Source: Erythrobacter aurantius
GTDB taxonomy: Bacteria; Pseudomonadota; Alphaproteobacteria; Sphingomonadales; Sphingomonadaceae
Assembly (NCBI RefSeq): GCF_023823125.1
Contig: NZ_CP090949.1
Location: forward strand, 496,001-560,000
DNA length: 64,000 bases
Direction: 5' to 3'
Position numbers and translations under genes: made by a program. The notes beneath the pieces are model-generated. The model worked only from the letters and a program-made list of their open reading frames with translations, searched no databases and was not told where the DNA came from. Position 1 is the stretch's first letter, and every line of letters begins with the position of its first letter. This document shows, in pieces, positions 1 to 64,000 of the stretch.

Positions 1-335
1 ACCATATAGGCGGCGACTTCCTCGATATGGTGGGGCTCCAGATCGAAATCCATGACTTCGGGGTAATTGTGCGCATCGGCCAACCAGTCACCCAGCGTTT
101 CATCGGTCACGCCCTTGCGATTGGCGATGGCTTCGAAACTGGGGGCCTGCGGATTAGGCGAAAGGAACGGCGGCTCCACCGCATGGCACCCACCGCACGC
201 CGCCTCGATAAAGGCCGATGGCTGCGCTCGTGCTGACGCCGCCACCTGCGGCTCGGGCGCAGGCATGGTGTCACACGCGGCGGTGGCCAGCAGCGCGAAA
301 AAGGTCAGGGCGAGCGAGGCGTCACGGACTGTCAT
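1..335 (-). CDS. c-type cytochrome (partial, C-terminus outside window)
   Basis: Electron-carrier protein with covalent haem, exported to the periplasm. Reading leftward from ATG at 335, the product has a hydrophobic leader ending in a weak lipobox (LLATAAC, Cys21), then a single haem site CGGCH at residues 47-51 and a candidate axial Met in PEVMDF (Met95). The frame is open to the window edge, so a few C-terminal residues are missing. An AAGGGG stretch just upstream of the ATG may be its ribosome binding site. A perfect TTGAT-N4-ATCAA palindrome lies 34 bases upstream, which suggests oxygen or redox control by an FNR/FixK-type regulator. The physiological partner cannot be told from this fragment. 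Confidence 0.85.
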   Translation of the reverse strand, partial: MTVRDASLALTFFALLATAACDTMPAPEPQVAASARAQPSAFIEAACGGCHAVEPPFLSPNPQAPSFEAIANRKGVTDETLGDWLADAHNYPEVMDFDLEPHHIEEVAAYM

Positions 336-369
336 GCCACCCCTTCTACACACGCGCCGCCAAGTGTAA

Positions 370-383
370 TTGATCGAGATCAA
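370..383. promoter_or_regulatory. FNR/FixK-type operator, perfect palindrome
   Basis: The sequence TTGATCGAGATCAA matches the FNR/Anr/FixK consensus TTGAT-N4-ATCAA exactly. It lies 34 bases upstream of the cytochrome c start codon. The other neighbour, the aph-like pseudogene starting at 564, is much further away. Binding is inferred, not shown. Confidence 0.6.
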
Positions 384-563
384 TTTTTTGCGAAGCTTGC
401 GATACAGGGTCGACCGGACGACCGCTTTCGGGGGGATGCAAGTATCGGGAATGACGGGATGTGGGTGGATTCCAGAAGGGCCGCTTTGTGCAACCCATCG
501 ATCTACCTCGCTGGCAATTGAGAGCGCATTGCCAATGAGTTGTGCCGCTCATATTCCAGTTGA

Positions 564-1335
564 ATGACCGCCGACAGCTCCGGAATATTCGAACAGCTCA
601 TTGGGTCTTGGATCGCCACCCCCTCACCGGTCGGAGAATCCGGCTGCGGGGTGCTGCGTCTTGATGATCGCGAGGGACAAACGGTTGCCTACCTGAAACA
701 CGGCAAGGGTGCGCTCGGCGACATGGTGTCAGACGAGATGATCCGGCTCCGGTGGCTACACTCCCGCCTGCCGGTTCCCGAGATTATCAGGTTCGTCGCC
801 ACCCAAAATGAATGCTGGCTCATGACAAAGGCGCTGGCAGGCAAAAGCGCGCGAGCCTTGCTCGATGAAAACCCTGATGACCTCGGCATTGTCATCAACG
901 CCCTCGCTGATTTCCTCCGCCTGGTCCATGCGTTGCCAGCCGTTGAATGTCCCTTCGACGCGCGGCTAGGAGGGCCGCGCGCGGATTGATGCCGGACTGG
1001 TGAATGAAGCGGATTTTGACCAAGAGCAGCAGGGATGGTCTGCAGAAGATGTGTGGAAGGCCATTCAGGCCCAGCTGCCTCTAGAGCCTGACCTTGTCGT
1101 AACCCACGGTGATTTCTCGCTGGATAACGTCCTGATGAAAGATGGCGGGATCACGGGATGCATTGATGTCGGCGGCGCGGGGCTGGCTGATCGGTATCAC
1201 GACCTTGCAATTTGCTGGAGAGATCTGGCTGTTTATGGGGCGGAAGCCCAAGCGCGATTTCTTATGCGCTACGGCGCCGGCGAAGGCGACCGGCGCAAGC
1301 TTGAGACATATCAACTCTTGAATGAGTTATTCTGA
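564..1335 (+). pseudogene. aph(3')-like aminoglycoside phosphotransferase, frameshifted
   Basis: Remnant of an aminoglycoside 3'-phosphotransferase. The first part (564-989) has the N-lobe and the CPFD segment and stops at TGA 987-989. The second part continues in another frame: RIDAGLV and NEADFDQEQQG (from about 982), then the Brenner motif HGDFSLDN and the DFG-equivalent IDVG, ending LLNELF at 1335. The frames switch around 965-985. Compared with APH(3')-II from memory, about five residues between CPFD and AGLV are also missing, so a small deletion caused the shift. Both catalytic motifs survive, but no single frame encodes a full kinase. A sequencing error is a less likely alternative because of the missing residues. 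Confidence 0.75.
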
Positions 1336-1455
1336 GTGCGTGAGAGAAATTGAACGTCCGCTCCGGGGTCGTTTCCCGAACGGCAGCTTTTTCTGGACAA
1401 TTAGCAAAGCAGCCAATGCGCGCTGCTGCGTTCGAATAACCGCTCAATTCTTGCG

Positions 1456-2736
1456 TCAGCCTGCGTCCGCTGCTTCCCGCGCCACTTCTTTCCAGCCGAT
1501 GTCGCGGCGGCAGAATCCGGTTGCGAAGTCGACCCTGTCGAGCGCCTCATAGGCCTTGGCCTGCGCCTGCGTCACGTTGGCGCCGGTCGCGGTCACGTTG
1601 AGCACGCGGCCGCCGTTGGCGGTTAGCACTCCGTCCTTCATCGCTGTGCCCGCGTGGAAGACCTTTGCGCCGTTGGCCTCGGAGTCTCCCAGAACAATCG
1701 TGCCGCCCTTTTCGGGGGTGCCGGGATAACCCTTCGCCGCCATCACCACCGTCAATGCGGTGTCGGGCGCGAAGGCGGGTGGGGTTTCGTCAAGTTCCCC
1801 CTTCGCGCAAGACAGCATCATTTCCGCCAGATCGCCCTGATACCGCATCATCAGCACCTGACATTCGGGATCGCCGAAACGGCAGTTGTATTCGATCAGC
1901 TTCGGGCCCTCTGCGGTCAGCATCAGCCCGGCATAGAGCACGCCCGAATAGGGCATGCCTTCGGCGCGCATCGTGTCGACCGTGGGGCGGATGATCTCTG
2001 CCATCACCCGGTCCTGCAATTCCTGCGTCAGCACCGGGGCGGGGGAATAGGCGCCCATGCCGCCGGTGTTGGGGCCGGTGTCGCCTTCGCCCACCTGCTT
2101 GTGATCCTGCGCCGTGCCGAAGGGGATGACGGTGGTGCCGTCGGTGATCGCGAAGAAGCTGGCCTCCTCGCCGTGCAGGAATTCCTCGATCACGACTTCG
2201 GCCCCGGCTTCCCCGAACCAGCCGCCGAACATGTCGGCCAGCGCGATTTCCGCCTGTTCGATGCTTTCGGCGATCACCACGCCCTTGCCCGCGGCAAGGC
2301 CATCGGCCTTGAGCACGTAAGGCGCGGTGAACTGCGTCAATGCGCGGTCGGCCTCCTCGATAGAGCGGGTGCGGACATAGCCGCCGGTGGGGATATTGGC
2401 GCGGGCGCACAGGTCCTTGGTGAAGCCTTTTGACCCTTCGAGCTGGGCTGCGGCCTTGGACGGGCCGAATGCCGGAATACCCTCGGCCCGCAGCGAATCG
2501 GCGAGGCCGTCCACCAGCGGAGCCTCCGGCCCGATCACCACCATATCGATGCCCTTGCTCTGACAAAAGGCGATCACCGCAGCGTGATCGGTGGCGTCAA
2601 GCGCCACCAATTCCGCCTCTTCGGCAATGCCGGGATGTCCGGGGGCAGCGTAAAGCCGCGTCACGCTGGGCGCTTGCGCGAGCTTCCATGCTAAAGCATG
2701 TTCACGGCCTCCCGAACCCAGCAACAGGACATTCAT
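1456..2736 (-). CDS. purD: phosphoribosylamine--glycine ligase
   Basis: GAR synthetase, the second step of de novo purine synthesis: it joins glycine to phosphoribosylamine with ATP. The 426-residue length is normal. The N-terminal domain opens with [19 protein letters not shown], followed by the ATP-grasp domain ([12 protein letters not shown] around residues 140-155) and the metal-binding segment [12 protein letters not shown] near residue 290. The start codon shares two bases with the divergent xseA start, so the purD upstream signals lie inside xseA. purH, another gene of the pathway, is in the window at 44808 but is not linked. Confidence 0.97.
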
Positions 2737-4201
2737 GGCGCGCGCTCCCTATCCACCTTCCGATACTGACGGGCTGGTAGCGCGGGTGAGCGAGGGCGAC
2801 AACGCCCAGCCGCTGTCGATCACCGAGATTTCGAACCTGCTCAAGCGCACGGTGGAGGACCGGTTCGGCCATGTCCGCCTGCGCGGGGAGCTTTCTGGGG
2901 TGAAGCGCGCGGCGTCGGGCCACATGTATTGCGCGCTGAAGGATGATGGCGCGGTGATCGACGGGGTGATGTGGCGCGGCAATGCCGGGCGGCTCGCTTT
3001 CGTGCCCGAAGACGGGCTGGAAGTGATCGCGACCGGCAAGCTGACGACCTATCCGGGGCGTTCGAAATACCAGATCGTGATCGACAGCCTCGAGATCGCG
3101 GGCGAGGGCGCGTTGCTCGCTCTGCTGGAGAAAACGCGCCAGCGGCTGGAGGCGGAGGGGCTGTTTTCCGCGTCGCGCAAACGGCGCTTGCCATATCTGC
3201 CGCGGACTATCGGGGTGGTCACTTCGCCAACCGGATCGGTTATCCGCGACATTCTTCACCGGCTTGCGGATCGTTTCCCCAGCCATGTGGTGGTGTGGCC
3301 GGTGCTGGTGCAGGGGCAGGGTGCGGCGGAGCAGGTTGCGGGCGCAATCCGCGGATTTTCGGGACTTGAGCCGGGTGGCCCGGTGGCGCGGCCCGATGTC
3401 GTGATCGTCGCGCGCGGCGGCGGCTCGATCGAGGACCTGTGGAGCTTCAACGAGGAAGTCGTCGTCCGAGCGATTGCCGAATGTACCATTCCGGTTATTT
3501 CTGCTGTGGGTCACGAAACCGATACAACCCTGGCCGACTACGCCGCAGACCAGCGCGCGCCCACTCCGACGGCGGCGGCAGAAATGGCGGTGCCGGTGCG
3601 CGCCGATCTTGTCGCGACGCTCGCCGATTTCGCCAACCGCCAACGCCGCGCGGTGCATCGCCCGGTCGAATTGGGGCGCGAGCGGCTGGAAGCGCGGGTC
3701 CGCCGGATGCCGCGCGCCGAAGCCTTGTTGCAACCGCAGGCGCAGCGGCTCGACGATCTGTCCGAACGCCTGCGGCGGGGGCTGACCGATCGTGCGCGGC
3801 AGGGGCGGGAGGAACTGGTCGGCGTATCATCGCGGCTTTCGCCCCGGCTGCTCACCGGTGCGCTGTCGCAGCGGCGTGAGCGGTTGGAGCGCGTCCGGCT
3901 GACGCCGGCTTTGGTGCAGCGCCCGATCGACGCCTCGCGTGAAAAGCTCGCGGCGCTAGTTCGGCTGGCGAGCCAGCTGCACCCGGAAAAGCCGCTCGAA
4001 CGCGGTTACGCCATCGTGCGCGATGCGCAGGGCAAGGCGCTGACGGCCAAGGCGCAGGCCGCCGCCGAGGCAGCGCTGACCCTGCAATTCCGCGATGGGG
4101 AACTTGGAGTCACCGTCGGTGACACAGTTCCGCCTCCCAAGACCCCACGCAAACCACGGCCCGCTGCGCCTCCTCCGCGCCAAGACGATTTGTTCGGCTA
4201 G
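2735..4201 (+). CDS. xseA: exodeoxyribonuclease VII large subunit
   Basis: Large subunit of exonuclease VII, which degrades single-stranded DNA with the small subunit XseB (not in this window). The protein has 488 residues. An OB-fold lies at about residues 25-120 ([18 protein letters not shown], then [12 protein letters not shown]), and the catalytic domain follows, with [36 protein letters not shown] and [20 protein letters not shown]. The C-terminal half is Arg-rich and helical, as in the family. The ATG at 2735 overlaps the purD start. A GTG at 2786 (in VARVSEGD) would also keep every conserved block, so the exact start is uncertain. Confidence 0.95.
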
Positions 4202-4224
4202 CCATCCGTGCTAAGGTCACACCC

Positions 4225-4449
4225 ATGTTGATGTCGTCCAGCGATAAAGCCGCCAAGCTCTACTACGGCCCCTCCGCCTTCCGCGTCCTGCGCCCCGGCC
4301 AGCATGTCCTGTGCGCGGTCACGGGAGAGGCCATCCCGCTCGAAGAGCTCCGCTATTGGAGCGCCGAGCATCAGGAGGCCTACGCCACCGCCGAAATCGC
4401 CACGCGCCGCCTGCTTGGCGAGGTTCAGCCGCTGAACGCAGGCGGGTGA
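4225..4449 (+). CDS. DUF2093 domain protein
   Basis: Small protein of 74 residues with the alphaproteobacterial DUF2093 pattern: FRVLRPGQHVLCAVTG, then IPLEELRYWSAEHQEAY. Its role is unknown. It lies 23 bases after xseA and ends just before the M23 peptidase gene, so the three probably share a transcript. A second in-frame ATG two codons later (4231) is possible. DUF2093 next to xseA is a usual alphaproteobacterial arrangement (from memory). Confidence 0.85.
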   Translation: MLMSSSDKAAKLYYGPSAFRVLRPGQHVLCAVTGEAIPLEELRYWSAEHQEAYATAEIATRRLLGEVQPLNAGG

Positions 4450-4453
4450 CGTG

Positions 4454-5368
4454 ATGGCCGGTCGCGCGATCAGGACTGCCCCTCTCGCCCTTGCCGCCAT
4501 CGGACTGATCGGTCTGGTCGGCTATTGGGGAGCGGGTGCGGCGACCGCGCGCGACCCCGAACCCGCAGCTGACGATACCGCAGCGCCATCCTCCGCCGCG
4601 CCGATGCGCCAGCAGACCCGTTTTGCCCACGGCGGCGCCATGACCCAGGGTGGTTTCATCCGGGGCCGCGTGCCCGAAGGCACAGTCGCTGCCGAGCTGG
4701 GCGGGCAGACGCTCGATCTGGCACCGGACGGAACCTTTTTCGCCGCCTTCGATCGCGACAGCCCTGGCGAACTCGCGCTCACCGCGACGCTTGAGGGCGG
4801 GCGGACCCTTAGCGAAACGCTCAGCGTGTCGCCGCGTGAATGGCAGATCGAACGGGTCAATGTCGCGCGCCGCACAGGCGGCAGCAGCGAGGCATGGTGG
4901 GCCAAGCGCGAACCGGAATGGCTCGCGATCAAGGCCGCGCGCGAACGGGAAACCGGCGCGGACGGCTGGCGGCAGGACTTCATCTGTCCAGTGAAGGGCA
5001 GGATTTCGGGACGTTTCGGCCGCCAGCGCATCTATGCGGGCGAGCCGGGCAGCTATCATTCGGGGCTCGACATCGCGCCGGGCAATGGCGTGCCCTTTGT
5101 CGCGCCCGCCGATGGCGTGGTGGTGCTGGCGCGCAACGGATTCAGCCTCGAAGGCAATCTGATCATCATCGATCACGGGCATGGCCTCAACAGCGCCTTT
5201 CTGCACGCCAGCCGGATCGTCGTCGAAGAGGGGCAGGCGGTGCGGCAGGGCCAGCATATCGGCGATGTCGGCGCATCGGGCCGGGCCACCGGGCCGCATC
5301 TGCACTGGAGCCTCATGTGGAACGATGCGCGGCTCGATCCGCTGTTGTTCGTGGGGCCGATGAACTGA
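4454..5368 (+). CDS. M23 family metallopeptidase (LytM-type)
   Basis: Probable peptidoglycan endopeptidase or LytM-type factor in the periplasm. An N-terminal hydrophobic segment (residues 11-27) acts as signal or anchor. A beta-rich region follows, and the M23 domain fills the C-terminal third. Zinc ligands are visible: His and Asp in YHSGLD near residue 200, and the HxH motif in GPHLHW near residue 282. The full set of ligands suggests an active enzyme. ATG at 4454 is chosen; an adjoining GTG at 4451 is in frame. The following gene starts one base after its stop. Confidence 0.9.
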   Translation: MAGRAIRTAPLALAAIGLIGLVGYWGAGAATARDPEPAADDTAAPSSAAPMRQQTRFAHGGAMTQGGFIRGRVPEGTVAAELGGQTLDLAPDGTFFAAFDRDSPGELALTATLEGGRTLSETLSVSPREWQIERVNVARRTGGSSEAWWAKREPEWLAIKAARERETGADGWRQDFICPVKGRISGRFGRQRIYAGEPGSYHSGLDIAPGNGVPFVAPADGVVVLARNGFSLEGNLIIIDHGHGLNSAFLHASRIVVEEGQAVRQGQHIGDVGASGRATGPHLHWSLMWNDARLDPLLFVGPMN

Positions 5369-5369
5369 G

Positions 5370-6347
5370 GTGATCCGGTACCGGCGCTTGTTCGCGGCGC
5401 TTGCCGTCGCCGCGCTTTGTGCGCCCGGCACATGGCTCCGCACCGAAGTCCCGCGCGAAGTGCCAAGAGACATCGTCATGGCCCGCATTGCCGGAGCCGC
5501 ACAAACCCCATTGCCTGATTGGCGGGTTGAGGGCGTGTGGCAATATTCGACCGGGCCGAGCCGGAAGTTCGGAGGCTATTCCGCGCTCTTCACGCTGGGT
5601 GACAAGAACCTGCGCGCCTTTTCCGATCGTGGCTATCGCTTCACCTTTCCCACCCCCGACACGCCCGATCAGGATCCGGCAGCCCGCGTGATCTCGCTTC
5701 AGGCATTGGCCGAAGAGCCGTTGAACTGGCTGCTGTGGGATATCGAGTCCGCCACCCGCGATCCGGCGACGGGGGATTACTGGCTCGGCTATGAATACAC
5801 CCATGCCATCCACCGCTTCACCATCGCCAGCGTCCCCGATGGCGTCAGGATGCTGGGAGAGGAAGTCGAATGGAGCAAGAACAGCGGGCTGGAAGCCATG
5901 CTGCGCTTGTCCGACGGGCGCTTTATCGCCATTCCCGAAGGGCGTTCCTACGCGATGATCTGGGCGGGTGATCCGATCGAAGGGGGCAAGGCGCGCCGCA
6001 TTCCCTTTGAAAACCCGGCTGAAAGCTACGCCGTAACCGACATGGCGCAATTGCCTGATGGCCGCGTGCTGCTGCTGATGCGCAATCTTGTCTGGGGTTT
6101 GCCGCCCTTTGCCGGATTGCTGGCGATCGCGGACCCGCCCCAGCCCGGCTCGACCGAAGCCTGGGTGCCGCGTGTTGTGCTGCGGTTTGACGGTGTGCTG
6201 CCGCCTGAGAATTACGAAGGGCTGGCGGTGCGCGAACAGGATGACGGCACGATCGCCGTCTGGATCATTTCGGACGACAATGTCTCGGTGTTCCAGCGCA
6301 CCCTGGTGGCTAAGCTGGTGTTCGATCCGGGCAAACAGTCAGACTGA
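5370..6347 (+). CDS. esterase-like activity of phytase family protein
   Basis: Exported protein of 325 residues in the phytase-like esterase family (PF13449 type), with an N-terminal signal segment (LFAALAVAALCAPG). Blocks typical of this beta-propeller-like family are visible: FGGYSALFTLGDKNLRAFSD, WDIESATRDPATGDYWLGYE, NSGLEAMLRLSDGRFIAIPE and PENYEGLAVREQDDGTIAVWIISDDN. The substrate is unknown. Translation begins at GTG 5370, one base after the M23 stop, so it is probably coupled. A phosphoester substrate is implied only by the family name. Confidence 0.85.
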   Translation: MIRYRRLFAALAVAALCAPGTWLRTEVPREVPRDIVMARIAGAAQTPLPDWRVEGVWQYSTGPSRKFGGYSALFTLGDKNLRAFSDRGYRFTFPTPDTPDQDPAARVISLQALAEEPLNWLLWDIESATRDPATGDYWLGYEYTHAIHRFTIASVPDGVRMLGEEVEWSKNSGLEAMLRLSDGRFIAIPEGRSYAMIWAGDPIEGGKARRIPFENPAESYAVTDMAQLPDGRVLLLMRNLVWGLPPFAGLLAIADPPQPGSTEAWVPRVVLRFDGVLPPENYEGLAVREQDDGTIAVWIISDDNVSVFQRTLVAKLVFDPGKQSD

Positions 6348-6351
6348 AACG

Positions 6352-6384
6352 CAAAAAAGGCGTGAGCGGATACCGCCACGCCTT
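6352..6384 (-). terminator. rho-independent terminator of rpmB
   Basis: An 8-bp stem AAGGCGTG/CACGCCTT (6357-6364 with 6377-6384), extended inward by GCGG/CCGC, has a three-base loop. Read on the minus strand it is followed by a run of T (the A-tract at 6353-6358). It lies 28 bases beyond the rpmB stop. The plus strand lacks a T-run after the hairpin, so it mainly serves rpmB. Confidence 0.85.
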
Positions 6385-6412
6385 CATCGCATTGATTTCG
6401 CCGAATGGCGGA

Positions 6413-6700
6413 TCAGGCTGCGGCGACAGCCTTCTTCAGCTCGCGCTTCACCTTCAGCGCGTTGGCCGAAAGCTTGTCGTCGCTGGTCTTGAGCAGCCAG
6501 TTGTCGAGCCCGCCATTGTGCTCGACCGAACGCAGACCGTGCGTCGAAACGCGGAACTTGAAGCTGCGCTCGAGCTTCTCGCTCATCAGCGTGACGTTCT
6601 GCAGGTTGGGCAGGAACACGCGCTTGGTCTTGTTGTTGGCGTGGCTCACATTGTGGCCAACCTGGCGGCCCTTGCCGGTGAGTTCGCAAATCCGCGACAT
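6413..6700 (-). CDS. rpmB: 50S ribosomal protein L28
   Basis: Large-subunit ribosomal protein of 95 residues. It starts [20 protein letters not shown], with the L28 signature through [15 protein letters not shown], and ends in a Lys/Ala-rich tail. The open frame extends 18 codons upstream, but the family start at 6700 is the obvious choice. It is monocistronic here, with its own terminator. Confidence 0.97.
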
Positions 6701-6847
6701 GATATCTCTCGTCTTGTTAACAGTGACGGGCGCTCCGCTGGTCCAGCGGCCCACATGCGAGGGTGTCCCGGAAAGCGCGCCGCATAGCGGGGCTGCAGCG
6801 AATCGTCAATTGATTCGTGCCTTCACCCGCCCTAGCGGTGACGCAGC

Positions 6848-7303
6848 ATGACCAGACTGCCGATCCCCGCCCCGATGCAGGCCGCGCTCGACGCCGCAGC
6901 CAAGGCCGCCGCAGCGGGCGAAGTGCCTGTCGGCGCGGTGGTGGTCAAGGGGGGCGAAGTGATCGCGATTGCCGCCAATGCGACCCGCAACCCGCCCGAC
7001 CCCACAGGCCATGCCGAAATGCGCGCGATCCGGCAGGCAGCAGCGGCACTGGGGGATGATCGGCTGACCGATTGCGATCTCTACGTCACGCTGGAGCCTT
7101 GCGCGATGTGCGCAGGCGCGATCAGCCACGCTCGCATCGCTCGCCTGTACTACGCCGCCGGCGATCCCAAGGGCGGGGCGGTGGAGCATGGCGCCCGTGT
7201 GTTCGAACAGGCGCAATGCCTGCACGCGCCCGAAGTCTATTCGGGCATGGGCGAAAGCGAGGCGGCGGAATTGCTGCGCGGGTTCTTCAGGGAGCGGCGG
7301 TAA
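6848..7303 (+). CDS. tadA: tRNA-specific adenosine deaminase
   Basis: Deaminates wobble adenosine 34 of tRNA-Arg(ACG) to inosine. The protein has 151 residues. The zinc-binding deaminase motifs are intact: HAE at residues 55-57 (His ligand and proton-shuttle Glu) and PCAMC at 84-88 (two Cys ligands). The family could include guanine deaminase relatives, but the PCAMCAGAISHARI block favours TadA. The stop lies three bases from the stop of the convergent neighbour. Confidence 0.92.
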   Translation: MTRLPIPAPMQAALDAAAKAAAAGEVPVGAVVVKGGEVIAIAANATRNPPDPTGHAEMRAIRQAAAALGDDRLTDCDLYVTLEPCAMCAGAISHARIARLYYAAGDPKGGAVEHGARVFEQAQCLHAPEVYSGMGESEAAELLRGFFRERR

Positions 7304-7306
7304 CGC

Positions 7307-8056
7307 CTATTCGCTCAGCCAGGCGATGGCCTTGGCCTGATCCTCCAGTTCGAAGCCCCGGATTTCGCCCGAGAAGAAATTGGAGGTGAATTCGGCATAG
7401 GTGCGGATCCATTTCGGGCCGCCGACAATGGCGTAACGCTCCATCTTGCGGGCGATTTCCAGCTTGCCGTTCAGCACTTCGCCGCTCAGCAGCCGGTCAA
7501 GATCAAACCCGTGCCAGTTGCGGATGACCAGCAGCAGCCGCGTGCAGCCTTCGAGATCGAACTTGGCGCGCACCATCGCGACGCCTTTCTCCGATTCCTC
7601 GCGGTCGAGCCTGCCGGACAGCTCGTAGGCGGCGATTTTCGGGTCGCTGACGTCGATTTCGTGAAACGCGCCGGTGTGCGGATTTTCAACCTGCTCCAGC
7701 ACCCATGCGCGCGCGGTTTCGGCTTCGTCATCGTCATAGACCTGATAGCTGATGCCGGGCAGCAGCGCGCTTTCGAGCCGGGCCGAGGTCCTGACCCATT
7801 CCTCGTCCGAGACGATGGCTATCCGGTCAAGGCCGTAAGCCCATTTGAGCAGCAACGGGAAATGCACCATTTCCTCGGCCACCGCCGACCATGAAAACCC
7901 TGCCATGGCGGTCAGGTCGATCAGCAGGTTGCCACCGCCGCCTTTTGCTTGCTGCTCCTTGACGAAACCCGCCAGCGCCTGTGCATCCGCCTGCCGGAAT
8001 TCGGCCATCACGGTGATGCGGTGGGCGTGGGGTGCGATCTGTTCGAATTCTATCAT
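7307..8056 (-). CDS. tandem SpoIIAA-like (STAS-fold) protein
   Basis: Protein of 249 residues made of two copies of the SpoIIAA-like module (PF11964 type). Copy 1 covers about residues 1-118 (FRQADAQALAGFV, LLIDLTAMAGFSWSAVAEE, LDRIAIVSDEEWVR) and copy 2 about 130-249 (VSDPKIAAYELSGRLDREE, LLLVIRNWHGFDLDRLL, YAIVGGPKWIRTYAEF). Such proteins are thought to bind small hydrophobic ligands or act in protein interaction; the role here is unknown. It has no transmembrane segment. An FNR-like box lies 35 bases upstream of the ATG, in a gap of only 56 bases. Confidence 0.8.
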   Translation of the reverse strand: MIEFEQIAPHAHRITVMAEFRQADAQALAGFVKEQQAKGGGGNLLIDLTAMAGFSWSAVAEEMVHFPLLLKWAYGLDRIAIVSDEEWVRTSARLESALLPGISYQVYDDDEAETARAWVLEQVENPHTGAFHEIDVSDPKIAAYELSGRLDREESEKGVAMVRAKFDLEGCTRLLLVIRNWHGFDLDRLLSGEVLNGKLEIARKMERYAIVGGPKWIRTYAEFTSNFFSGEIRGFELEDQAKAIAWLSE

Positions 8057-8091
8057 GGCGGCAAATTACCATGCACCTTGCAGCGCCGCCA

Positions 8092-8105
8092 TTGATCGAG
8101 GTCAA
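8092..8105. promoter_or_regulatory. FNR/FixK-like operator
   Basis: TTGATCGAGGTCAA differs from the TTGAT-N4-ATCAA consensus at one position. It sits between the RNase T2 stop and the start of the SpoIIAA-like gene, at nearly the same distance from its ATG (35 bases) as the perfect box upstream of the cytochrome gene (34 bases). Confidence 0.45.
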
Positions 8106-8112
8106 ATCTGCC

Positions 8113-8817
8113 TCAGAGACCCCGCCAGATCTTCGCGCTCGCATTGTCGCGTGCGCCATAGCGGCGATCGTCGCAGCGGGTCGGGCGGAAACGGGGGCCG
8201 TAGCAAAGGCGCAATTCCTCCAGCCAGCCGCGCTCGTTCAGCTTCACGCCGATCTGGGCTGCGCTCCAGCCCGGATTGGCATCGGCGAAGGCCTGACGGA
8301 TGCGGCCTGCGGTAAGGCCTTCCTCGCGGCTGATCCGGTCGTAATCGGGGATGCGCAAGGATTCCCACAGCACGCGTGTGACGGCGAAATAGGTTTCGGG
8401 CCGCTTCGTCATGCAGCTGCCGTGCTTGGCCCATTGCCGCGCGATCAGGCGGGTGCTGGGCATCATGCACAGGTTCTCGCGCGCGATGCGGGGGGTGACG
8501 GGGGCGGCGGAAGGGCACCACTGCGGCCAGCTGCGCGCGCCTTGCGGCCACAACCCGTGCACGACGAGGCCGAAGCTGCCGTTATCGCCCGAACACTGCA
8601 CCGCATGGCTGCGCGATCCTTCGCGCGTACGGCAGAACTCGGGGCTCCAGCTCAGCGCCATGGTGTAGCCGGTGGTCGGCACGCTGCGCGGGCGGCTGTC
8701 GGGCGAGATTTGCGGGACAGTGGAGACATTGGGCGCGCGGCATTGGTAAGCCTGCGCGTGGGCAAGCGAGGGCAGGACGAGCGCTGCTAAGGCGAGGAGG
8801 CTAGGCAAAGGTTTCAG
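8113..8817 (-). CDS. ribonuclease T2 family protein
   Basis: Exported RNase of the T2 family. The start is taken as CTG at 8817: it would give a clean signal peptide (MKPLPSLLALAALVLPSLAHA) and is preceded at good spacing by AGGGAGG. No ATG or GTG is present in that area, and the nearest in-frame ATG lies deep inside the upstream gene. A TTG at 8808 is an alternative. Motif CAS I is LVVHGLWPQ (His87) and CAS II is QWAKHGSC (Lys131, His132). The usual catalytic Glu of EWxKHG is Gln128 here. The start overlaps the end of the upstream membrane-protein gene. Confidence 0.85.
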   Translation of the reverse strand: MKPLPSLLALAALVLPSLAHAQAYQCRAPNVSTVPQISPDSRPRSVPTTGYTMALSWSPEFCRTREGSRSHAVQCSGDNGSFGLVVHGLWPQGARSWPQWCPSAAPVTPRIARENLCMMPSTRLIARQWAKHGSCMTKRPETYFAVTRVLWESLRIPDYDRISREEGLTAGRIRQAFADANPGWSAAQIGVKLNERGWLEELRLCYGPRFRPTRCDDRRYGARDNASAKIWRGL

Positions 8818-9247
8818 GGGCGACCTCCCTTGATCTGTGAAACCAGCGGCCGGAAGCCGGGACATAAAGCATGACCAGCGCCAGCACGGTGGCAAGGAAA
8901 GGCACCAGCAGCAAGGGATTGTTTTCAATGCTGAACAGGATGAGCTCGAGGCTCCACGAGTAGGGGAGCAGCTTGTAAATGCCGAAAAGCGTGACAAGCC
9001 AGCGCGCCACCCGGCTGCCGAGGCCGAATATCCAGACGATCGGAATCAAGGCGATGGTGAATTCGGCGGAGCTGGCGACAATCACGAGATCGCCGGTCCA
9101 TTCGATTTGTGGGAACCGCTCGGAATAGAGAAACCACGCCGAAAGCGGGTTCAGCAGGTGATCGAGCAGGCGCCACATGGCGGCGAAAAGGAAGGCGAGG
9201 GCGAACAGCCTGATCGACCACGGCCTCGGCCCTTTTCGCCACTTCAT
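8801..9247 (-). CDS. hypothetical integral membrane protein
   Basis: Protein of 148 residues with about four hydrophobic helices (LFALAFLFAAMWRLL, LVIVASSAEFTIALIPIVWIFG, VTLFGIYKLLPY and LLLVPFLATVLALVMLYVP). No family is recognised. It starts at ATG 9247, overlapping the nadC stop by four bases (ATGA). Its end overlaps the RNase T2 start, so the three form a translationally coupled chain. A longer frame upstream runs antiparallel to no conserved motif and is ignored. Confidence 0.7.
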   Translation of the reverse strand: MKWRKGPRPWSIRLFALAFLFAAMWRLLDHLLNPLSAWFLYSERFPQIEWTGDLVIVASSAEFTIALIPIVWIFGLGSRVARWLVTLFGIYKLLPYSWSLELILFSIENNPLLLVPFLATVLALVMLYVPASGRWFHRSREVAPETFA

Positions 9248-10110
9248 ACCAGCGCGAAGTCCAGTCCAACGTCTGCTGCAGGCGCGCTTTGGGTAAGGCG
9301 GCCGACGCTGCAATAATCCACCCCGCTTGCCGCCTTGGCCGCGATGGTATCGAGGTTGATGCCTCCGCTTGCCTCGGTCGCGGTGCGGCCGGCAACCAGC
9401 GCGACGGCCTCTTTCAGCGTTTCGGGCGACATGTTGTCGAGCAGCAGGTGGTGCGCGCCGGCGGCAATCGCGGGTTCGATCTGGTCGAGCCGGTCAACCT
9501 CGCAGATGATCGGCTTCACCCCGGCATCGCGCGCGCGGCGCACCGCTTCGCCGACGCTTCCGGCGACAGCGACGTGATTGTCCTTGATCATCGCCGCGTC
9601 CCACAATCCCATCCGGTGGTTCTGCGCGCCGCCCATCCGGGTCGCGTATTTTTCCAGATGGCGCAGCCCCGGCAAGGTCTTGCGTGTGTCGAGCAGGGTG
9701 CAACTGTCCGATCCCAGCCGCATCGCCGTGACATACTCGCGCGTCATGGTGGCAATGCCGGAAAGGTGCTGGACGATGTTCAATGCGCTCCGCTCCGCCG
9801 TCAGCAGCGCGCGGGCCTTGCCCTCGATCCGCATCAGATCGGTGCCCGCCGCCACCGCGTCGCTATCGCTGACAAGGCATTCGATCGCGCAATCGGGATC
9901 GAGATGGCGGAAAAACGCCTCGGCCAACGGGAGCCCCGCGACGACAATCGCGTCGCGGCTGTCCATCACGCCCGAAAAGCGCGCATCGGCGGGGATCACG
10001 CTTTCCGAAGTGACGTCACTGCCCCCGCCCGGAAGCCCGTCACCGAGGTCTTCGGCAAGGGTTTCGCGAAGGAACTTGTCGAGGTCGAAGCCGGGGAGGG
10101 TGAAGGTCAC
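9244..10110 (-). CDS. nadC: nicotinate-nucleotide pyrophosphorylase (carboxylating)
   Basis: Quinolinate phosphoribosyltransferase of NAD synthesis: it converts quinolinate and PRPP to nicotinate mononucleotide. The 288 residues carry family blocks LLTAERSALNIVQHLSGIAT, LLDTRKTLPGLRHLEKYA, NHRMGLWDAAMIKDNH and a C-terminal EASGGINLDTIAAKAASGVDYCSVG. The start is four bases downstream of a small hypothetical gene. nadA and nadB are not in the window. Confidence 0.95.
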   Translation of the reverse strand: MTFTLPGFDLDKFLRETLAEDLGDGLPGGGSDVTSESVIPADARFSGVMDSRDAIVVAGLPLAEAFFRHLDPDCAIECLVSDSDAVAAGTDLMRIEGKARALLTAERSALNIVQHLSGIATMTREYVTAMRLGSDSCTLLDTRKTLPGLRHLEKYATRMGGAQNHRMGLWDAAMIKDNHVAVAGSVGEAVRRARDAGVKPIICEVDRLDQIEPAIAAGAHHLLLDNMSPETLKEAVALVAGRTATEASGGINLDTIAAKAASGVDYCSVGRLTQSAPAADVGLDFALV

Positions 10111-10114
10111 GCTT

Positions 10115-10381
10115 TTAGCCTATCTTTCTTTCGATATGATCGCGGGTGGCGAGAACCTCCTTTACGTCCGAATAGGCCGTCTGCCAGTGCGGATCACATT
10201 TGAAGAGAATTTGCCCGCTTACCAATGCAATTTCATCGGGAAGAAGATCGGAGCATTCTGGCCCGTCCTCACACCAGCGCAAACGCTTCAGTCTTGCAAG
10301 CAAGGCACCAGTTGGAAGTAACTCCAACTCTGATCGCCCAACAACCGGTAGCGCGCGCTTGAGGCCGTGACCTTTCTTCAT
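10115..10381 (-). CDS. small hypothetical protein
   Basis: Protein of 88 residues with no family recognised. It is Leu- and Arg-rich in its first half (LLPTGALLARLKRLRWCEDG) and ends QTAYSDVKEVLATRDHIERK. There is no signal peptide or membrane segment. It ends four bases before the nadC start on the same strand, which supports a real coupled gene. Composition resembles neighbouring genes. Confidence 0.6.
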   Translation of the reverse strand: MKKGHGLKRALPVVGRSELELLPTGALLARLKRLRWCEDGPECSDLLPDEIALVSGQILFKCDPHWQTAYSDVKEVLATRDHIERKIG

Positions 10382-10413
10382 TGCGCAGCGCTACCCGAGG
10401 TTGTGCAACACAA

Positions 10414-11211
10414 TCAATGCACAAACCGTGCGACAACATCACGGTACGACCTGCTCACCTTCACCTCGGCGCCGGAATCCAGCACCAGGAAGCATTCGCC
10501 ATTGGTGTGCGGCTTCACCTGCCGCACCTGATCGAGGTTGACGATGGTGGAGCGGTGGACGCGCTGGAACTTGCGCGGGTCGAGCCGCCGTTCGAGGTCC
10601 TTCATCGTCTCGCGCAGGATCAGCGAATTGTCGCCGGTGTAGATGCACATGTAATCGCCCGCCGCCTCGATATGTTCGATGCTGTCGACTTCCACGCGGA
10701 AGATCTGGCCACGGTCCTTCACATTGATCAGCTTTTCGAAGCGGTCGGCGCTTTCGCTCGCATCGCCGCCGAAATCGGCGACGCGATCCGGCGCGACTTC
10801 GGCCAGCACGTCGAGGAGTTGTTCGGCATCCTCGGCGCTTTTCTTCTCGGCAAGGCGTTGGCGCACGCGTTCGATCGTGTCCGCCAGCTTGTCCTCGTCC
10901 ACCGGCTTCATCAGGTAGTTGACGGCGTTGGCTTCGAACGCGCGGATCGCGTGTTCCTCGAATGCGGTTACGAAGACGAACAGCGGCGGCTCGATCTCCA
11001 TCACGCCCTTGACCACGGAAAAGCCGTCGAAGCCGGGCATCTGGATGTCGAGAAAGACGAGATCGGGCTTTTCCGTCTTGATCTTGCGGATCGCCTCGCG
11101 GCCGTTGGAGCAGGTGTCGATCACTTCGACATCGTCAAACGCCTCAAGCCGCAATTGCAGGCCCTGAATGGCGAGTTTCTCGTCATCGACGAGGATTGTC
11201 CGGATGGTCAT
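10414..11211 (-). CDS. LytTR-family response regulator
   Basis: DNA-binding response regulator of 265 residues. The receiver domain (about 1-120) has the acidic pair DD at 9-10, phosphoacceptor Asp55 in LVFLDIQMPG and the Lys in NYLMKPVDEDKL. The C-terminal LytTR domain (about 160-265) shows VDSIEHIEAAGDYMCIYT, LERRLDPRKFQRVHRSTIVN and VKVSRSYRDVVARF. Its gene overlaps the kinase gene by four bases, so the two form a two-component pair. The target is unknown. Confidence 0.93.
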   Translation of the reverse strand: MTIRTILVDDEKLAIQGLQLRLEAFDDVEVIDTCSNGREAIRKIKTEKPDLVFLDIQMPGFDGFSVVKGVMEIEPPLFVFVTAFEEHAIRAFEANAVNYLMKPVDEDKLADTIERVRQRLAEKKSAEDAEQLLDVLAEVAPDRVADFGGDASESADRFEKLINVKDRGQIFRVEVDSIEHIEAAGDYMCIYTGDNSLILRETMKDLERRLDPRKFQRVHRSTIVNLDQVRQVKPHTNGECFLVLDSGAEVKVSRSYRDVVARFVH

Positions 11212-12461
11212 GGGATATTTCCGATAGCACGTTGGGGGTTGAGGTTGATCACATTGCCCGTGGACGCGTCAGAAGGGGGTGACGCATCGGGTTCTGTGAG
11301 CGGGGATTTTGACTGGGACTGTTCCGGCGTGGTTGCGCCTGCGGGTTCTTCGCCGGTTTCATAGGGGATTTCGATCAGGACGGTGAAGCCGCCGCCCGGC
11401 TGCGAGCGGGTTTCGAACAGGTGATCATCGCCATAGCCCTGCATCAGCCGGTTGCGGATATTGGCCAGCCCAACCCCGGTGGAAACCGGGCGTCCGATGA
11501 CGCCATCGCGCTCTTCAAGCATCGACAATTGCACCGGCCCGTCGATCCCCGGTCCGGTGTCCTCCACCGAAATGCGCAAACGCTGGCCCACGACCCGCGC
11601 TGTCAACGAAATGCGCGCGCCTTCTTCCTGCGGGCTGACGGCGTATTTGATCGCGTTTTCCACCAGCGGTTGCAGCAGCATCGAAGGGAGGCGCGCCTTG
11701 AGCGCTGCGTCGTCGATCTCGAAATGGGTGCGCAGCCGTTCTTCGAACCGCATCCGCTCGATATCGAGATAGAGCTGCAGCGTCTCGATCTCCTGCTCCA
11801 GCGTCACCTGGCTGCCCGGCTCGGTAATCAGCGTGTGTCGCAAGAAGCCGGACAGCCGCGTCAGCATGGCGTTGGCCGGACCGGTCTGCTTGAGCAGCAC
11901 CAGCGTGCTGATCGAATTCAGCGTGTTGAACAGGAAATGCGGATTGAGCTGATACCGCAGCATCGCCAATTGGGCCGCAGTCGCCTGCGCTTCCAATCGT
12001 TCGAGCCGGTCTGCCTGCCGCTCCACCGTCAGGAAGAAGTTGATCGCGTAATACAGCGCGCTCCACCCTCCCAGCAGCGTCAGCGGAATATAGGTGATCC
12101 CGACGAAACGCTGGACGAAGCTGGTTTCGCGGGTGCCGCCGTAATACAGGCCTTGCACCCACGCCTCTATGCCCGCGTGAACGGTGACAGCCAGGAACAG
12201 CACGATCACCGTTCCGCCCCATGTCACCACCGGGCTGCGCTGGATCAGCTGGCGATAGATCACCGACAGGATCAGGCTGATCGAAAATCCGGTGATGGTG
12301 GTGATCAGGATCAGGATCAGCTGGTTGTAAGGCAGGCCGTTGGCGACCGTGTTCAGCACGCGCAGCAGGAAAGACCCGCCCCAGCCCGCCAGTTGCAGGT
12401 TCCAGAAGGCGCGGTTCTTGCTCGCGAAAAAAGGAGCCGGTTCGATGCGCATTACCGCCAT
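11208..12461 (-). CDS. LytS/AlgZ-type sensor histidine kinase
   Basis: Membrane sensor kinase of the His_kinase (PF06580) class, 417 residues. Four hydrophobic helices lie between residues 25 and 145. The phosphoacceptor is His175 in LNPHFLFNTLNSIS, and the ATPase domain contains LVENAIKYAV (N-box), VEDTGPGIDG (G1) and GVGLANIRNRL (G2). A Pro/Ser/Thr-rich tail of about 50 residues follows the kinase core. It is coupled to the LytTR regulator and is first in the operon. The ligand is not evident. Confidence 0.92.
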   Translation of the reverse strand: MAVMRIEPAPFFASKNRAFWNLQLAGWGGSFLLRVLNTVANGLPYNQLILILITTITGFSISLILSVIYRQLIQRSPVVTWGGTVIVLFLAVTVHAGIEAWVQGLYYGGTRETSFVQRFVGITYIPLTLLGGWSALYYAINFFLTVERQADRLERLEAQATAAQLAMLRYQLNPHFLFNTLNSISTLVLLKQTGPANAMLTRLSGFLRHTLITEPGSQVTLEQEIETLQLYLDIERMRFEERLRTHFEIDDAALKARLPSMLLQPLVENAIKYAVSPQEEGARISLTARVVGQRLRISVEDTGPGIDGPVQLSMLEERDGVIGRPVSTGVGLANIRNRLMQGYGDDHLFETRSQPGGGFTVLIEIPYETGEEPAGATTPEQSQSKSPLTEPDASPPSDASTGNVINLNPQRAIGNIP

Positions 12462-12577
12462 ATTGATGTCATTTAGCGCAGTTTTGCAATTCTTGCAGGT
12501 TCAAACGCGTTTCGCATGGCGGAACGAACGCAAGCGGCGAACCGTCCGTCGCAGGCAGCGCGGGTTTGCGTCCCAGC

Positions 12578-13573
12578 CTAAAGCCCCTTTTGCGGGTCGA
12601 TTTCCCGGCGGAAATGGGTCCGCCAGTCAGCCGCACCTTCGCTTTCGATCAGCGCGCGGATCGTGGGGATTTCCTCGGCGATGAATTCGGCGCGTTCGTC
12701 CCACCCGTCGTGCGAGCGATTGCGCAGCAGGCCGCCATCATGGCGCGGCCCCCATTGCTCCATGAAGCGTTGGGCAAAAACCGGGTCATAGCCCGCATTG
12801 GCCATGATCCACGGCATCAGCCGGTCGGCCTCGCGCTCGGTCTTGCGGACATTGCGCCGCCCGCGCCCGTTGCGATCAAGCCATGCGCTGTGCCCCAGCA
12901 GATTGTGCGCCAGTTCATGCGCGACAACTCCCGCGAACACTTCTTCGGGATAGGAGAATCCGGGAAAATCGATCCCGATCACCACCCGGTTGCCATCGGC
13001 GACGGCGCGGCTGCCTTCGCCCATCAGTTCAAAGCGGGTGGCGCAGACATCGACCGCGCCGACTTTGACGCTTTCGCCATTGGCAAAGCCCACTTCGATC
13101 CCGCCGTGTTCGGCCAGCATCGCATCGACATGATCATGCGCCTTGGCCAGCCTTTGCCAATACAGCCTCTCGCCTGCTTCCCACTGGTTTGGGTCCATGC
13201 GGGCAAGCCGGGTGACTTCCCGATTGCCGGGGAATTCCCCGCTCAGGCCCGCAGGTGAGCCGCGCGCCGCCGTCTGCACCGCAAAATCGCCCTCCATGCC
13301 AAGCGCCGCGCGTGCCACTTCGGGCGCGCCATAGCTGGCGAGGTCCTGCAATTGCAGGCCGATTGAGGGGATCACGCGGTCACAAAACGCCGCATTGCCG
13401 CGCACCAGTTTCCAGCCCACGTCCTGCAACCGCTGGTCGAACGCCTGAAACCGCTCGATCGCCGCGCGCTCGCTGGGAAGGTCCACCCGGTCCCAGTTGA
13501 TGTCGGACGCAAGCCCGGCCGCAGCCGCGGGCAGGCCCAGACAGGCACAGGCGATGGCGGCCAAAACGCGCAT
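12578..13573 (-). CDS. M48 family metalloprotease
   Basis: Exported zinc protease of 331 residues with a signal peptide ending near residue 22. The zinc motif HELAH is in VVAHELAHNLLGH near residue 220, and a downstream Glu ligand is likely in KTEREADRLMPWIM. It is the last gene of a chain with the DsbA-like gene (TGATG overlap at 13573) and the BepA-like M48 gene. This suggests work on envelope proteins, perhaps disulfide-bonded ones. The exact substrate is unknown. Confidence 0.85.
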   Translation of the reverse strand: MRVLAAIACACLGLPAAAAGLASDINWDRVDLPSERAAIERFQAFDQRLQDVGWKLVRGNAAFCDRVIPSIGLQLQDLASYGAPEVARAALGMEGDFAVQTAARGSPAGLSGEFPGNREVTRLARMDPNQWEAGERLYWQRLAKAHDHVDAMLAEHGGIEVGFANGESVKVGAVDVCATRFELMGEGSRAVADGNRVVIGIDFPGFSYPEEVFAGVVAHELAHNLLGHSAWLDRNGRGRRNVRKTEREADRLMPWIMANAGYDPVFAQRFMEQWGPRHDGGLLRNRSHDGWDERAEFIAEEIPTIRALIESEGAADWRTHFRREIDPQKGL

Positions 13574-14274
13574 CAGTCCACCGGTTTGTCGAGCGCTTCC
13601 TTCAGCCTTTCATACCCTACCGCACCCGCAAGCGGGGTCTGCCGGGCGATGAAGGCGGGGGTGCCGGAAAAGCCGAGCGACTGGGCAAAGGTGAGGTTGC
13701 GCACCAGTTCCACTGATACCGCCTCGCTCGCCGCGTCGGTGCGGGCGCGTTCCATATCGAGCCCTGAGGCCTGCGCAGCCGCTTCGACTGCGGAAGGGTT
13801 GGTGGGGCCGAGTTCGAACATCTTTTCGTGGAATTCGCGATACTTGCCCTGCATCCCGGCTGCCAGCGCCATGCGCGCCGCGCCTTCGCTGCCTTCGAAG
13901 ATGGGCCATTCGCGCATCACGACTTTCAGATCGGGGTCTTCTTCGACCAGGCGCTGCACATCAGCAAGGCTGGCTTCGCAATAGGGGCAATTGTAGTCGG
14001 TGAATTCGACCAGCACTTTCGACCCTTCGGGATTGCCGAGCACCGCGCCGGGGAAGGGCGCATAGAGTTCGTCACCCAGCGCCGATAGCCGCTCGCGCGC
14101 CTGCTCTGCGGCCAGCGCTTCGGCTACTTCCTGCAGGATCGAGGGATTGTCGAGCAGATAGGCCCGCGTGCGATTGTCGGCGAGCCCGGCATAGGACCAC
14201 GTCGCCGCGCCGAGAAATCCGAACACAAGCGCTAGCAGCGCGATCAGCAAGGTGTTGCGAAAGCTTGTTTCCAT
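13573..14274 (-). CDS. DsbA-family thiol oxidoreductase
   Basis: Periplasmic thioredoxin-fold protein of 233 residues, anchored or exported by the segment at residues 9-28. The active site is CPYC at residues 96-99 in FTDYNCPYCE. The cis-Pro loop is probably GFSGTPAFI near the C-terminus, giving a family like BdbD/ScsC/DsbA. ATG 14274 is chosen because it begins the signal peptide; the longer open frame upstream belongs to the preceding gene. It is sandwiched between two M48 protease genes, with gaps of 11 bases and an overlap. Confidence 0.9.
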   Translation of the reverse strand: METSFRNTLLIALLALVFGFLGAATWSYAGLADNRTRAYLLDNPSILQEVAEALAAEQARERLSALGDELYAPFPGAVLGNPEGSKVLVEFTDYNCPYCEASLADVQRLVEEDPDLKVVMREWPIFEGSEGAARMALAAGMQGKYREFHEKMFELGPTNPSAVEAAAQASGLDMERARTDAASEAVSVELVRNLTFAQSLGFSGTPAFIARQTPLAGAVGYERLKEALDKPVD

Positions 14275-14285
14275 GATGGCAGGCC

Positions 14286-15653
14286 CTAGCGGCTGTCGCG
14301 GATGCGTTCCAGTTCGGCGCGGGCCTGAAGCGCAATATCCTGTGCGCGAATCCAGTCCGGCGAACCCAGCGGCAAGCCAGCCTCTGCGGCCTGGGCGTTG
14401 CGCAATGCTTCGGGGAAGCGGCGGCTCATCACCTGTTGTTCGGCGCTGGCCAGCCGTGCGCGGGGAATGTCGCCGCGCTCCGCATAGACAACGCCCAACT
14501 GATACCATGCGAAGGGATTGAGCCTGTCACGCGCCACCGCCGCGCGCAGCACGCGCTCCGCTTCGGCGTAATTGTCGGTATTCTCCGTCGCGATCAGCGC
14601 ATGGCCGAACATGCCTGCGATCAGCGGCTGGTTGCGGGTGAGGTCGGTCGCCTTGCGCAGCGGCTTGAGCGCCTCTTCCGGGCGGCCCGATTCCAGCAGG
14701 ATCTGGCCTTCCAGTTCGAGGAAATACGGGTTCACCGGGTTGATCGCCAGCAACGCCTCGGTTTCCGCCAGTGCTTTTTCGACCTGCGCGTCCTTGTGAT
14801 AGGCATAGGCGCGGGCATAGCGGGCCGGGATGCTGGTGTTGCTTTCGGGATATTGCTGGAAGGTGCGCTGCGGTTCGGCGAGGTAGCCGTAAAGCTTGGC
14901 CTGAACCGCTTCGAACCGTGCCTGCAATTCGGGATCGTCCGGTGCTTCCCAGGCCGGGTCCTCAGCCAGCAGATTGCGCAAGGTCTGGATACGATCGCCC
15001 GAAAGCGGGTGGGTGCGGCCATAGGCGGCTTCGTCGGCCTGGCTGTAACCGCGGCGGATTTCGAAATTGCGCAGCTTTTCGAAGAAGGAGATCATCCCCC
15101 GGCCCGAAATCCCGGCGCCCGAAAGATAGCGCGCACCGGCAAGGTCGGTCGCGGCTTCCTGATTGCGATTGAAGGCAAGAAAGCTGCCGAGCGCGGCCTG
15201 TTGTCCGGCCATCAGCGCGCCGAATGCGGCATCGCCCGCACCTGCGAGCGCCGCGCCTACACCCAGCAGCAGCGAAAGGATCGTGATCCCCTGCGCCTGA
15301 CGGGTGCGCTCTTCGAAGCGGACGACGTGTCCGGCGGTGATGTGTCCCAGCTCGTGCGCGATCACGCCCTGCACTTCATTGGCGGTGTCGGCGGCATTGA
15401 GCAGTCCGGCATGGACATAGACGACCTGCCCCCCGGCGACGAAGGCGTTGATCGAGGGATCGTTGATCAGCACGATCTCGACGCTTTCGGGCTCCAGCTC
15501 GGACGCCTCGATCAGCGGATAGGCCATGTCGCGCAGCAGCTCTTCCGTCTCCGCATCGCGCAGGATCGATTGTGCCGCGGCAGGCTGGATGGCGAGAGCG
15601 CTCGCCGCAAACAGGGCAAGCGTGAAGGCGAAAAGGGAGCGAAGAGGGCGCAT
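14286..15653 (-). CDS. BepA/YfgC-like M48 protease with TPR repeats
   Basis: Periplasmic zinc protease of 455 residues. It has a signal peptide (residues 1-28), an M48 domain with HELGH at residues 100-104 (IAHELGHITAGH) and Glu ligand in NQEAATDLAGARYL, and C-terminal TPR-like repeats (PVNPYFLELEGQILLESG, LNPFAWYQLGVVYAERGD). This architecture matches BepA, which oversees outer-membrane protein assembly. It leads the M48-DsbA-M48 chain. Confidence 0.9.
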   Translation of the reverse strand: MRPLRSLFAFTLALFAASALAIQPAAAQSILRDAETEELLRDMAYPLIEASELEPESVEIVLINDPSINAFVAGGQVVYVHAGLLNAADTANEVQGVIAHELGHITAGHVVRFEERTRQAQGITILSLLLGVGAALAGAGDAAFGALMAGQQAALGSFLAFNRNQEAATDLAGARYLSGAGISGRGMISFFEKLRNFEIRRGYSQADEAAYGRTHPLSGDRIQTLRNLLAEDPAWEAPDDPELQARFEAVQAKLYGYLAEPQRTFQQYPESNTSIPARYARAYAYHKDAQVEKALAETEALLAINPVNPYFLELEGQILLESGRPEEALKPLRKATDLTRNQPLIAGMFGHALIATENTDNYAEAERVLRAAVARDRLNPFAWYQLGVVYAERGDIPRARLASAEQQVMSRRFPEALRNAQAAEAGLPLGSPDWIRAQDIALQARAELERIRDSR

Positions 15654-15665
15654 GTGGCGGGGATG

Positions 15666-16628
15666 CTAACGCGTTCGGGCCTGAACGGGAACTGAAGTTT
15701 CCCCAGCCTCGCCTTGCCGCGTGGAAACCGCATGGGCGAAACCGGCCACCAGCCCGACGATATCCCTGCGCGAACGCCACGGCTCAGCCAGCGAAATCAG
15801 CGGGTCATTGTGCTCCATCTCGGGGATAACCACGCTCAGCGCATGACCTCCGGCCTGTTTCAACCGTTCCGTCAGGACATGGGTGTTGCGCGGGCGGACC
15901 AGCGTGTCCTCTGCGCCATGGATCAGCAGCATCTGCGGGGCATCAGGGCGGAGATGTTCCACCGGCTGGCTGATCGCGGGGTCTGCGAGATGGCCGAAGC
16001 TGGCGATGGTCGATTCGCTGTCGAGCGGGAGGAAATCATAGGGCCCAGCCAGACCGATCACCCCGTTCACTACCTGGGGCGAAAGACCGCGCCGCGCCAG
16101 CCATTGTTCCTCCAGCGTCGTCATCACGACATTGTAGGCCCCGGCGGAATGACCCGCGACGACGATCCGATCCGGGTCGCCGCCATAGGCCGCGATTTCG
16201 GCATGGGTCCATGCGATAGCGTTGGCCGTGTCCTCAAGCATAGCCGGATAGACGCCGTCCACGCCCAGACGATATCCAACCAGCACCACAATGAACCCTT
16301 CCGGCACAAATGCACGGGCGATAAATCCATAATCGACCGGGTTTCCACTTCTCCAGCTTCCGCCATGCGTGAATAACAGCACCGGGAGCGGCGCTTCGGC
16401 CGGGTCGGGTCGTGCCGGTCCCCAAACTATCAACTGCTGTTGCGGATGGCTTCCGGTGGAAATCCGAGCTTTCACCTCCGCATCGCGCGGCCCACCCGAA
16501 ATACGATCGACAGCGCTCAGCACTGCAGGCCCGTTGCGCGCGATCGCCATCTGCAGCCCGACCCCGGCGACCAGCACCACAAGCGCGATCCCGCCCAGTA
16601 TCCACCAGATCATCCGCACTCTCCTCAT
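15666..16628 (-). CDS. alpha/beta hydrolase
   Basis: Esterase or lipase-like enzyme of 320 residues with an N-terminal membrane segment (IWWILGGIALVVLVAGVG). The oxyanion motif HGG is at 88-90, and the nucleophile elbow GHSAG at 159-163 holds Ser161. Asp in HGAEDTLVRP and His in PEMEHNDPL are likely triad partners. It overlaps the upstream APP1-type gene by four bases. The substrate is unknown. Confidence 0.88.
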   Translation of the reverse strand: MRRVRMIWWILGGIALVVLVAGVGLQMAIARNGPAVLSAVDRISGGPRDAEVKARISTGSHPQQQLIVWGPARPDPAEAPLPVLLFTHGGSWRSGNPVDYGFIARAFVPEGFIVVLVGYRLGVDGVYPAMLEDTANAIAWTHAEIAAYGGDPDRIVVAGHSAGAYNVVMTTLEEQWLARRGLSPQVVNGVIGLAGPYDFLPLDSESTIASFGHLADPAISQPVEHLRPDAPQMLLIHGAEDTLVRPRNTHVLTERLKQAGGHALSVVIPEMEHNDPLISLAEPWRSRRDIVGLVAGFAHAVSTRQGEAGETSVPVQARTR

Positions 16629-17740
16629 TCTCCCCTGCTCGCGGTCCGTACGAGGCTTTTGACCCCGCCTTCGAGATCGAGCCCGGCGCTGCGCAGGAAC
16701 CGCTTGGCCTCCGCATAGTCGCTGCCCGACCAGTAGGGAACGCCCAGCCGCTCAAAGGTGTCCAGCGCATGCAATTCTTCGTTGTTGAGTGGTGCGCCGG
16801 TTACCGCGCGGATGAAGACTGCGGCAATTCGCCCCGGAAACTCGCGCGCGATCCGACCGAATGCCGTCAGATCCTTTTGTGTGTCGTCCCCGATCAGCGC
16901 GAATTGCAAATGCGGGAATGTCTTCAGGATGCGCTGGATCGCCTCTTTCTTGTGCGATCCGTGCCCCTCCGATCCCAGCGTCTCGCGGTTGAAGCCCCAG
17001 TCGCGCAGCATCACCGGCCCCAGCGGCAGGCCGCGCTCGCGCTTGAAGGTGACGAGATAGGAAAAGAGGTTCCAAGGACTGGAAGAGACGTAGAACACCG
17101 GCCGCACGCGGGCCTCCGGCGTGGCGGAATCGATGGGCGAGGCCAGATCGGTGTTGTCCGCAGGCGCGCCCCCCAAGGCCGCAAGCAAGGATGATGCCCC
17201 CGGCACCGGGACCCGGTCGCTAGGCATTTGCGCCATCACGCGTTTCCAGTTGCGGACAAGCGAACGAACGCCCCCGGTCACCCCGGTTTCAAGGATCGTG
17301 TCGTCGATGTCCGAGATGATGCCTACACGCGTCTGGCTGCCCGGTGTCAGGATCCAGACATCGGTTTCGAACGATGCGTTTTCATCGCTGTCCCGCCATC
17401 TTAGCACGGCCTTCTCCCAGCGGGTCCGCTCCGCCGTCGGGTTGCCCGGGGAAAGCGGCAGGTCAAAGCTGACGTAGCCTTCCGGTCCTGTCGTGGCCGA
17501 TTGCCGCAGCACCCGTCCGCCGGGCAGGGCATATTCCAGATCCACCACCAGACCGGGCACTTCCTGCGACAGGTAGATTCCCGCCATCGTCCTGAAATCG
17601 CGCCAGAAACTGCGCTTCACGAACACCGGTGCGCGGGATCGGAGCGCGCGCGCGTTGACCAGCAATCTATCGGTGTTGCGAAAACCGAAGAAGGGCTGGA
17701 CGCGCAAGGGCTTGCGCCGGGAGAAAGGGCCGACAGGCAT
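16625..17740 (-). CDS. APP1-type phosphatase domain protein
   Basis: Member of the phosphatidate phosphatase APP1 catalytic domain family (DUF2183), 371 residues. The HAD-like motif DIDDT is at 144-148 (IISDIDDTILETGV). Later blocks are VFYVSSSPWNLF, LPLGPVMLRDWGF and LIGDDTQKDLTAFGRIA. The N-terminal 130 residues form an extra beta domain. Homologues dephosphorylate phosphatidate in yeast; the lipid role here is inferred. It is coupled to the alpha/beta hydrolase gene by an ATGA overlap. Confidence 0.88.
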   Translation of the reverse strand: MPVGPFSRRKPLRVQPFFGFRNTDRLLVNARALRSRAPVFVKRSFWRDFRTMAGIYLSQEVPGLVVDLEYALPGGRVLRQSATTGPEGYVSFDLPLSPGNPTAERTRWEKAVLRWRDSDENASFETDVWILTPGSQTRVGIISDIDDTILETGVTGGVRSLVRNWKRVMAQMPSDRVPVPGASSLLAALGGAPADNTDLASPIDSATPEARVRPVFYVSSSPWNLFSYLVTFKRERGLPLGPVMLRDWGFNRETLGSEGHGSHKKEAIQRILKTFPHLQFALIGDDTQKDLTAFGRIAREFPGRIAAVFIRAVTGAPLNNEELHALDTFERLGVPYWSGSDYAEAKRFLRSAGLDLEGGVKSLVRTASRGE

Positions 17741-17824
17741 GGAGCCTGCGCCTAGCTTTCCCAGCGCGCGAGGCCAAGTGATTCACACTGTAGCGACGCG
17801 GTTTCAGCGTCGCGCTGGCGGCTA

Positions 17825-19585
17825 TCAGCCGACCAGCTTCTTGCCTGCGCGTTCGATCAGCGACACGTCGTCGGCAATCTCGCCGATCAGCGCGACCCGG
17901 CCCGCATCATCGCGGCGGATCATCACCAGCGAGAATTCCGGGCCTTCGCCTTCGAGCGATTCCAGCATGATTTCCTCAAGCTGGCGCAGCTTCTTGGCGA
18001 GCTGGGCGCGGATATCGCCTTCGGCTTCGACTTCCTTTCCGCTTTCTTCACGGCGCAGGCGGCGTTCGGCGTTGACCACGCCCTTCAGCCCGCCGTCCGC
18101 CTGGGCGAGGTAATCCGCCAGCGAACCGCGTTCCAGTTCCAGCCGGTGCGCGTGGGCAAGCACGGCGGCGTATTCGGTAAGGCGCGTCTTGTCGTAATCC
18201 TGCCCGAAGACGAGCTTGACGATCGGCGTCATCGGCGCGCGATCCTGGATCGTGAGGCCGCTGTCTTCGATCAGTTCGGCATAGGCATCGGGTTCGTCCG
18301 CGGCAGCGAGCGAGAAATCATAGGCCCGGCCGACTGCGGCATAAAGCGCCTGACGGCTGCGATCTTCCGAAGCGCGTGCGGTCTGTGCGAGTTCGCGCGC
18401 CGAAGCGAGACAATCGTAAAGCCCGGCATCGGTCGAAAGTGCCTCGGCCAGTTCGAACACGTCTTCACCATCGCCATCAGCGCGATCATCGGCGTCATCG
18501 CCGAAATCGGCGTGGATGGCCGGCTCGACCGCTGCGGGTTCGGGCGCCACGGGCTCCGGCGATACCGGCGCGGCTGGCGCCGGTTCTTCTACCCGGTAAT
18601 CTTCAGGGTCGAAATGTTCGGCATCGAGATCGATGGCCTTCTTGGCCGGGGCTTCGATGTAATCGGCCAGCGAGGCAAAGCTGTAGGATGCGCCGTCGTC
18701 GTCCTCATCCTCGATCTCTTCGCCGAATTCATCAACTTCGGGATCGTCGAGCGAATACTGGCCGAAATCGGGCAGCGGCAGATCGTCTTCGTCTTCATCC
18801 TCACCGTCGAACCAGGGTTCGCGCATGGAGGAGATGTTGTCCGACTGCGGGTTGGTTTGCGGCACATCCACGGCGGTGGCTTCGTGCGCGGGCGAATCCG
18901 CCCATTCGGTCAAGGGATCGGCGTGGTGGCGGTGCGGCTGGTCTTCCGCTTCGGTTTCGACCTCTTCCACACCGTCGGTGGCCAGAGCCTGGTCGATTTC
19001 GAGCAGCAATTCGTCAGCCGCGGCGGGATCGGCCATCTCTTTCCAGTTGATCACCCCGTAGATGAAGTCGATGGTTTCGCCATCGCTGGAAAACGGCAGC
19101 AGAATGCCGCGATACAGGATCGAGGCGCCTTGCTGGTTCACGAATTCGGCTTCGAACCCGATCGGCGCTTGGTTGGCGAGGATCTGCATGTAGTGATCGG
19201 TGATGCGGCTCAGGAGCGAGCGCGGCGGAACGTCAGACAGCCGGGCGATATGCCCGGTGCCGCCGCATTCGGCTGCGAGCTTGGTGCCAAGGAATTGCAC
19301 AACCGGGTCTTCGATCCCGGCGGTGAAATCGAGCAGCACGCTGTTCGGGCCGAAATCGTCGAGATTGTGCGGCTCCAACTCCTCGATCGAGGGGAAGTTG
19401 GCATCGCCCAGCAGCCCGGCCCAATGGTTGTAGGCGCGCACCTGCATCCGGCGCTCGTCCTGGCCGATTGCCTCGGGCGGCAGTTCGCGCACCCTTTCCT
19501 CTTCGGGTGGCGTGGTGACGTCATCCCAGTCCTGACTGTCGTCAGCCGGAATGCCGGTGTCGAAAGTGCCCCGCAGAGTGTCCAT
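17825..19585 (-). CDS. PAS-domain protein with long acidic linker
   Basis: Protein of 586 residues without a membrane segment. Residues about 50-175 look like a PAS-type sensor (FTAGIEDPVVQFLGTKLAAECG, ITDHYMQILANQAPIGFEAEFV, YRGILLPFSSDGETIDFIYGVINW). A very acidic, Asp/Glu/Pro-rich low-complexity linker (about 190-380) follows. The last 200 residues are helical and end in a small conserved-looking segment (EFSLVMIRRDDAGRVALIGEIADD). No catalytic output domain is visible. It may be a cytoplasmic scaffold or signalling adaptor; function unknown. Confidence 0.75.
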   Translation of the reverse strand: MDTLRGTFDTGIPADDSQDWDDVTTPPEEERVRELPPEAIGQDERRMQVRAYNHWAGLLGDANFPSIEELEPHNLDDFGPNSVLLDFTAGIEDPVVQFLGTKLAAECGGTGHIARLSDVPPRSLLSRITDHYMQILANQAPIGFEAEFVNQQGASILYRGILLPFSSDGETIDFIYGVINWKEMADPAAADELLLEIDQALATDGVEEVETEAEDQPHRHHADPLTEWADSPAHEATAVDVPQTNPQSDNISSMREPWFDGEDEDEDDLPLPDFGQYSLDDPEVDEFGEEIEDEDDDGASYSFASLADYIEAPAKKAIDLDAEHFDPEDYRVEEPAPAAPVSPEPVAPEPAAVEPAIHADFGDDADDRADGDGEDVFELAEALSTDAGLYDCLASARELAQTARASEDRSRQALYAAVGRAYDFSLAAADEPDAYAELIEDSGLTIQDRAPMTPIVKLVFGQDYDKTRLTEYAAVLAHAHRLELERGSLADYLAQADGGLKGVVNAERRLRREESGKEVEAEGDIRAQLAKKLRQLEEIMLESLEGEGPEFSLVMIRRDDAGRVALIGEIADDVSLIERAGKKLVG

Positions 19586-19717
19586 TATCGGCCTGTGCCC
19601 CTTGATTGACGCATGTTCGCCTGCGGTTCTGGCGCGACGTGGTAAACATTGCGTTAAGTTGCGCCGGAAAGTTGTCGGAAACCTCGAGCTGAGGCCCGGC
19701 GCAAGGGGCAGTTGGCG

Positions 19718-20155
19718 CTAGAGGAAATAGCGCATCTTGATGGTCACGCGCTGCGATGCCGTGCCGACGGTGAAGACCGCGTCGTCCCATTCGGGTGGAG
19801 CCATGCGCACAGGGGCATCGCGCGAAAAGCCGTATCCTTCGCGCGGAGCCATGCCGAGGACGCGATTGGCCTTCCCGTCCTCGTTTTCGTCATGCAGCAG
19901 CGCGATGGCATATTCGCCCGGCCGCACATTGTTGAACCGGATCGTGACCGTTTCGCCCGCGGGGACGACAGTGCGATACGAATTGGGATCCTTGGCGCAG
20001 CGCGGAAACACGCTTTCGACCGTGGTCATGCAGGCGCGCACCACCCCTTCGCTGTTCCGCAGGTCCGTCACCGTGATGGTGACCGTTCCGGCCGCAGCCG
20101 GAGCGGCGAGCCCCGCCGTGCCTGCACCAAGCGCGAGCATGACAAACCGCATCAT
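19718..20155 (-). CDS. DUF2141 domain protein
   Basis: Exported protein of 145 residues with a signal peptide (VMLALGAGTAGLAAPAAAG). The DUF2141 pattern is visible: VTITVTDLRNSEGVVRACM, FNNVRPGEYAIALLHDENEDGKAN, and a C-terminal VTIKMRYFL. The fold is probably an Ig-like beta sandwich in the periplasm; the function is unknown. The start overlaps the sterol desaturase stop by four bases. A paralogue lies at 41454. Confidence 0.88.
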   Translation of the reverse strand: MMRFVMLALGAGTAGLAAPAAAGTVTITVTDLRNSEGVVRACMTTVESVFPRCAKDPNSYRTVVPAGETVTIRFNNVRPGEYAIALLHDENEDGKANRVLGMAPREGYGFSRDAPVRMAPPEWDDAVFTVGTASQRVTIKMRYFL

Positions 20156-20910
20156 GCGCTTGCCCCCGCCTTCTCGAAGCGCCGGGAAAAGCCGCGATCG
20201 GTTCCGCACAGGTGATCCCAGAAACGGAAATACAGGCCGAAATTGCATCGATATTCCTCGTGATGCCGTTCGTGATGGCTGGCGGTTATCACCCAATGTC
20301 CCAACGCAGAATGAACGAAGCGGCGCGGGAAAATCTCCCACCCCATGTGATTGGTGACCCCCATCACGGTCGCGATTGCCAGCACCACGCCCAGCGCGCC
20401 GATGTGGATCGGGACGACGAACACCATCACCGGGATGACAATCGCCCCGATCAGCGATTCCACCGGGTGAAAGCTCATCGCGGTCCAGGCGGTGGGGGGC
20501 TTGCTGTGATGGTGCACGGCATGTGCGATGCGGAACAGGCGCGGCCAGTGCATCGCGCGGTGGGTCCAGTAGAACCAGCTGTCCTGCGCGAACAGATAGA
20601 CGAAGATCGACACCGGGATGTACCAAAGCGGCCATTCGGCGGCATCGATATACATCTGTGTCCAGCCGTGATGGCGCCAGCCCCAGAAGATGAGGCCCGT
20701 GGGCGCGCCGTAAAATATCGCAGCGATCAGCGACCAGCGAATTTCTTCCCTGATCTGTTTTCCCTGCCCCGCATACAGGCCCGGGCGGAGTCGCTGCGTC
20801 ATCCATGCGAACAGCCCGCTTGATGCAAAATACCGGATGATCACCATAACGGTCATCGCGCCGCCGGTCACCAGAAAGGCAAGCCAGAGCGGAAGATCGG
20901 GGCTAAACAT
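20152..20910 (-). CDS. sterol desaturase / fatty acid hydroxylase family protein
   Basis: Integral membrane di-iron oxygenase family, about 252 residues. The histidine clusters are intact: HRAMH (WTHRAMHWPRLFRIAH), HAVHHHS and a C-terminal HHERHHEEY. Several membrane helices surround them. Members hydroxylate or desaturate lipids, including hydroxylated fatty acids and carotenoids; the substrate is not clear here. Start ATG 20910 is preferred, although the frame is open for ten more codons. Coupled to the DUF2141 gene. Confidence 0.87.
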   Translation of the reverse strand: MFSPDLPLWLAFLVTGGAMTVMVIIRYFASSGLFAWMTQRLRPGLYAGQGKQIREEIRWSLIAAIFYGAPTGLIFWGWRHHGWTQMYIDAAEWPLWYIPVSIFVYLFAQDSWFYWTHRAMHWPRLFRIAHAVHHHSKPPTAWTAMSFHPVESLIGAIVIPVMVFVVPIHIGALGVVLAIATVMGVTNHMGWEIFPRRFVHSALGHWVITASHHERHHEEYRCNFGLYFRFWDHLCGTDRGFSRRFEKAGASA

Positions 20911-20979
20911 CAGGGTCTTATGTCCCACCCGTGACCGCAAGGAAAGCGCGGATGGCCCACAGCTTCGCTGCGGGGCTGG

Positions 20980-21477
20980 TCAATCGCCCGCAAAACCGGC
21001 GCAATGCGGATCGATCAGCGCGGTGTGTCGCCGCATCGCGATTCGCGCCAGATGCTCCACCTGCACCTTGCGCCTTGCCGCTGCGAGCGGATCGAGCGGG
21101 GCGTGGCGCAGGATTTCCCCGTCATAGCCATCCGCCACGATCACTCCGCAGGCATCCGGGCGGAATGCCTCCCCATCCAATGGCGCACGATCAAGATCGG
21201 GTGGAACTCCCCAGAAAAACCGGTCGCAATAGTCGAGGTAGTCAGGCCACTTCGCATCGCCCAAGAGATCACCGCGCGCGACCTTTATCTCGACGATCAC
21301 CACCAGCCCCTTGGCATCGACACCCATCAGATCGGCGCGGCGGCCGTTCTTCAGCGGGACTTCGGCAAGGCACCAGATATCGTTGCGGGCGAACAGCCGG
21401 GCAATGCCCCGCGCCACATCCGCAGCAGTGGCGCCAGCGGCGTGCGAATCAAGCGCGGCAGAATGTGTGATCGACAT
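20980..21477 (-). CDS. mmcB: MmcB-family DNA repair protein
   Basis: Predicted nuclease-like DNA repair protein, linked in Caulobacter to mitomycin C resistance. The 165-residue product has a restriction-endonuclease-like core: ADLMGVD (Asp49), EIK at residues 63-65 (VVIVEIKVARGDLLGDAKWPDYLDY) and FFWGVPPDL. These residues fit a PD-ExK type site. The start at 21477 is chosen because conserved sequence begins soon after; ATG 21495 is also possible. Confidence 0.85.
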   Translation of the reverse strand: MSITHSAALDSHAAGATAADVARGIARLFARNDIWCLAEVPLKNGRRADLMGVDAKGLVVIVEIKVARGDLLGDAKWPDYLDYCDRFFWGVPPDLDRAPLDGEAFRPDACGVIVADGYDGEILRHAPLDPLAAARRKVQVEHLARIAMRRHTALIDPHCAGFAGD

Positions 21478-21529
21478 CGCCCATGATTGGAACATAGGGC
21501 GAACAAGGTCAAGCGGATGCGAAGCCGGA

Positions 21530-21916
21530 TCAGGCGGGGTAGGGCCGGACCGCCGAAAGAACCCCGTCACGCGCATGATGGAATTCACACCACAGCGCCA
21601 GCGCGGGGGCAGTCGCATCCTGTCCGCGCTGCACCAGCGTGGTCAGCGCCGCCATGCCCGGCTGCATCATCGCGTCAATGTCATCGATCCCCTGCGCAGC
21701 CACTTCGCGCTGCCAACCGGTCGCGTGGTCCAGCATTGCTGAGAATGCGTCGGTCGTGGGCAAATGCCGGTCCGGCGAAAGATGTGCCATCTGCGCGAGC
21801 TGGTTTGCGGTCTCGTGCAGCGCATCCCAGCGCCGCGACATGGTGCTGACCGGATCATCCGATCCGCCTGCGATCTTGCGCATTTCGCGCATCGCTTCGG
21901 GTGACATCGCTGACAT
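21530..21916 (-). CDS. hypothetical protein
   Basis: Protein of 128 residues of unknown function. It is mostly helical by composition, with many Met, Ala and Gln residues (MSRRWDALHETANQLAQMAH, MMQPGMAALTTLVQRGQD). No signal peptide, membrane helix or known motif is seen. It lies upstream of mmcB on the same strand with a gap of about 50 bases. GC-rich codon use like its neighbours supports coding, but no homologue is recalled. Confidence 0.55.
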   Translation of the reverse strand: MSAMSPEAMREMRKIAGGSDDPVSTMSRRWDALHETANQLAQMAHLSPDRHLPTTDAFSAMLDHATGWQREVAAQGIDDIDAMMQPGMAALTTLVQRGQDATAPALALWCEFHHARDGVLSAVRPYPA

Positions 21917-21975
21917 GAGAGGAGCCTAGGCCTGATGCCCTTGCCGATTGGTTAAACACTACACCTCTGATGTCC

Positions 21976-22003
21976 GGCCAAATTCGACTGGCCAAATTCG
22001 ACT
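21976..22003 (+). repeat. 14-bp tandem duplication
   Basis: GGCCAAATTCGACT occurs twice head to tail at 21976-21989 and 21990-22003, followed by a partial GGC. It lies 62 bases upstream of tRNA-Arg. No function is assigned. Confidence 0.8.
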
Positions 22004-22065
22004 GGCGCGCGCCGATCAGGCTTGCTAAGCGCGCTTCCCGGCGGCAATCATCCCCGCCACTGCAA

Positions 22066-22142
<77 letters not shown>

Positions 22143-22197
22143 GCTCTTCCATGGCAGTAACTGAAGCGGCCTCGCTCCCTTGCCGGGGGCTTGCTGT

Positions 22198-22950
22198 CTA
22201 TTGCGGGATGGCGTTCCAATCGAGGTCGAATCTGGCGAGATATTTGCGCAGGCGATCGGCGCCGTTGGTGGATTTGCGCTGTTTGCGCGAGGCGGCGAAC
22301 AGGGTGCGGCCGGCTTCGGACAGGCTGGCTGACTTGCGGCAGACCTCGATCACATAGTCCAGCTGCACGCGATCAAACGGATCGATCAGCGCCATCCGGT
22401 CCTGGCCGATGAGTTCCTCCAATTGCCCGCCCTCTGCCGCCTCGCCCGACCACAGCCGCGCGAGGCGCTGCGTCTCGAAATCCACCGCCGCGCTGTCGAT
22501 CCTGCCGGTGGGGCACAGAGTCGCCATGCGGGTCACGCTGGCGGCGAGATCGCGGAAATTGCCCTGCCACCGGGCGGACGGGCTTTCGGCAAAGGCGAGA
22601 TAGCGCGTCCGAGCCTCCCTGTTGAAGGTGACACGCACGCCTTCGCGTTCGGCAAATCGCTCCAGCTCATAGTCTAGATTCGGGGCAATATCCTCGCGCC
22701 GTTCGGCAAGGCCGGGCAGGGAAAAGGTCCAGAGATTGAGCCGCGCGAACAGGTCTTCGCGGAAATTGCCCGCTGCCACTTCCGTCATCAGATTGCGGTT
22801 GGTGCCCGCGATCAGCTGGAATTCGCTCCTTGTCTCGGCATCGGCGCCCACCAGCAGAAACCGCCCCTCCTCGATCGCGCGCAGAATCATCGCCTGTTCG
22901 TAGAGGCCGAGTTCGCCGATCTCGTCTGATCCCGTTTCAAGGCTCCTCGC
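22198..22950 (-). pseudogene. rtcR: truncated RtcR (sigma54-dependent regulator)
   Basis: C-terminal half of a regulator like RtcR, which controls the rtcBA RNA-repair genes. Recognisable sequence begins at DEIGELGLYEQAMILRAIEE (Walker B region and beyond), continues through FQLIAGTNRNL and FREDLFARLNLWTFSLPGL, and ends with a DNA-binding tail (LSEAGRTLFAASRKQRKSTNGADRLRKYLARF). The N-terminal sensor (CARF-like) domain, Walker A and GAFTGA loop are absent. Sequence before DEIGEL no longer resembles the family. No rtcA or rtcB is nearby. It probably is a deletion remnant between two tRNA genes. Confidence 0.8.
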
Positions 22951-23068
22951 TGCAAACGGGCCGCCGAGGCGCGACGCGGCCCAAAGATACCCATTGACAG
23001 AGCGCGCCCGAGATCGCTATCGGCCCGCTCCTACCCGCCGCCCGCGACAATTGACCGGGCGGCCGTGT

Positions 23069-23155
23069 GCCCAGATGGCGGAATTGGTAGACGCACCGTC
23101 TTCAGGTGGCGGCGCTCGCAAGGGCGTGGAGGTTCGAGTCCTCTTCTGGGCACCA
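23069..23155 (+). tRNA. tRNA-Leu(CAG), island attachment gene
   Basis: Type II tRNA with a long variable arm. Acceptor GCCCAGA pairs with TCTGGGC. The anticodon stem CCGTC/GGCGG encloses TTCAGGT, with anticodon CAG at 23103-23105, and CCA is encoded. Its 3' end is the left copy of the repeat that bounds the genomic island. Confidence 0.96.
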
Positions 23156-23157
23156 TT
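23134..23157 (+). repeat. attL copy of tRNA 3' end
   Basis: 24 bases from TCGAGTCCTCTT to GGGCACCATT, within and just past the tRNA-Leu 3' end. They match 37888-37911 with one difference (C at 23146, T at 37900). Confidence 0.85.
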
Positions 23158-23339
23158 ACCTTAATCGCGAACGTTCGCGATTGGTTGCTAAATCGTCGAT
23201 ATCCTGCCATTTTCTAAACCTCAGCTGGTTGCTGGGGTTCGGCATCGACCGCCTAAATTCGGGGCTCCAATGGACCAAAAAGGGGGCCTCGCCTTGAGTT
23301 TTCGGCCGAATTGATGCGATTTTGGAAAGTGGGGCCCAC

Positions 23340-24536
23340 ATGAAGCTGACCAACGCGCAAATTTCCCACGCAAAACCAAAGGATAAAGACTGCAAGCTAA
23401 CTGATGGTGGAGGCCTTCACCTGCTCGTTCGTAAGAATGGTTCGAAGCTATGGAAGCATAGGCTCCGAATCGACGGCCGAGAGCAGAAGCTTTCTTACGG
23501 TCCCTATCCGTTGGTCACACTCAAAGAGGCCCGTGAAAAGCGAGACATGACGAAACTTGCGATGTTGCGCGGCGAGAATCCAGTGCAGCAGCGGCGCGAA
23601 GCAAAGCTCGCAGCTCAATTTCGCGAGCAAAACTCGTTTCAGGATGTCGCCAAAGAGTTCATTTCTAAACGTGAGCAAGAGGGGCTTGCCCCGTCGACCA
23701 TCAAGAAATCGCGTTGGTTTCTCTCTCTCCTATCCCCTGCGATCGGTCGGCGTCCGATTGATGAGGTGTCGTCAATGGAGGTTCTTAGTGCGCTCAAGAA
23801 AATCGAGAAACGTGGACATCGTGAAAGCGCAAGGAAAACGCGATCGTTCGCCAGTAGAGTGTTCCAGTATGGGGTGATAACGGGGCGCTGCAGCTCGGAC
23901 CCGGCGCACCCTCTGCGAGGGGCGCTCGTCGCTCCGGTTGTGACTCACTATGCTGCAATTACGGATCCCGCCGAACTCGGTAAACTTCTGCGCGGAATCG
24001 ATCAGTTCGATGGGTTTCCGGCAAGTCGTTACGCTCTGAAGATCTTGCCACACGTCTTCGTTCGACCCGGTGAGCTTCGCCTCGCCGATTGGGCAGAATT
24101 CAATTTGAGGAAGGCCGAATGGACGATTCCGGAAGGCAGAATGAAGGCTCGAAAGCCTCACCGGGTCCCGCTCTCGAAACAAGTATGTGCCATGCTGAAT
24201 GAACTAGGGGCGGAAACCGACTTTAAGGGGTTCGTTTTCGCATCGCTTCACGCGAGAGGGCGGCCAATAAGCGAGAATACAATCAATCAAAGCTTACGGC
24301 GCTTAGGCTACCAGGGCAGCGAAATGACTGGACACGGCTTCCGCTCGACAGCGTCAACGTTGTTAAACGAAAGTGGTCGATGGAGTGCGGACGCAATCGA
24401 ACGCGCGTTGGCCCATAGAGACACGAATGCAATACGAGGTATTTATCACCGTGGAGAACATTGGGCTGAAAGGGTCGAGATGGCTCAATGGTGGTCCGAC
24501 TATCTTGATGATCTGAAGAAAGAGCGACTGCCCTGA
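23340..24536 (+). CDS. P4-type tyrosine recombinase (island integrase)
   Basis: Site-specific recombinase of 398 residues that integrates and excises the island at the tRNA. The N-terminal DUF4102 arm-binding region is typical (LTNAQISHAKPKDKDCKLTDGGGLHLLV), followed by a core-binding domain (about 100-180) and the catalytic domain. Catalytic residues are visible: Arg in VRPGELRLADW, the HGFR box, His in ALAHRD and the nucleophile Tyr in GIYHRGEH. ATG 23340 is chosen; TTG 23322 is in frame but less typical. The gene reads away from the tRNA, as is usual. Confidence 0.95.
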   Translation: MKLTNAQISHAKPKDKDCKLTDGGGLHLLVRKNGSKLWKHRLRIDGREQKLSYGPYPLVTLKEAREKRDMTKLAMLRGENPVQQRREAKLAAQFREQNSFQDVAKEFISKREQEGLAPSTIKKSRWFLSLLSPAIGRRPIDEVSSMEVLSALKKIEKRGHRESARKTRSFASRVFQYGVITGRCSSDPAHPLRGALVAPVVTHYAAITDPAELGKLLRGIDQFDGFPASRYALKILPHVFVRPGELRLADWAEFNLRKAEWTIPEGRMKARKPHRVPLSKQVCAMLNELGAETDFKGFVFASLHARGRPISENTINQSLRRLGYQGSEMTGHGFRSTASTLLNESGRWSADAIERALAHRDTNAIRGIYHRGEHWAERVEMAQWWSDYLDDLKKERLP

Positions 24537-24540
24537 ACCG

Positions 24541-24975
24541 TCAACACCGATGGTTCAGCCAATATCGATCCCACTTGAGCGCAGTCCCAGACCGAACCAT
24601 CTGGCAGGAAATGTCCCCCGAGACTGGAGAGTTACACCAGGCACCTGTCCGATTGCCGCCTGCGCTTCCTGTACTCCTGCACGATAGGGCTGGCCCTTTA
24701 ATTCGGATATGGCCCTGAGGCGTCCTACCTACAGGTTGACCGAGCAGGGAAACCAAGGCGTCGCGCGCCTGATCAGCTGTCGCACGAGGACATGGCTGAT
24801 TGGACTTACACGTTCCATCAGTTTCACGGGCCGCGATGCCTGCTAGGCGAAGCCTCGGCCCCTCTTCGCACCAAACCGGGCCATCTCCATCCCAAACGTG
24901 AGTAGGGGTGCACGTGAAAATTTCGCCTGCAGGAATTACAATGACTTGGCCTAGGAAAAGTATGAGAGAGAACAT
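24541..24975 (-). CDS. SNase-like (thermonuclease family) nuclease, exported
   Basis: Small protein of 144 residues related to staphylococcal nuclease-like proteins found in mobile elements. It has a hydrophobic N-terminus (MFSLILFLGQVIVIPAGEIF), so it likely acts outside the cytoplasm. The SNase-like signature VWDGDGPVW, RLRLAGIAARE (Arg and Glu of the active site) and ADQARDALVSLL is visible. Six or more Cys residues suggest disulfides. It begins seven bases after the coiled-coil gene, as the last gene of the leftward operon. It could be an effector of that system or an independent passenger. Confidence 0.75.
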   Translation of the reverse strand: MFSLILFLGQVIVIPAGEIFTCTPTHVWDGDGPVWCEEGPRLRLAGIAARETDGTCKSNQPCPRATADQARDALVSLLGQPVGRTPQGHIRIKGPALSCRSTGSAGGNRTGAWCNSPVSGDISCQMVRSGTALKWDRYWLNHRC

Positions 24976-24982
24976 TGAACTC

Positions 24983-25723
24983 TTATATTCCTTGAAGCTT
25001 ACCTAACTGTTTGATTGCCCCACCGTGTGATAGCGGATCGGCGAGGGCGGGCTCAAGAACCCTGAAATTTCCACCCGGTACGAGCTCAAATACGTCGCCA
25101 AAAGTTTGCTTGGCAGTGAGCCCATTCATCGATCGGTACAACTTCTCCCACTCTCTCGCGATCTTACCGATCGGAACGAGAATGCAGTCAGTGTTTCGCG
25201 CAGTTCGAACCAGCCAAAATTGTCCGTTCTCCTGCTCAACAACTCGCCCAGCATCGTGGGTGACCGCGACAGGAGAATATTTCCTCACGAAGTTATCTCG
25301 TCGCACTCCCGTAAATTCTGAGGCAAGGTCGTTGTAGTCCGCAAGTAGTTGATCTTGGAACTGACGTGCACCCTGAACATCACCGTCTCCCTGAATATCG
25401 TGCGCTCCGTTGTCGACTGTTGAACACGTCGGCGTTGGGTTCTCCCGTGGGAGTACAGCTTCTGCCTTTGCGAGTTGATATCTTGCCGCAGTTGATTCCT
25501 GTCGAAGAGACTGGAGCTTATCCTCCAATTCAGCAATACGAGAGTGTAAGTTGTTGTACCTTTGTCGGTTGTCTTGCATCAATTTCTTGTCGAGCTTGCG
25601 AAGCTTGGTGTTGCTTTCCTCAACTTCCGAATCTAGCGCACCTAGCTTGAGGGTTAGAAACAACAGCCAACCAGCGGCTAGGACGAGAATTATCGACGTA
25701 AGGATTGTGAGCAGGGACATCAC
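24983..25723 (-). CDS. membrane-anchored coiled-coil protein of island system
   Basis: Protein of 246 residues, family not recognised. A single N-terminal transmembrane segment (residues 4-27, LTILTSIILVLAAGWLLFLTL) is followed by a coiled coil (about 33-88, SKLRKLDKK-like heptads, HSRIAELEDKLQSLRQ). A C-terminal globular domain follows (DYNDLASEFTGVRRDNFVRKYSP, NGQFWLVRTARNTDCILVPI, FELVPGGNFRVLEP). The start overlaps the stop of the actin/Hsp70-like gene by four bases. It may tether the ATPase to the membrane; this is inference from topology and operon position. Confidence 0.75.
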   Translation of the reverse strand: MMSLLTILTSIILVLAAGWLLFLTLKLGALDSEVEESNTKLRKLDKKLMQDNRQRYNNLHSRIAELEDKLQSLRQESTAARYQLAKAEAVLPRENPTPTCSTVDNGAHDIQGDGDVQGARQFQDQLLADYNDLASEFTGVRRDNFVRKYSPVAVTHDAGRVVEQENGQFWLVRTARNTDCILVPIGKIAREWEKLYRSMNGLTAKQTFGDVFELVPGGNFRVLEPALADPLSHGGAIKQLGKLQGI

Positions 25724-28700
25724 AAGCGCTCCCGGACCCTGAGCTCATTATCTCTGTCAGAGACATTTTGACTCATGGTCTCAATAAGGAATCGAAGGGA
25801 GGTGATGAATGGAGCCTCCAAATCCTGCCCTTCGTGAAGATCTCGATCTTCAGGAGGGAGTTTGGACAACTGAGTGTTTAAATAGGAACGCGTCCTCAAT
25901 TGGATGGAACTCGCCGCAGGTTGGTCGTTAATGTCGACCAACAGTCCGCAGGCAACATTGAGGTTGCTCAGGAAAGTTTTGAGCTCCCCCAAATCAACGT
26001 CCTTTATGTTTGCGCCGTACGGAAGCGTCGCGATGTCGTCTGTAGGTGTAAAAGAGATCTGAGAGCCCGTCCCCTCTGCATGGAAAGCTAACCCGGCCGG
26101 CTCGAACACTGCGTCGGCGTGATTGAGCGAACTTGCATCTGCTTCCAGCAATAGTCCGCGGGCAACTTCTTCTTTGGGAAGCTTCGAGAAGCGAGGTTCA
26201 ATCGATCTTGGAGAAGCAAGGTCTTCCCGCACCATTCCAATCATCTTGGTGACGTCTTGTAGATCGCTAGAGTCGCCATCGGAAACGAACTGCCGGAAGA
26301 TAGTAGAGCCCCGTCCGCCAAGTGCTACAGTTAGCTCCGCGATATCTTTTTCATCGATCAACTGGCGGTCCTTCAGCACCATAAGGACCAAGCCCAGATA
26401 GTGGTGGAGTCCTCCAAGCGCAGTCTTGGCGACCTGTCTTAAGCCTGCCCAGGCAGGTTCACCCGAATGCAACGGGTATGCCCGATCGAAACGATCGGCA
26501 AAGTCCCGTCTTGCAATGATTAGCTCAACAAGCTGCCGGGCGCGGTAGCTCCGATCGGGAACCTCTTGAGCGGCAAGTGAAGCCTTGAAGGCCTGCACAG
26601 CATCACGGTCAATCGCTTCCAGAATTTCGAGGTTCTCAGCCAGGTAAGAATTGAAGAAGTGGGTCCCTGCAACTCTAGCCGAACCTTCCCAGATCAGAGC
26701 TTGATCTTTCCAGATGGCGATGTCGGTGGTTCCGCCGCCGACATCGAGCATGATCACAAGCCGCCCGACCCCCAATCGCTGCTGTTCAGGATCCAGCGTG
26801 AAATACTTCATCGCAGCTTCAGCCTCGGTGCTAAACCTTATACTGTCATGGTCAGCTCCGCCATCGGCGCCCTCACGTGACAGGCTCTCCCACGCGCCAC
26901 GGATGATCTGTTGGAAGGCCCGCTTGTGCTCAGTGCTAAACGCTTGAGGGAATGAAAACCGCCAGTTTATCTTGTTGGACATGATCCCTTGGCCGCGCAG
27001 CTCGGCCGCCACCATGATCATGAGCTGCTTCAGGAATGATTGGACCAGGGCTCGACCAGATTTAGTCTCTCCCCACTTAATATCAAAATCCAAAAGACCG
27101 CTGTTAATCTGGCTGAGCATGAACTCTGGACTGTCGGTTGTCCCTCCTCTCGGCATGAAGAAGACCATGTGAGAAAATCCGAATTGCTCAGAGCCGTGGT
27201 TCAACGCATCTCGGATTTCACTTGGTAGCGCCCCACCCCCAAACTCGCGCTTCTTCGCTATTGTCGGAACGGGGGTCTCATGATCATTGACCGGGAAGAA
27301 ATCGGTGTATGTCCCGGCAACTTGAGATTTCCCATCCTCAGTCTTGATCGGGAGTAATACGCGATCATCAAATGAGATGCGTTTTGCTGGTTCAGCTCCC
27401 TTGCGGCTATAGGCAATTGTGTTGGTTGTACCGAAGTCAAAAGCCACCACGGCCGGCTCGACCTTCTGCGAAACCTCGTCCTGGCGAACTCGCACACATC
27501 CAACAGGCACATCTCGGTTCCGCTCTTCGTCGCGCATAGCGAAGAAAATTGCCTGCACGCCGTGCGGCAGTCGATGTTGCTCACCAACTACTTGAGCATC
27601 GTTTCGAAAACGGAACCTCTCCAAGATCAGGTGGCCAGCTTCATCTTTTTCGGCGCTAATGTCCTTCGCCTTGAGGCTTTGATCGATCAATAGATCATCG
27701 GATGCCCAATCAGACAACTTTCGACGCCTAGTTTGCGGATCTGGAAATTCACAAATCGCAGCTACGAAGTCAGATGATGCAGCGAAGCGCGTCATTAAGT
27801 CACTGCGTTTGTTGTACTGGAAGCGAAGAAACGTCCACGGCCATTCCGGAGCAGAGAAGTTGGGCCAGATTGCAAGATCGCTCGGCGGAGGAACGGTATG
27901 GATGTCTTTGGTGGCGAAGGTTCGGGAAACCCGATGACGCGCTCGAGAATTAACCAGCTCGACCTGCAAAGAGAACTTGTAATCCTCTCCATTCTGGGAA
28001 AACTGCGCGTCATCTGACCAATTTTCTAACAATAGGGCAATCGGGGTGACAGGCAGAAGCTCGTTCCTGAGCGACGAAGGATTCGCTGGGACCTCTGCTC
28101 CCTCATCCAATCGGACCATCCGAGTAGTGAAGATATCATCGTTGACCAGCACCAGATAACCGTCGGCAAGTGCTTCCGATTTGATTTGGTTGAGCGTCGC
28201 GGGCGAAACTGCGTCACGAAGCGTATACTGTTTCCAAACCGCGACTTCGGACGCATCCTTGCCTAGAGTTTCTGCGATCTTCTCGTCGACTAGGATGATA
28301 CCATCGTAAAGCGCGCTCGCTTTTCCCCGAGCTGTCGCAACAAGACATTCGCTCTGTGTCGGAGCAATCCCTCCTGAGTCTAGAACCTTGGTGCGTCCCA
28401 ACACTTGGAAGAAAGGATCGGGCCAAGCATAGTCAAGTGTTGTTGATCTAAGTTGGAAATCTCCGATAGCGCGGCCAGCGGCTTCACCTTGAAACTCCCC
28501 AATCTGTCTCAAAAGCTCGTCGCGGTACTTCCGCTCAATATTGGGAGCGGACCTTTCCTCAATCGCGCGACTGAGATTTTTAAGGTAGTCGCTAAGGATC
28601 GCGAATTCCTGGGCTGTCACTCCATTGGCTTTTAGTGGATCACAAAGCCCGCTAGCCAGCCACGGCACTGACGGTTTCGAGACGCGGGACGCCATGCGTC

Positions 28701-29199
28701 CAGGTGCGACAAGGATACTAGGCGAAAGAAAAGCGAAGGGTGTCGCACCTTTGGACCCCGAAGCGCGATCAATAAATCCGACCACGCCCAGACGGGTCCA
28801 AGGCAGATCAAGCGATTTTGAAGGTTTCGGCAAGAGCGCTTTTAGTACTCTTGCAAGTCCGCTTGGCGTTGCCGGATTATCGAGGTCCAATGATGTTAGT
28901 TCGAGGGAATACTCAGCGCTGTATCTAGGCTGGAGGGCGAAAGTTGCGAGCAGCCCCCGCCACTGTGATATCACATCCTGATGGGCATCATGGTCGAGAT
29001 CGAAGAAAGCGTCGGTAGTCAGTTGAGCCTGAGCCCAAGCATCCGGGATACTCTTTAATTCATCCGTCCTAATCGGGGCTTTGTCCAAGCGTAGTGAGCG
29101 CGCAAGCGCGTTCAAGCTGGAGACTGCAGCCCAGTCACCCTTCGATTTGGGCTCAGCAAGCCCCTCGGTAGTGACAGGCGGGAGGTTGTAGAAAGGCAT
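25720..29199 (-). CDS. large protein with actin/Hsp70-type ATPase core
   Basis: Protein of 1159 residues. The N-terminal half (about 1-570) is not recognised. The second half carries all three hallmarks of the actin/Hsp70 ATPase fold: phosphate-1 FDFGTTNTIAYS near 586, phosphate-2 LDVGGGTTDIAIW near 820, and an adenosine-type motif LGGRGSTIFRQF near 963. Large proteins of this type include SrfB-like proteins; membership is not claimed. Its start overlaps the tubulin-like gene stop by one base (TAATG) and its end overlaps the coiled-coil gene, so stoichiometric production is likely. It is probably a nucleotide-driven chaperone, filament or switch. Confidence 0.85.
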   Translation of the reverse strand: MPFYNLPPVTTEGLAEPKSKGDWAAVSSLNALARSLRLDKAPIRTDELKSIPDAWAQAQLTTDAFFDLDHDAHQDVISQWRGLLATFALQPRYSAEYSLELTSLDLDNPATPSGLARVLKALLPKPSKSLDLPWTRLGVVGFIDRASGSKGATPFAFLSPSILVAPGRMASRVSKPSVPWLASGLCDPLKANGVTAQEFAILSDYLKNLSRAIEERSAPNIERKYRDELLRQIGEFQGEAAGRAIGDFQLRSTTLDYAWPDPFFQVLGRTKVLDSGGIAPTQSECLVATARGKASALYDGIILVDEKIAETLGKDASEVAVWKQYTLRDAVSPATLNQIKSEALADGYLVLVNDDIFTTRMVRLDEGAEVPANPSSLRNELLPVTPIALLLENWSDDAQFSQNGEDYKFSLQVELVNSRARHRVSRTFATKDIHTVPPPSDLAIWPNFSAPEWPWTFLRFQYNKRSDLMTRFAASSDFVAAICEFPDPQTRRRKLSDWASDDLLIDQSLKAKDISAEKDEAGHLILERFRFRNDAQVVGEQHRLPHGVQAIFFAMRDEERNRDVPVGCVRVRQDEVSQKVEPAVVAFDFGTTNTIAYSRKGAEPAKRISFDDRVLLPIKTEDGKSQVAGTYTDFFPVNDHETPVPTIAKKREFGGGALPSEIRDALNHGSEQFGFSHMVFFMPRGGTTDSPEFMLSQINSGLLDFDIKWGETKSGRALVQSFLKQLMIMVAAELRGQGIMSNKINWRFSFPQAFSTEHKRAFQQIIRGAWESLSREGADGGADHDSIRFSTEAEAAMKYFTLDPEQQRLGVGRLVIMLDVGGGTTDIAIWKDQALIWEGSARVAGTHFFNSYLAENLEILEAIDRDAVQAFKASLAAQEVPDRSYRARQLVELIIARRDFADRFDRAYPLHSGEPAWAGLRQVAKTALGGLHHYLGLVLMVLKDRQLIDEKDIAELTVALGGRGSTIFRQFVSDGDSSDLQDVTKMIGMVREDLASPRSIEPRFSKLPKEEVARGLLLEADASSLNHADAVFEPAGLAFHAEGTGSQISFTPTDDIATLPYGANIKDVDLGELKTFLSNLNVACGLLVDINDQPAASSIQLRTRSYLNTQLSKLPPEDRDLHEGQDLEAPFITSLRFLIETMSQNVSDRDNELRVRERL

Positions 29200-30743
29200 T
29201 ACAAAGCTCCCTTCTGTTCTCGGACGCTACAAAAATCATGGAGGGATCCAATAAACTGGCCCAACCCTTCAAACTGGCCAGAAACTGCGTCTGTGTTCAT
29301 TCGATAGTGAAGATGTGAGGCATCTGATAACGGCTCAGCGCCACCCAAACTATCAACCAATTTAGCGTAGCCCGAATGCAAATCACCGTCGCTCAATTGG
29401 GTGCGAAGTCGTACTGGGTTGGTCGGGGAATCGAAGTTCGCCTCCCCATCGACAAGAGGATCGGTATTCCACAACGACCACCCCAAGTCTTGCCTGTCGG
29501 CATAAGCCTTCATCGTTGCGAGCCAATTCACTGAAGCGTCGAGGTAGTCATCGAGCGAAGCCAGATTTGCGGATCCAGGCTCATTGCTGAAGTCAACTTC
29601 CGTCAGGCGCTGCTTCTTGAACCAATTGTGAGAACTGTACTCGTCTTTCCATTTCTCTCGCCGCAGGATCGGTTGCCACAGTTTCCAAGCAGCTGCGAAC
29701 CGGAGATGTCGGGCAACCATTTCATATGGCAGATCAGGAAACTTGGCGTTCGGGCTGGGCAAATCGCTCCACCCTACGCGGTTGGCGGATTCCCGTGCGC
29801 TGACCAGAATTTCTCCGGTGGGGGCGTGACTTGACGTTAGGAAGCGAGCCGCACCGAGCGCGGCAAGAACTTCTGGGAGTAGTGCGGGGTTCCGTTGCTC
29901 ACCCGTACCAGGCTGATGGTATCCTAAGTCGAAAGGAGGATTCCATCCAACTAGGAAGAGTTCGTCGAAGATTCTCTCACGCTCTAAAAGGGAGTGATAG
30001 TATCGCAAAGCACCTCGCGTTTGAGGGAGTAGATCTTCTGTTCTCGCCACATTTGCGTCAACGTCTTCGGGTGCCGAGAAGCGGAAGTAAGGCAGCATTA
30101 GAATGCCGCCAACGTGAATGTTTCTATCCAATCCGGCCAGATCGATAATGCGGCGAACTAAACGACTTATCGTCGGGAAGCCTGCCGCGCCTGTGCCACC
30201 AAATACGGAGCCAACAAGAAGAATTCGAACTTCGTCCCCACCTTTCGCGTTTGCGATTTCTTCTTCTAGGTCCCTCCAAAACTTCGGGGAATCGGCTGCG
30301 GCAGACGTGATCGCCGCAGAACCGATATGAGCGCGTCCTCGGTAACCCTCATCCAGGCGCATCTGTTGTTCCAGAGGACCCTGAGCAAAAAGCAAGTCCA
30401 ATGCCGCCCCGTCTTTTCCGAGGTGCCCGAGGAGCTGCACCAGAGAGGCTTTAGTTTCGGGGTGTGGGACCCATAGGCCTGATCCCAGTGCATCGACTCT
30501 GGCTTTCAGCAGGTCGCCATCACCAATGAAGTGCGGGGAGCCCGAGGTTCGCCACTGCTTGCGTGCCCGATTGATCAACTGCAGTGCTTCTCGAGTGCGG
30601 CTTACGTTGCCATTACTTTGGTCTTGGTCAACTAGGCCCACAGTTAGATTCGATGGGCCTAGGCCAATCGCCGTAGCATGTAGAATGGCCTCGACAACTT
30701 TCGCGCCGGTGCCCCCGATTCCTATCACGATGTTCTTAGACAT
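29199..30743 (-). CDS. tubulin-like GTPase (Tubulin_2 type)
   Basis: Protein of 514 residues with a tubulin/FtsZ-type nucleotide-binding domain. Near the N-terminus is IVIGIGGTGAKVVEAIL (first glycine loop). The tubulin signature loop is VFGGTGAAGFPTISRLVRR near residue 183. A structurally typical NPALLPEVLAALGAARFL helix follows. It differs clearly from the cell-division FtsZ and fits the PF13809 group. ATG 30743 is used because GAGG sits at good spacing upstream. It is coupled to the actin/Hsp70-like gene. Whether it polymerises is unknown. Confidence 0.85.
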   Translation of the reverse strand: MSKNIVIGIGGTGAKVVEAILHATAIGLGPSNLTVGLVDQDQSNGNVSRTREALQLINRARKQWRTSGSPHFIGDGDLLKARVDALGSGLWVPHPETKASLVQLLGHLGKDGAALDLLFAQGPLEQQMRLDEGYRGRAHIGSAAITSAAADSPKFWRDLEEEIANAKGGDEVRILLVGSVFGGTGAAGFPTISRLVRRIIDLAGLDRNIHVGGILMLPYFRFSAPEDVDANVARTEDLLPQTRGALRYYHSLLERERIFDELFLVGWNPPFDLGYHQPGTGEQRNPALLPEVLAALGAARFLTSSHAPTGEILVSARESANRVGWSDLPSPNAKFPDLPYEMVARHLRFAAAWKLWQPILRREKWKDEYSSHNWFKKQRLTEVDFSNEPGSANLASLDDYLDASVNWLATMKAYADRQDLGWSLWNTDPLVDGEANFDSPTNPVRLRTQLSDGDLHSGYAKLVDSLGGAEPLSDASHLHYRMNTDAVSGQFEGLGQFIGSLHDFCSVREQKGAL

Positions 30744-30750
30744 AGGGACC

Positions 30751-31329
30751 TCAATATCGCCAAAGGCGAGCGGCAAATGGGACAGAAGGCTTCATGACCG
30801 GCGAAGCAGCTATTGATGTGGCCAACCAGTACACAAATGCGCCAATGATCGCTGATGAGCCAACAAAGCCCCAAAATATGGCGTCATCCATGAACTCGTC
30901 CACATTCAACGGTTCAATCACAGCGAAATAGGCGCCCGCGCAAATTACAAGGTAGCCGAGAAGAGCCCCCACCCAATGCACGAAAGCATCTGATTGACCT
31001 GCTGGTCCAACCACTTTGCGCTGTACGAGGGTGGCCATTAGGAACCACAAGATGGTGCAAAGAGCACCTGCCGCAGTGATGATTATAATCCACTGAAAAA
31101 GGCCATCGGCGATGTTCGCTAGGTAGAGTTGAATTTGGCCATCATTGGGGCCCACTGCATCAATTGCAAATGGATCAGAGCCTCCCCCATCAGAGGATGG
31201 GCCCGCGGTGACGGCCGGATCAAGTATGGTGGCCGTACTTGCCGCCTGATCTATCACAAGCCAACCCGCGAGAAATAGCAGGAGGAAAAGGAAAACGGGA
31301 GCGATTAGCCCTTTAGCCAGGTCTTTCAT
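30751..31329 (-). CDS. four-helix membrane protein of island system
   Basis: Protein of 192 residues with about four transmembrane helices (residues 8-26, 77-99, 115-138 and 147-168) and a periplasmic-looking Gly/Ser/Asp-rich loop between the first two. No family is recognised. Its ATG directly abuts the vWA gene stop, and it ends seven bases before the tubulin-like start. Likely the membrane base of the leftward operon products. Confidence 0.75.
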   Translation of the reverse strand: MKDLAKGLIAPVFLFLLLFLAGWLVIDQAASTATILDPAVTAGPSSDGGGSDPFAIDAVGPNDGQIQLYLANIADGLFQWIIIITAAGALCTILWFLMATLVQRKVVGPAGQSDAFVHWVGALLGYLVICAGAYFAVIEPLNVDEFMDDAIFWGFVGSSAIIGAFVYWLATSIAASPVMKPSVPFAARLWRY

Positions 31330-32754
31330 CTATCGTTCAACTCTCAATAGAAAACCAAAAGAGGCAGCTTTCCGACTGGCGCCGGTTGCGCGACTAAGTT
31401 CGTTTTCGAGGATGGTGGTCAGTTCACTCAAGTTTAGCGTCTTGAATGCGGGCTCCTGAGTGTCGACAAGCTGACGCGCATTCTCTGCGTCGAGCGACCA
31501 GTCTCTCATCCATTGGTTCGCCTTGTTTGGGACGGCAAGTGGGCTGGAGCCCACGTGGGTCTCGAGATAATAAACGTTGCCAGGCAGCAGTTGCCCCTGG
31601 ATTTCCGGACCAAAAGAAAATGTGGCTTGCTCGCCGTCTGGCCGCAGCTCCCAGAGCCCGCGAATGCCGCCTATCTCTGTCCAAGTGTCCGCACCACAGG
31701 CTTCCAAATCCGCATCAGCCCTGAGTTGCCAAGCATTCGTGAACTCAGCGAGACCACCCCACCAAACCAGGCCCTCGCGCAAGGTATTGTTTAGCTGTAT
31801 CGTCTTCCCCAAACGACCGCTCTGGGCGTCTGCGACCCCAAGCTGCAGCAGGTATTGTTCGACCCCTCGCAATGCTTGATCTTCGGAGATCAGGTTTCTG
31901 GAAGCGCCCGCACCTATCGCCCTGAGCTGAGCAGGGATCACTGGGTTGTTGGGCTCCTTTGAGAACAGCGAGTAGTTCATCCGATCCGACGAGAAGGAGG
32001 AACTACCCGACTGCTTCAGATTGATCTGGAAATTGGAAATATCCTCTTCGGGTCCGATCGCCAGCACGAATAATGGCAGCTCCTTGGCGCCCCTGTAGGT
32101 CCCTACACCAGGGACATCATATACGGCGCCATTGAACGGTGCCAAAATGCCGATTACCCCTATGGACATACCATCTTGCAGCGCTTGGCGAAGAGGCTGT
32201 CCCAAAGCAATTTGCGGGCTGGATGTTAGAGATCGATTATCTAGCCATAAATCAGTGATGATCAGGCTTACCGTATCTTTCCCCGCCGTGGTCGCGGCCT
32301 TCAAAACATTGTCGAGGCGACTTTCCTGGTTGTCACAAGACTGACAATCGAATGGAGCTGTGCCGCCGAAACTCGCAAGTTGGCTGGCCGGAATTTCCTT
32401 GATCTCTTTGCCGAACGCGTAGAATTCGGCGTTCTCATAATCGCTTGCCCGTTCACCAATTAGCGCAAGCAAGTCCCCCATTGGCCGCAGTTCCTGAGTG
32501 GCGCCGCGATTGAAGCCCGCCATGCTCTGAGAGCGATCAATATAGACCGTAAAATTGGAAGCCCTGAGGACTTCATCGGATTTGACAGCCGCTAAGGTGG
32601 AATTTCTTGGCAGGCATGTTGTAGCAGAAGGCGCGGTAATTTCACCGTTTCCACCTGGATCGGCCCCATCGCCGCAAGCTTGCAAAGCTAACGCGGAAGC
32701 CACTATCACACTGGTCCGCCGTATTGCTGACAAGCCAGCAAACAGCTGGGCCAT
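31330..32754 (-). CDS. vWA-domain lipoprotein-like protein of island system
   Basis: First gene of the leftward operon, about 474 residues. The N-terminus is a signal segment ending in a lipobox-like LALQAC, pointing to a secreted and perhaps lipid-anchored protein. A vWA-like domain (about 70-280) starts with the MIDAS motif DRSQS in FTVYIDRSQSMAGF and includes DTVSLIITDLWLD and ELPLFVLAIGPEED. Beta-rich domains follow. Metal-dependent ligand binding at the cell envelope is inferred. ATG 32754 is listed; GTG 32769 after GGGGGATGAA is an equally plausible start. Confidence 0.8.
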   Translation of the reverse strand: MAQLFAGLSAIRRTSVIVASALALQACGDGADPGGNGEITAPSATTCLPRNSTLAAVKSDEVLRASNFTVYIDRSQSMAGFNRGATQELRPMGDLLALIGERASDYENAEFYAFGKEIKEIPASQLASFGGTAPFDCQSCDNQESRLDNVLKAATTAGKDTVSLIITDLWLDNRSLTSSPQIALGQPLRQALQDGMSIGVIGILAPFNGAVYDVPGVGTYRGAKELPLFVLAIGPEEDISNFQINLKQSGSSSFSSDRMNYSLFSKEPNNPVIPAQLRAIGAGASRNLISEDQALRGVEQYLLQLGVADAQSGRLGKTIQLNNTLREGLVWWGGLAEFTNAWQLRADADLEACGADTWTEIGGIRGLWELRPDGEQATFSFGPEIQGQLLPGNVYYLETHVGSSPLAVPNKANQWMRDWSLDAENARQLVDTQEPAFKTLNLSELTTILENELSRATGASRKAASFGFLLRVER

Positions 32755-32913
32755 TTCAGGAAATCTCACTTCATCCCCCACTTGCTCAGTCGATTCTGGC
32801 TGGCACTTTAAAGCGCTCTATGTCAACTAAATTCAAGATGCCTTTATCGGGGCATCAGAGGAAATAGCCAGCATATCTAAATAGGGGCTGGGCCTTAGGG
32901 CTCAGGACGAGGA
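32755..32913. promoter_or_regulatory. divergent promoter region of the two island operons
   Basis: The only gap between the leftward vWA-tubulin-actin operon and the rightward ZorA/ZorB-like operon. It is A/T-rich and must hold both promoters. No repressor gene is adjacent and no clear operator palindrome was found by eye. Confidence 0.5.
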
Positions 32914-34539
32914 ATGTACCAAGACGTATTGAGTATAAGCCTTACGATTGCAGCTATTGCCATTGCGCTCGGGATTGTCGTTTATGGTGTCTCTAGAACC
33001 AAGAAAATGATGCGCGATCTCGAGGATTTGTCACATAGCTTGGAGAATGCTCAGGCGCATCTAGGCGATGTGCATTCCGGGAAAGATTTTTACATCGAAT
33101 TTGATCAGAAGAGCAACTTGCTCGCCATGGTCAATATCCTCGGGCCTAGTTGGCGCGCATATAGCCGCCAAGTGGTTCGCTCTGATGAGCGAGGGGTGAT
33201 TGGTTCTCCCAAGCCGGCGTCGGACTACTTTAATTATGACTTGCTCTATGCGCCGGATATTCAACTGCGGCGCCATGAAGCAATACCAAATCAGCTTGTC
33301 GGCTTGGGCCTGTTTTTTACGTTCGTGGGCTTGGCGCTATCGCTGTTTATCGCCAGTTCGGGGCTCGACGGCGATATTGAAACCGCCAAAGAGTCTCTCA
33401 TCGCCCTGATGTCGGCTTCAGCGATGAAGTTTGTGACTTCGATTGCTGCCATATTCTCTGCGCTCGCATTCACTCATTTTAAGAACCAGAAGTTGGCCGA
33501 ATTGCATCCTGCCATCGATCAATTTGCGCAGCGTGTTGATAGCTTGGTCGTTCCTATCTCTCAGGAGCAAGTCGCCGAGGAGACTCGGCGTGAGCTGGTG
33601 GTCCAAACGAAGTTTCTTGAGGATCGCAACGAAGATCTAGCGCGTGCGATTGCTTCAGAACTGGATGAGCGTTTGAAGACGAGCCTGCATGATGCCTTGC
33701 GTCCGGTCGCTCAGGAAATCGCCAAGATGGCAGAGACGATGGGAGAGATCAGCGAGAATACCATGCGACACATGGTCGAAACATTCTCGAAGGAACTTGG
33801 GAGTGCGGCACGCGAACATAGCCGCCGCATGGCTGAACTCTTGGAAGCAGTTTCAAAAGCTGTCGAGCAGGTTCCGGAAAAAATCGAAGCTTCAAGCGAA
33901 AAATTCTCGGAAGCTATGGCGGTCTCTGCAAAGAATGTGGAATCCACATTTGGTGGAGCCACCAGCTCGTTGCAGAAAGTTCTCGAGGACACAGCGAAGC
34001 TGATGCAGACAAGCTCAAAAAGCTGGGCCGGCGTCAGCGCTTCACTTTCAAAACTCACAGACGAACTGGGCGGTACGCAGGACGCGTTTGGAGAGCGGTT
34101 GGAAGCCATCCAACTTACGACTGACGAGACGATTTCTCAGCTTAAATCGATGGCCGACATAATGCGCGATGGAACAACACATTTGCCGAAGATGGATGAA
34201 GTCGCAGCCAAACTCGAAACAGCTGCGAATGCTTTGGATAGAAGCGTGTCTGAGATCGCAACGCTTGAAAGCGTAGGCGATGACACGCGCGAACGAGCGG
34301 CGGAGGCAGCAAGACAGTTCGCGGCTTCGGTGACCACGATTGAGCAGGAAATGAAAACCCTGGACCAATCGCTCGGCTCAGTATTCTCAAAGATAGAGGC
34401 GGGTTTGAGAGTGTTCGGCGAACAGGCTGATCAAATCACAAGCACATTCGATAAAAACTTGGCCCAAGCAGTGGACCGGTTGGATCAAACAATACGTCGC
34501 TACGAAGGACGTGGCAGCATGTCAGAGGCCGCGGAATAA
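32914..34539 (+). CDS. ZorA-like MotA/TolQ/ExbB-family channel subunit
   Basis: Inner-membrane ion-channel subunit with a long cytoplasmic tail, 541 residues. There are three transmembrane regions: residues 5-28 (ISLTIAAIAIALGIVVYGV), about 128-150 (LVGLGLFFTFVGLALSLFIA) and 170-192 (SASAMKFVTSIAAIFSALAF). The last two form the MotA-like pair. From about residue 200 to the end the protein is predominantly coiled-coil (repeated LxxxAKxxETMGEISENT-type heptads). This layout is that of ZorA in Zorya defence. ATG 32914 is preceded by AGGACGAGGA. It overlaps the ZorB-like start by one base. Confidence 0.85.
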   Translation: MYQDVLSISLTIAAIAIALGIVVYGVSRTKKMMRDLEDLSHSLENAQAHLGDVHSGKDFYIEFDQKSNLLAMVNILGPSWRAYSRQVVRSDERGVIGSPKPASDYFNYDLLYAPDIQLRRHEAIPNQLVGLGLFFTFVGLALSLFIASSGLDGDIETAKESLIALMSASAMKFVTSIAAIFSALAFTHFKNQKLAELHPAIDQFAQRVDSLVVPISQEQVAEETRRELVVQTKFLEDRNEDLARAIASELDERLKTSLHDALRPVAQEIAKMAETMGEISENTMRHMVETFSKELGSAAREHSRRMAELLEAVSKAVEQVPEKIEASSEKFSEAMAVSAKNVESTFGGATSSLQKVLEDTAKLMQTSSKSWAGVSASLSKLTDELGGTQDAFGERLEAIQLTTDETISQLKSMADIMRDGTTHLPKMDEVAAKLETAANALDRSVSEIATLESVGDDTRERAAEAARQFAASVTTIEQEMKTLDQSLGSVFSKIEAGLRVFGEQADQITSTFDKNLAQAVDRLDQTIRRYEGRGSMSEAAE

Positions 34540-35282
34540 TGTCTGGCAAGGCAAATCACGCACAGCATCAAGACACGTACTTTATCTCGCTCAACGACCT
34601 TCTCGTTGGCTTGCTTTTCATATTCATTGTTCTCCTCATGACGTACTCGCTCATATTTCAGGACTCCGTAGACAAACTCGAAGACAAGCTAACCGAGCGA
34701 GTTGAGATGAGAACCAGCTTGCTCGAACGCATACGGGCTGATTTGTGCGAGGCTGGATATGAAGCTGAAGTGATTCCCGGGGAAGGCGTTCTGCGGTTGC
34801 CTGAGGGTGTGTTGTTCGCTCCCGGGCAAGCATTCTTGGGTGAAAGAGCGCGTGGTGCACTCGATATTATTGCTGACGCGCTTGGCGAAGAATTGCCTTG
34901 TTTCGGTTCTGAGCGCGACGCTGCTTCGTGCGCAGAAAACACTGCAGCAATTTTGGAAGCTGTATATATCGAAGGACACACGGACGACCTCGCAATCAAT
35001 ACCCCGCAGTTTCGAAGCAACTGGGAGCTGTCATCCGCCAGGGCGATCGCGACGTACAATTATATGATTAACGCAGACGGGGCATTGAAAGAGCTGCCGA
35101 ATGCGAATGGGAGTGCCACTTTGCTAGGTGCGAGCGCTTATGCCGATACTCGTCGCGTTGCAAAATCCGAGCAGCCCAATGCGGCGGAACGCGCTCAGAA
35201 TCGCCGGGTCGATTTTCGCTTCCTGCTTTCGCCTGCAAGTGAAGAGGACGTTGAGGCCGCTGCAATCGAGGCTGCGAACTGA
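34539..35282 (+). CDS. ZorB-like MotB/OmpA-domain protein
   Basis: Partner of the ZorA-like channel, 247 residues. A short cytoplasmic N-terminus leads into one transmembrane helix (about 18-42, SLNDLLVGLLFIFIVLLMTY). The Asp in SLNDLL at its start corresponds to the proton- or ion-carrying residue of MotB/ZorB. The C-terminal OmpA-type domain (from about 140) shows YIEGHTDDLAINTPQFRSNW, LSSARAIATYNYM and RAQNRRVDFRF, which bind peptidoglycan. Together with ZorA-like it should form an ion-driven stator anchored to the cell wall. It overlaps the neighbours by one base on each side. Confidence 0.87.
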   Translation: MSGKANHAQHQDTYFISLNDLLVGLLFIFIVLLMTYSLIFQDSVDKLEDKLTERVEMRTSLLERIRADLCEAGYEAEVIPGEGVLRLPEGVLFAPGQAFLGERARGALDIIADALGEELPCFGSERDAASCAENTAAILEAVYIEGHTDDLAINTPQFRSNWELSSARAIATYNYMINADGALKELPNANGSATLLGASAYADTRRVAKSEQPNAAERAQNRRVDFRFLLSPASEEDVEAAAIEAAN

Positions 35283-35665
35283 TGCAATTCGAGCGCAGCA
35301 AGTTGGAATTGGAAGCTCTTGAAGCTCAGGCGAATCGTTTGCCGCAACGGATAACGGAACCAAGGCAACTACGGAGCAAGTTGGACGAGCTTGGCAAGCA
35401 TGGTGTCAAGCCGGTCGATCAAGCAGTCAGGCTGCTCACACAATTTAGCGACACTCTCGATCGGTACACGCAGCACAAACTTGGCAGTGATGAGGCGAGA
35501 AAGCCATCGGGAGGATACATACTCGCGCGGCCCCCAGCTGAACCAAGTAAGGCAGGGCAGAGCTGGCAAGAGTTGGCGCGTGAGAAGGGCCGCAAGCTTG
35601 CTCGGTCAGCGTTGATGTATACTAGTCGCGGTTTGCGTGCATTTGTGAACTGGCTTCAGCGCTGA
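35282..35665 (+). CDS. small unknown protein of ZorA/ZorB-like operon
   Basis: Protein of 127 residues, not recognised. Helical and charged (ERSKLELEALEAQANRLPQR, VDQAVRLLTQFSDTLDRYTQ) with a basic C-terminal helix (KGRKLARSALMYTSRGLRAF). No signal peptide or enzyme motif. It begins inside the ZorB-like stop (TGATG), so it is translationally coupled and probably belongs to the system. It occupies the place where Zorya systems carry their effector genes, but it resembles neither ZorC, ZorD nor ZorE. Confidence 0.7.
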   Translation: MQFERSKLELEALEAQANRLPQRITEPRQLRSKLDELGKHGVKPVDQAVRLLTQFSDTLDRYTQHKLGSDEARKPSGGYILARPPAEPSKAGQSWQELAREKGRKLARSALMYTSRGLRAFVNWLQR

Positions 35666-35977
35666 GTCGTGCGAGCCGTGGCGCTAATGCCGGCTGCGAT
35701 AAGGCTTGCACGCCACACCACCTCGATCAGCGTCCAGCCTTGAGTTGCCTTTGGCAGGTTCTTTATTCATGAACGTATTGGGTGAATCCAAACAATAGGG
35801 CGCAGGGTAAGAAATCTAGCTGCTCAAAGTGCAACAATTTGGATAGGGGGCCAGTTGCATGTGGAGAATTGCGGTCATCGAAGTCGATGGGCGAACCGTG
35901 ACATTGCGGACCGCTTGACGTGCTCCCCTGAAATGTGACCGCTTTTTGGTAGAGTCTGACGCAAGGAGTCGGACGAT

Positions 35978-36244
35978 ATGAAGCGAAGCAGGTTCAACGA
36001 AGAGCAGATCATTGCGATCTTGAAGGAGCAGGAAGCGGGCATGGCGACGACTGAGGTCTGCCGCCGCCACGGGATCAGCTCGGCGACGTTCTACAAGTGG
36101 AAGTCTAAGTTCGGCGGGCTCGAGGTGTCCGAGGCCCGGCGGCTGCGATCGCTCGAGGAGGAGAACTCGCGGCTGAAGAAGCTGCTGGCCGAGGCGATGT
36201 TGGACAACGCGGTGCTGAAGGATCTGGCATCAAAAAAATGGTAA
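35978..36244 (+). CDS. IS3-family transposase OrfA
   Basis: Helix-turn-helix protein of 88 residues with the usual OrfA pattern ([42 protein letters not shown]) followed by a leucine zipper. It ends in DLASKKW just after an A7 run at 36232-36238. It binds the IS ends and provides the N-terminus of the fused transposase. Confidence 0.95.
36232..36238 (+). other. A7 slippery site for -1 frameshift
   Basis: The heptamer A AAA AAA is in phase with the OrfA codons (tcA AAA AAA). A shift of -1 here enters the OrfB frame, whose own ATG is at 36238. This is the standard way IS3 elements make the OrfAB transposase. Confidence 0.7.
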
Positions 36245-37128
36245 CGCCCGGCGCCAAGCGGGAAGCCGTCGCCTATGCCCGGGAGCATCACGGGGTGAGC
36301 GAGCGTCGGGCGTGTGCACTGGTTGGTGTGAGCCGCAGGGTAATCCGTTACGAGCCTACAAGGCCAGATGACGGGGCGCTGCGGCAACGGCTGCGCGAGC
36401 TGGCGGCGGAACGCCGCCGGTTCGGCTATCGCCGCCTGGGCTACCTTCTGGCGCGGGAAGGCATCAGGCCCAACCACAAGAAGCTGCTGCGCATCTACCG
36501 GGAGGAGGGGCTGCGCGTGCGTCGCCGTGGCGGCCGGAAAAGGGCCTTGGGCACGCGCAGGCCGATGGTGCTGCCGGACGGCCCGAACCAGCGTTGGTCG
36601 CTCGACTTCGTCTCCGACAGCCTGATCTGCGGTCGGCGCTTCCGTATCCTGTGCGTGGTCGATGACTACACGCGCGAGTGCCTGGCGCTGGTGGCCGATA
36701 CGTCGCTGTCGGGTGCTCGGGTAGCGCGGGAACTGACCAGCCTTATCGGCATCCGGGGAAAGCCGCATACGGTGGTCAGCGACAATGGCACCGAACTGAC
36801 CTCGTCGGCCATCCTGCGCTGGTCGCAGGAGCGCAGGGTCGAGTGGCACTACATCGCACCGGGAAAGCCAATGCAGAACGGCTTCGTGGAGAGCTTCAAT
36901 GGCCGCCTGCGCGACGAATGCCTCAACGAGACGCTGTTCACCTCGCTGGCCCATGCCCGGTTCGTGCTGGCCGCCTGGCGACACGATTACAACACGGTCA
37001 GGCCACACTCGAAACTGGGCGGGAAGACCCCCGCCGAGATCGCCGGCCAACGTGTCTGGGGGCATGCCCCCAGACACGTTGCCATCCCATCAAACAACCA
37101 TCATGAAGGAGCCAGACTCTACCTCTGA
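36238..37128 (+). CDS. IS3-family transposase OrfB
   Basis: Catalytic DDE domain, 296 residues, normally made as an OrfA-OrfB fusion by frameshift at the A7 run. The DDE residues are visible: Asp in RWSLDFVSD, Asp in [11 protein letters not shown], and Glu in [16 protein letters not shown]. The N-terminal helix-turn-helix region ([19 protein letters not shown]) is complete. The frame is intact, so the element may still be active. Confidence 0.95.
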
Positions 37129-37151
37129 CTGGTAACAATCAGGGGAGCACG

Positions 37152-37673
37152 TCACGTGCCCCATCGGGTTTCGTCGAAGCGTCGCCCCCCTTTATAAAGC
37201 TCTCGAAATGCGGCTTTTTGATTCTCAAGAATGGTCTCGATAGCCGCCCGCTCGAACCTAACGTCCTTGTAGAAAAAGCGACAAATTGAACCGCCGCTTT
37301 TAACGTGCGTCACGTGAAATAGGCCGCGCCGCCATTTCCACCTCTTGATGTCATTGTCGAGAACTGAACTTCCTGAGAACACGCCAGGCTTGATCTTCTT
37401 GCGCTCGATCGCCCCCTCGGGAGGGCCAGCTTTCCAGATTGGCCGAATAGCCCGCTTATCTGTCGTCCAATGGAAGCGAGCATACGCGTCAAGCTCCCCA
37501 TCCGCTATCATATCAGCCAAGAGCTTTTTCGTTGCTTGGCGCCCTCCAAAATAGTTGTGAAGGAGCTCAAGGGCCTCTCGGGCTTTCAATAGCTGGGCCG
37601 ACTCTAGCTTCTTGGTCTCGGAAGCGTTTTCTTCGGCAAGCACGACAGCTTCACGACAGTCATTGGTAGTCAC
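37152..37673 (-). CDS. hypothetical protein, 3' end cut by the insertion sequence
   Basis: Protein of 173 residues, not recognised, without signal peptide or membrane segment. It has a helical N-terminal third and an aromatic, basic second half (RFHWTTDKRAIRPIWKAG, RWKWRRGLFHVTHVKSGGSICRFFYKD). The stop codon (37152-37154) is supplied by the last three bases of the IS inverted repeat, so the natural C-terminus was probably lost to insertion. A/T-rich like the rest of the island. Located next to the right island end. Confidence 0.6.
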   Translation of the reverse strand: MTTNDCREAVVLAEENASETKKLESAQLLKAREALELLHNYFGGRQATKKLLADMIADGELDAYARFHWTTDKRAIRPIWKAGPPEGAIERKKIKPGVFSGSSVLDNDIKRWKWRRGLFHVTHVKSGGSICRFFYKDVRFERAAIETILENQKAAFRELYKGGRRFDETRWGT

Positions 37674-38062
37674 GCCTCTCTCCCAAAATTAAGCGCCCTT
37701 GCTATCTCGAATCAGGGTATATAAAATTGAGAAGTTCTTTTTCGAAAGATTGCGCTGAATTCATCGCTAGCTTAGTAGAAATGGGCCTCGAACCCAGTAA
37801 GAGAATATCTTGCGGGGGCCAATTTGGGGGCCAACTCTGTGAATCCCTGGCGCAACTCGAATTAAATCAGGTACTTGAAAGAGGCCCTCGAGTCCTCTTT
37901 TGGGCACCATTTCATCATTCATCACAGCTCGCTGACGGTTGTCAAAACCCCGCAATCTTTGCGGTTTGAGCTTGAATTTTACCTGCAGGATCGCCTCGCT
38001 CCCAGAGGCATGTGGGGTCGTGTTCCATTGCCGAGGCCCCCGATAGCCGGTGCTGCCAATCA
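37674..38062. other. gene-free right end of island and junction
   Basis: 389 bases without a convincing gene. They hold two direct copies of GGGGGCCAA (37814-37822 and 37826-37834), the right copy of the tRNA-Leu 3' end (37888-37911) and 151 bases of chromosomal flank before the amidohydrolase stop. Confidence 0.6.
37888..37911 (+). repeat. attR copy of tRNA 3' end
   Basis: TCGAGTCCTCTTTTGGGCAC followed by CATT matches the tRNA-Leu 3' end at 23134-23157 with a single C-to-T change. No tRNA body precedes it, so it marks the right junction of the integrated island. Confidence 0.85.
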
Positions 38063-39283
38063 TCACTGTCCAGAGCTATCTGCAAAGCCGTTTTCGATGA
38101 ATTCGAGCGCGCATCCGGCCAGCATGGCTACGCCGCGCGGCAAAGCGCCTTCATCGACATGCATGCGCGGCGAATGGATTGCGCAGCACTGGCTCCAATT
38201 GTTGCCGTCGGGAGCTACACCGAGGAAGAACATCGCTCCCGGCACCTTCTCCAGGATGTAGGAGAAGTCTTCCGCTCCCATGATCGGTGCGGGCAGATCG
38301 CGCCATCCCTGCGCTCCGGCAATTTCGCGCGCGACCTTGGCTCCGAGGCGCACCGCGCGTTCGTCGCAGACGGTGACGGGGAAGCCCGGAACGATTTCGC
38401 ATTCCGCCTCCACCCCAAAACCGAGCGCCGTCTGTGCTGCGGTCTCCCGCAAAAGGGCATGCACCTTTTCCCGGTGCTCGGCCGACAAGGTCCGAATTGT
38501 TCCTTGCAGAACGGCATCATCGGGGACCACATTGAAAGTGGTTCCGGCGGCGATGCGGGCCACGGTGATGACGACAGCGCTGGCCGCGTTGAAGCGCCGT
38601 GTGACCATCGCCTGGATCGCGCCGATGATGGCGGCGGCGGCGGGGATGGGATCAGCGCAGTCATGCGGCATGGAGGCATGGCCGCCCTTGCCGCGCACGG
38701 TGATGGTAAACTGGTCGGCGGCAGCCATCAGCGGCCCGGCGCGCCCGGCGAGCACGCCGAACTGGGCGTTGGGCATGATATGCAGGGCAAAGGCGGCATC
38801 CGGCAGTGGATCGATAAGTCCGTCCTCCAGCATGAACCGCGCGCCATGGTGCCCTTCTTCGCCCGGCTGGAACATGAAATCGACCGTGCCGGCCAGCTCC
38901 TCGCGCTTTGCCGCCAACAGCCGCGCCGCCCCCGCCAGCATCGCCGTATGCGTATCATGCCCGCAGGCGTGCATCCGCCCCGGAATGGTGGAGGCGAAAT
39001 CGAGGTCGGTCTTTTCGTCCATCGGCAGCGCATCCATATCGCCGCGCAGCAACACGCGGGGCGATCCCTCGCCGGCCTTGCCGCCTTTCAAGGTCGCCAC
39101 CGCACCTGTGGTTGAAGGACCCGATTGCCATTCGAGCGGCAAATCGGCCAAAGCTTCGCGCACCTTCGCCATCGTCATCGGGCAGTGGAGGCCCAATTCA
39201 GGTTCGGCATGGATCGCACGGCGCAATGCAATGACCTGCGGGGCGAGCTGGCTGGCGGATTGGAGCAGCGATTCTGTCAACAT
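38063..39283 (-). CDS. M20 family amidohydrolase (hippurate hydrolase-like)
   Basis: Metal-dependent amidase of 406 residues that cleaves N-acyl amino acids or similar amides. The M20 metal site is visible: HACGHDTHTAML (Cys107, His109) and QPGEEGHHGARFMLEDG (Glu142-Glu143). Later, HALHIMPN-type and MGAEDFSYILEKVPGAMFFLG blocks match the family. First chromosomal gene right of the island. The exact substrate is unknown. Confidence 0.93.
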   Translation of the reverse strand: MLTESLLQSASQLAPQVIALRRAIHAEPELGLHCPMTMAKVREALADLPLEWQSGPSTTGAVATLKGGKAGEGSPRVLLRGDMDALPMDEKTDLDFASTIPGRMHACGHDTHTAMLAGAARLLAAKREELAGTVDFMFQPGEEGHHGARFMLEDGLIDPLPDAAFALHIMPNAQFGVLAGRAGPLMAAADQFTITVRGKGGHASMPHDCADPIPAAAAIIGAIQAMVTRRFNAASAVVITVARIAAGTTFNVVPDDAVLQGTIRTLSAEHREKVHALLRETAAQTALGFGVEAECEIVPGFPVTVCDERAVRLGAKVAREIAGAQGWRDLPAPIMGAEDFSYILEKVPGAMFFLGVAPDGNNWSQCCAIHSPRMHVDEGALPRGVAMLAGCALEFIENGFADSSGQ

Positions 39284-39469
39284 GGGGCGAGATTAGCGTC
39301 GATCTGCCGCGAAACCAGTCCGAATGCGCTGCGACGATCCGGCCCCCATCCGGCGCGGCCACCCGTCAGCTAGGCGCTGATTCGGTTGTAACTCCGCAGC
39401 GACGCCGCGCGAATATTGCAACTTGAAGTCAACATCGCGGTGGAATTATGCCCGGTGGCAAACTAAAGG

Positions 39470-40513
39470 ATGCTGATGGCGACGCCTATTTACGAATTTG
39501 CACAACTGCCGCGGGTGGACGCCCGCGAAGGTGCGGTTTCGCGCTCGCGCCGCCAGCGCGAGCCGGGCGAGGCGCCGCGCGTCGGCGTGATCTATAATCC
39601 GCGCAGTCACCGCAATCAGGGTGCAGACTTCGACTGTGGCATCAGTCCGCATGTCCATATTGCGCAACCGGGTGACCGATCGCAGCTTCCCTCGGCGCTG
39701 GCCGAACTGGCCGAACGCGAGATCGATCTGCTGGTAATCAATGGCGGCGATGGGACGGTGCGCGATGTGCTTACCTGCGGCGCCGGGATTTTCGGCGATC
39801 ACTGGCCCGCGATTGCCGTGCTGCCCAAAGGCAAGACCAACGCCCTGACAGTGGATCTCTGTGTTCCTACCGACTGGACGCTGCAGAACGCGATCGACGC
39901 GATGGAAAATGGCAACCGCACCATTCGCCGCCCGATAGAGATTTCGCTTGCCGGTGACGATGCAAGCAGCCGGGTGCTGGGCTTCATTCTGGGGGCCGGG
40001 GCATTCACCACTGCGACCCAGGCCGGCCAGAGCGCGCACCGGCTGGGCGCCTTCAATTCGATGGCGGTTGCGGTCACGGTCATGTGGGGGTTCCTGCAGT
40101 GGCTGTTCGCCTCGCGCGCCAATCCGTGGCGCCGGGGTGCGCGGATGAAGATTGCGCTTGGCAGCGCCGAAGCGCCGATGGAGCACAGCGGGCAGGGCGA
40201 TCCGGAATGGCGCCAGCTGCTGTTTGCCACCACGCTGGAGAGCCTGCCTGCCGGGATCAGGCCGTTCGGCAATCTTTGCAAGGGGTTGAAGCTGGTCGCG
40301 CTCGATCAGATTCCGCGGCGCGCGACGATGATGGTGCCTGCTGTCCTGCGCGGCAAGGTGTCGAAGCGCCAGCGCGAAAACGGTATCCACCAGGTCAGCA
40401 CGCCGCAATTCACGCTCGATATCGATGACCAGTTCATCTTCGATGGCGAAGCCTTCCCCGCCGGGAAATACCGGATCGCGCAGGGGCCGGAACTTGAATT
40501 CGTAACTCCTTGA
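39470..40513 (+). CDS. diacylglycerol/sphingosine kinase-like lipid kinase
   Basis: Protein of 347 residues with the DAGK catalytic fold: VGVIYNPRSHRNQ near 38-50, the nucleotide loop LLVINGGDGTVRDVLTCG near 87-104, and AVLPKGKTNALTVDL near 120-135. A C-terminal beta domain ends in FIFDGEAFPAGKYRIAQGP. It probably phosphorylates a membrane lipid. A second ATG at 39476 is possible. The next gene starts 16 bases downstream and is likely cotranscribed. Confidence 0.85.
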   Translation: MLMATPIYEFAQLPRVDAREGAVSRSRRQREPGEAPRVGVIYNPRSHRNQGADFDCGISPHVHIAQPGDRSQLPSALAELAEREIDLLVINGGDGTVRDVLTCGAGIFGDHWPAIAVLPKGKTNALTVDLCVPTDWTLQNAIDAMENGNRTIRRPIEISLAGDDASSRVLGFILGAGAFTTATQAGQSAHRLGAFNSMAVAVTVMWGFLQWLFASRANPWRRGARMKIALGSAEAPMEHSGQGDPEWRQLLFATTLESLPAGIRPFGNLCKGLKLVALDQIPRRATMMVPAVLRGKVSKRQRENGIHQVSTPQFTLDIDDQFIFDGEAFPAGKYRIAQGPELEFVTP

Positions 40514-40529
40514 GGCCAAGGCCCGGCCC

Positions 40530-41444
40530 ATGGCCGAAACCCCAGACCATCACGAAACACTGGCGTCGCGGATCGCGGCGAGCCTTGATGCGCCGATCGA
40601 CCCCGCCGTGCGTGCCTTCGCCGAGGTGCTCGCAAGCGAACAGGGGGCATTGGCGGTCCTGTTTTACGGCTCGAACCTGCGCACCCGATCGCTTGAAGGG
40701 GTGCTTGATTTCTACGTACTTCTGCCCGGTGAGCAGCGCGAGCGCATCTGGCCGCGGGTGAGCTATCACGAAAGGTCGCACGAGGGGCAGACCCTGCGCG
40801 CCAAGGTAGCGACAATGGCGCTTTCGACCTTTGTCGAGGCTGCAGCAGGCGAGCTTGCCGACACCACCATCTGGGCGCGCTTCGTGCAGCCCAGCGCTCT
40901 GGTTTGGTCTGCGGACGCTGCGGCACGACAACAGGTCGAAGAAGCGATTGCCGCTGCGGCGATGACTGCAGCCCGGCTTGCCGTCGCCATCGGCCCCGTC
41001 ACCGGGACTGCGGAGGATTACTGGCGGGCGCTGTTTCGCGCGACTTACAAGGCGGAATTCAGGGTCGAAAAGCCGGGGCGTGAGAACGATATTCTCACCG
41101 TCAATCAAGGCCATTTCGCCGGGTTACTACCGCTTGCCCTTGCGGCAGCCGGGGTTTCGTTCCGCCGCGAGGGCGAGCGCATCTCGCCCAGCCTCGCCGC
41201 GAGTGAGCAGCGCCGCATCCGGACCTGGTGGAAGCGGCGCCAGCGTCTGGGCAAGCCTTTGAATTTCGCCCGTCTGGCAAAGGCCAGCACCACTTTCGAA
41301 GGCGCGGCGCGTTACGCTGCGTGGAAGATCGAACGGCACACAGGGATGCCGGTGGAGATCACCCCGTTCAGGGAACGTCACCCGATCCTGTCAGCTCCGA
41401 AGGTGCTGTGGGACCTGCGCAAGCATCGCAAGAATCCGCGCTGA
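40530..41444 (+). CDS. unknown protein, possible nucleotidyltransferase-like (TAM41-like)
   Basis: Protein of 304 residues without signal peptide. The segment ALAVLFYGSNLRTRSLEGVLDFYVLLPG near residues 40-67 looks like a nucleotidyltransferase G-S...D-x-Y/F site, as in the TAM41/MMP37 CDP-diacylglycerol synthase family. Its position behind a lipid kinase fits that idea: phosphatidate made by the kinase would be the substrate. The remainder (DYWRALFRATYKAEFRVEKPG, FEGAARYAAWKIERHTGMPV) is also reminiscent of that family. Assignment is tentative and from memory. Confidence 0.55.
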   Translation: MAETPDHHETLASRIAASLDAPIDPAVRAFAEVLASEQGALAVLFYGSNLRTRSLEGVLDFYVLLPGEQRERIWPRVSYHERSHEGQTLRAKVATMALSTFVEAAAGELADTTIWARFVQPSALVWSADAAARQQVEEAIAAAAMTAARLAVAIGPVTGTAEDYWRALFRATYKAEFRVEKPGRENDILTVNQGHFAGLLPLALAAAGVSFRREGERISPSLAASEQRRIRTWWKRRQRLGKPLNFARLAKASTTFEGAARYAAWKIERHTGMPVEITPFRERHPILSAPKVLWDLRKHRKNPR

Positions 41445-41453
41445 AGCGGGATT

Positions 41454-41993
41454 TCAGCCGAAATACCGCATTGTGACGTTGATGGTTTCGACCCCTTGGC
41501 CGACGTTGAAGCGGGTTTTTTCGATCCCCGGACGGCCAAGGTTGAAGATGCTGATCGAAGGATCGTTCGACATCGCGCCGCCATCGGTCCGGATATCAGT
41601 CGATCCGTTGCCGTTGACATCGTGGCGCACGGCAATGGCGTAGGGTCCGCTGGACGGGACGGGCATGCACACCGTCATGCGCCCTTCGCGTGCGGGCATT
41701 TCGATCCGGTTGAGCCAGCGTCCGCTTTCCAGCCAGTCGGCCTTGGTCCCGTTATAGACTTGCACCCGGACTTTGCCCGATGAATTCTTGACGCCGTTGA
41801 TCGTCACCCGCACCGCCGGGCCTGCACCGGGCGCGCAGGAGCGCATGTTGTTCGAAATGATGTTGCGATAGTCCCCGGTCGAAGCGGCCTGGGCAAGCGC
41901 AGTCTGCATGGGCACGGCGGCGCCAAGCGCAAGGGCTGCAACCGCCATCGCTCCGCTGGCAAAATGTCGCATCTTCGCATTCGAAGTGGTCAT
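41454..41993 (-). CDS. DUF2141 domain protein (second copy)
   Basis: Exported protein of 179 residues with a signal peptide (AVAALALGAAVPMQTALAQA). DUF2141 core: VRVTINGVKNSSGKVRVQVYNG, MTVCMPVPSSGPYAIAVRHDVNGNGSTD, and a C-terminal NVTMRYFG. It is a paralogue of the gene at 19718 with the same ending pattern (MRYF). ATG 41993 is chosen because it begins the leader; the frame is open 16 codons further. Convergent with the previous gene, nine bases between stops. Confidence 0.85.
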   Translation of the reverse strand: MTTSNAKMRHFASGAMAVAALALGAAVPMQTALAQAASTGDYRNIISNNMRSCAPGAGPAVRVTINGVKNSSGKVRVQVYNGTKADWLESGRWLNRIEMPAREGRMTVCMPVPSSGPYAIAVRHDVNGNGSTDIRTDGGAMSNDPSISIFNLGRPGIEKTRFNVGQGVETINVTMRYFG

Positions 41994-42262
41994 GTGTAGC
42001 AGTTCCTGAAACCTTTTCCGGGAGCCGTTCTCCGCCCCCAAAATAGAACGGAACAGCTCTTTGATTTAAACCCTTATTGCCGTTTTCGGGCTGAATTGCG
42101 GCTGAACTGGCTGGTCAAGGTGCGCTCATCCGATGCCTTGATCGCGCCAAAACCGAGGGTTTCTACGCAAGTCCACGGGGGAAAAGCCAGTGCGCGATGC
42201 TTGCTGCGTGATTCGCGCCTGCCGTAAGGCGAAATGCAAACGAAAAGGCGCGTTTGTTAACC

Positions 42263-42925
42263 ATGCCAGCACCCTTGATCTCTCCTTCGATCCTTTCCGC
42301 CGACTTCGCGCGGTTGGGCGAGGAAGTGCGCGCTGTCGATGCCGCTGGTGCCGACTGGATCCATATCGACGTTATGGACGGCCATTTCGTGCCCAATCTC
42401 ACGATTGGCCCCGATGTGGTCAAGGCCTTGCGTCCGCACACCGCCAAGACCTTTGACGTCCACCTGATGATCTCACCGGTTGACCCCTATCTCGAAGCCT
42501 TTGCCGAGGCGGGGGCGGACATCATCACCGTCCATCCCGAAGCCGGGCCGCATGTCCACAGGACGCTTCAGGCGATCCGGGCGCTGGGCAAGAAGGCAGG
42601 CGCGGTGATCAATCCAGGCACGCCGGTGGAGGTGCTCGACAATCTCATGGATCTTGTAGATCTGGTGCTGGTGATGAGCGTAAACCCGGGTTTTGGCGGG
42701 CAAAGCTTCATCCATTCGCAGCTGGAAAAGATCCGCCGCATCCGCGCGATGATCGAGGCGACCGGGCGTGAAATCCATCTCGAAGTGGACGGCGGCGTCA
42801 ATGCCGAGACAGCGCGGCTGTGTGTCGAAGCGGGTGCGGACGTGCTGGTCGCCGGATCGGCCACCTTCAAGGGCGGTCCGGATTGCTACGCCGCCAATAT
42901 CGCGGCGCTCAAGGGGGGCGAATGA
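42263..42925 (+). CDS. rpe: ribulose-phosphate 3-epimerase
   Basis: Interconverts ribulose 5-phosphate and xylulose 5-phosphate in the pentose phosphate pathway. The TIM-barrel protein has 220 residues: [37 protein letters not shown] (metal ligands), [35 protein letters not shown] and [23 protein letters not shown] 42263 is preceded in frame by TTG 42254, which is less likely. Its stop overlaps the start of the heparinase gene. Confidence 0.97.
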
Positions 42926-44799
42926 TGGAAACCCTGTTCGGCCATGCCAAGGGGGGTGAAGCCGAGGCGCTGGAATCGAGCGATGATCGTTCGGCTATCG
43001 CCTTGGGCGAATCCGAAGAAGTCCTGCGCGATGATAGCGTTCCGGCATTCCCAGCAGAACCGATCGCAACATCCCGCGCTCTTGCGCTGACCGATGTCAT
43101 CGCACCCCGCACCAAGCCGGGTGAGGCGCTGATCCGGCTGGCCTATCGCATGGGCGTTCCCGGGCATGCATTGGCAGCGCCGTTCCGGCGGCCATCGCCG
43201 ATCCGGGTGCTGGCCACGGTCAACAGCCCGGTCACTGGTGATCGTGCGGCGGGCATCGCCTTGCGCGCCGGGCACTTCCTTGCACATGGGGTGAAACAGC
43301 CGATCGGGCAGCTTGATCTGGAGCCGGGCGCGCGGCTCAGCCCCGGTCTTGAACGGATGGCGCACAGCTTTTCGTGGCTGACCGATCTCGCCGCAAGCGC
43401 GCCGCGTGAGGATTGTCTCCCGATTGCCGAGCGGATCACGGCACGCTGGCTTGATGCCAATCCCCACCCCGGCAAGGGCCCTGCGTGGGATGTGGAGAAC
43501 ACCGGCCTGCGGCTGATGGCCTGGCTGGTGCACGCTCCGCTGGTTCTGGCTGGTCAGGACGGAACGCTCAAGCCACGCTTGCTTGAAGCGATCGAGGAAA
43601 CCGCGCATTGGCTCGATCGCAAGGCGCTGCGCAGCGGCGCGGGGTTGGCACAGGTGGCGGGATGGGTCGCCGTTACCGCTGCGGGCCTGTTGCTGCCCGA
43701 AGGCAGGCCGCGTCGCCTGTATGGCGAAGCCGCATTGATCCGCGCGCTGGGCGAACTGGTGGCGGAAGACGGCGGCACGCTGTCGCGTTGTCCGGCGGCG
43801 CAAATGGACGCAATCCGCATCCTGACTGATCTGATCGCCTGTTATGAGGCGGTGGATCGCGAAGCGCCCGAAGCCCTCTGGGTCATGCGCGAACTGCTGG
43901 TGCCGCCTCTGCTGGCCCTGCGCCATGGCGACGGCGGGCTGGGCAACTGGCAAGGGCAAGGCGCAATCTCGGCCGACCGCGTGGCCGCATTGATCGTCGC
44001 ATCGGGCATTCGTACCCGTCCGCTCAACGATCCGCAGCATTGGGGCTTTCAACGCCTGCGCGGCGGGCAGACCACGGTGCAGTTCGACGCGGGCCCTCCG
44101 CCTCGTGCTCGCCACACTCGTTGTGGCTGCGCCTCGACACTGGCATTCGAGATGTCGGACGGCCCATCGCGCCTGATCGTCAATTGTGGCGGCGCGGCCA
44201 TGGCAGGCGGGCAGGTGCCTTCGCGCATCGGACAGGCTTTGCGGGCAACAGCGGCGCATTCCACTCTCGTTCTGGATGATGCCAACAGCACCGCCGTCCT
44301 GCTCCACGGCAAGCTTGGCCGGGGTGCGGAAACGGTAGAGGTGGAGCGCCGCCTGATCGAACAGAACGGTCGCGAAGCGATGCGGGTTGAAGCCAGCCAC
44401 GATGGCTATGCCGCGCGGTTCGGCCTGACGCATAATCGCATCCTGACACTGCGCAGCGACGGAACCGAACTGGCTGGCGAGGACATCCTCCTTCCCGCCT
44501 CGCGCAAGGGCAAGAGGGGCAAGGTCGGGTTCGCGATCCGGTTCCATCTGGGCCGGGGCGTCGAAGCGCATCTGACCGAGGACAAGCGCGGGGCCAGCCT
44601 GCTGACGCCTGACGGTCGCCTGTGGCAATTCCGCCTGCGCGGCGATGCTGCAGCCGATGCCGAGGTCGTGCTCAGCTGCGAGGACAGCCTGTGGGTAGAC
44701 GGTGACGGACGCCCTCACGCAACCGAACAATTGGTGATAGAGGGGCTGACATCGCGCGGCGGAGGCCAATTCTCCTGGCTCCTCAAGAAAATGGGGTAA
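42922..44799 (+). CDS. heparinase II/III family protein
   Basis: Protein of about 625 residues with an alpha-helical N-terminal toroid (about 90-380) and a C-terminal beta-sandwich (about 400-625) typical of heparinase II/III-like polysaccharide lyases ([54 protein letters not shown]). No export signal is seen at the N-terminus, so the substrate location is unclear. Located between rpe and purH in a common Sphingomonadales order (from memory). ATG 42922 overlaps the rpe stop; 42925 is also possible. Confidence 0.88.
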
Positions 44800-44807
44800 C
44801 ACCACAA

Positions 44808-46409
44808 ATGACACAGGCGACAATCAAGCGGGCACTGCTTTCGGTGTCCGACAAGACCGGTTTGGCAGAGCTTGGCGCGGCGCTGGCCGCGCGCGGAGTC
44901 GAGCTGGTGAGCACCGGGGGCACGGCGCGCACGCTGCGCGAGGCCGGGCTGGATGTGCGTGACGTGTCCGACCTCACCGGCTTTCCCGAAATGATGGACG
45001 GACGGGTCAAGACCCTGCACCCCAAGGTGCACGGCGGCCTGCTGGCTCTGCGCGACAATAATGAACACGTCGCCGCGATGCAGGCGCATGATATCGGCGC
45101 GATCGATCTGGTGGTGGTGAACCTGTATCCGTTCGAGGCGACCGTTGCCAAAGGTGCCGACCGCGCCGAAGTGATCGAGAATATCGACATCGGCGGGCCT
45201 TCTATGGTGCGATCCGCTGCGAAGAACCACGGGTTCGTCACCATTCTCACCGATCCGGCAGACTATGCCACGCTGGTCGAGGAAATGGACGCGAATGCCG
45301 GTGCAACCACCCAGGCGTTCCGCACCCGCATGGCGGGCAAGGCCTATGCCCGCACCGCCGCCTATGACGCTGCCATCGCCAGCTGGTTCGCCTTCTCGCC
45401 CGCCGCGAGTGACGAGCCGACGCTGTTTCCCGACACCTTGCCGCTCGCCTTCAAGCGCGCCGACACGCTGCGCTATGGCGAAAACCCGCATCAAGCGGCC
45501 GCGATCTACGTTCCGCAAGCGGTTGGCACGGCCGGTGTGCCGCAGGCCCAGCAGCTTCAAGGCAAGGAATTGTCCTACAACAACCTCAACGATGCCGATG
45601 CGGCGCTTGAACTGGCGGCGGAGTTTGCCGGGCAGGATCCGGCGGTTGTCATCGTCAAGCACGCCAATCCTTGCGGCGTGGCGCAAGGCGGATCGCTGCT
45701 CGACGCGTGGAACGATGCGCTGCAATGCGACAGCGTTTCGGCCTTTGGCGGTATCGTCGCGGTCAACACCGAACTTGATGGCGACACCGCAGAGGCCATC
45801 GCCAGCATCTTCACCGAAGTCGTGATCGCCCCCAGCGTCAGTGCCGAGGCGCGCGAAATCTTTGCGAGGAAAAAGAACCTGCGCTTGCTCGAATGCGGCG
45901 CGCTGCCCAATGCGCGGCGTCCGGGACTGGCGCTCAAGACGATAGCGGGCGGCGTGCTGATCCAGTCGCGCGACAATGGCGCGGTTGCCGAGGCGGATCT
46001 GAAGGTCGTCACCAAGCGTGAGCCGACCGAGCAGGAGCTGAAGGACTGCCTGTTCGCATGGACCGTCGCCCGCCACGTCAAATCGAACGCGATCGTCTAC
46101 GCCAAGGACGGAGCGACCGCGGGGATTGGCGCAGGCCAGATGAACCGCCGCGATTCCGCGCGCATCGCTGCGATCAAGGCGCGCGAGGCGGCTGAAACCT
46201 ATGGCTGGGATGTGCCCCGGACACAGGGCAGCGCGGTTGCATCGGATGCGTTCTTCCCCTTTGCCGACGGCCTGATCGCCGCAGCCGAGGCGGGCGCTAC
46301 CGCGGTGATCCAGCCGGGCGGCTCGATCCGCGATGACGAAGTGATCGCCGCAGCGGACGAGGCTGGCCTTGCGATGGTGTTCACGGGGATGCGCCACTTC
46401 CGGCATTGA
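44808..46409 (+). CDS. purH: bifunctional AICAR formyltransferase / IMP cyclohydrolase
   Basis: Catalyses the last two steps of IMP synthesis. The 533-residue length is normal. The N-terminal IMP cyclohydrolase domain has [29 protein letters not shown] and [19 protein letters not shown]. The transformylase domain has [40 protein letters not shown] and [11 protein letters not shown], ending [20 protein letters not shown]. It starts eight bases after the heparinase stop. Confidence 0.98.
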
Positions 46410-46572
46410 TCGCGCGGCCTGACCCGCTCTCGCGCATCTTTTGGCGCCGGTGGACGTAACTGAATCGGTAAAAGTAACGAACTGTCGCAAGACAGGGCTG
46501 TTCATTGTGGCGCAATCGCGCCGCTTTTAACCGCCGTTGCAGCCCCGAAGAAATCACCGCCGCGAGAGCGCC

Positions 46573-46764
46573 ATGAACCTTTTGTCCTCTGACCTGTTTC
46601 GCAATTTCGGCATCGGCTTTGTCGCCGGCTCGCTCATCGTAGCGGTGGCCACAATCGACCAGTGGGGCGGCAATATCGAAACGCCCGCCCGTGCGGCCCA
46701 GCCGCTTGAGGCGCCGCAGCCGTCGCCCGAATTCCAGATCGCACCCCTTGAGGTGGCGCAATGA
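46573..46764 (+). CDS. small single-pass membrane protein
   Basis: Protein of 63 residues with one hydrophobic stretch (IGFVAGSLIVAVATI, residues 11-25) and a Pro/Ala/Glu-rich tail. Not recognised. The ATG at 46573 is chosen since the open frame upstream lacks features. Its stop overlaps the msrA start by four bases, so it is probably coupled to that gene. Confidence 0.65.
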   Translation: MNLLSSDLFRNFGIGFVAGSLIVAVATIDQWGGNIETPARAAQPLEAPQPSPEFQIAPLEVAQ

Positions 46765-47453
46765 AGTTGGCCCTTCCCTTCGCCGCAGCGGCGCTGGCTG
46801 CCGCGGGCTTCGCATTCACCTCGCTGCCCTCGCCCGCGCTGGCGCTGGAAAAGCCGGTCAATGCTCCGGCTGCGCAGCGCACCGCAAGGGAGGGCGCCGG
46901 GTTGAAGACGGCGATTTTCGCCGGCGGTTGTTTCTGGGGCGTCGAAGGCGTGTTCAGCCATGTGAAGGGTGTGAAGTCCGCCGTATCGGGATATCACGGC
47001 GGCTCTGCCGCGACCGCCAGCTACAACCGCATCATCGCCGGCGGAACGGCCCATGCGGAATCGGTGCAAATGACATACGATCCTTACGTCATCCGCTATG
47101 ACGAACTGCTGCGCATTTTCTTTTCGGTGGTTGCCGACCCGACCCTGCGCAACCGTCAGGGGCCGGATGTAGGCACCCATTACCGCAGCGCGATTATCCC
47201 AACCAGCGCCGAACAGCGCGCCGTGGCCGAAGCCTATCTGGCACAGATGGAGCGTTCAGGCATCTGGGATAAACCGATAGTGACCCGGATCGAGGCGCAG
47301 CGCACTTTCTATCCGGCGGAGCGCTATCATCAGGATTTCATGGCCAAAAATCCGAGCCACGGGTACATCCTGCGCTGGGACAAGCCCAAGGTTGACGCGC
47401 TGAAAGTCATGTTCCCGGCAGACTTCCGGCCCGAGTTTCTGCGCGACGGCTGA
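46761..47453 (+). CDS. msrA: peptide-methionine (S)-S-oxide reductase, exported
   Basis: Repairs oxidised methionine. The catalytic core is complete: GGCFWGVEGVF with nucleophile Cys57, GGTAHAESVQMTYDP, and GPDVGTHYRSAI. A signal peptide (LPFAAAALAAAGFAFTSLPSPALA) precedes the domain, so the enzyme acts in the periplasm, unlike the usual cytoplasmic MsrA. Total length 230 residues. Coupled to the small membrane protein gene upstream. Confidence 0.93.
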   Translation: MKLALPFAAAALAAAGFAFTSLPSPALALEKPVNAPAAQRTAREGAGLKTAIFAGGCFWGVEGVFSHVKGVKSAVSGYHGGSAATASYNRIIAGGTAHAESVQMTYDPYVIRYDELLRIFFSVVADPTLRNRQGPDVGTHYRSAIIPTSAEQRAVAEAYLAQMERSGIWDKPIVTRIEAQRTFYPAERYHQDFMAKNPSHGYILRWDKPKVDALKVMFPADFRPEFLRDG

Positions 47454-47503
47454 GCGGGCCTGAGCGTCTGGCGTTCCGCGCCACTGCCGCTTATATTGGC
47501 CGC

Positions 47504-47971
47504 ATGGCGACACATCATCATCACGCTCATGAAGAGCACAGCGGAGCCGAACTGATCGCTGCGGCGCGCGACGCACTGATTGCCTCCGGCGAACAATGGA
47601 CGAGCATGCGCGAGGCGGTGTTTGCCGAACTGGCAAAGCACGAACGGCCGGTTTCGGCCTATGACATCGCCGATAATCTTTCCGCCCAGCGCGGCAAGCG
47701 CGTCGCGCCCAACAGCATCTACCGTATCCTAGACCTGTTCGTGGCGAACAATCTTTCGATGCGGGTCGAAAGCGCGAATGCCTATCTCGCCAATTCGCAC
47801 CCTGGTTGCGAACATGACTGCATATTCCTCGTCTGTGACGAATGCGGCGAAGCCAAGCATGTCGATGACGAAACCGTCAGCAAGACGATCCGGGCGCTTG
47901 CCGCTTCCAAGGGGTTCAAGCCTGAACGCCCGGTGCTGGAAATTCGCGGTCTCTGCGAAACCTGCGCCTGA
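47504..47971 (+). CDS. Fur-family regulator, Zur-like
   Basis: Metal-sensing transcription factor of 155 residues. It begins with a His-rich stretch (ATHHHHAHEEH), then a winged helix (TSMREAVFAELAKHERPVSA, NSIYRILDLFVANNL). The C-terminal dimer domain contains HPGCEHDCIFLVCDECGEAKHVDD and RGLCETCA, giving two CxxC pairs for structural zinc. This favours Zur over Fur, but the metal is not proven. No target operator was identified here. Confidence 0.85.
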   Translation: MATHHHHAHEEHSGAELIAAARDALIASGEQWTSMREAVFAELAKHERPVSAYDIADNLSAQRGKRVAPNSIYRILDLFVANNLSMRVESANAYLANSHPGCEHDCIFLVCDECGEAKHVDDETVSKTIRALAASKGFKPERPVLEIRGLCETCA

Positions 47972-48073
47972 CGCGACTTCCCCTCCATTATTCCAATCCA
48001 TTCCGAGAGCCGCGTTTCGGCGCGGTTCAAGGGTTTATCGACACTGCCTTCGCAAAGGTGTAGGCCTGACATT

Positions 48074-50011
48074 ATGAATCGACCGCCTGAAACTCCATTG
48101 CTCGATCAGGTCCCGACACCTGAAGAGCTCCGCAAGCTGAAACCGGAACAGCTGCGCCAATTGTCCGACGAACTGCGCGCCGAAATGCTCGACGCGGTCA
48201 GCACCTCTGGCGGCCACCTTGGCTCCGGCCTTGGCGTCGTCGAGTTGACGGTTGCGATCCACTATGTCTTCAACACGCCGGACGACAAGCTGGTGTGGGA
48301 CGTGGGCCACCAATGCTACCCGCACAAGATCATCACCGGACGTCGTGATCGTATCCGCACGCTGCGCCAGGGCGGGGGCCTTTCGGGCTTCACCAAGCGT
48401 GCTGAAAGCGAATACGATCCGTTCGGTGCGGCGCACTCGTCCACTTCGATCTCGGCTGCGCTCGGCTTTGCCATAGCCAACAAGCTGAACAACAAGCCCG
48501 GTCGCGGGATCGCCGTGATCGGCGACGGCGCGATGAGCGCCGGCATGGCCTATGAAGCGATGAACAATGCGGCGGCTGCCGGTAATCGCCTCGTCGTGAT
48601 CCTGAACGATAACGATATGTCGATTGCTCCGCCGGTGGGCGGGCTGTCCGCCTATCTCGCCCGGATGGTGTCCTCCAGCGAATATCTTGGCCTGCGCAGC
48701 CTCGCTTCGCGTGCGGTCAAGAAAATGAGCCGCCGCATGCACGAAGGGCTGCGCCGGGCCGAGGAATATTCGCGCGGCATGGTGACGGGCGGAACCCTGT
48801 TCGAGGAACTCGGCTTCTACTACGTCGGGCCGATCGACGGGCACAATCTCGATCACCTTATCCCGGTGCTTGAGAATGTGCGCGACACTTCCGAAGGGCC
48901 GGTGCTGATCCACGTTGTCACGACCAAGGGCAAGGGCTACAAGTTCGCCGAGGAAAGCGCCGACAAATATCACGGCGTGCCCAAATTTGACGTGATCACC
49001 GGCGAAAAGAAGAAGAGCGCCGACGGTCCGCCCGCCTATCAGAACGTGTTTGGCGACACTCTGGCCGATCTGGCAGACACCGACAGCCGCATTTGCGCGA
49101 TCACGGCGGCCATGCCGTCTGGCACGGGCGTTGATCGCTTTGCCAAGCGCCACCCGGATCGCAGCTTCGACGTCGGCATCGCCGAGCAGCACGGGGTAAC
49201 CTTTGCCGCCGGACTTGCGGCGCAAGGCATGCGACCGTTCGCCGCGATCTATTCGACTTTCCTGCAGCGCGCCTACGATCAGGTCGTGCACGATGTCGCG
49301 ATTCAGAACCTGCCGGTCCGTTTCGCGATTGACCGTGCCGGATTGGTCGGTGCGGACGGCTGCACCCATGCCGGATCGTTCGACATCACCTATCTGGCGA
49401 CGCTGCCCAACATGGTAGTGATGGCCGCCGCTGATGAAGCGGAACTGGTCCACATGACCTACACCGCAGCCGAATATGACGAAGGCCCGATCGCCTTCCG
49501 CTATCCGCGCGGCAACGGCGTCGGCGTGCCGCTGCCCGAAGTCCCGCAAAAGCTCGAAATCGGCAAAGGCCGCATCGTGCGCGAGGGTAGCAAGGTGGCG
49601 ATCCTTTCGCTGGGCGCGCGGCTTGAGGAAGCGAAGAAGGCTGCCGACACGCTGGAAGCCAAGGGCCTGTCAACAACCGTTGCCGACCTGCGCTTTGCCA
49701 AGCCGCTCGACACCGACATGATCGCGCGCCTGATGCGCACGCATGATGTCGTGGTGACAGTCGAAGAAGGCGCCATCGGCGGTCTTGGCGCGCATGTGCT
49801 GACCTTCGCCACCGACGAAGGCCTGACCGACAACGGCCTGAAGGTGCGCACCATGCGCCTGCCCGACGTGTTCCAGGATCAGGATTCACCGGAAAAGCAG
49901 TATGAAGAGGCTGGTCTTACGGCCCCTCATATCGTCGAGACGGTGCTGAAGGCGCTCAAACACAATTCAACCGGTGTCGACACCGACGGGGTTGAAGAAG
50001 CACGAGCCTGA
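48074..50011 (+). CDS. dxs: 1-deoxy-D-xylulose-5-phosphate synthase
   Basis: First enzyme of the MEP isoprenoid pathway: condenses pyruvate and glyceraldehyde 3-phosphate with thiamine diphosphate. The 645 residues show the N-terminal [20 protein letters not shown], the ThDP motif [17 protein letters not shown] with [15 protein letters not shown], and the transketolase-like middle domain ([41 protein letters not shown]). Supplies precursors for carotenoids, quinones and undecaprenol. It stands alone between the Fur-type gene and a convergent MlaA-type gene. Confidence 0.98.
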
Positions 50012-50040
50012 CACGCGCTCGCGGCATATGCCAGCACGCC

Positions 50041-51132
50041 TCAGCGCGAAGTTGGCTGGGTGATCGTGATGTCCGTAACGGTGGTGCCGACCGTGTCCTC
50101 GTATGAAATCGAGGGCGCGGGCACCTGCGCATCGGCATCATCGTTGAGAAGATCGTCAGTCCCTTCGATCTCGCGCAGGATCGTTGGTGGCTCGGGCGGT
50201 TCTTCTCCTCTGAGCAAGGCAATCTCCCGCTCGCGCCGGTAAAGATAGGTGTCGCGCCGTGCGGCATAGGGATCAACCGTCTCCCCGATCCGTTCCAGCT
50301 CGGCATCGACTTCGAGCCGGGTATCGAGATTGCTGATGACGAAATAGGGCGCGGCATAGGCGGGCGTGTTGAACGGCCGCCCAACTGCCACCGGCAGCAC
50401 GAATTGATCGAGCGTGTCCCCGAACAGGTCGCGCACGCTCGTCGCGCCCGCGATCGGCAAATAGAGATAGGCGCCGCTGTCGACCCCGTAGTAGCCGAGC
50501 GTGTTGGCAAAGCCGTTGCGGCGATAGGGCAGCCCGATGCCGGGTTTCTCTGCAACGTCGATCAAACCGCCCAGCCCGAGCGTGGAATTGATCGCGAAGC
50601 GGCCGAGCGTCTCGAAGGCCTTGCCCACTTTCAATTGCAGCAGGAAGTTCAGGAAATTCGCCGGCTCACGAAGGTTGCGCACGACATTGCCGAGCCCGTC
50701 CCGCAAGGGATCGGGCAGACCGTCGCGGTAGGCATAGGCTACCGGCTCGACAAAGGTCTGATCGAGATTCTGGGTGAGCCGATAGCTGGTTTCGTTGAAG
50801 GCCCCGATCGGGTCTGCATCGACGGGCCCATATTCGCCTTGGACAACGATTTCGTTCTCGGCCTCGGTTGCCGGCTCCCCGGTCCCCGGTTGATCTTCGG
50901 GCGGGGTTGACCCGCTGTCCTGCGCAAGTGCCAGCGACCAGCCGATCGGCAAAACCTCCGCCTCGCTACCCGGCAGGCTTCGCACCACAGCCACGGTAGT
51001 TGGCACAAGAGCGGCTTCAGACGCGGCCAATGGCGCATTTCCCAGCAACATGGGCGATGTCATCAGCAACAATGATGCATTCGGCATTGCCCATCTCCTG
51101 CCAGCGAAGGCGTGTCCCGATTTCATCGCCAC
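50041..51132 (-). CDS. MlaA/VacJ-family protein
   Basis: Outer-membrane lipid-asymmetry protein family, 363 residues. Core blocks are FNETSYRLTQNLDQTFVEPVAYAY, VRNLREPANFLNFLLQLK, FAINSTLGLGGLIDVAEKPGI, NTLGYYGVDSGAYLYLPIAGATSVRDLFGD and ETVDPYAARRDTYLYRR. The N-terminus has a hydrophobic leader but no clear lipobox, although family members are usually lipoproteins. A Glu/Pro-rich insertion (about 55-95) precedes the core. In-frame ATGs at 51126 and 51087 are alternative starts. Confidence 0.88.
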   Translation of the reverse strand: MAMKSGHAFAGRRWAMPNASLLLMTSPMLLGNAPLAASEAALVPTTVAVVRSLPGSEAEVLPIGWSLALAQDSGSTPPEDQPGTGEPATEAENEIVVQGEYGPVDADPIGAFNETSYRLTQNLDQTFVEPVAYAYRDGLPDPLRDGLGNVVRNLREPANFLNFLLQLKVGKAFETLGRFAINSTLGLGGLIDVAEKPGIGLPYRRNGFANTLGYYGVDSGAYLYLPIAGATSVRDLFGDTLDQFVLPVAVGRPFNTPAYAAPYFVISNLDTRLEVDAELERIGETVDPYAARRDTYLYRREREIALLRGEEPPEPPTILREIEGTDDLLNDDADAQVPAPSISYEDTVGTTVTDITITQPTSR

Positions 51133-51316
51133 CGGTGCGAGCCGTTTTCGGTCACATAGGAACGCAAGCGGCCCAATCAGTGATCCATGCGCCCATGCGT
51201 GTCATATTCCTGTTGGATAGCGCCGTGCGATGAACAGAAATTGACCGGTGCTCGCAGTATTCGCTCTGCCATGCATCGCGGTTACAATTGCGCTCTGCCG
51301 CAAACGTCCGGCTTGC

Positions 51317-51991
51317 TCAAAACCAGCGCCAGATCCCGGCGGGAATTCCGCCTAGCGGCATGTGCAGCCAGCTGAAGAAGATGAACAGGATCAGCCCGAC
51401 CGCCCAGGGCATGGCCCCCACACCGGGCAACGCCCCCCATCGCGGCCAGTAGCTCGTCCGGCTTTCCCAGACCTGCCAGGCGTCGCCCATCAGCGCTTCC
51501 TTCTTGCGATCCTGCAGCCTTGCCCCGACCAGTGCGAGAATACCCATGGCCAGCGCGGTCACCGTGGTGCGCAGGCTCCAGAACAACACGATGTGCGAAA
51601 GCGCCCACAGGCCGATGCCCCACATCATCGGATGGCGGGTGACCTTGAACACGCCTTTGGGTTCGGCGCGGGCCTGATCCTCCGCCTGAGGCGTGGGCAG
51701 GGCCGGGTTGCCCATCAGCGAGCCTGCCAACAGAACCAGCGCCGGAAGTGTCAGAATGGTGGCAATGATCCATCCGATGTCGCCGCTGCCTTGCAAATCG
51801 GCGGGCGGAGCGGCCTTGAAGGCGAAATAGACCCAGCCCAGCGTCGCAAAGCTGACCAGCGAATAGACGATCTGGAACAGCATCGGTCCAAGCGCCTTTA
51901 CCATCGGCGCGCGAAGCGGATGCGACATGGCGAAATGTGTGCCGACGAAGGCAATATTGGCCGCGATTAGTGCGATGATCGTCCCGTGCAT
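51317..51991 (-). CDS. NnrU family membrane protein
   Basis: Polytopic membrane protein of 224 residues with six or so helices. The beginning HGTIIALIAANIAFVGTHFAMSHPLR and FKVTRHPMMWGIGLWALSHI are typical of NnrU, whose founding members are linked to nitric oxide and nitrite metabolism. It may act in haem or respiratory function; the role here is inferred only from the family. It lies 40 bases after the FKBP gene on the same strand. Confidence 0.88.
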   Translation of the reverse strand: MHGTIIALIAANIAFVGTHFAMSHPLRAPMVKALGPMLFQIVYSLVSFATLGWVYFAFKAAPPADLQGSGDIGWIIATILTLPALVLLAGSLMGNPALPTPQAEDQARAEPKGVFKVTRHPMMWGIGLWALSHIVLFWSLRTTVTALAMGILALVGARLQDRKKEALMGDAWQVWESRTSYWPRWGALPGVGAMPWAVGLILFIFFSWLHMPLGGIPAGIWRWF

Positions 51992-52031
51992 GGCTCACCT
52001 CATCCCTTTGATGCCGAGCATGGACCAATCG

Positions 52032-52529
52032 CTATCGCCCGGCAATATCCAGCAATTGCACCTTGAACAGCAGTGTTGCCCCGCCTGGTATCGTCCTGCG
52101 CCCCCTTGGCCCATAGGCAAGGCTGGCAGGAGCGGCGATCTCGATCGTCTCACCGACCGCCATCTGCGGGATTGCCAGCTTCCACGCCGGGATCAGTCCG
52201 CTCAGCGGGAATGTCGCGGGCGTTCCCCGGTCGAACGAACTGTCGAATGTCGTGCCGTCGATGAAGGTGCCGGCATAATGCACCGTTACCGTGTCCTCGA
52301 CAGTCGGCTTCGCACCCGTTCCGCGATATTCGACATAGCGCCAGCGCAGGCCGCCATCCATCGTGTACCAGCCATCGCTCGCCATCAGGCCCGACAGATA
52401 GGCCTGCTGGGCGTTGTGATAGGCCAGTTCGGCAGCTTCGGCATCTGGATCGGCCTGCTCTTCGGCCAGAACCGGCGAAGCGCAAGCAAGTCCCAGCGCC
52501 AGCGCCGGGAGCGTCAATACTCCCCTCAC
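52032..52529 (-). CDS. FKBP-type peptidyl-prolyl isomerase
   Basis: Exported prolyl isomerase of 165 residues. Signal peptide (LTLPALALGLACASPVLAEE), a short helical region, then the FKBP domain (about 65-165): DTVTVHYAGTFIDGTTFDSSFDRG, FPLSGLIPAWKLAIPQMAVGE and LAYGPRGRRTIPGGATLLFKVQLLDI. Folding helper in the periplasm. It overlaps the upstream amidohydrolase gene by four bases. Confidence 0.92.
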   Translation of the reverse strand: MRGVLTLPALALGLACASPVLAEEQADPDAEAAELAYHNAQQAYLSGLMASDGWYTMDGGLRWRYVEYRGTGAKPTVEDTVTVHYAGTFIDGTTFDSSFDRGTPATFPLSGLIPAWKLAIPQMAVGETIEIAAPASLAYGPRGRRTIPGGATLLFKVQLLDIAGR

Positions 52530-53839
52530 CAGTCGTAGGCCTTTGGCAGGTCGCTTTCGTCGAGGTCGAGATAGCGTTGGCGCAACCGGCTCTGGTGGTT
52601 TTCAAGCGATTGCTCGACGCCGCCGATGAAGACCTTTGTCGGCACCGAACGAACCTCCAGCGGATCGCCATCCCACATCACCACATCGCCCAGCGCGCCG
52701 GGCTTCAGCACGCCTGCCGTGCCATCATAGCCGTTGATTGCCGCCGGGATCGAGCTGATCGCGGCGAAAGCCTGACCCCAGCTGAGGCCCGCTGCGCCCG
52801 GGATCTTGCCCAGCGCGACGAGGTTGCCGGCGGCCTGCGGCATGTTGCGCGGATTGGTGCCGGAACTGGCGCTGATCGCGACCTTCACCCCGGCGCGCAT
52901 CATGCGGCCGATATTGCTCTGGGTTGCGGCCAGAACCTCGAAGGTTTCAGGCAGGTCGTCGAGCGCGTCGGCGATCACCGGAACACCCGCAGCGGCGATA
53001 GCATCCGCCACCAGCCAGCCTTCACCCGCGCCCACCAGCACCATGTCTAGCCGTGGGAATTCACCCTTGAGCGCAAGCGCAGCGCGAATGTCCGCAGCCC
53101 GGTCAACCGCGACATACAGCTTTTGCGTCCCGTTCAGCACGGGGATCAGCGCCTCTGCATCGAACCGGCCGAGGAACAGATCGTCATCCTTGGCGATCTC
53201 GGAAATCTGGGGCGTGCCGGTCGAGCCGCGCAAACCCTGCGCTTCCTTGAGCGCGTTGCGGAACAGGACGAAGGCCGAAGCGCGGCTGCCGCCCGAAAGG
53301 CTCGCCCCGCGTTCGCCCAGCGCGACCATCTGGAACGCGCGCGATTTCATGATCGGGTTGGCATCACCATCCAGATCGATGATCGCGCCATGCCCGCCAA
53401 AGATCGAGCCCGAAGGCATGGTGGTGGTCGCCGCGCGGGTAATCCCTCCTGCCCGGCTGACAAGGATGTGCTGCGAGGTCGGGTTGACGATCGGCGCCAC
53501 GTCCAGAGCCGCGCTGAACGGTGCGCCGCCCGCGCTGATATCGTTGGATTCGCTCACCGCGCCGACATCCGACAGGCCGAGCGTGGTGACGGCGGCAAAC
53601 AGGCCGGGCGTGACCCAGGCATCATTCGCGTCGATCACCTGATCGGTATCAATGGTCCGCCCGTCGGGTGCTCCGGCGTAGGCAACCTTGCCGCCTTCGA
53701 CGATGACGACGCCGTCCCTGATCGGTTCGCTGCCGTCACCGATTGCGACGGTCGCGTTGACGATCACGAAGTCCTGAGCCGCAGCGGGCGTGGCGGCAAG
53801 AGCGATGGCCGAAGCGGCAAGTGCGAGGAAGTGCTTCAT
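52526..53839 (-). CDS. amidohydrolase family protein (exported)
   Basis: Exported metal-dependent hydrolase family member of 437 residues with signal peptide (LALAASAIALAATPAAAQ). Shows the imidazolonepropionase-like frame: VIDANDAWVTPGLFAAVTTLG, and the C-terminal GTAGVLKPGALGDVVMWDGDPLEV. The usual first HxH after TPGL is replaced by AAV, so metal binding at that site is probably lost. Coupled by overlaps to a full-length homologue upstream and to the FKBP gene downstream. Confidence 0.85.
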   Translation of the reverse strand: MKHFLALAASAIALAATPAAAQDFVIVNATVAIGDGSEPIRDGVVIVEGGKVAYAGAPDGRTIDTDQVIDANDAWVTPGLFAAVTTLGLSDVGAVSESNDISAGGAPFSAALDVAPIVNPTSQHILVSRAGGITRAATTTMPSGSIFGGHGAIIDLDGDANPIMKSRAFQMVALGERGASLSGGSRASAFVLFRNALKEAQGLRGSTGTPQISEIAKDDDLFLGRFDAEALIPVLNGTQKLYVAVDRAADIRAALALKGEFPRLDMVLVGAGEGWLVADAIAAAGVPVIADALDDLPETFEVLAATQSNIGRMMRAGVKVAISASSGTNPRNMPQAAGNLVALGKIPGAAGLSWGQAFAAISSIPAAINGYDGTAGVLKPGALGDVVMWDGDPLEVRSVPTKVFIGGVEQSLENHQSRLRQRYLDLDESDLPKAYDW

Positions 53840-55269
53840 TTCACGTCTCCTTCACCGGGCTGGCCAAGCTCGAAATCGGTCACCGGCCGGCGGCTGCGGT
53901 CCATCGCGTTGAACATCAGCGCGCCGTCGATCCAGACGCGTTCGGGGCGGGAGTAGACGCTCAGCGGATTGCCGTTCCACAGCACCACATCGGCCATCTT
54001 GCCCGGCTCGAGGCTGCCCGTCATTGAATCGATGCCCATCGCCTTGGCGGCGTTGAGGGTGATCCAGCTGATGACGGTGGCATCGCTGATGTCGATCCCC
54101 ACACGCCGACCGGCGGCCTGTGCCTTGGCGGCTTCCTGATTGAGCCGCTGGATGTCGTTTTCGCTGTCCGAATGGATCACCACGCAGGCGCCTTCGCGCT
54201 GCAGGAAGGCGGCGTTTTCGAGGATGCCGTCATAGCTTTCCATCTTGAAGCCGTACCAGTCGGCCCAGATCGCGCTGCACACGTCGTTTTCGCGCAGCAG
54301 GTCGCCGATCTTGTAGGCTTCGACAGCATGATGGAAGGCGGTGACGCGGTATCCCATCTCCTTGGCCATATCCATCACCAGCGCCATTTCGTCAGCGCGA
54401 TAGCAGTGATTGTGGACGAGGATTTCGCCCTTGAGCACGCCCACCAGCGTTTCCTTGGCGAGATCGCGATCCGCCTTGTCGTTGTTGGCGTAATCGATCG
54501 CGTCGAGCCAGGTCTGGCGGTTGACCGCGAAATTGCCCATGCGGGTCGAAGGCATGCGGCCACGGTTGCCATAAACCCGCTTGGGGTTTTCGCCGCAGGC
54601 CATCTTGAAGCCATAGGGCGCACCGGGGAACTTCATCCCCTGCACGGTGCGCGCGGGCACATTCTTCAATGTGACCGAGCGGCCGCCCATGAGGTTCGCC
54701 GAGCCGGGCAGGATCTGCAAGCTCGTGATCCCGCCATTGGCGAGCGCGCGGGTGAAGCCGGGGTCTTGCGGCCAGACCGAATGTTCGGCCCAGACTTCGG
54801 GTGTGGTCGGGCTGGTCGCCTCATTCCCGTCTGAATGCGCATCGACCGAAGGGGTCGGGTAATCGCCGAGGTGGGAGTGGATGTCGATAATGCCCGGCGT
54901 CACGAATTTGCCGGTGCCGTCGATCACGTCATAGCCATCGGTTGAAAGGTCGCTGCCACCCACGGCGACAACCTTGCCATCGCGGAACAGTACGGTGCCG
55001 CCTTCGATCATGCCACCCGCGCCGTCATAGATGGTTGCCCCTACAAGCGCGGTCGGTCGACCGGGGTAGGGGCGATAGGTCGAAGGAAATGGCCCTTCGG
55101 CTTCGGTCTTGGCCGCAAAGCGCGGGGCTTCGTCATCGTCCCCCGAAGCGGCAGATGCGCTCGCAGAGCCGGTGGTTGCGCAAGCAGCCAGCGCCATCGC
55201 CCCTGCGAGCGTCGCCAGTGCCGCGCCATTCATTTTGCCGTGAAGCCATTTACGCCCGATGCGTGCCAT
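53836..55269 (-). CDS. amidohydrolase family protein (exported, full metal site)
   Basis: Exported hydrolase of 477 residues, with a leader that may end in a lipobox (MALAACATT). Metal site motifs are intact: FVTPGIIDIHSHLGDYP (HxH), a VHNHCYRADEM segment with further His, TAFHHAVEAYKIGD, and CVVIHSDSEND. Related to imidazolonepropionase-like amidohydrolases that may act on peptides or amino-acid derivatives. It heads the operon with a degenerate-site paralogue and FKBP, next to a peptide transporter gene. Confidence 0.88.
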   Translation of the reverse strand: MARIGRKWLHGKMNGAALATLAGAMALAACATTGSASASAASGDDDEAPRFAAKTEAEGPFPSTYRPYPGRPTALVGATIYDGAGGMIEGGTVLFRDGKVVAVGGSDLSTDGYDVIDGTGKFVTPGIIDIHSHLGDYPTPSVDAHSDGNEATSPTTPEVWAEHSVWPQDPGFTRALANGGITSLQILPGSANLMGGRSVTLKNVPARTVQGMKFPGAPYGFKMACGENPKRVYGNRGRMPSTRMGNFAVNRQTWLDAIDYANNDKADRDLAKETLVGVLKGEILVHNHCYRADEMALVMDMAKEMGYRVTAFHHAVEAYKIGDLLRENDVCSAIWADWYGFKMESYDGILENAAFLQREGACVVIHSDSENDIQRLNQEAAKAQAAGRRVGIDISDATVISWITLNAAKAMGIDSMTGSLEPGKMADVVLWNGNPLSVYSRPERVWIDGALMFNAMDRSRRPVTDFELGQPGEGDVK

Positions 55270-55361
55270 TGCCGGTTCCCTGATTGCCCGAGAAAGATGC
55301 TTTCTTGACGGGCAATCAGGGTGTTGTCCAGCTTTGTGGACGCGGGCCTCGCGAAGCGGGG

Positions 55362-57023
55362 TTACTCCGCCGGACGGGTAGCCGGGCGCACGCCCGCTGC
55401 CTGCGGTTCGCCGACTTCGCTCTGGCCGAGGAGATCGTCGTCCACAGTGTCATCCTTGAGACTGTCGAGGTGCATCAGCTTCTTGATCAGCGGGCTGACG
55501 ACCATCACGGCAATGCCGATGCCGACTGCATAGAGGCCGACGGTCCAGTAGACGTCGAGAACCACCTGCTTGCCCGCTTCCTCGCCCACGCCTTCAGCGC
55601 CGGTTGCCGAGGCGATCAGGCCGGCGGCAAAGTTACCCGCCGCCGAAGCGAAGAACCACGTGCCCATGATCAGCGATGCCATGTGGCCGGGGCTCAGGCG
55701 GTTCATCGCCGAAAGGCCGACCGGCGACAGGCACAGCTCGCCCGTGGTGTGCAGCAGGTAGATCAGGAAGATGAAGGCGACCGGAACGGCGACTTCGATC
55801 CCGACGCTTTCCGCGCCCCACACCAGAACCATGAAGCCGAGCCCGACCTGAATGACGGCTAGGCCGAACTTCATCGGGGTCGACGGTTCAAGCCCGCGAC
55901 TGCCGAGGCCCTGCCAGATCATCGCGAAGACCGGTGCGAGCAGCACGATGTAGATCGCGTTGATCGACTGGAACATCGACGCGTTCACGCCCTGCGTGTC
56001 GACATGCTTTTCGGTGAAGACGTTAAGCGACGAACCGGCCTGTTCGAACAGCGCCCAGAACACGATCGAGACGAGGATGAGGAACATCGCCGCAAAGATG
56101 CGGTCGCGCTCCTCCGCCGCGAGCTTGGTCACTGCGGTGAACAGGACGTAAGCGACCAAACCGCCGCCGAACACGCCAAGAACGGTTCCGACCAGCTCCT
56201 GATACTGGATCGCGGCCCAGCAGATCGCGACCATGCCAAGGCCGGCGCCATAGATGCCCCATTCCTTGCCACCGGCAATCGCCTGCGGGTCCTTGGGCTC
56301 GCCCTTGCCGAGCAGCAGCGGCTTGCCGATCACGAAGAAGATCAGGCCCAGCAGCATGCCGAAACCGGCGAGGCCGAAGCCGTATTCCCAACCATAGGTC
56401 TGGCCGAGATAGCCGCAGATGATCGACGCTGTCGCGGCGCCGACGTTAATCCCCATGTAGAAGATGGTGTAGGCCGGATCGCGGCGCACGTCGGTGCGTG
56501 AATACAGCTGTCCCACGATCACCGAGATGTTCGCCTTGAGGAAGCCCGAGCCGACGATGATCAGAGCGAGCGCCAGCCAGAAGACGTTGATCATCGGGTC
56601 GGATTGTCCGCCGCTGCCTTCGAAAGCCATGAAGAAGTGGCCGAACGTCAGCAAAACCGCACCGAACAACACCGCCTTGCGCTGGCCGATGTAACGGTCT
56701 GCGAGATAGCCGCCGACAACCGGCGCGATGTAAACGAGCGCGGTGTAGGCGCCGTAGATGACGTAAGCCTTCGATTCCTCGAACAGCCAGTGCTGGATCA
56801 GGTAGAAAATGAGGAGTGCGCGCATCCCGTAGTAGGAAAAGCGCTCCCACATTTCCGCCATGAACAGCAGGAACAGCCCCTTGGGGTGTCCGATCACCTC
56901 GGCCTGAGGGCGGGTGATCAGCACCACGCCGCCAATAAGAAACGCCGCGAGTGCAATCGCGGCAATGCGGAAAGTCCACATTTCGAACGTGCTGTCGAAT
57001 GTGAAGAAAAGACCTTCGACCAT
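55362..57023 (-). CDS. POT-family peptide transporter
   Basis: Proton-dependent oligopeptide transporter with about 14 helices, 553 residues. Signature blocks: LLFMAEMWERFSYYGMRALLIFYL (ExxER-type start), VGGYLADRYIGQRKAVLFG, NVGAATASIICGYLGQTYGW (PTR2 region) and STGELCLSPVGLSAMNRLSPGHMASLIMG. A cytoplasmic acidic tail ends the protein. Same strand as the amidohydrolase operon, 92 bases upstream, suggesting peptide or amide scavenging. Divergent from the GntR regulator. Confidence 0.93.
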   Translation of the reverse strand: MVEGLFFTFDSTFEMWTFRIAAIALAAFLIGGVVLITRPQAEVIGHPKGLFLLFMAEMWERFSYYGMRALLIFYLIQHWLFEESKAYVIYGAYTALVYIAPVVGGYLADRYIGQRKAVLFGAVLLTFGHFFMAFEGSGGQSDPMINVFWLALALIIVGSGFLKANISVIVGQLYSRTDVRRDPAYTIFYMGINVGAATASIICGYLGQTYGWEYGFGLAGFGMLLGLIFFVIGKPLLLGKGEPKDPQAIAGGKEWGIYGAGLGMVAICWAAIQYQELVGTVLGVFGGGLVAYVLFTAVTKLAAEERDRIFAAMFLILVSIVFWALFEQAGSSLNVFTEKHVDTQGVNASMFQSINAIYIVLLAPVFAMIWQGLGSRGLEPSTPMKFGLAVIQVGLGFMVLVWGAESVGIEVAVPVAFIFLIYLLHTTGELCLSPVGLSAMNRLSPGHMASLIMGTWFFASAAGNFAAGLIASATGAEGVGEEAGKQVVLDVYWTVGLYAVGIGIAVMVVSPLIKKLMHLDSLKDDTVDDDLLGQSEVGEPQAAGVRPATRPAE

Positions 57024-57200
57024 TGTTTTGTAATATCCCCGATAGCGCCCGATATCCTCCGGGCCGCAATGCCCGGCACACTAACGCCCATTTGCGCCGT
57101 GTGAAGCTTTTGTTTCGGAAGCGCGCAGGAGAGAAGGCAAGGGGCGGGAACTTGACGCGCATCGCTGTATTATGGCACTGACGCACTTAGCGAGGATGCC

Positions 57201-57539
57201 ATGAGTCAAAGCCGACCTGTTTACCTGAAGCTGCGCGACCAGATCGCCGCTGCCATCATCGAAGGCCTCTATCCCGAAGGGGAAATGCTGCCTTCCGTCC
57301 GCGCGCTCGCTGCGGAGCAGGGGGCGAACCCGCTGACCGTGGCCAAGGCTTACCAGCAATTCCAGAATGACGGCCTTGTCGAAGTGCAGCGCGGCGTCGG
57401 CATGTATGTCGTCAAGGGTGCGGCGGAATTGCTGCGCAAGCGTGAACGCGAACTCTTCCTCCAGCATGAATGGCCCGAAATCCGTTCGCGCATGGCGCGG
57501 CTGGGGCTGAAGCCGGCCGATCTGGTCGAGCAGGGCTGA
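57201..57539 (+). CDS. GntR family regulator, YtrA type
   Basis: Short transcription regulator of 112 residues: winged helix (RPVYLKLRDQIAAAIIEGLYPEGEMLPSVRALAAEQGANPLTVAKAYQQFQNDGL) and only a short C-terminal helix, as in YtrA. No large ligand domain. It is divergent from the peptide transporter 178 bases away and may control that gene, which is inference from position. Confidence 0.9.
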   Translation: MSQSRPVYLKLRDQIAAAIIEGLYPEGEMLPSVRALAAEQGANPLTVAKAYQQFQNDGLVEVQRGVGMYVVKGAAELLRKRERELFLQHEWPEIRSRMARLGLKPADLVEQG

Positions 57540-57755
57540 ACGCAACCCTTCCCGCACGCGTTCAGTCGCGCGGTGGAGATGGTGCATTTCCGGTAAAGAT
57601 ATTTTGCCGCCGTCCTTGCGAGGGCCGTGCGATTCTGGCACTTAGGCACTGTGAGTACTGCCTTTCGGGTCCGGGCAGTTGTGAGGATGGCAGGCCAAGG
57701 TCTGCAGCGGTGTCGAAGCGAACACAGGGATCGCAGAAACCACCCGGAGGGCAAC

Positions 57756-58037
57756 ATGATTAGATCCGAATTGCTGCAGGAACTGCACAAGGACAACCCC
57801 GAACTCCGCGCTGAGGAAATCGAGCAGGTTGTCGATATCTTCTTCGACGAGATTACCGAGCGTCTGGCCGAAGGTGGCCGGGTGGAACTGCGCGGTTTCG
57901 GTGCTTTCTCGACCCGCGAGCGCGAAGCGCGCACCGGGCGCAATCCGCGCACCGGGGAAGCGGTGCCGGTTCCGGCCAAGCGCGTCCCCTATTTCAAGGC
58001 GGGCAAGGAAATCCGCAAGCGCCTCAACGACGACTGA
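57756..58037 (+). CDS. ihfB: integration host factor beta / HU family protein
   Basis: Nucleoid DNA-bending protein of 93 residues. Family pattern: [67 protein letters not shown], with the DNA-minor-groove arm [14 protein letters not shown]. It matches IhfB more than HU by [10 protein letters not shown] and the ending. ATG 57756 follows CGGAGGG. The gene rpsA, often upstream, is absent. Confidence 0.92.
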
Positions 58038-58052
58038 GGCGGCCCGCGCCGC

Positions 58053-59726
58053 TCAGGCAAATTCCAGCGCGCGGTCCTCTTCGGTCAGTTCATTGACCGA
58101 CAGCTTGCGTTCGCGCCCCAGCGCCTGAAAAACCATTTCGATGATCTGTTCCTCCCCGCGCGGCGCCTTGACGTCGACGGGGAGCATTCCGAGTTCGGCG
58201 AATTCGTCCAGCCCGTCCGGCCCCGGAAGGGCGATCACCCGTGCAATGCCGGGCAGGCGTTCCTGCACCAGCGGCGTCAGTTCGCGCGATACCCCGACAT
58301 TGTTCGTCGCGATCACCACCACTTCGCGCTTGCCCATGCCCATCGCGTCCCAGCTGCGGGGATCGGCCGGATTGGCCTGATGCACGTGATAGCCGTCTGC
58401 CACCGCGATCTCGAAGCGTTCCGGGTTGGGCTCCACTGCCAGATAGCCGATGTCGTTGTAGGACAGCGCATCGGCCACCGCGCGGCCCGCCGGGCCCAGC
58501 CCGATGATCACCACCGGCGCATCGTCTCCGGCCAGCTTCTTGTCCGGAGGCCCGGCGCGCAGCTTTCCAGCGAGCTTCCGCCCGACATTGGATATTGCCG
58601 GAGTGACCGCCAGGCTGATCGCGATTGCTGTCACCATGATCGAGATCAGTCGCGGTTCGACCAGCCCCGCGACTGCCGGGAGCGCGAAAATCACCAGCGC
58701 GAATTCACTGCCCTGTCCCAGCAGAAAGCCAAGCTGGATCGATCCCGGCACCGACCAGCGGTTGGCCAACCCGGCGATCACGTTGAACAGGCATTTCAGC
58801 GAGATCATGCCGACCGCCGCAAGGATCACCCACAGCCAGTTTTCGGCCAGCAATCCCGGATCGATCGAAAGACCGACCGAGATGAAGAAGAAGCTCAGGA
58901 ACAGCCCGCGAAACGCGTCGATTTCCGTCTGTACCATGATGCGATAGCGTGAATCCGCCACCGCCATCCCGCCGAGGAAGGCACCCAGGGTGAGCGAAAG
59001 CCCGGCCATACTGGTCGCCCATCCCGCTGCCAGCGCGATGAACAGCGCGGTTGCGGTTTAGACCTCGCTTGAGCCGACCCGCGCGATCAGGCGGAACAGC
59101 CTCCCGGTGAGATACCGCCCGAACAGCACCGCGATCCCGAATGCCGCCAGCGCCTTCAATCCGGCAATGCCGAGCGCAGGCGCGAGCGCGCCGCCGCTGC
59201 CCAGCGATCCCGCCGCCACCAGCAGCAGGATCGCGGCGATATCCTGAAAGATCAGGATCGACTGCGCCGCGCGCCCTACCGGGCAGTCTTCCTGATCGCG
59301 TTCCCGCACCAGGCCGATCACCACCGCCGTCGATGACAGGCCGAGCGCGAACCCGCCGATGATCGCAAATTCGCTCGGAAGGCCGAAAAGCAGGAACAGT
59401 GCGGTAAATCCGCCGCCTGCAACCACCATCTGCAGGGTTCCGAAGCCGAAGATGTTTGCGGCCTCTGCCTTGATGCGCCCCAGCGAAAAATGCAGGCCGA
59501 GATTGAACAACAGGAACATCACGCCCGCTTCAGCCAGCGTTGCCACCACCGGCCCGCTGAAATCGTCGGCAAGGCCAAGGGCGGCCAGACCCAGCCCCAG
59601 AACGAGATAACCGACAATCGGGCTGAGCCTGCACGCGCGCGACACCAAAGCCGCGCCGATGCCCAGACCCAGCAGGGTGATCGCGGGCTGGATCGTTTCG
59701 AGTATCTGAGAGCTCTCGCCTGCCAT
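58053..59726 (-). pseudogene. CPA2/KefB-type antiporter with an in-frame stop
   Basis: Monovalent cation:proton antiporter (557 codons). N-terminal Na_H_Exchanger membrane domain (GYLVLGLGLAALGL, LFNLGLHFSLGRI, GGFALGLSSTAVVIGLV) and C-terminal RCK/TrkA-N domain (DDAPVVIIGLGPAGRAVADAL). At 59058-59060 the frame has TAA after RVGSSEV, where the family usually reads SEVFTATALF. The same frame continues as TATALFIALAAGWATSMAGLSLTLGAF, so nothing but this one codon is broken. It may be a recent nonsense mutation or an error in sequence. The start ATG 59726 begins the conserved region. Confidence 0.75.
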
Positions 59727-59872
59727 GAATTTCCCACCCTGCCGGTTGCCCTTGCAGGACATGGGCCACGCGCCATGATCGTGCAAGACAAAGGGTGACG
59801 GCTCAGATCGTGTTGCTCCGCAAGCCGCCTTTCGGCTAACGCGCGGGGGAGGGACGGCCATGATGCCGCCCG

Positions 59873-59957
59873 GCGGGTGTGGCGGAATGGTAGACGCCGG
59901 GGACTTAAAATCCCCTGATCCTTGATCGTGTGGGTTCGAGTCCCACCACCCGCACCA
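59873..59957 (+). tRNA. tRNA-Leu(TAA)
   Basis: Acceptor GCGGGTG pairs with CACCCGC. The anticodon stem GGGGA/TCCCC holds loop CTTAAAA with anticodon TAA at 59906-59908. A variable arm and T-arm GGTTCGAGTCC follow, and CCA is encoded. Confidence 0.96.
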
Positions 59958-60066
59958 TTATCCCTGTCTTAACCCCTCAACCGTTATGCCCGCCGATTGA
60001 GACCAGGGATAACAACGGATTGCGCGCGCTCTTTCGGGATGTCGTCCGCGATCAGGCAACACACGC

Positions 60067-60744
60067 ATGGATAACGCCGCGATCAATCCGAAAGCGAATT
60101 TGAGCGAAGAGCCGCTCGGTGAAACCGTGCCCGAAGCAACGGCTGAGCCAGCGCTGCACGTCGAGGAACGCCGCGCGCCGCGCTTCACGCTGCTGATCAG
60201 GGCGGCGAAGCTCGTGACCGCGCAAGGCGAATTCGTCTGCGTTGTGCGCGATGTCTCCGAAACCGGGGTTGCAGTGCGGTTGTTTCACAAGATGCCGACG
60301 GGCGATCCGATCGAGCTGCATATGCCGGGCGGGAGCGTCTACGAACTGCGCAACGTGTGGGACCGCGGCAATGAGGCCGGTTTCGAATTTGCAAATCCGG
60401 TGGATGTCGGGCGGCTGATCAACGAAGCGGGGAACTACCCCAAGCGCGGCCTGCGGCTGGGCCTCAATTTCCCGATCCGGATCAAGACGCTTTCCGGCAC
60501 AAGCGAAGGCCTGGTTGAAAACCTGTCCCAACAGGGCGCGCGGTTCGAATGCGACACGCTGTTCGCGATAGACCAGACGCTGAGGCTGGAAAGCGCGGTG
60601 CCTGGGACCGCCATGAAGGAAGTCCGGGCGAAAGTGCGCTGGCGGCGTGACCAGAATTATGGCGTGGTGTTCGACGATACGCTTTCGCTTGAGGATTTCG
60701 CCCGCTTCGCCGCTCGCCTGCAATGCCCGGGGCTGCTCAACTGA
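60067..60744 (+). CDS. double PilZ-domain protein
   Basis: Protein of 225 residues with two PilZ modules, which commonly bind cyclic di-GMP. Module 1: RRAPRF (RxxxR) and DVSETGVAVR (D/NxSxxG). Module 2: PKRGLRLGLNFPIR and ENLSQQGARFE. In module 2 the first motif is degenerate (KRGLR), so ligand binding by the second copy is uncertain. No membrane segment. Located 109 bases after tRNA-Leu and before the FAD oxidoreductase gene. Confidence 0.85.
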   Translation: MDNAAINPKANLSEEPLGETVPEATAEPALHVEERRAPRFTLLIRAAKLVTAQGEFVCVVRDVSETGVAVRLFHKMPTGDPIELHMPGGSVYELRNVWDRGNEAGFEFANPVDVGRLINEAGNYPKRGLRLGLNFPIRIKTLSGTSEGLVENLSQQGARFECDTLFAIDQTLRLESAVPGTAMKEVRAKVRWRRDQNYGVVFDDTLSLEDFARFAARLQCPGLLN

Positions 60745-60905
60745 TTACCGGAAAGACCTTCCCTGATTAAGGAATTTTCCGGGTCGGCCAGCAAAAATCC
60801 GGCAATTAATCTGCCTCGTTTACTCCTCGCTAACCAATTTCCTTCACTCCCGGTTTCAGGATGTCCGCGCGCCTTGCGGACATGACGACGAAACGGGGGC
60901 CTTTC

Positions 60906-62534
60906 ATGATGCAGCGCGACGCTGATCAGCCGGGTATCATTGATGTGGATGTGGCAATCATCGGAGCGGGGCCTGCCGGGCTGACCGCCGGTTACCTGCT
61001 GACCAAGCAGGGCAAATCGGTTGCCATCATCGAAAAGGACGAAACCTATGTCGGCGGCATCAGCCGCACCGTCGAACACGAAGGCTACCGCTTCGACATC
61101 GGCGGGCACCGCTTCTTTTCGAAGTCGCAGCAAGTCGTCGACCTGTGGAACGAGATCCTGCCCGACGATTTCATCCAGCGCCCGCGCATGAGTCGCATCT
61201 ATTACGAAGGCAAATTCTACAGCTATCCGCTGCGCGCATTCGAAGCGCTGGCCAATCTCGGCATCCTGCGCTCAACCGCCTGCATGGCGAGTTACCTGCG
61301 TTACAAGCTGTTCCCTATCAAGGACGTGCGCAGTTTCGAGGACTGGACCACCAACCAGTTCGGCCACAAGCTCTATTCGATCTTCTTCAAGACCTACACC
61401 GAGAAGGTGTGGGGAATGCCGTGCAATGAAATGAGCGCCGACTGGGCGGCTCAGCGGATCAAGGGGCTGTCGCTCTGGGGCGCTGTCGTCGACGGATTGA
61501 AGCGCAGCCTCGGCCTCAACAAGAAACCCAATGACGGGCAGGCGGTGAAGACGCTGCTCGAAACCTTCCGCTACCCGCGACTTGGCCCCGGCATGATGTG
61601 GGACGCCGCGCGGGACAAGATCATCGTATCGGGCAAGGGCCAGGTGCTGATGGGCCTTGCGCTTGAACGGCTGGCAAAGATCGGCCCCAATCAAGACGGC
61701 TACGACTGGTCGATGGTGGCCAGCGGGCCGGGCGGCACGGCGCAAATCCGCGCCAAGCACGTGATCAGCTCCGCACCGATGCGCGAATTGTCGAAGCGGA
61801 TCCATCCGCTGCCGCAATCGAGCCTTCAGGCCGACAAACTGCGTTACCGCGATTTCCTGACCGTGGCGCTGATGGTCAAATCCGAAGACCTGTTCCCCGA
61901 CAACTGGATCTACATTCACGATGACCGGGTGCAGGTGGGCCGGGTGCAGAATTTCCGCAGCTGGTCGCCAGAAATGGTGCCCGATGAGGACATGGCCTGC
62001 GTCGGCCTCGAATACTTCTGCTTCGAAGGGGACGGCCTGTGGTCTTCCTCGGACGAGGATCTGGTGGCGCAGGCCACGCGCGAGATGCAGATCCTTGGCC
62101 TGTGCGATCCTTCGAAAGTGGTTTCCGGCGCGGTCGTCCGTCAGGAAAAGGCCTATCCGGTCTATGACGACGATTACGAAGCAAACGTGCAGGCGATGCG
62201 CGTCGAGCTGGAGGATCAGCACCCCAGCCTGCATCTTGTCGGGCGCAACGGGATGCACCGCTACAACAATCAGGATCACGCCATGATGACGGCGATGCTG
62301 ACGGTCGAGAACATCCTCGCGGGCAAGCGTGTCTATGACACGTGGTGCGTCAACGAGGATGCCGAATATCACGAGGCGGGCGACGAAGGCGCAGACGCAG
62401 CGATTCCCGCTCGCGAAATCGCGGCTCAGCCGCTTAGCGAGGATCAGGTCGCAGCGCTCACCAGCCTGCGCGGCGTGCCCGAACGGATTGCGCCCGATGA
62501 CGGGCAGGCCGAAGAGATCCGCAAGAGGGCCTGA
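60906..62534 (+). CDS. FAD-dependent oxidoreductase (UDP-galactopyranose mutase/amine oxidase-like)
   Basis: FAD enzyme of about 542 residues. The Rossmann motif VAIIGAGPAGLTAGYLL lies near residues 15-31, followed by GGISRTVEHEGYRFDIGGHRFFSK and the C-terminal HLVGRNGMHRYNNQDHAMMTAML. In other bacteria proteins of this type lie in polysaccharide gene sets and resemble UDP-galactopyranose mutase-like oxidoreductases. The ATG at 60906 is chosen; upstream ATGs at 60861 and 60882 are in frame. Its stop overlaps the GtrA gene start (TGATG). Confidence 0.85.
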   Translation: MMQRDADQPGIIDVDVAIIGAGPAGLTAGYLLTKQGKSVAIIEKDETYVGGISRTVEHEGYRFDIGGHRFFSKSQQVVDLWNEILPDDFIQRPRMSRIYYEGKFYSYPLRAFEALANLGILRSTACMASYLRYKLFPIKDVRSFEDWTTNQFGHKLYSIFFKTYTEKVWGMPCNEMSADWAAQRIKGLSLWGAVVDGLKRSLGLNKKPNDGQAVKTLLETFRYPRLGPGMMWDAARDKIIVSGKGQVLMGLALERLAKIGPNQDGYDWSMVASGPGGTAQIRAKHVISSAPMRELSKRIHPLPQSSLQADKLRYRDFLTVALMVKSEDLFPDNWIYIHDDRVQVGRVQNFRSWSPEMVPDEDMACVGLEYFCFEGDGLWSSSDEDLVAQATREMQILGLCDPSKVVSGAVVRQEKAYPVYDDDYEANVQAMRVELEDQHPSLHLVGRNGMHRYNNQDHAMMTAMLTVENILAGKRVYDTWCVNEDAEYHEAGDEGADAAIPAREIAAQPLSEDQVAALTSLRGVPERIAPDDGQAEEIRKRA

Positions 62535-62980
62535 TGCCGGTGCAAGCCAATCCCGCCTCTGTTCTGGCGAAGATCGGGGACATACGTTTCCTGCGCTATG
62601 TCTTTGCCAGCGTGGGTGCGCTGGCAGTCGATGTCGGCTGCTTTCTGGGTCTGATGGCGGTCGGCACTGCCGCCGCCCCAGCTTCGGCAGCGGGCTATTC
62701 GCTTGGCATTCTGGCGCATTGGCTGATGTCGAGCCGCGCGGTGTTTCAGGATAGCGTGGCCGACGGCGGGATCGCCCGCACCCGGCAAAAGGCGCTGTTC
62801 GTCATATCCGCGCTGATCGGGCTCGGCCTGACCACCGCGATTGTCGGCTTTGGCGACTGGAGCGGCATTGATCCGCGTCTGGCCAAGGGCGTGGCCATCG
62901 TCGTCAGCTTCCTTGTGACATGGCTGATTCGCAGCCGCATCGTCTTCCGCAGCCCTGCCGTTCCCGCGCAAGGAGCCTGA
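62534..62980 (+). CDS. GtrA family membrane protein
   Basis: Four-helix membrane protein of 148 residues of the GtrA type, associated with flipping of polyprenyl-phosphate-linked sugars: FLRYVFASVGALAVDVGCFLG, GILAHWLMSSRAVFQ and FLVTWLIRSRIVFRS. It starts inside the stop of the FAD gene and precedes a polytopic glycosyltransferase-like gene by three bases, so the three are one operon for modifying a glycan or lipid. Confidence 0.9.
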   Translation: MPVQANPASVLAKIGDIRFLRYVFASVGALAVDVGCFLGLMAVGTAAAPASAAGYSLGILAHWLMSSRAVFQDSVADGGIARTRQKALFVISALIGLGLTTAIVGFGDWSGIDPRLAKGVAIVVSFLVTWLIRSRIVFRSPAVPAQGA

Positions 62981-62983
62981 GCG

Positions 62984-64000
62984 ATGCTGGTCGAGCGGCG
63001 ACGGGCGGCGTTTACGATCAACTTTCTGGTCCGGCTCGGCCTCGCCTGGCTCGCCGTCAGCGCGATGCTGGTCGCGATCAACTGGAGCGCGATTGCCGCG
63101 CTGCGCTTCCCGGATCCCGATGACACGATGCGCCTTATCCAGGTGCGCGACCTGCTTGGCGGACAGGCGTGGTTCGATCTGTCGCAGCACCGTGTCGACG
63201 CATCGGGCGGGGGCGTGCCGATGCACTGGTCGCGGCTTGTCGACATACCGCTCGCGCTTGCGATCCTGTTGCTGACGCCGATCCTCGGGCCGGAGAATGC
63301 GGAAACGGCGGCGCTGGTGATCGTGCCGCTGATTACGCTCGGCCTTTCGATGATGCTGGCGGCGCGCATCGCGTGGCGGCTGCTGGGCGACGAAGAAGCC
63401 ATCCTGACTTCACTCGTGCTCGCCATTTCGGTGCCGGTGTTGTTCCAGCTTGGCCCTTTGAGGATCGATCATCACGGCTGGCAGATCGTCTGTGCACTCG
63501 CGGCGGTGAACGGGCTGATGGCGCGCTCCCCGGTGCTTGGCGGACGGATCATTGGCGCATCGCTGGCAACATGGCTGGCGATTTCGCTCGAAGGCCTGCC
63601 GCTGGCGGCGATCATCTTTGCCGTGATTGCGGTGCGCTGGTTGCGGCACAGGGATGCGCGCGTGATGATGGTCGGTGCGATCCAGTCGCTCGCGCTGGTC
63701 AGCCTCGCGCTGTTCCTGCTCACCCGCGGCATCGACGACCTTGCTCTCTACTGCGATGCGATCAGCCCGGTGCATCTGGCCATGTTCCTGTGGGGCGCGG
63801 TGGTGTTGACGCTGTTTGCGAAGTTCGAACCCATGCCGCGCGGCATTCTGCTGTTCGGGATCGCGATCGCAGGCGGAGGCGCTTTGGCGGGGCTGCTGAT
63901 GGCGGCTCCGCAATGCGCCAGCGGCGGCGGATTTTCCGCGCTTGACCCGATCGTGGCAAAGTACTGGCATGCCAATGTGCTCGAAGGGATGCCGATCTGG
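62984..64000 (+). CDS. polytopic membrane protein, glycosyltransferase-like (partial)
   Basis: Membrane protein running off the right edge; 339 residues are visible. At least eight hydrophobic helices. After the first helix a DPDD motif occurs (ALRFPDPDDTMRLIQVRDLL), which resembles the acidic active-site loop of GT-C type enzymes such as ArnT and STT3. HWSRLVDIPLALAILLL and IDHHGWQIVCALAAVNGLM follow. Role in sugar transfer in the GtrA operon is inferred. ATG 62984 follows AAGGAGCC. Confidence 0.8.
   Translation, partial: MLVERRRAAFTINFLVRLGLAWLAVSAMLVAINWSAIAALRFPDPDDTMRLIQVRDLLGGQAWFDLSQHRVDASGGGVPMHWSRLVDIPLALAILLLTPILGPENAETAALVIVPLITLGLSMMLAARIAWRLLGDEEAILTSLVLAISVPVLFQLGPLRIDHHGWQIVCALAAVNGLMARSPVLGGRIIGASLATWLAISLEGLPLAAIIFAVIAVRWLRHRDARVMMVGAIQSLALVSLALFLLTRGIDDLALYCDAISPVHLAMFLWGAVVLTLFAKFEPMPRGILLFGIAIAGGGALAGLLMAAPQCASGGGFSALDPIVAKYWHANVLEGMPIW

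What the first reader, a model, noticed from the sequence alone, without database searches (positions are those of the whole stretch)
24541..35665. Candidate undescribed conflict system: ZorA/ZorB-like motor with tubulin-, actin- and vWA-type proteins
Two divergent operons on a tRNA-integrated island carry nine coupled genes. Leftward: vWA lipoprotein-like, four-helix membrane protein, tubulin-like GTPase, large actin/Hsp70-like ATPase, membrane coiled-coil protein, exported SNase-like nuclease. Rightward: ZorA-like channel, ZorB-like peptidoglycan-binding stator, 127-residue protein. Zorya defence uses ZorA/ZorB to sense envelope damage on phage entry and then deploys cytoplasmic nucleases; here the usual effectors are absent and a tubulin/actin-type NTPase pair is present instead. 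I infer an envelope sensor-motor linked to a filament or chaperone machine. I know of no described system with this full gene set.
Basis: partly seen in the sequence, partly recalled or inferred. Interest (0 to 1): 0.92.

Follow-up and report, generated by a model that had tools for sequence, protein, structure and literature searches.

The report
Motor-linked bacterial tubulin–actin envelope machine
A mobile DNA island in a bacterium carries a conserved but little-known set of genes that joins a probably wall-anchored, ion-driven membrane motor to two cytoskeleton-like enzymes, perhaps to sense and respond to damage of the cell envelope such as that caused by infecting viruses.

Summary
The gene set is real and is the main cargo of a 14.8-kb tRNA-Leu island (GC 54% against 63% outside). 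Profiles support ZorA/ZorB-like motor proteins and a Tubulin_2 GTPase. The actin/Hsp70-like call rests on motifs and a weak profile match, the vWA call on motifs alone. The leftward genes (vWA-like lipoprotein, 3–4-TM protein, tubulin, actin, coiled-coil membrane protein) form an ordered core that I found in four phyla. ZorA/ZorB-like genes lie beside 12 of 34 core loci (3 of the 12 partial). Some other loci carry SH3, TonB_C, OmpA, TerD or WG proteins. So the nine genes are a core plus an exchangeable front end, not one fixed system. The SNase-like gene is a common mobile-element gene, not a part. ZorC and ZorD are absent, so this is not Zorya by definition. Closest prior work: the FtsZl1–vWA–OmpA system predicted in 2010 and the tubulin/HSP70 GTPase systems of 2020; in what I read neither names motor plus tubulin plus actin. 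Defence is plausible but unproven; no effector was identified and no structure could be predicted.

The parts
23136..23155 (+). attL-like repeat, 3' end of tRNA-Leu
   Evidence: tRNA
23322..24536 (+). tyrosine integrase of the island
   Evidence: Pfam Phage_integrase, Phage_int_M, Arm-DNA-bind_3
24541..24975 (-). 144-aa SNase-like mobile-element gene; judged NOT part of the system
   Evidence: no Pfam hit; relatives in 24 of 81 family genomes, own included, and 56 plasmid records
24983..25723 (-). core gene 5: one N-terminal TM, coiled coil, conserved C-terminal domain
   Evidence: TM; C-terminal domain shared with proteins of 5 other alphaproteobacterial core loci: L005, L006, L009, L089, L012
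25720..29199 (-). core gene 4: large actin/Hsp70-superfamily ATPase with ~580-aa N-terminal region of unknown kind
   Evidence: DFGTTNT at 588, DVGGGTTDI at 819, LGGRGS; profile hits MreB 4e-5, Hsp70 4e-3
29199..30776 (-). core gene 3: Tubulin_2 (FtsZl1-type) GTPase; likely start at codon 12 (about 30743)
   Evidence: PF13809 34.0 bits over cut-off 27; GIGGTG and FGGTGAAG; start by alignment
30751..31329 (-). core gene 2: four-TM protein
   Evidence: hydropathy; a protein with usually 3-4 TM segments in the same place in most other core loci
31330..32781 (-). core gene 1: vWA-like lipoprotein (vWA by motif only); likely start near codon 10
   Evidence: DRSQSM motif, LQAC lipobox-like stretch read; homologues in 4 phyla
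32914..34539 (+). ZorA-like MotA/ExbB-family motor subunit with long coiled-coil tail
   Evidence: PADLOC 8e-36; NCBIfam 139 bits, below cut-off 190; PDB 8vvn_C 7e-10
34539..35282 (+). ZorB-like MotB-family subunit, one TM, OmpA-type (peptidoglycan-binding type) domain, Asp20
   Evidence: PADLOC 9e-69; OmpA 34.1 bits; D20 aligns with D24 of 8vvn_B
35282..35665 (+). 127-aa protein of unknown role, coupled to zorB
   Evidence: no family above cut-off
35978..37128 (+). insertion sequence in the island (IS3 type by recall), not part of the system
   Evidence: rve and HTH_21; GC 64.7%
37890..37909 (+). attR-like repeat
   Evidence: 19 of 20 identical to the tRNA end

Best explanation
An envelope-spanning stress/defence machine carried as island cargo. 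SHOWN BY SEQUENCE: a ZorAB-like 5TM-family motor (ZorB Asp20 and ZorA Thr/Ser positions kept, OmpA-type domain) beside an ordered core of a vWA-like lipoprotein, a 3-4-TM membrane protein, a Tubulin_2 GTPase, a large actin/Hsp70-superfamily ATPase and a membrane-anchored coiled-coil protein. INFERRED: the motor is anchored to peptidoglycan; the lipoprotein and membrane proteins sit around it in the envelope; ZorA's coiled-coil tail reaches into the cytoplasm. A local envelope disturbance, such as phage DNA entry or conjugation, changes the motor's or lipoprotein's state. This is passed through the membrane proteins to the tubulin and actin-type NTPases, which assemble there in an NTP-dependent way and reshape, seal or block the site, instead of calling in the ZorC/ZorD pair of Zorya. 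In relatives without a motor, the same core would take its envelope input from an SH3, TonB-C, OmpA or TerD-type protein. The effector step is the least certain.
For: Core order kept in four phyla. Tubulin queries returned 30 loci; an actin-type gene is adjacent (or fused) in 28; of the 24 that the actin query had not already brought in, 22. Tubulin loop FGGTG in 28 of 28 intact stand-alone tubulins (L210-L213 not in that count). Second phosphate motif in 23 of 28 actin proteins. ZorA/ZorB-like pair in 12 of 34 loci; independent ZorB profile 6 of 14 loci against 2 of 20 controls, 0 of 20 with the MotB layout. Window and L010 motors group with type I Zorya motors. Mobile setting: tRNA island with att repeats and GC drop; relatives 4-6 kb from a TrwC relaxase (L012) or ArdC (L010), on cyanobacterial plasmids and IMG/VR contigs, one beside a phage tail-family gene (L211). 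Winogradskyella copy 5 kb from a type I restriction system. Patchy: 3 of 149 family genomes, 6 of 246 of the order, 14 of 395 Bacteroidota, own or centre genome included.
Against: No phage or envelope experiment exists here. No effector enzyme in the core. First phosphate motif of the actin by the strict pattern in only 14 of 28. Some copies sit among ordinary genes by eye (L108; L109 and L111 share neighbours), unlike a defence island. No VWA hit in Pfam for 15 members. The actin call is weak by single sequence. Filament formation is not shown, and Makarova and Koonin could not confidently identify T6-H7 elements in FtsZl1. 22 of 34 core loci lack ZorAB. The viral nature of L212 and L213 was not confirmed: the one neighbour scanned is a helicase family.
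Confidence: 0.42

Rival explanations
1. A housekeeping-type envelope-remodelling or envelope-stress machine, as Makarova and Koonin proposed for FtsZl1. The motor supplies force across the periplasm, and the tubulin/actin pair bends or scaffolds the inner membrane; spread on mobile elements is incidental.
For: FtsZl1 with vWA and OmpA proteins was predicted to be membrane remodelling. Neighbour-conserved copies in some Bacteroidota. Several front ends are envelope proteins in general: TonB_C, SH3_3, OmpA. vWA-fold force transducers for ion motors have been proposed (PMC12204202, passages).
Against: Patchy occurrence, cargo of an integrase island, nearby relaxase, plasmids and IMG/VR contigs, ZorAB of type I Zorya kin, TerD neighbours in L012 and L117, type I RM neighbour in Winogradskyella.
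Confidence: 0.33
2. An NTPase-gated conflict system of the kind of Kaur et al. 2020, where tubulin and HSP70-type proteins assemble as the effector after sensing by a vWA protein. The motor is only a sensor.
For: GTPase-centric systems with tubulin, vWA and HSP70 components are described in PMC7159879 (passages and sections 27 and 30 read).
Against: The tubulins and HSP70s described there occur with GAP1 and FNIII proteins, mainly in Firmicutes and Actinobacteria, and with no ion motor in what I read.
Confidence: 0.15
3. Two unrelated cargo modules by chance side by side: a Zorya motor remnant that lost ZorC/ZorD, and an unrelated tubulin/actin operon.
For: ZorAB is absent from 22 of 34 core loci; the window's ZorAB groups with type I Zorya motors; in its family ZorB-like genes otherwise occur without the core.
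Against: The same pairing recurs in Sandarakinorhabdus at 26-38% identity in the same divergent layout, in Bacteroidota in one direction and on IMG/VR contigs; Asp20 is kept in 9 of 9 aligned ZorB.
Confidence: 0.07
4. A plasmid or island segregation (partition) device using tubulin and actin filaments.
For: TubZ and ParM are tubulin and actin partition proteins (recalled; also in the listing); copies on cyanobacterial plasmids and a ParB-like methyltransferase near one copy (L210).
Against: Membrane and lipoprotein-like partners in the core loci inspected; many copies outside plasmids. No centromere-like array was looked for.
Confidence: 0.03

Closest known systems
FtsZl1 (Tubulin_2) – vWA – OmpA predicted membrane-remodelling system (Makarova and Koonin 2010, PMC2875224)
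   Same: Tubulin_2 family GTPase; neighbour genes for a vWA-type protein, OmpA-domain proteins and membrane proteins; lineage-specific partners.
   Different: Text parts 1-4 of 5, which I read, name no actin/Hsp70-type partner and no ZorA/MotA partner for the OmpA protein, and stress a P-loop GTPase and kinases, of which no Pfam hit is shown for the nine proteins here. Its supplement, which lists uncharacterised partner families, was not read.
Type I Zorya (ZorABCD)
   Same: ZorA- and ZorB-like motor with the critical Asp, long ZorA tail, OmpA-type domain.
   Different: No ZorC or ZorD hit; NCBIfam ZorA and ZorB1 cut-offs not met; coupled to a tubulin/actin core.
DO-GTPase/GAP1 systems with tubulin, vWA and HSP70 parts (Kaur et al. 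2020, PMC7159879)
   Same: Idea and parts: tubulin, HSP70, vWA, membrane components, mobile neighbourhoods.
   Different: No P-loop GTPase or FNIII hit shown by Pfam; described mainly in other phyla; an ion motor here instead.
Ter system (TerD proteins)
   Same: TerD genes stand near the core in L012 and L117.
   Different: No TerD hit among the nine window proteins.

Membership tests
Zorya type I | ZorA and ZorB motor proteins | tested here: met
   PADLOC 8e-36 and 9e-69; 8vvn chains
Zorya type I | ZorC and ZorD effectors encoded with ZorAB | tested here: not met
   No PADLOC ZorC/ZorD hit in the nine proteins; the remaining island ORFs are an integrase, an IS and a 173-aa protein without Pfam hit, too small or of other kinds; PADLOC was not run on those three
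Zorya type I | NCBIfam curated cut-offs for ZorA_1 and ZorB1 | tested here: not met
   139 of 190 bits; 11.3 of 400 bits
Zorya type I | Ion-carrying Asp of ZorB and Ser/Thr ring of ZorA | tested here: met
   D20 aligns with 8vvn_B residue 24; PMC11890865 names D24 as critical in type I ZorB. D20 invariant in 9 ZorB, T136 and S176 invariant in 9 ZorA; that T136 and S176 belong to the ring is inferred
FtsZl1 system (Makarova and Koonin) | Tubulin_2 family GTPase | tested here: met
   PF13809 34.0 bits, cut-off 27; PMC9871819 (passages) equates the Tubulin_2 group with FtsZ-like of 2010
FtsZl1 system (Makarova and Koonin) | vWA-domain protein in the operon | tested here: inconclusive
   MIDAS-like motif but no Pfam VWA hit; fold job could not be run
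FtsZl1 system (Makarova and Koonin) | OmpA-domain protein nearby (in several genomes) | tested here: met
   ZorB-like protein, OmpA 34.1 bits
FtsZl1 system (Makarova and Koonin) | Distinct P-loop GTPase or Ser/Thr kinase (frequent, not universal) | tested here: not met
DO-GTPase/GAP1-N2 systems | DO-GTPase plus GAP1 | tested here: not met
   No P-loop GTPase among the Pfam or NCBIfam hits shown; GAP1 itself was not tested
Anti-phage defence systems | Protection against phage | not testable with these tools
   needs plaque assays
Cytomotive filament proteins | NTP-dependent polymerisation | not testable with these tools
   needs purified proteins

The most novel reading that the evidence does not exclude
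A new type of mobile immune system: a Zorya-like, wall-anchored ion motor, or another envelope probe swapped into the same slot, hands the alarm to a paired tubulin GTPase and actin-type ATPase that build a cytoskeletal plug or reshape the membrane at the phage entry site, with no nuclease at all.
Probability: 0.3. Interest if true: 0.9.

Novelty: new variant of a known kind. Interest (0 to 1): 0.66.

Why it matters
A tubulin-superfamily and an actin-superfamily enzyme encoded side by side in one operon, in four phyla, and repeatedly placed next to an ion motor of the MotAB/ZorAB kind, would be a new kind of partner for such motors besides flagella, gliding, transport and nuclease defence. It also gives the 2010 FtsZl1 'membrane remodelling' proposal a concrete, testable machine: candidate partners (actin-type ATPase, ZorA-like channel) and a modular front end can be tested by deletion and Asp20 mutation in ordinary laboratory bacteria.

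Tried and rejected
A viral-contig scan with the window's tubulin alone found nothing; an 8-row alignment then found four loci. No match of the window tubulin in annotated phages. SNase-like gene as effector: rejected. An aspartyl protease and an exonuclease/phosphatase-like lipoprotein (by eye) downstream of the Winogradskyella copy were considered as effectors; no counterpart in the window, left open. Independent recruitment of the motor in Alphaproteobacteria and Bacteroidota: suggested by the trees (ZorB groups 97/99 and 100/100) but a single origin is not rejected (AU p 0.26 for ZorB; for ZorA the single-origin tree was 1.65 log units better, p 0.655). Rows left out there: L116, L118, the Bacteroidota Zorya row and two outgroup rows for ZorB; L116 and that Zorya row for ZorA; L118 and L149 were never in the ZorA set, and L112 and L147 in neither. 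ZorA rows were cut to 330 residues, and every first residue was written as M. The A1 searches of class and phylum gave mostly short matches in frames of about 350-480 residues, taken by length as MreB/FtsA kin; only the long ones were used. The A7 profile hit 89 of 168 Bacteroidota genomes, but only 3 hits passed 100 bits, all at core loci that had helped build A7, so this is no independent evidence; of the lower ones I looked only at L153, L154 and L155. A Pfam scan of three Bacteroidota motor pairs failed by my own faulty reference and was not repeated; PADLOC was run on them instead. No promoter stood out between the operons (1 found, 0.6 expected). Structure prediction was tried 16 times and never ran.
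Full report
WHAT IS THERE. The window holds two divergent gene sets between 24541 and 35665, beside an integrase and a tRNA-Leu. A 20-nt near copy of the tRNA 3' end at 37890–37909 closes the island at 14.8 kb (shuffles gave no match). GC is 54.2% inside and 63.6% and 63.2% outside; 7-kb pieces outside range 61.9–65.6%, inside 53.3–55.3%. The IS at 35978–37128 has host-like GC (64.7%) and probably came later (inference). The island is thus acquired DNA whose main cargo is this system.

FAMILIES. Tubulin: PF13809 above cut-off, with GIGGTG and FGGTGAAG loop motifs. ZorB: OmpA above cut-off, PADLOC ZorB1 9e-69, near full-length match to 8vvn_B at 5.5e-23; Asp20 lies on its Asp24, which Mariano et al. 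name as the critical Asp of type I ZorB (PMC11890865; abstract, passages and outline). ZorA: PADLOC 8e-36, but 139 bits against a cut-off of 190 in NCBIfam, so a relative rather than a textbook ZorA. Actin/Hsp70: Pfam alone is weak (MreB 0.008, FtsA 0.016); an eight-sequence profile reaches MreB at 4e-5 and Hsp70 at 0.004 around the second phosphate motif. Across 28 actin proteins the second phosphate motif fits a strict pattern in 23, the first in only 14. No relative of the N-terminal half was found in these searches. vWA-like: no VWA hit in Pfam for 15 members (the eight of A4, window included; L107; six more), and no chain named vWA in the PDB profile search. I keep 'vWA-like' only because a loose [DE]x[ST]x[SGTN]M pattern fits 26 of 27 members and because published neighbours of FtsZl1 are vWA proteins.

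RELATIVES. I counted 34 loci, dropping duplicates (L007=L006, L008=L005, L011=L089, L090=L009, L015=L105): nine alphaproteobacterial (window, L005, L006, L009, L089, L088, L010, L012, L074), 15 Bacteroidota (L105–L118, and L184), one Bacillota (L013), five cyanobacterial plasmids (L185–L189), four IMG/VR contigs (L210–L213; L212 and L213 are near copies, and L006, L009 and L089 are close kin). An actin-type gene stands next to the tubulin, or fused to it in L118, in 32 of 34; the exceptions are L106 (contig edge) and L112 (broken tubulin, no actin seen). Because some loci were found by the actin query itself, I also counted the 30 returned by tubulin queries (six, six, 14, four): 28 have the actin. 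Six of these 30 (window, L005, L006, L009, L089, L105) had already come by the actin; of the other 24, 22 have it. Gene order vWA-like, 3–4-TM, tubulin, actin, usually then a membrane coiled-coil protein, is the same across phyla; in L115, L117, L118 and L210 no vWA-like gene was recognised by the profile.

THE MOTOR. ZorA- and ZorB-like genes lie beside the core in 12 of 34: the window, L010 (Sandarakinorhabdus rubra, same divergent layout), L105, L107, L109, L110, L111 (clear), L112, L116, L118 (partial: broken tubulin; ZorA-like just under the MotA_ExbB cut-off; ZorB at 1e-4), L212 and L213. A Cytophagaceae genome has ZorAB on one short contig (L119) and the actin on another (L014); not counted. 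Because the first ZorB profiles included such sequences, I made one from six type I Zorya rows plus the window and L010. At E 0.01 it hits 6 of 14 Bacteroidota core loci (L110 only at 0.005) and 2 of 20 control stretches from five of the same genomes (one-sided Fisher 0.035 by my arithmetic). The two control hits are 378- and 677-aa OmpA-type proteins; if a 200–280-aa one-TM layout is required, a condition I added after seeing them, it is 6 of 14 against 0 of 20 (0.002). PADLOC's ZorB models also hit the four Bacteroidota ones that I scanned (L105, L107, L109, L119: 1e-10 to 5e-14); their ZorA hits are weak (3e-5 at best, none for L107).

SPECIFICITY. In the window's family, ZorB-like genes occur in 7 of 169 genomes, its own included. 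None of the six others has a core gene in the fetched flanks (two of these are short contigs of 3.2 and 5.1 kb). Four of the six were scanned and hold ZorC, three of them also ZorD. So in this family ZorAB usually serves Zorya, and here serves another partner.

ONE OR SEVERAL ORIGINS. In ZorB and ZorA trees the window and L010 fall with type I Zorya, and the Bacteroidota motors form their own group. A single origin is not rejected. Either the core took up motors more than once, or Zorya and this system share a motor ancestor.

OTHER FRONT ENDS. Where no motor is seen, neighbours that I scanned include envelope-type proteins: SH3_3 in L006, TonB_C (66.6 bits) in L088, OmpA in L115; also TerD in L012 and L117, WG repeats in L108 and L114, DUF805 in L005; the L074 neighbours gave nothing clear, and those of L113 were not scanned. 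My reading is an exchangeable envelope-sensing slot.

MOBILITY AND DEFENCE. For: the island; a TrwC relaxase and S24 repressor 4–6 kb from the core in L012, an S24 repressor also beside a type I Zorya (L152), ArdC near L010, plasmids in cyanobacteria, IMG/VR contigs (L211 with tail and methyltransferase families, L210 with ParB/methyltransferase and DNA-invertase families; for L212 only a helicase family was seen), and a type I restriction system (HsdR, HsdS) about 5 kb upstream of the Winogradskyella copy. Against: several Bacteroidota copies sit among ordinary genes by eye; no effector; no phage test; flanks were not scanned systematically for defence genes. I hold defence a little more likely than housekeeping envelope work, which is why my confidence is 0.42.

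CORRECTION. The 144-aa SNase-like gene is a mobile-element gene: 24 of 81 family genomes, own included, and 56 of 72,556 plasmid records (31 typed conjugative, 14 mobilizable) have relatives, far beyond the core's 3 of 149. One relative stands near the core in L012, within the relaxase module. It should be left out.

PRIOR WORK. Makarova and Koonin 2010 (PMC2875224; text parts 1–4 of 5 read; supplement not read) described FtsZl1 with vWA, OmpA, GTPase and kinase genes and proposed membrane remodelling. Kaur et al. 2020 (PMC7159879; passages and sections 27 and 30) described GTPase-centred conflict systems with tubulin, vWA and HSP70 parts. A 2025 paper on force transducers (PMC12204202; passages) proposes vWA-fold motor partners. 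CoCoNuTs (PMC11090510; passages) use Hsp70-like domains; 'tubulin' does not occur in that text. In the searches (open-access library, listings) I saw no paper that names a ZorAB–tubulin–actin set; subscription papers are not covered.

VERDICT.

Noticed in passing
window 22198-22890 (-): 230-aa sigma-54 activator fragment; only the end of the Sigma54_activat profile (113-165 of 168) and the AAA lid match, so probably a truncated regulator between two tRNA genes; it resembles RtcR (recalled, not tested).
   Followed up: partly
L088:5469-6740 (-): A TonB C-terminal domain protein (66.6 bits) encoded divergently from a tubulin/actin core, in the slot where the window has ZorAB.
   Followed up: partly
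L118:10097-15142 (+): A single 1681-aa protein that fuses the tubulin-like and the actin-like parts.
   Followed up: no
L152:537-13490: A type I Zorya system lies beside an S24-type repressor and a 995-aa protein that looks like a relaxase by eye (not scanned); an S24 repressor and a TrwC relaxase also flank the core of L012.
   Followed up: partly
L187, L188, L189: In three Picosynechococcus plasmids the core sits a few kb from an alternate F1F0 ATPase operon and a TM2-domain gene.
   Followed up: no
L105:18876-19385 and L015:15453-16418: Downstream of the Winogradskyella motor genes: an aspartyl-protease gene (a similar one by eye in L119) and an endonuclease/exonuclease/phosphatase-like protein (by eye).
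   Followed up: partly
L112:6925-12067: A decayed copy: tubulin in two pieces, ZorA and ZorB recognisable, no actin gene seen.
   Followed up: no
L006:16216-17937 and L006:7715-8701: A ~120-aa domain is shared by the coiled-coil core protein and the divergent SH3 protein of the same locus.
   Followed up: no
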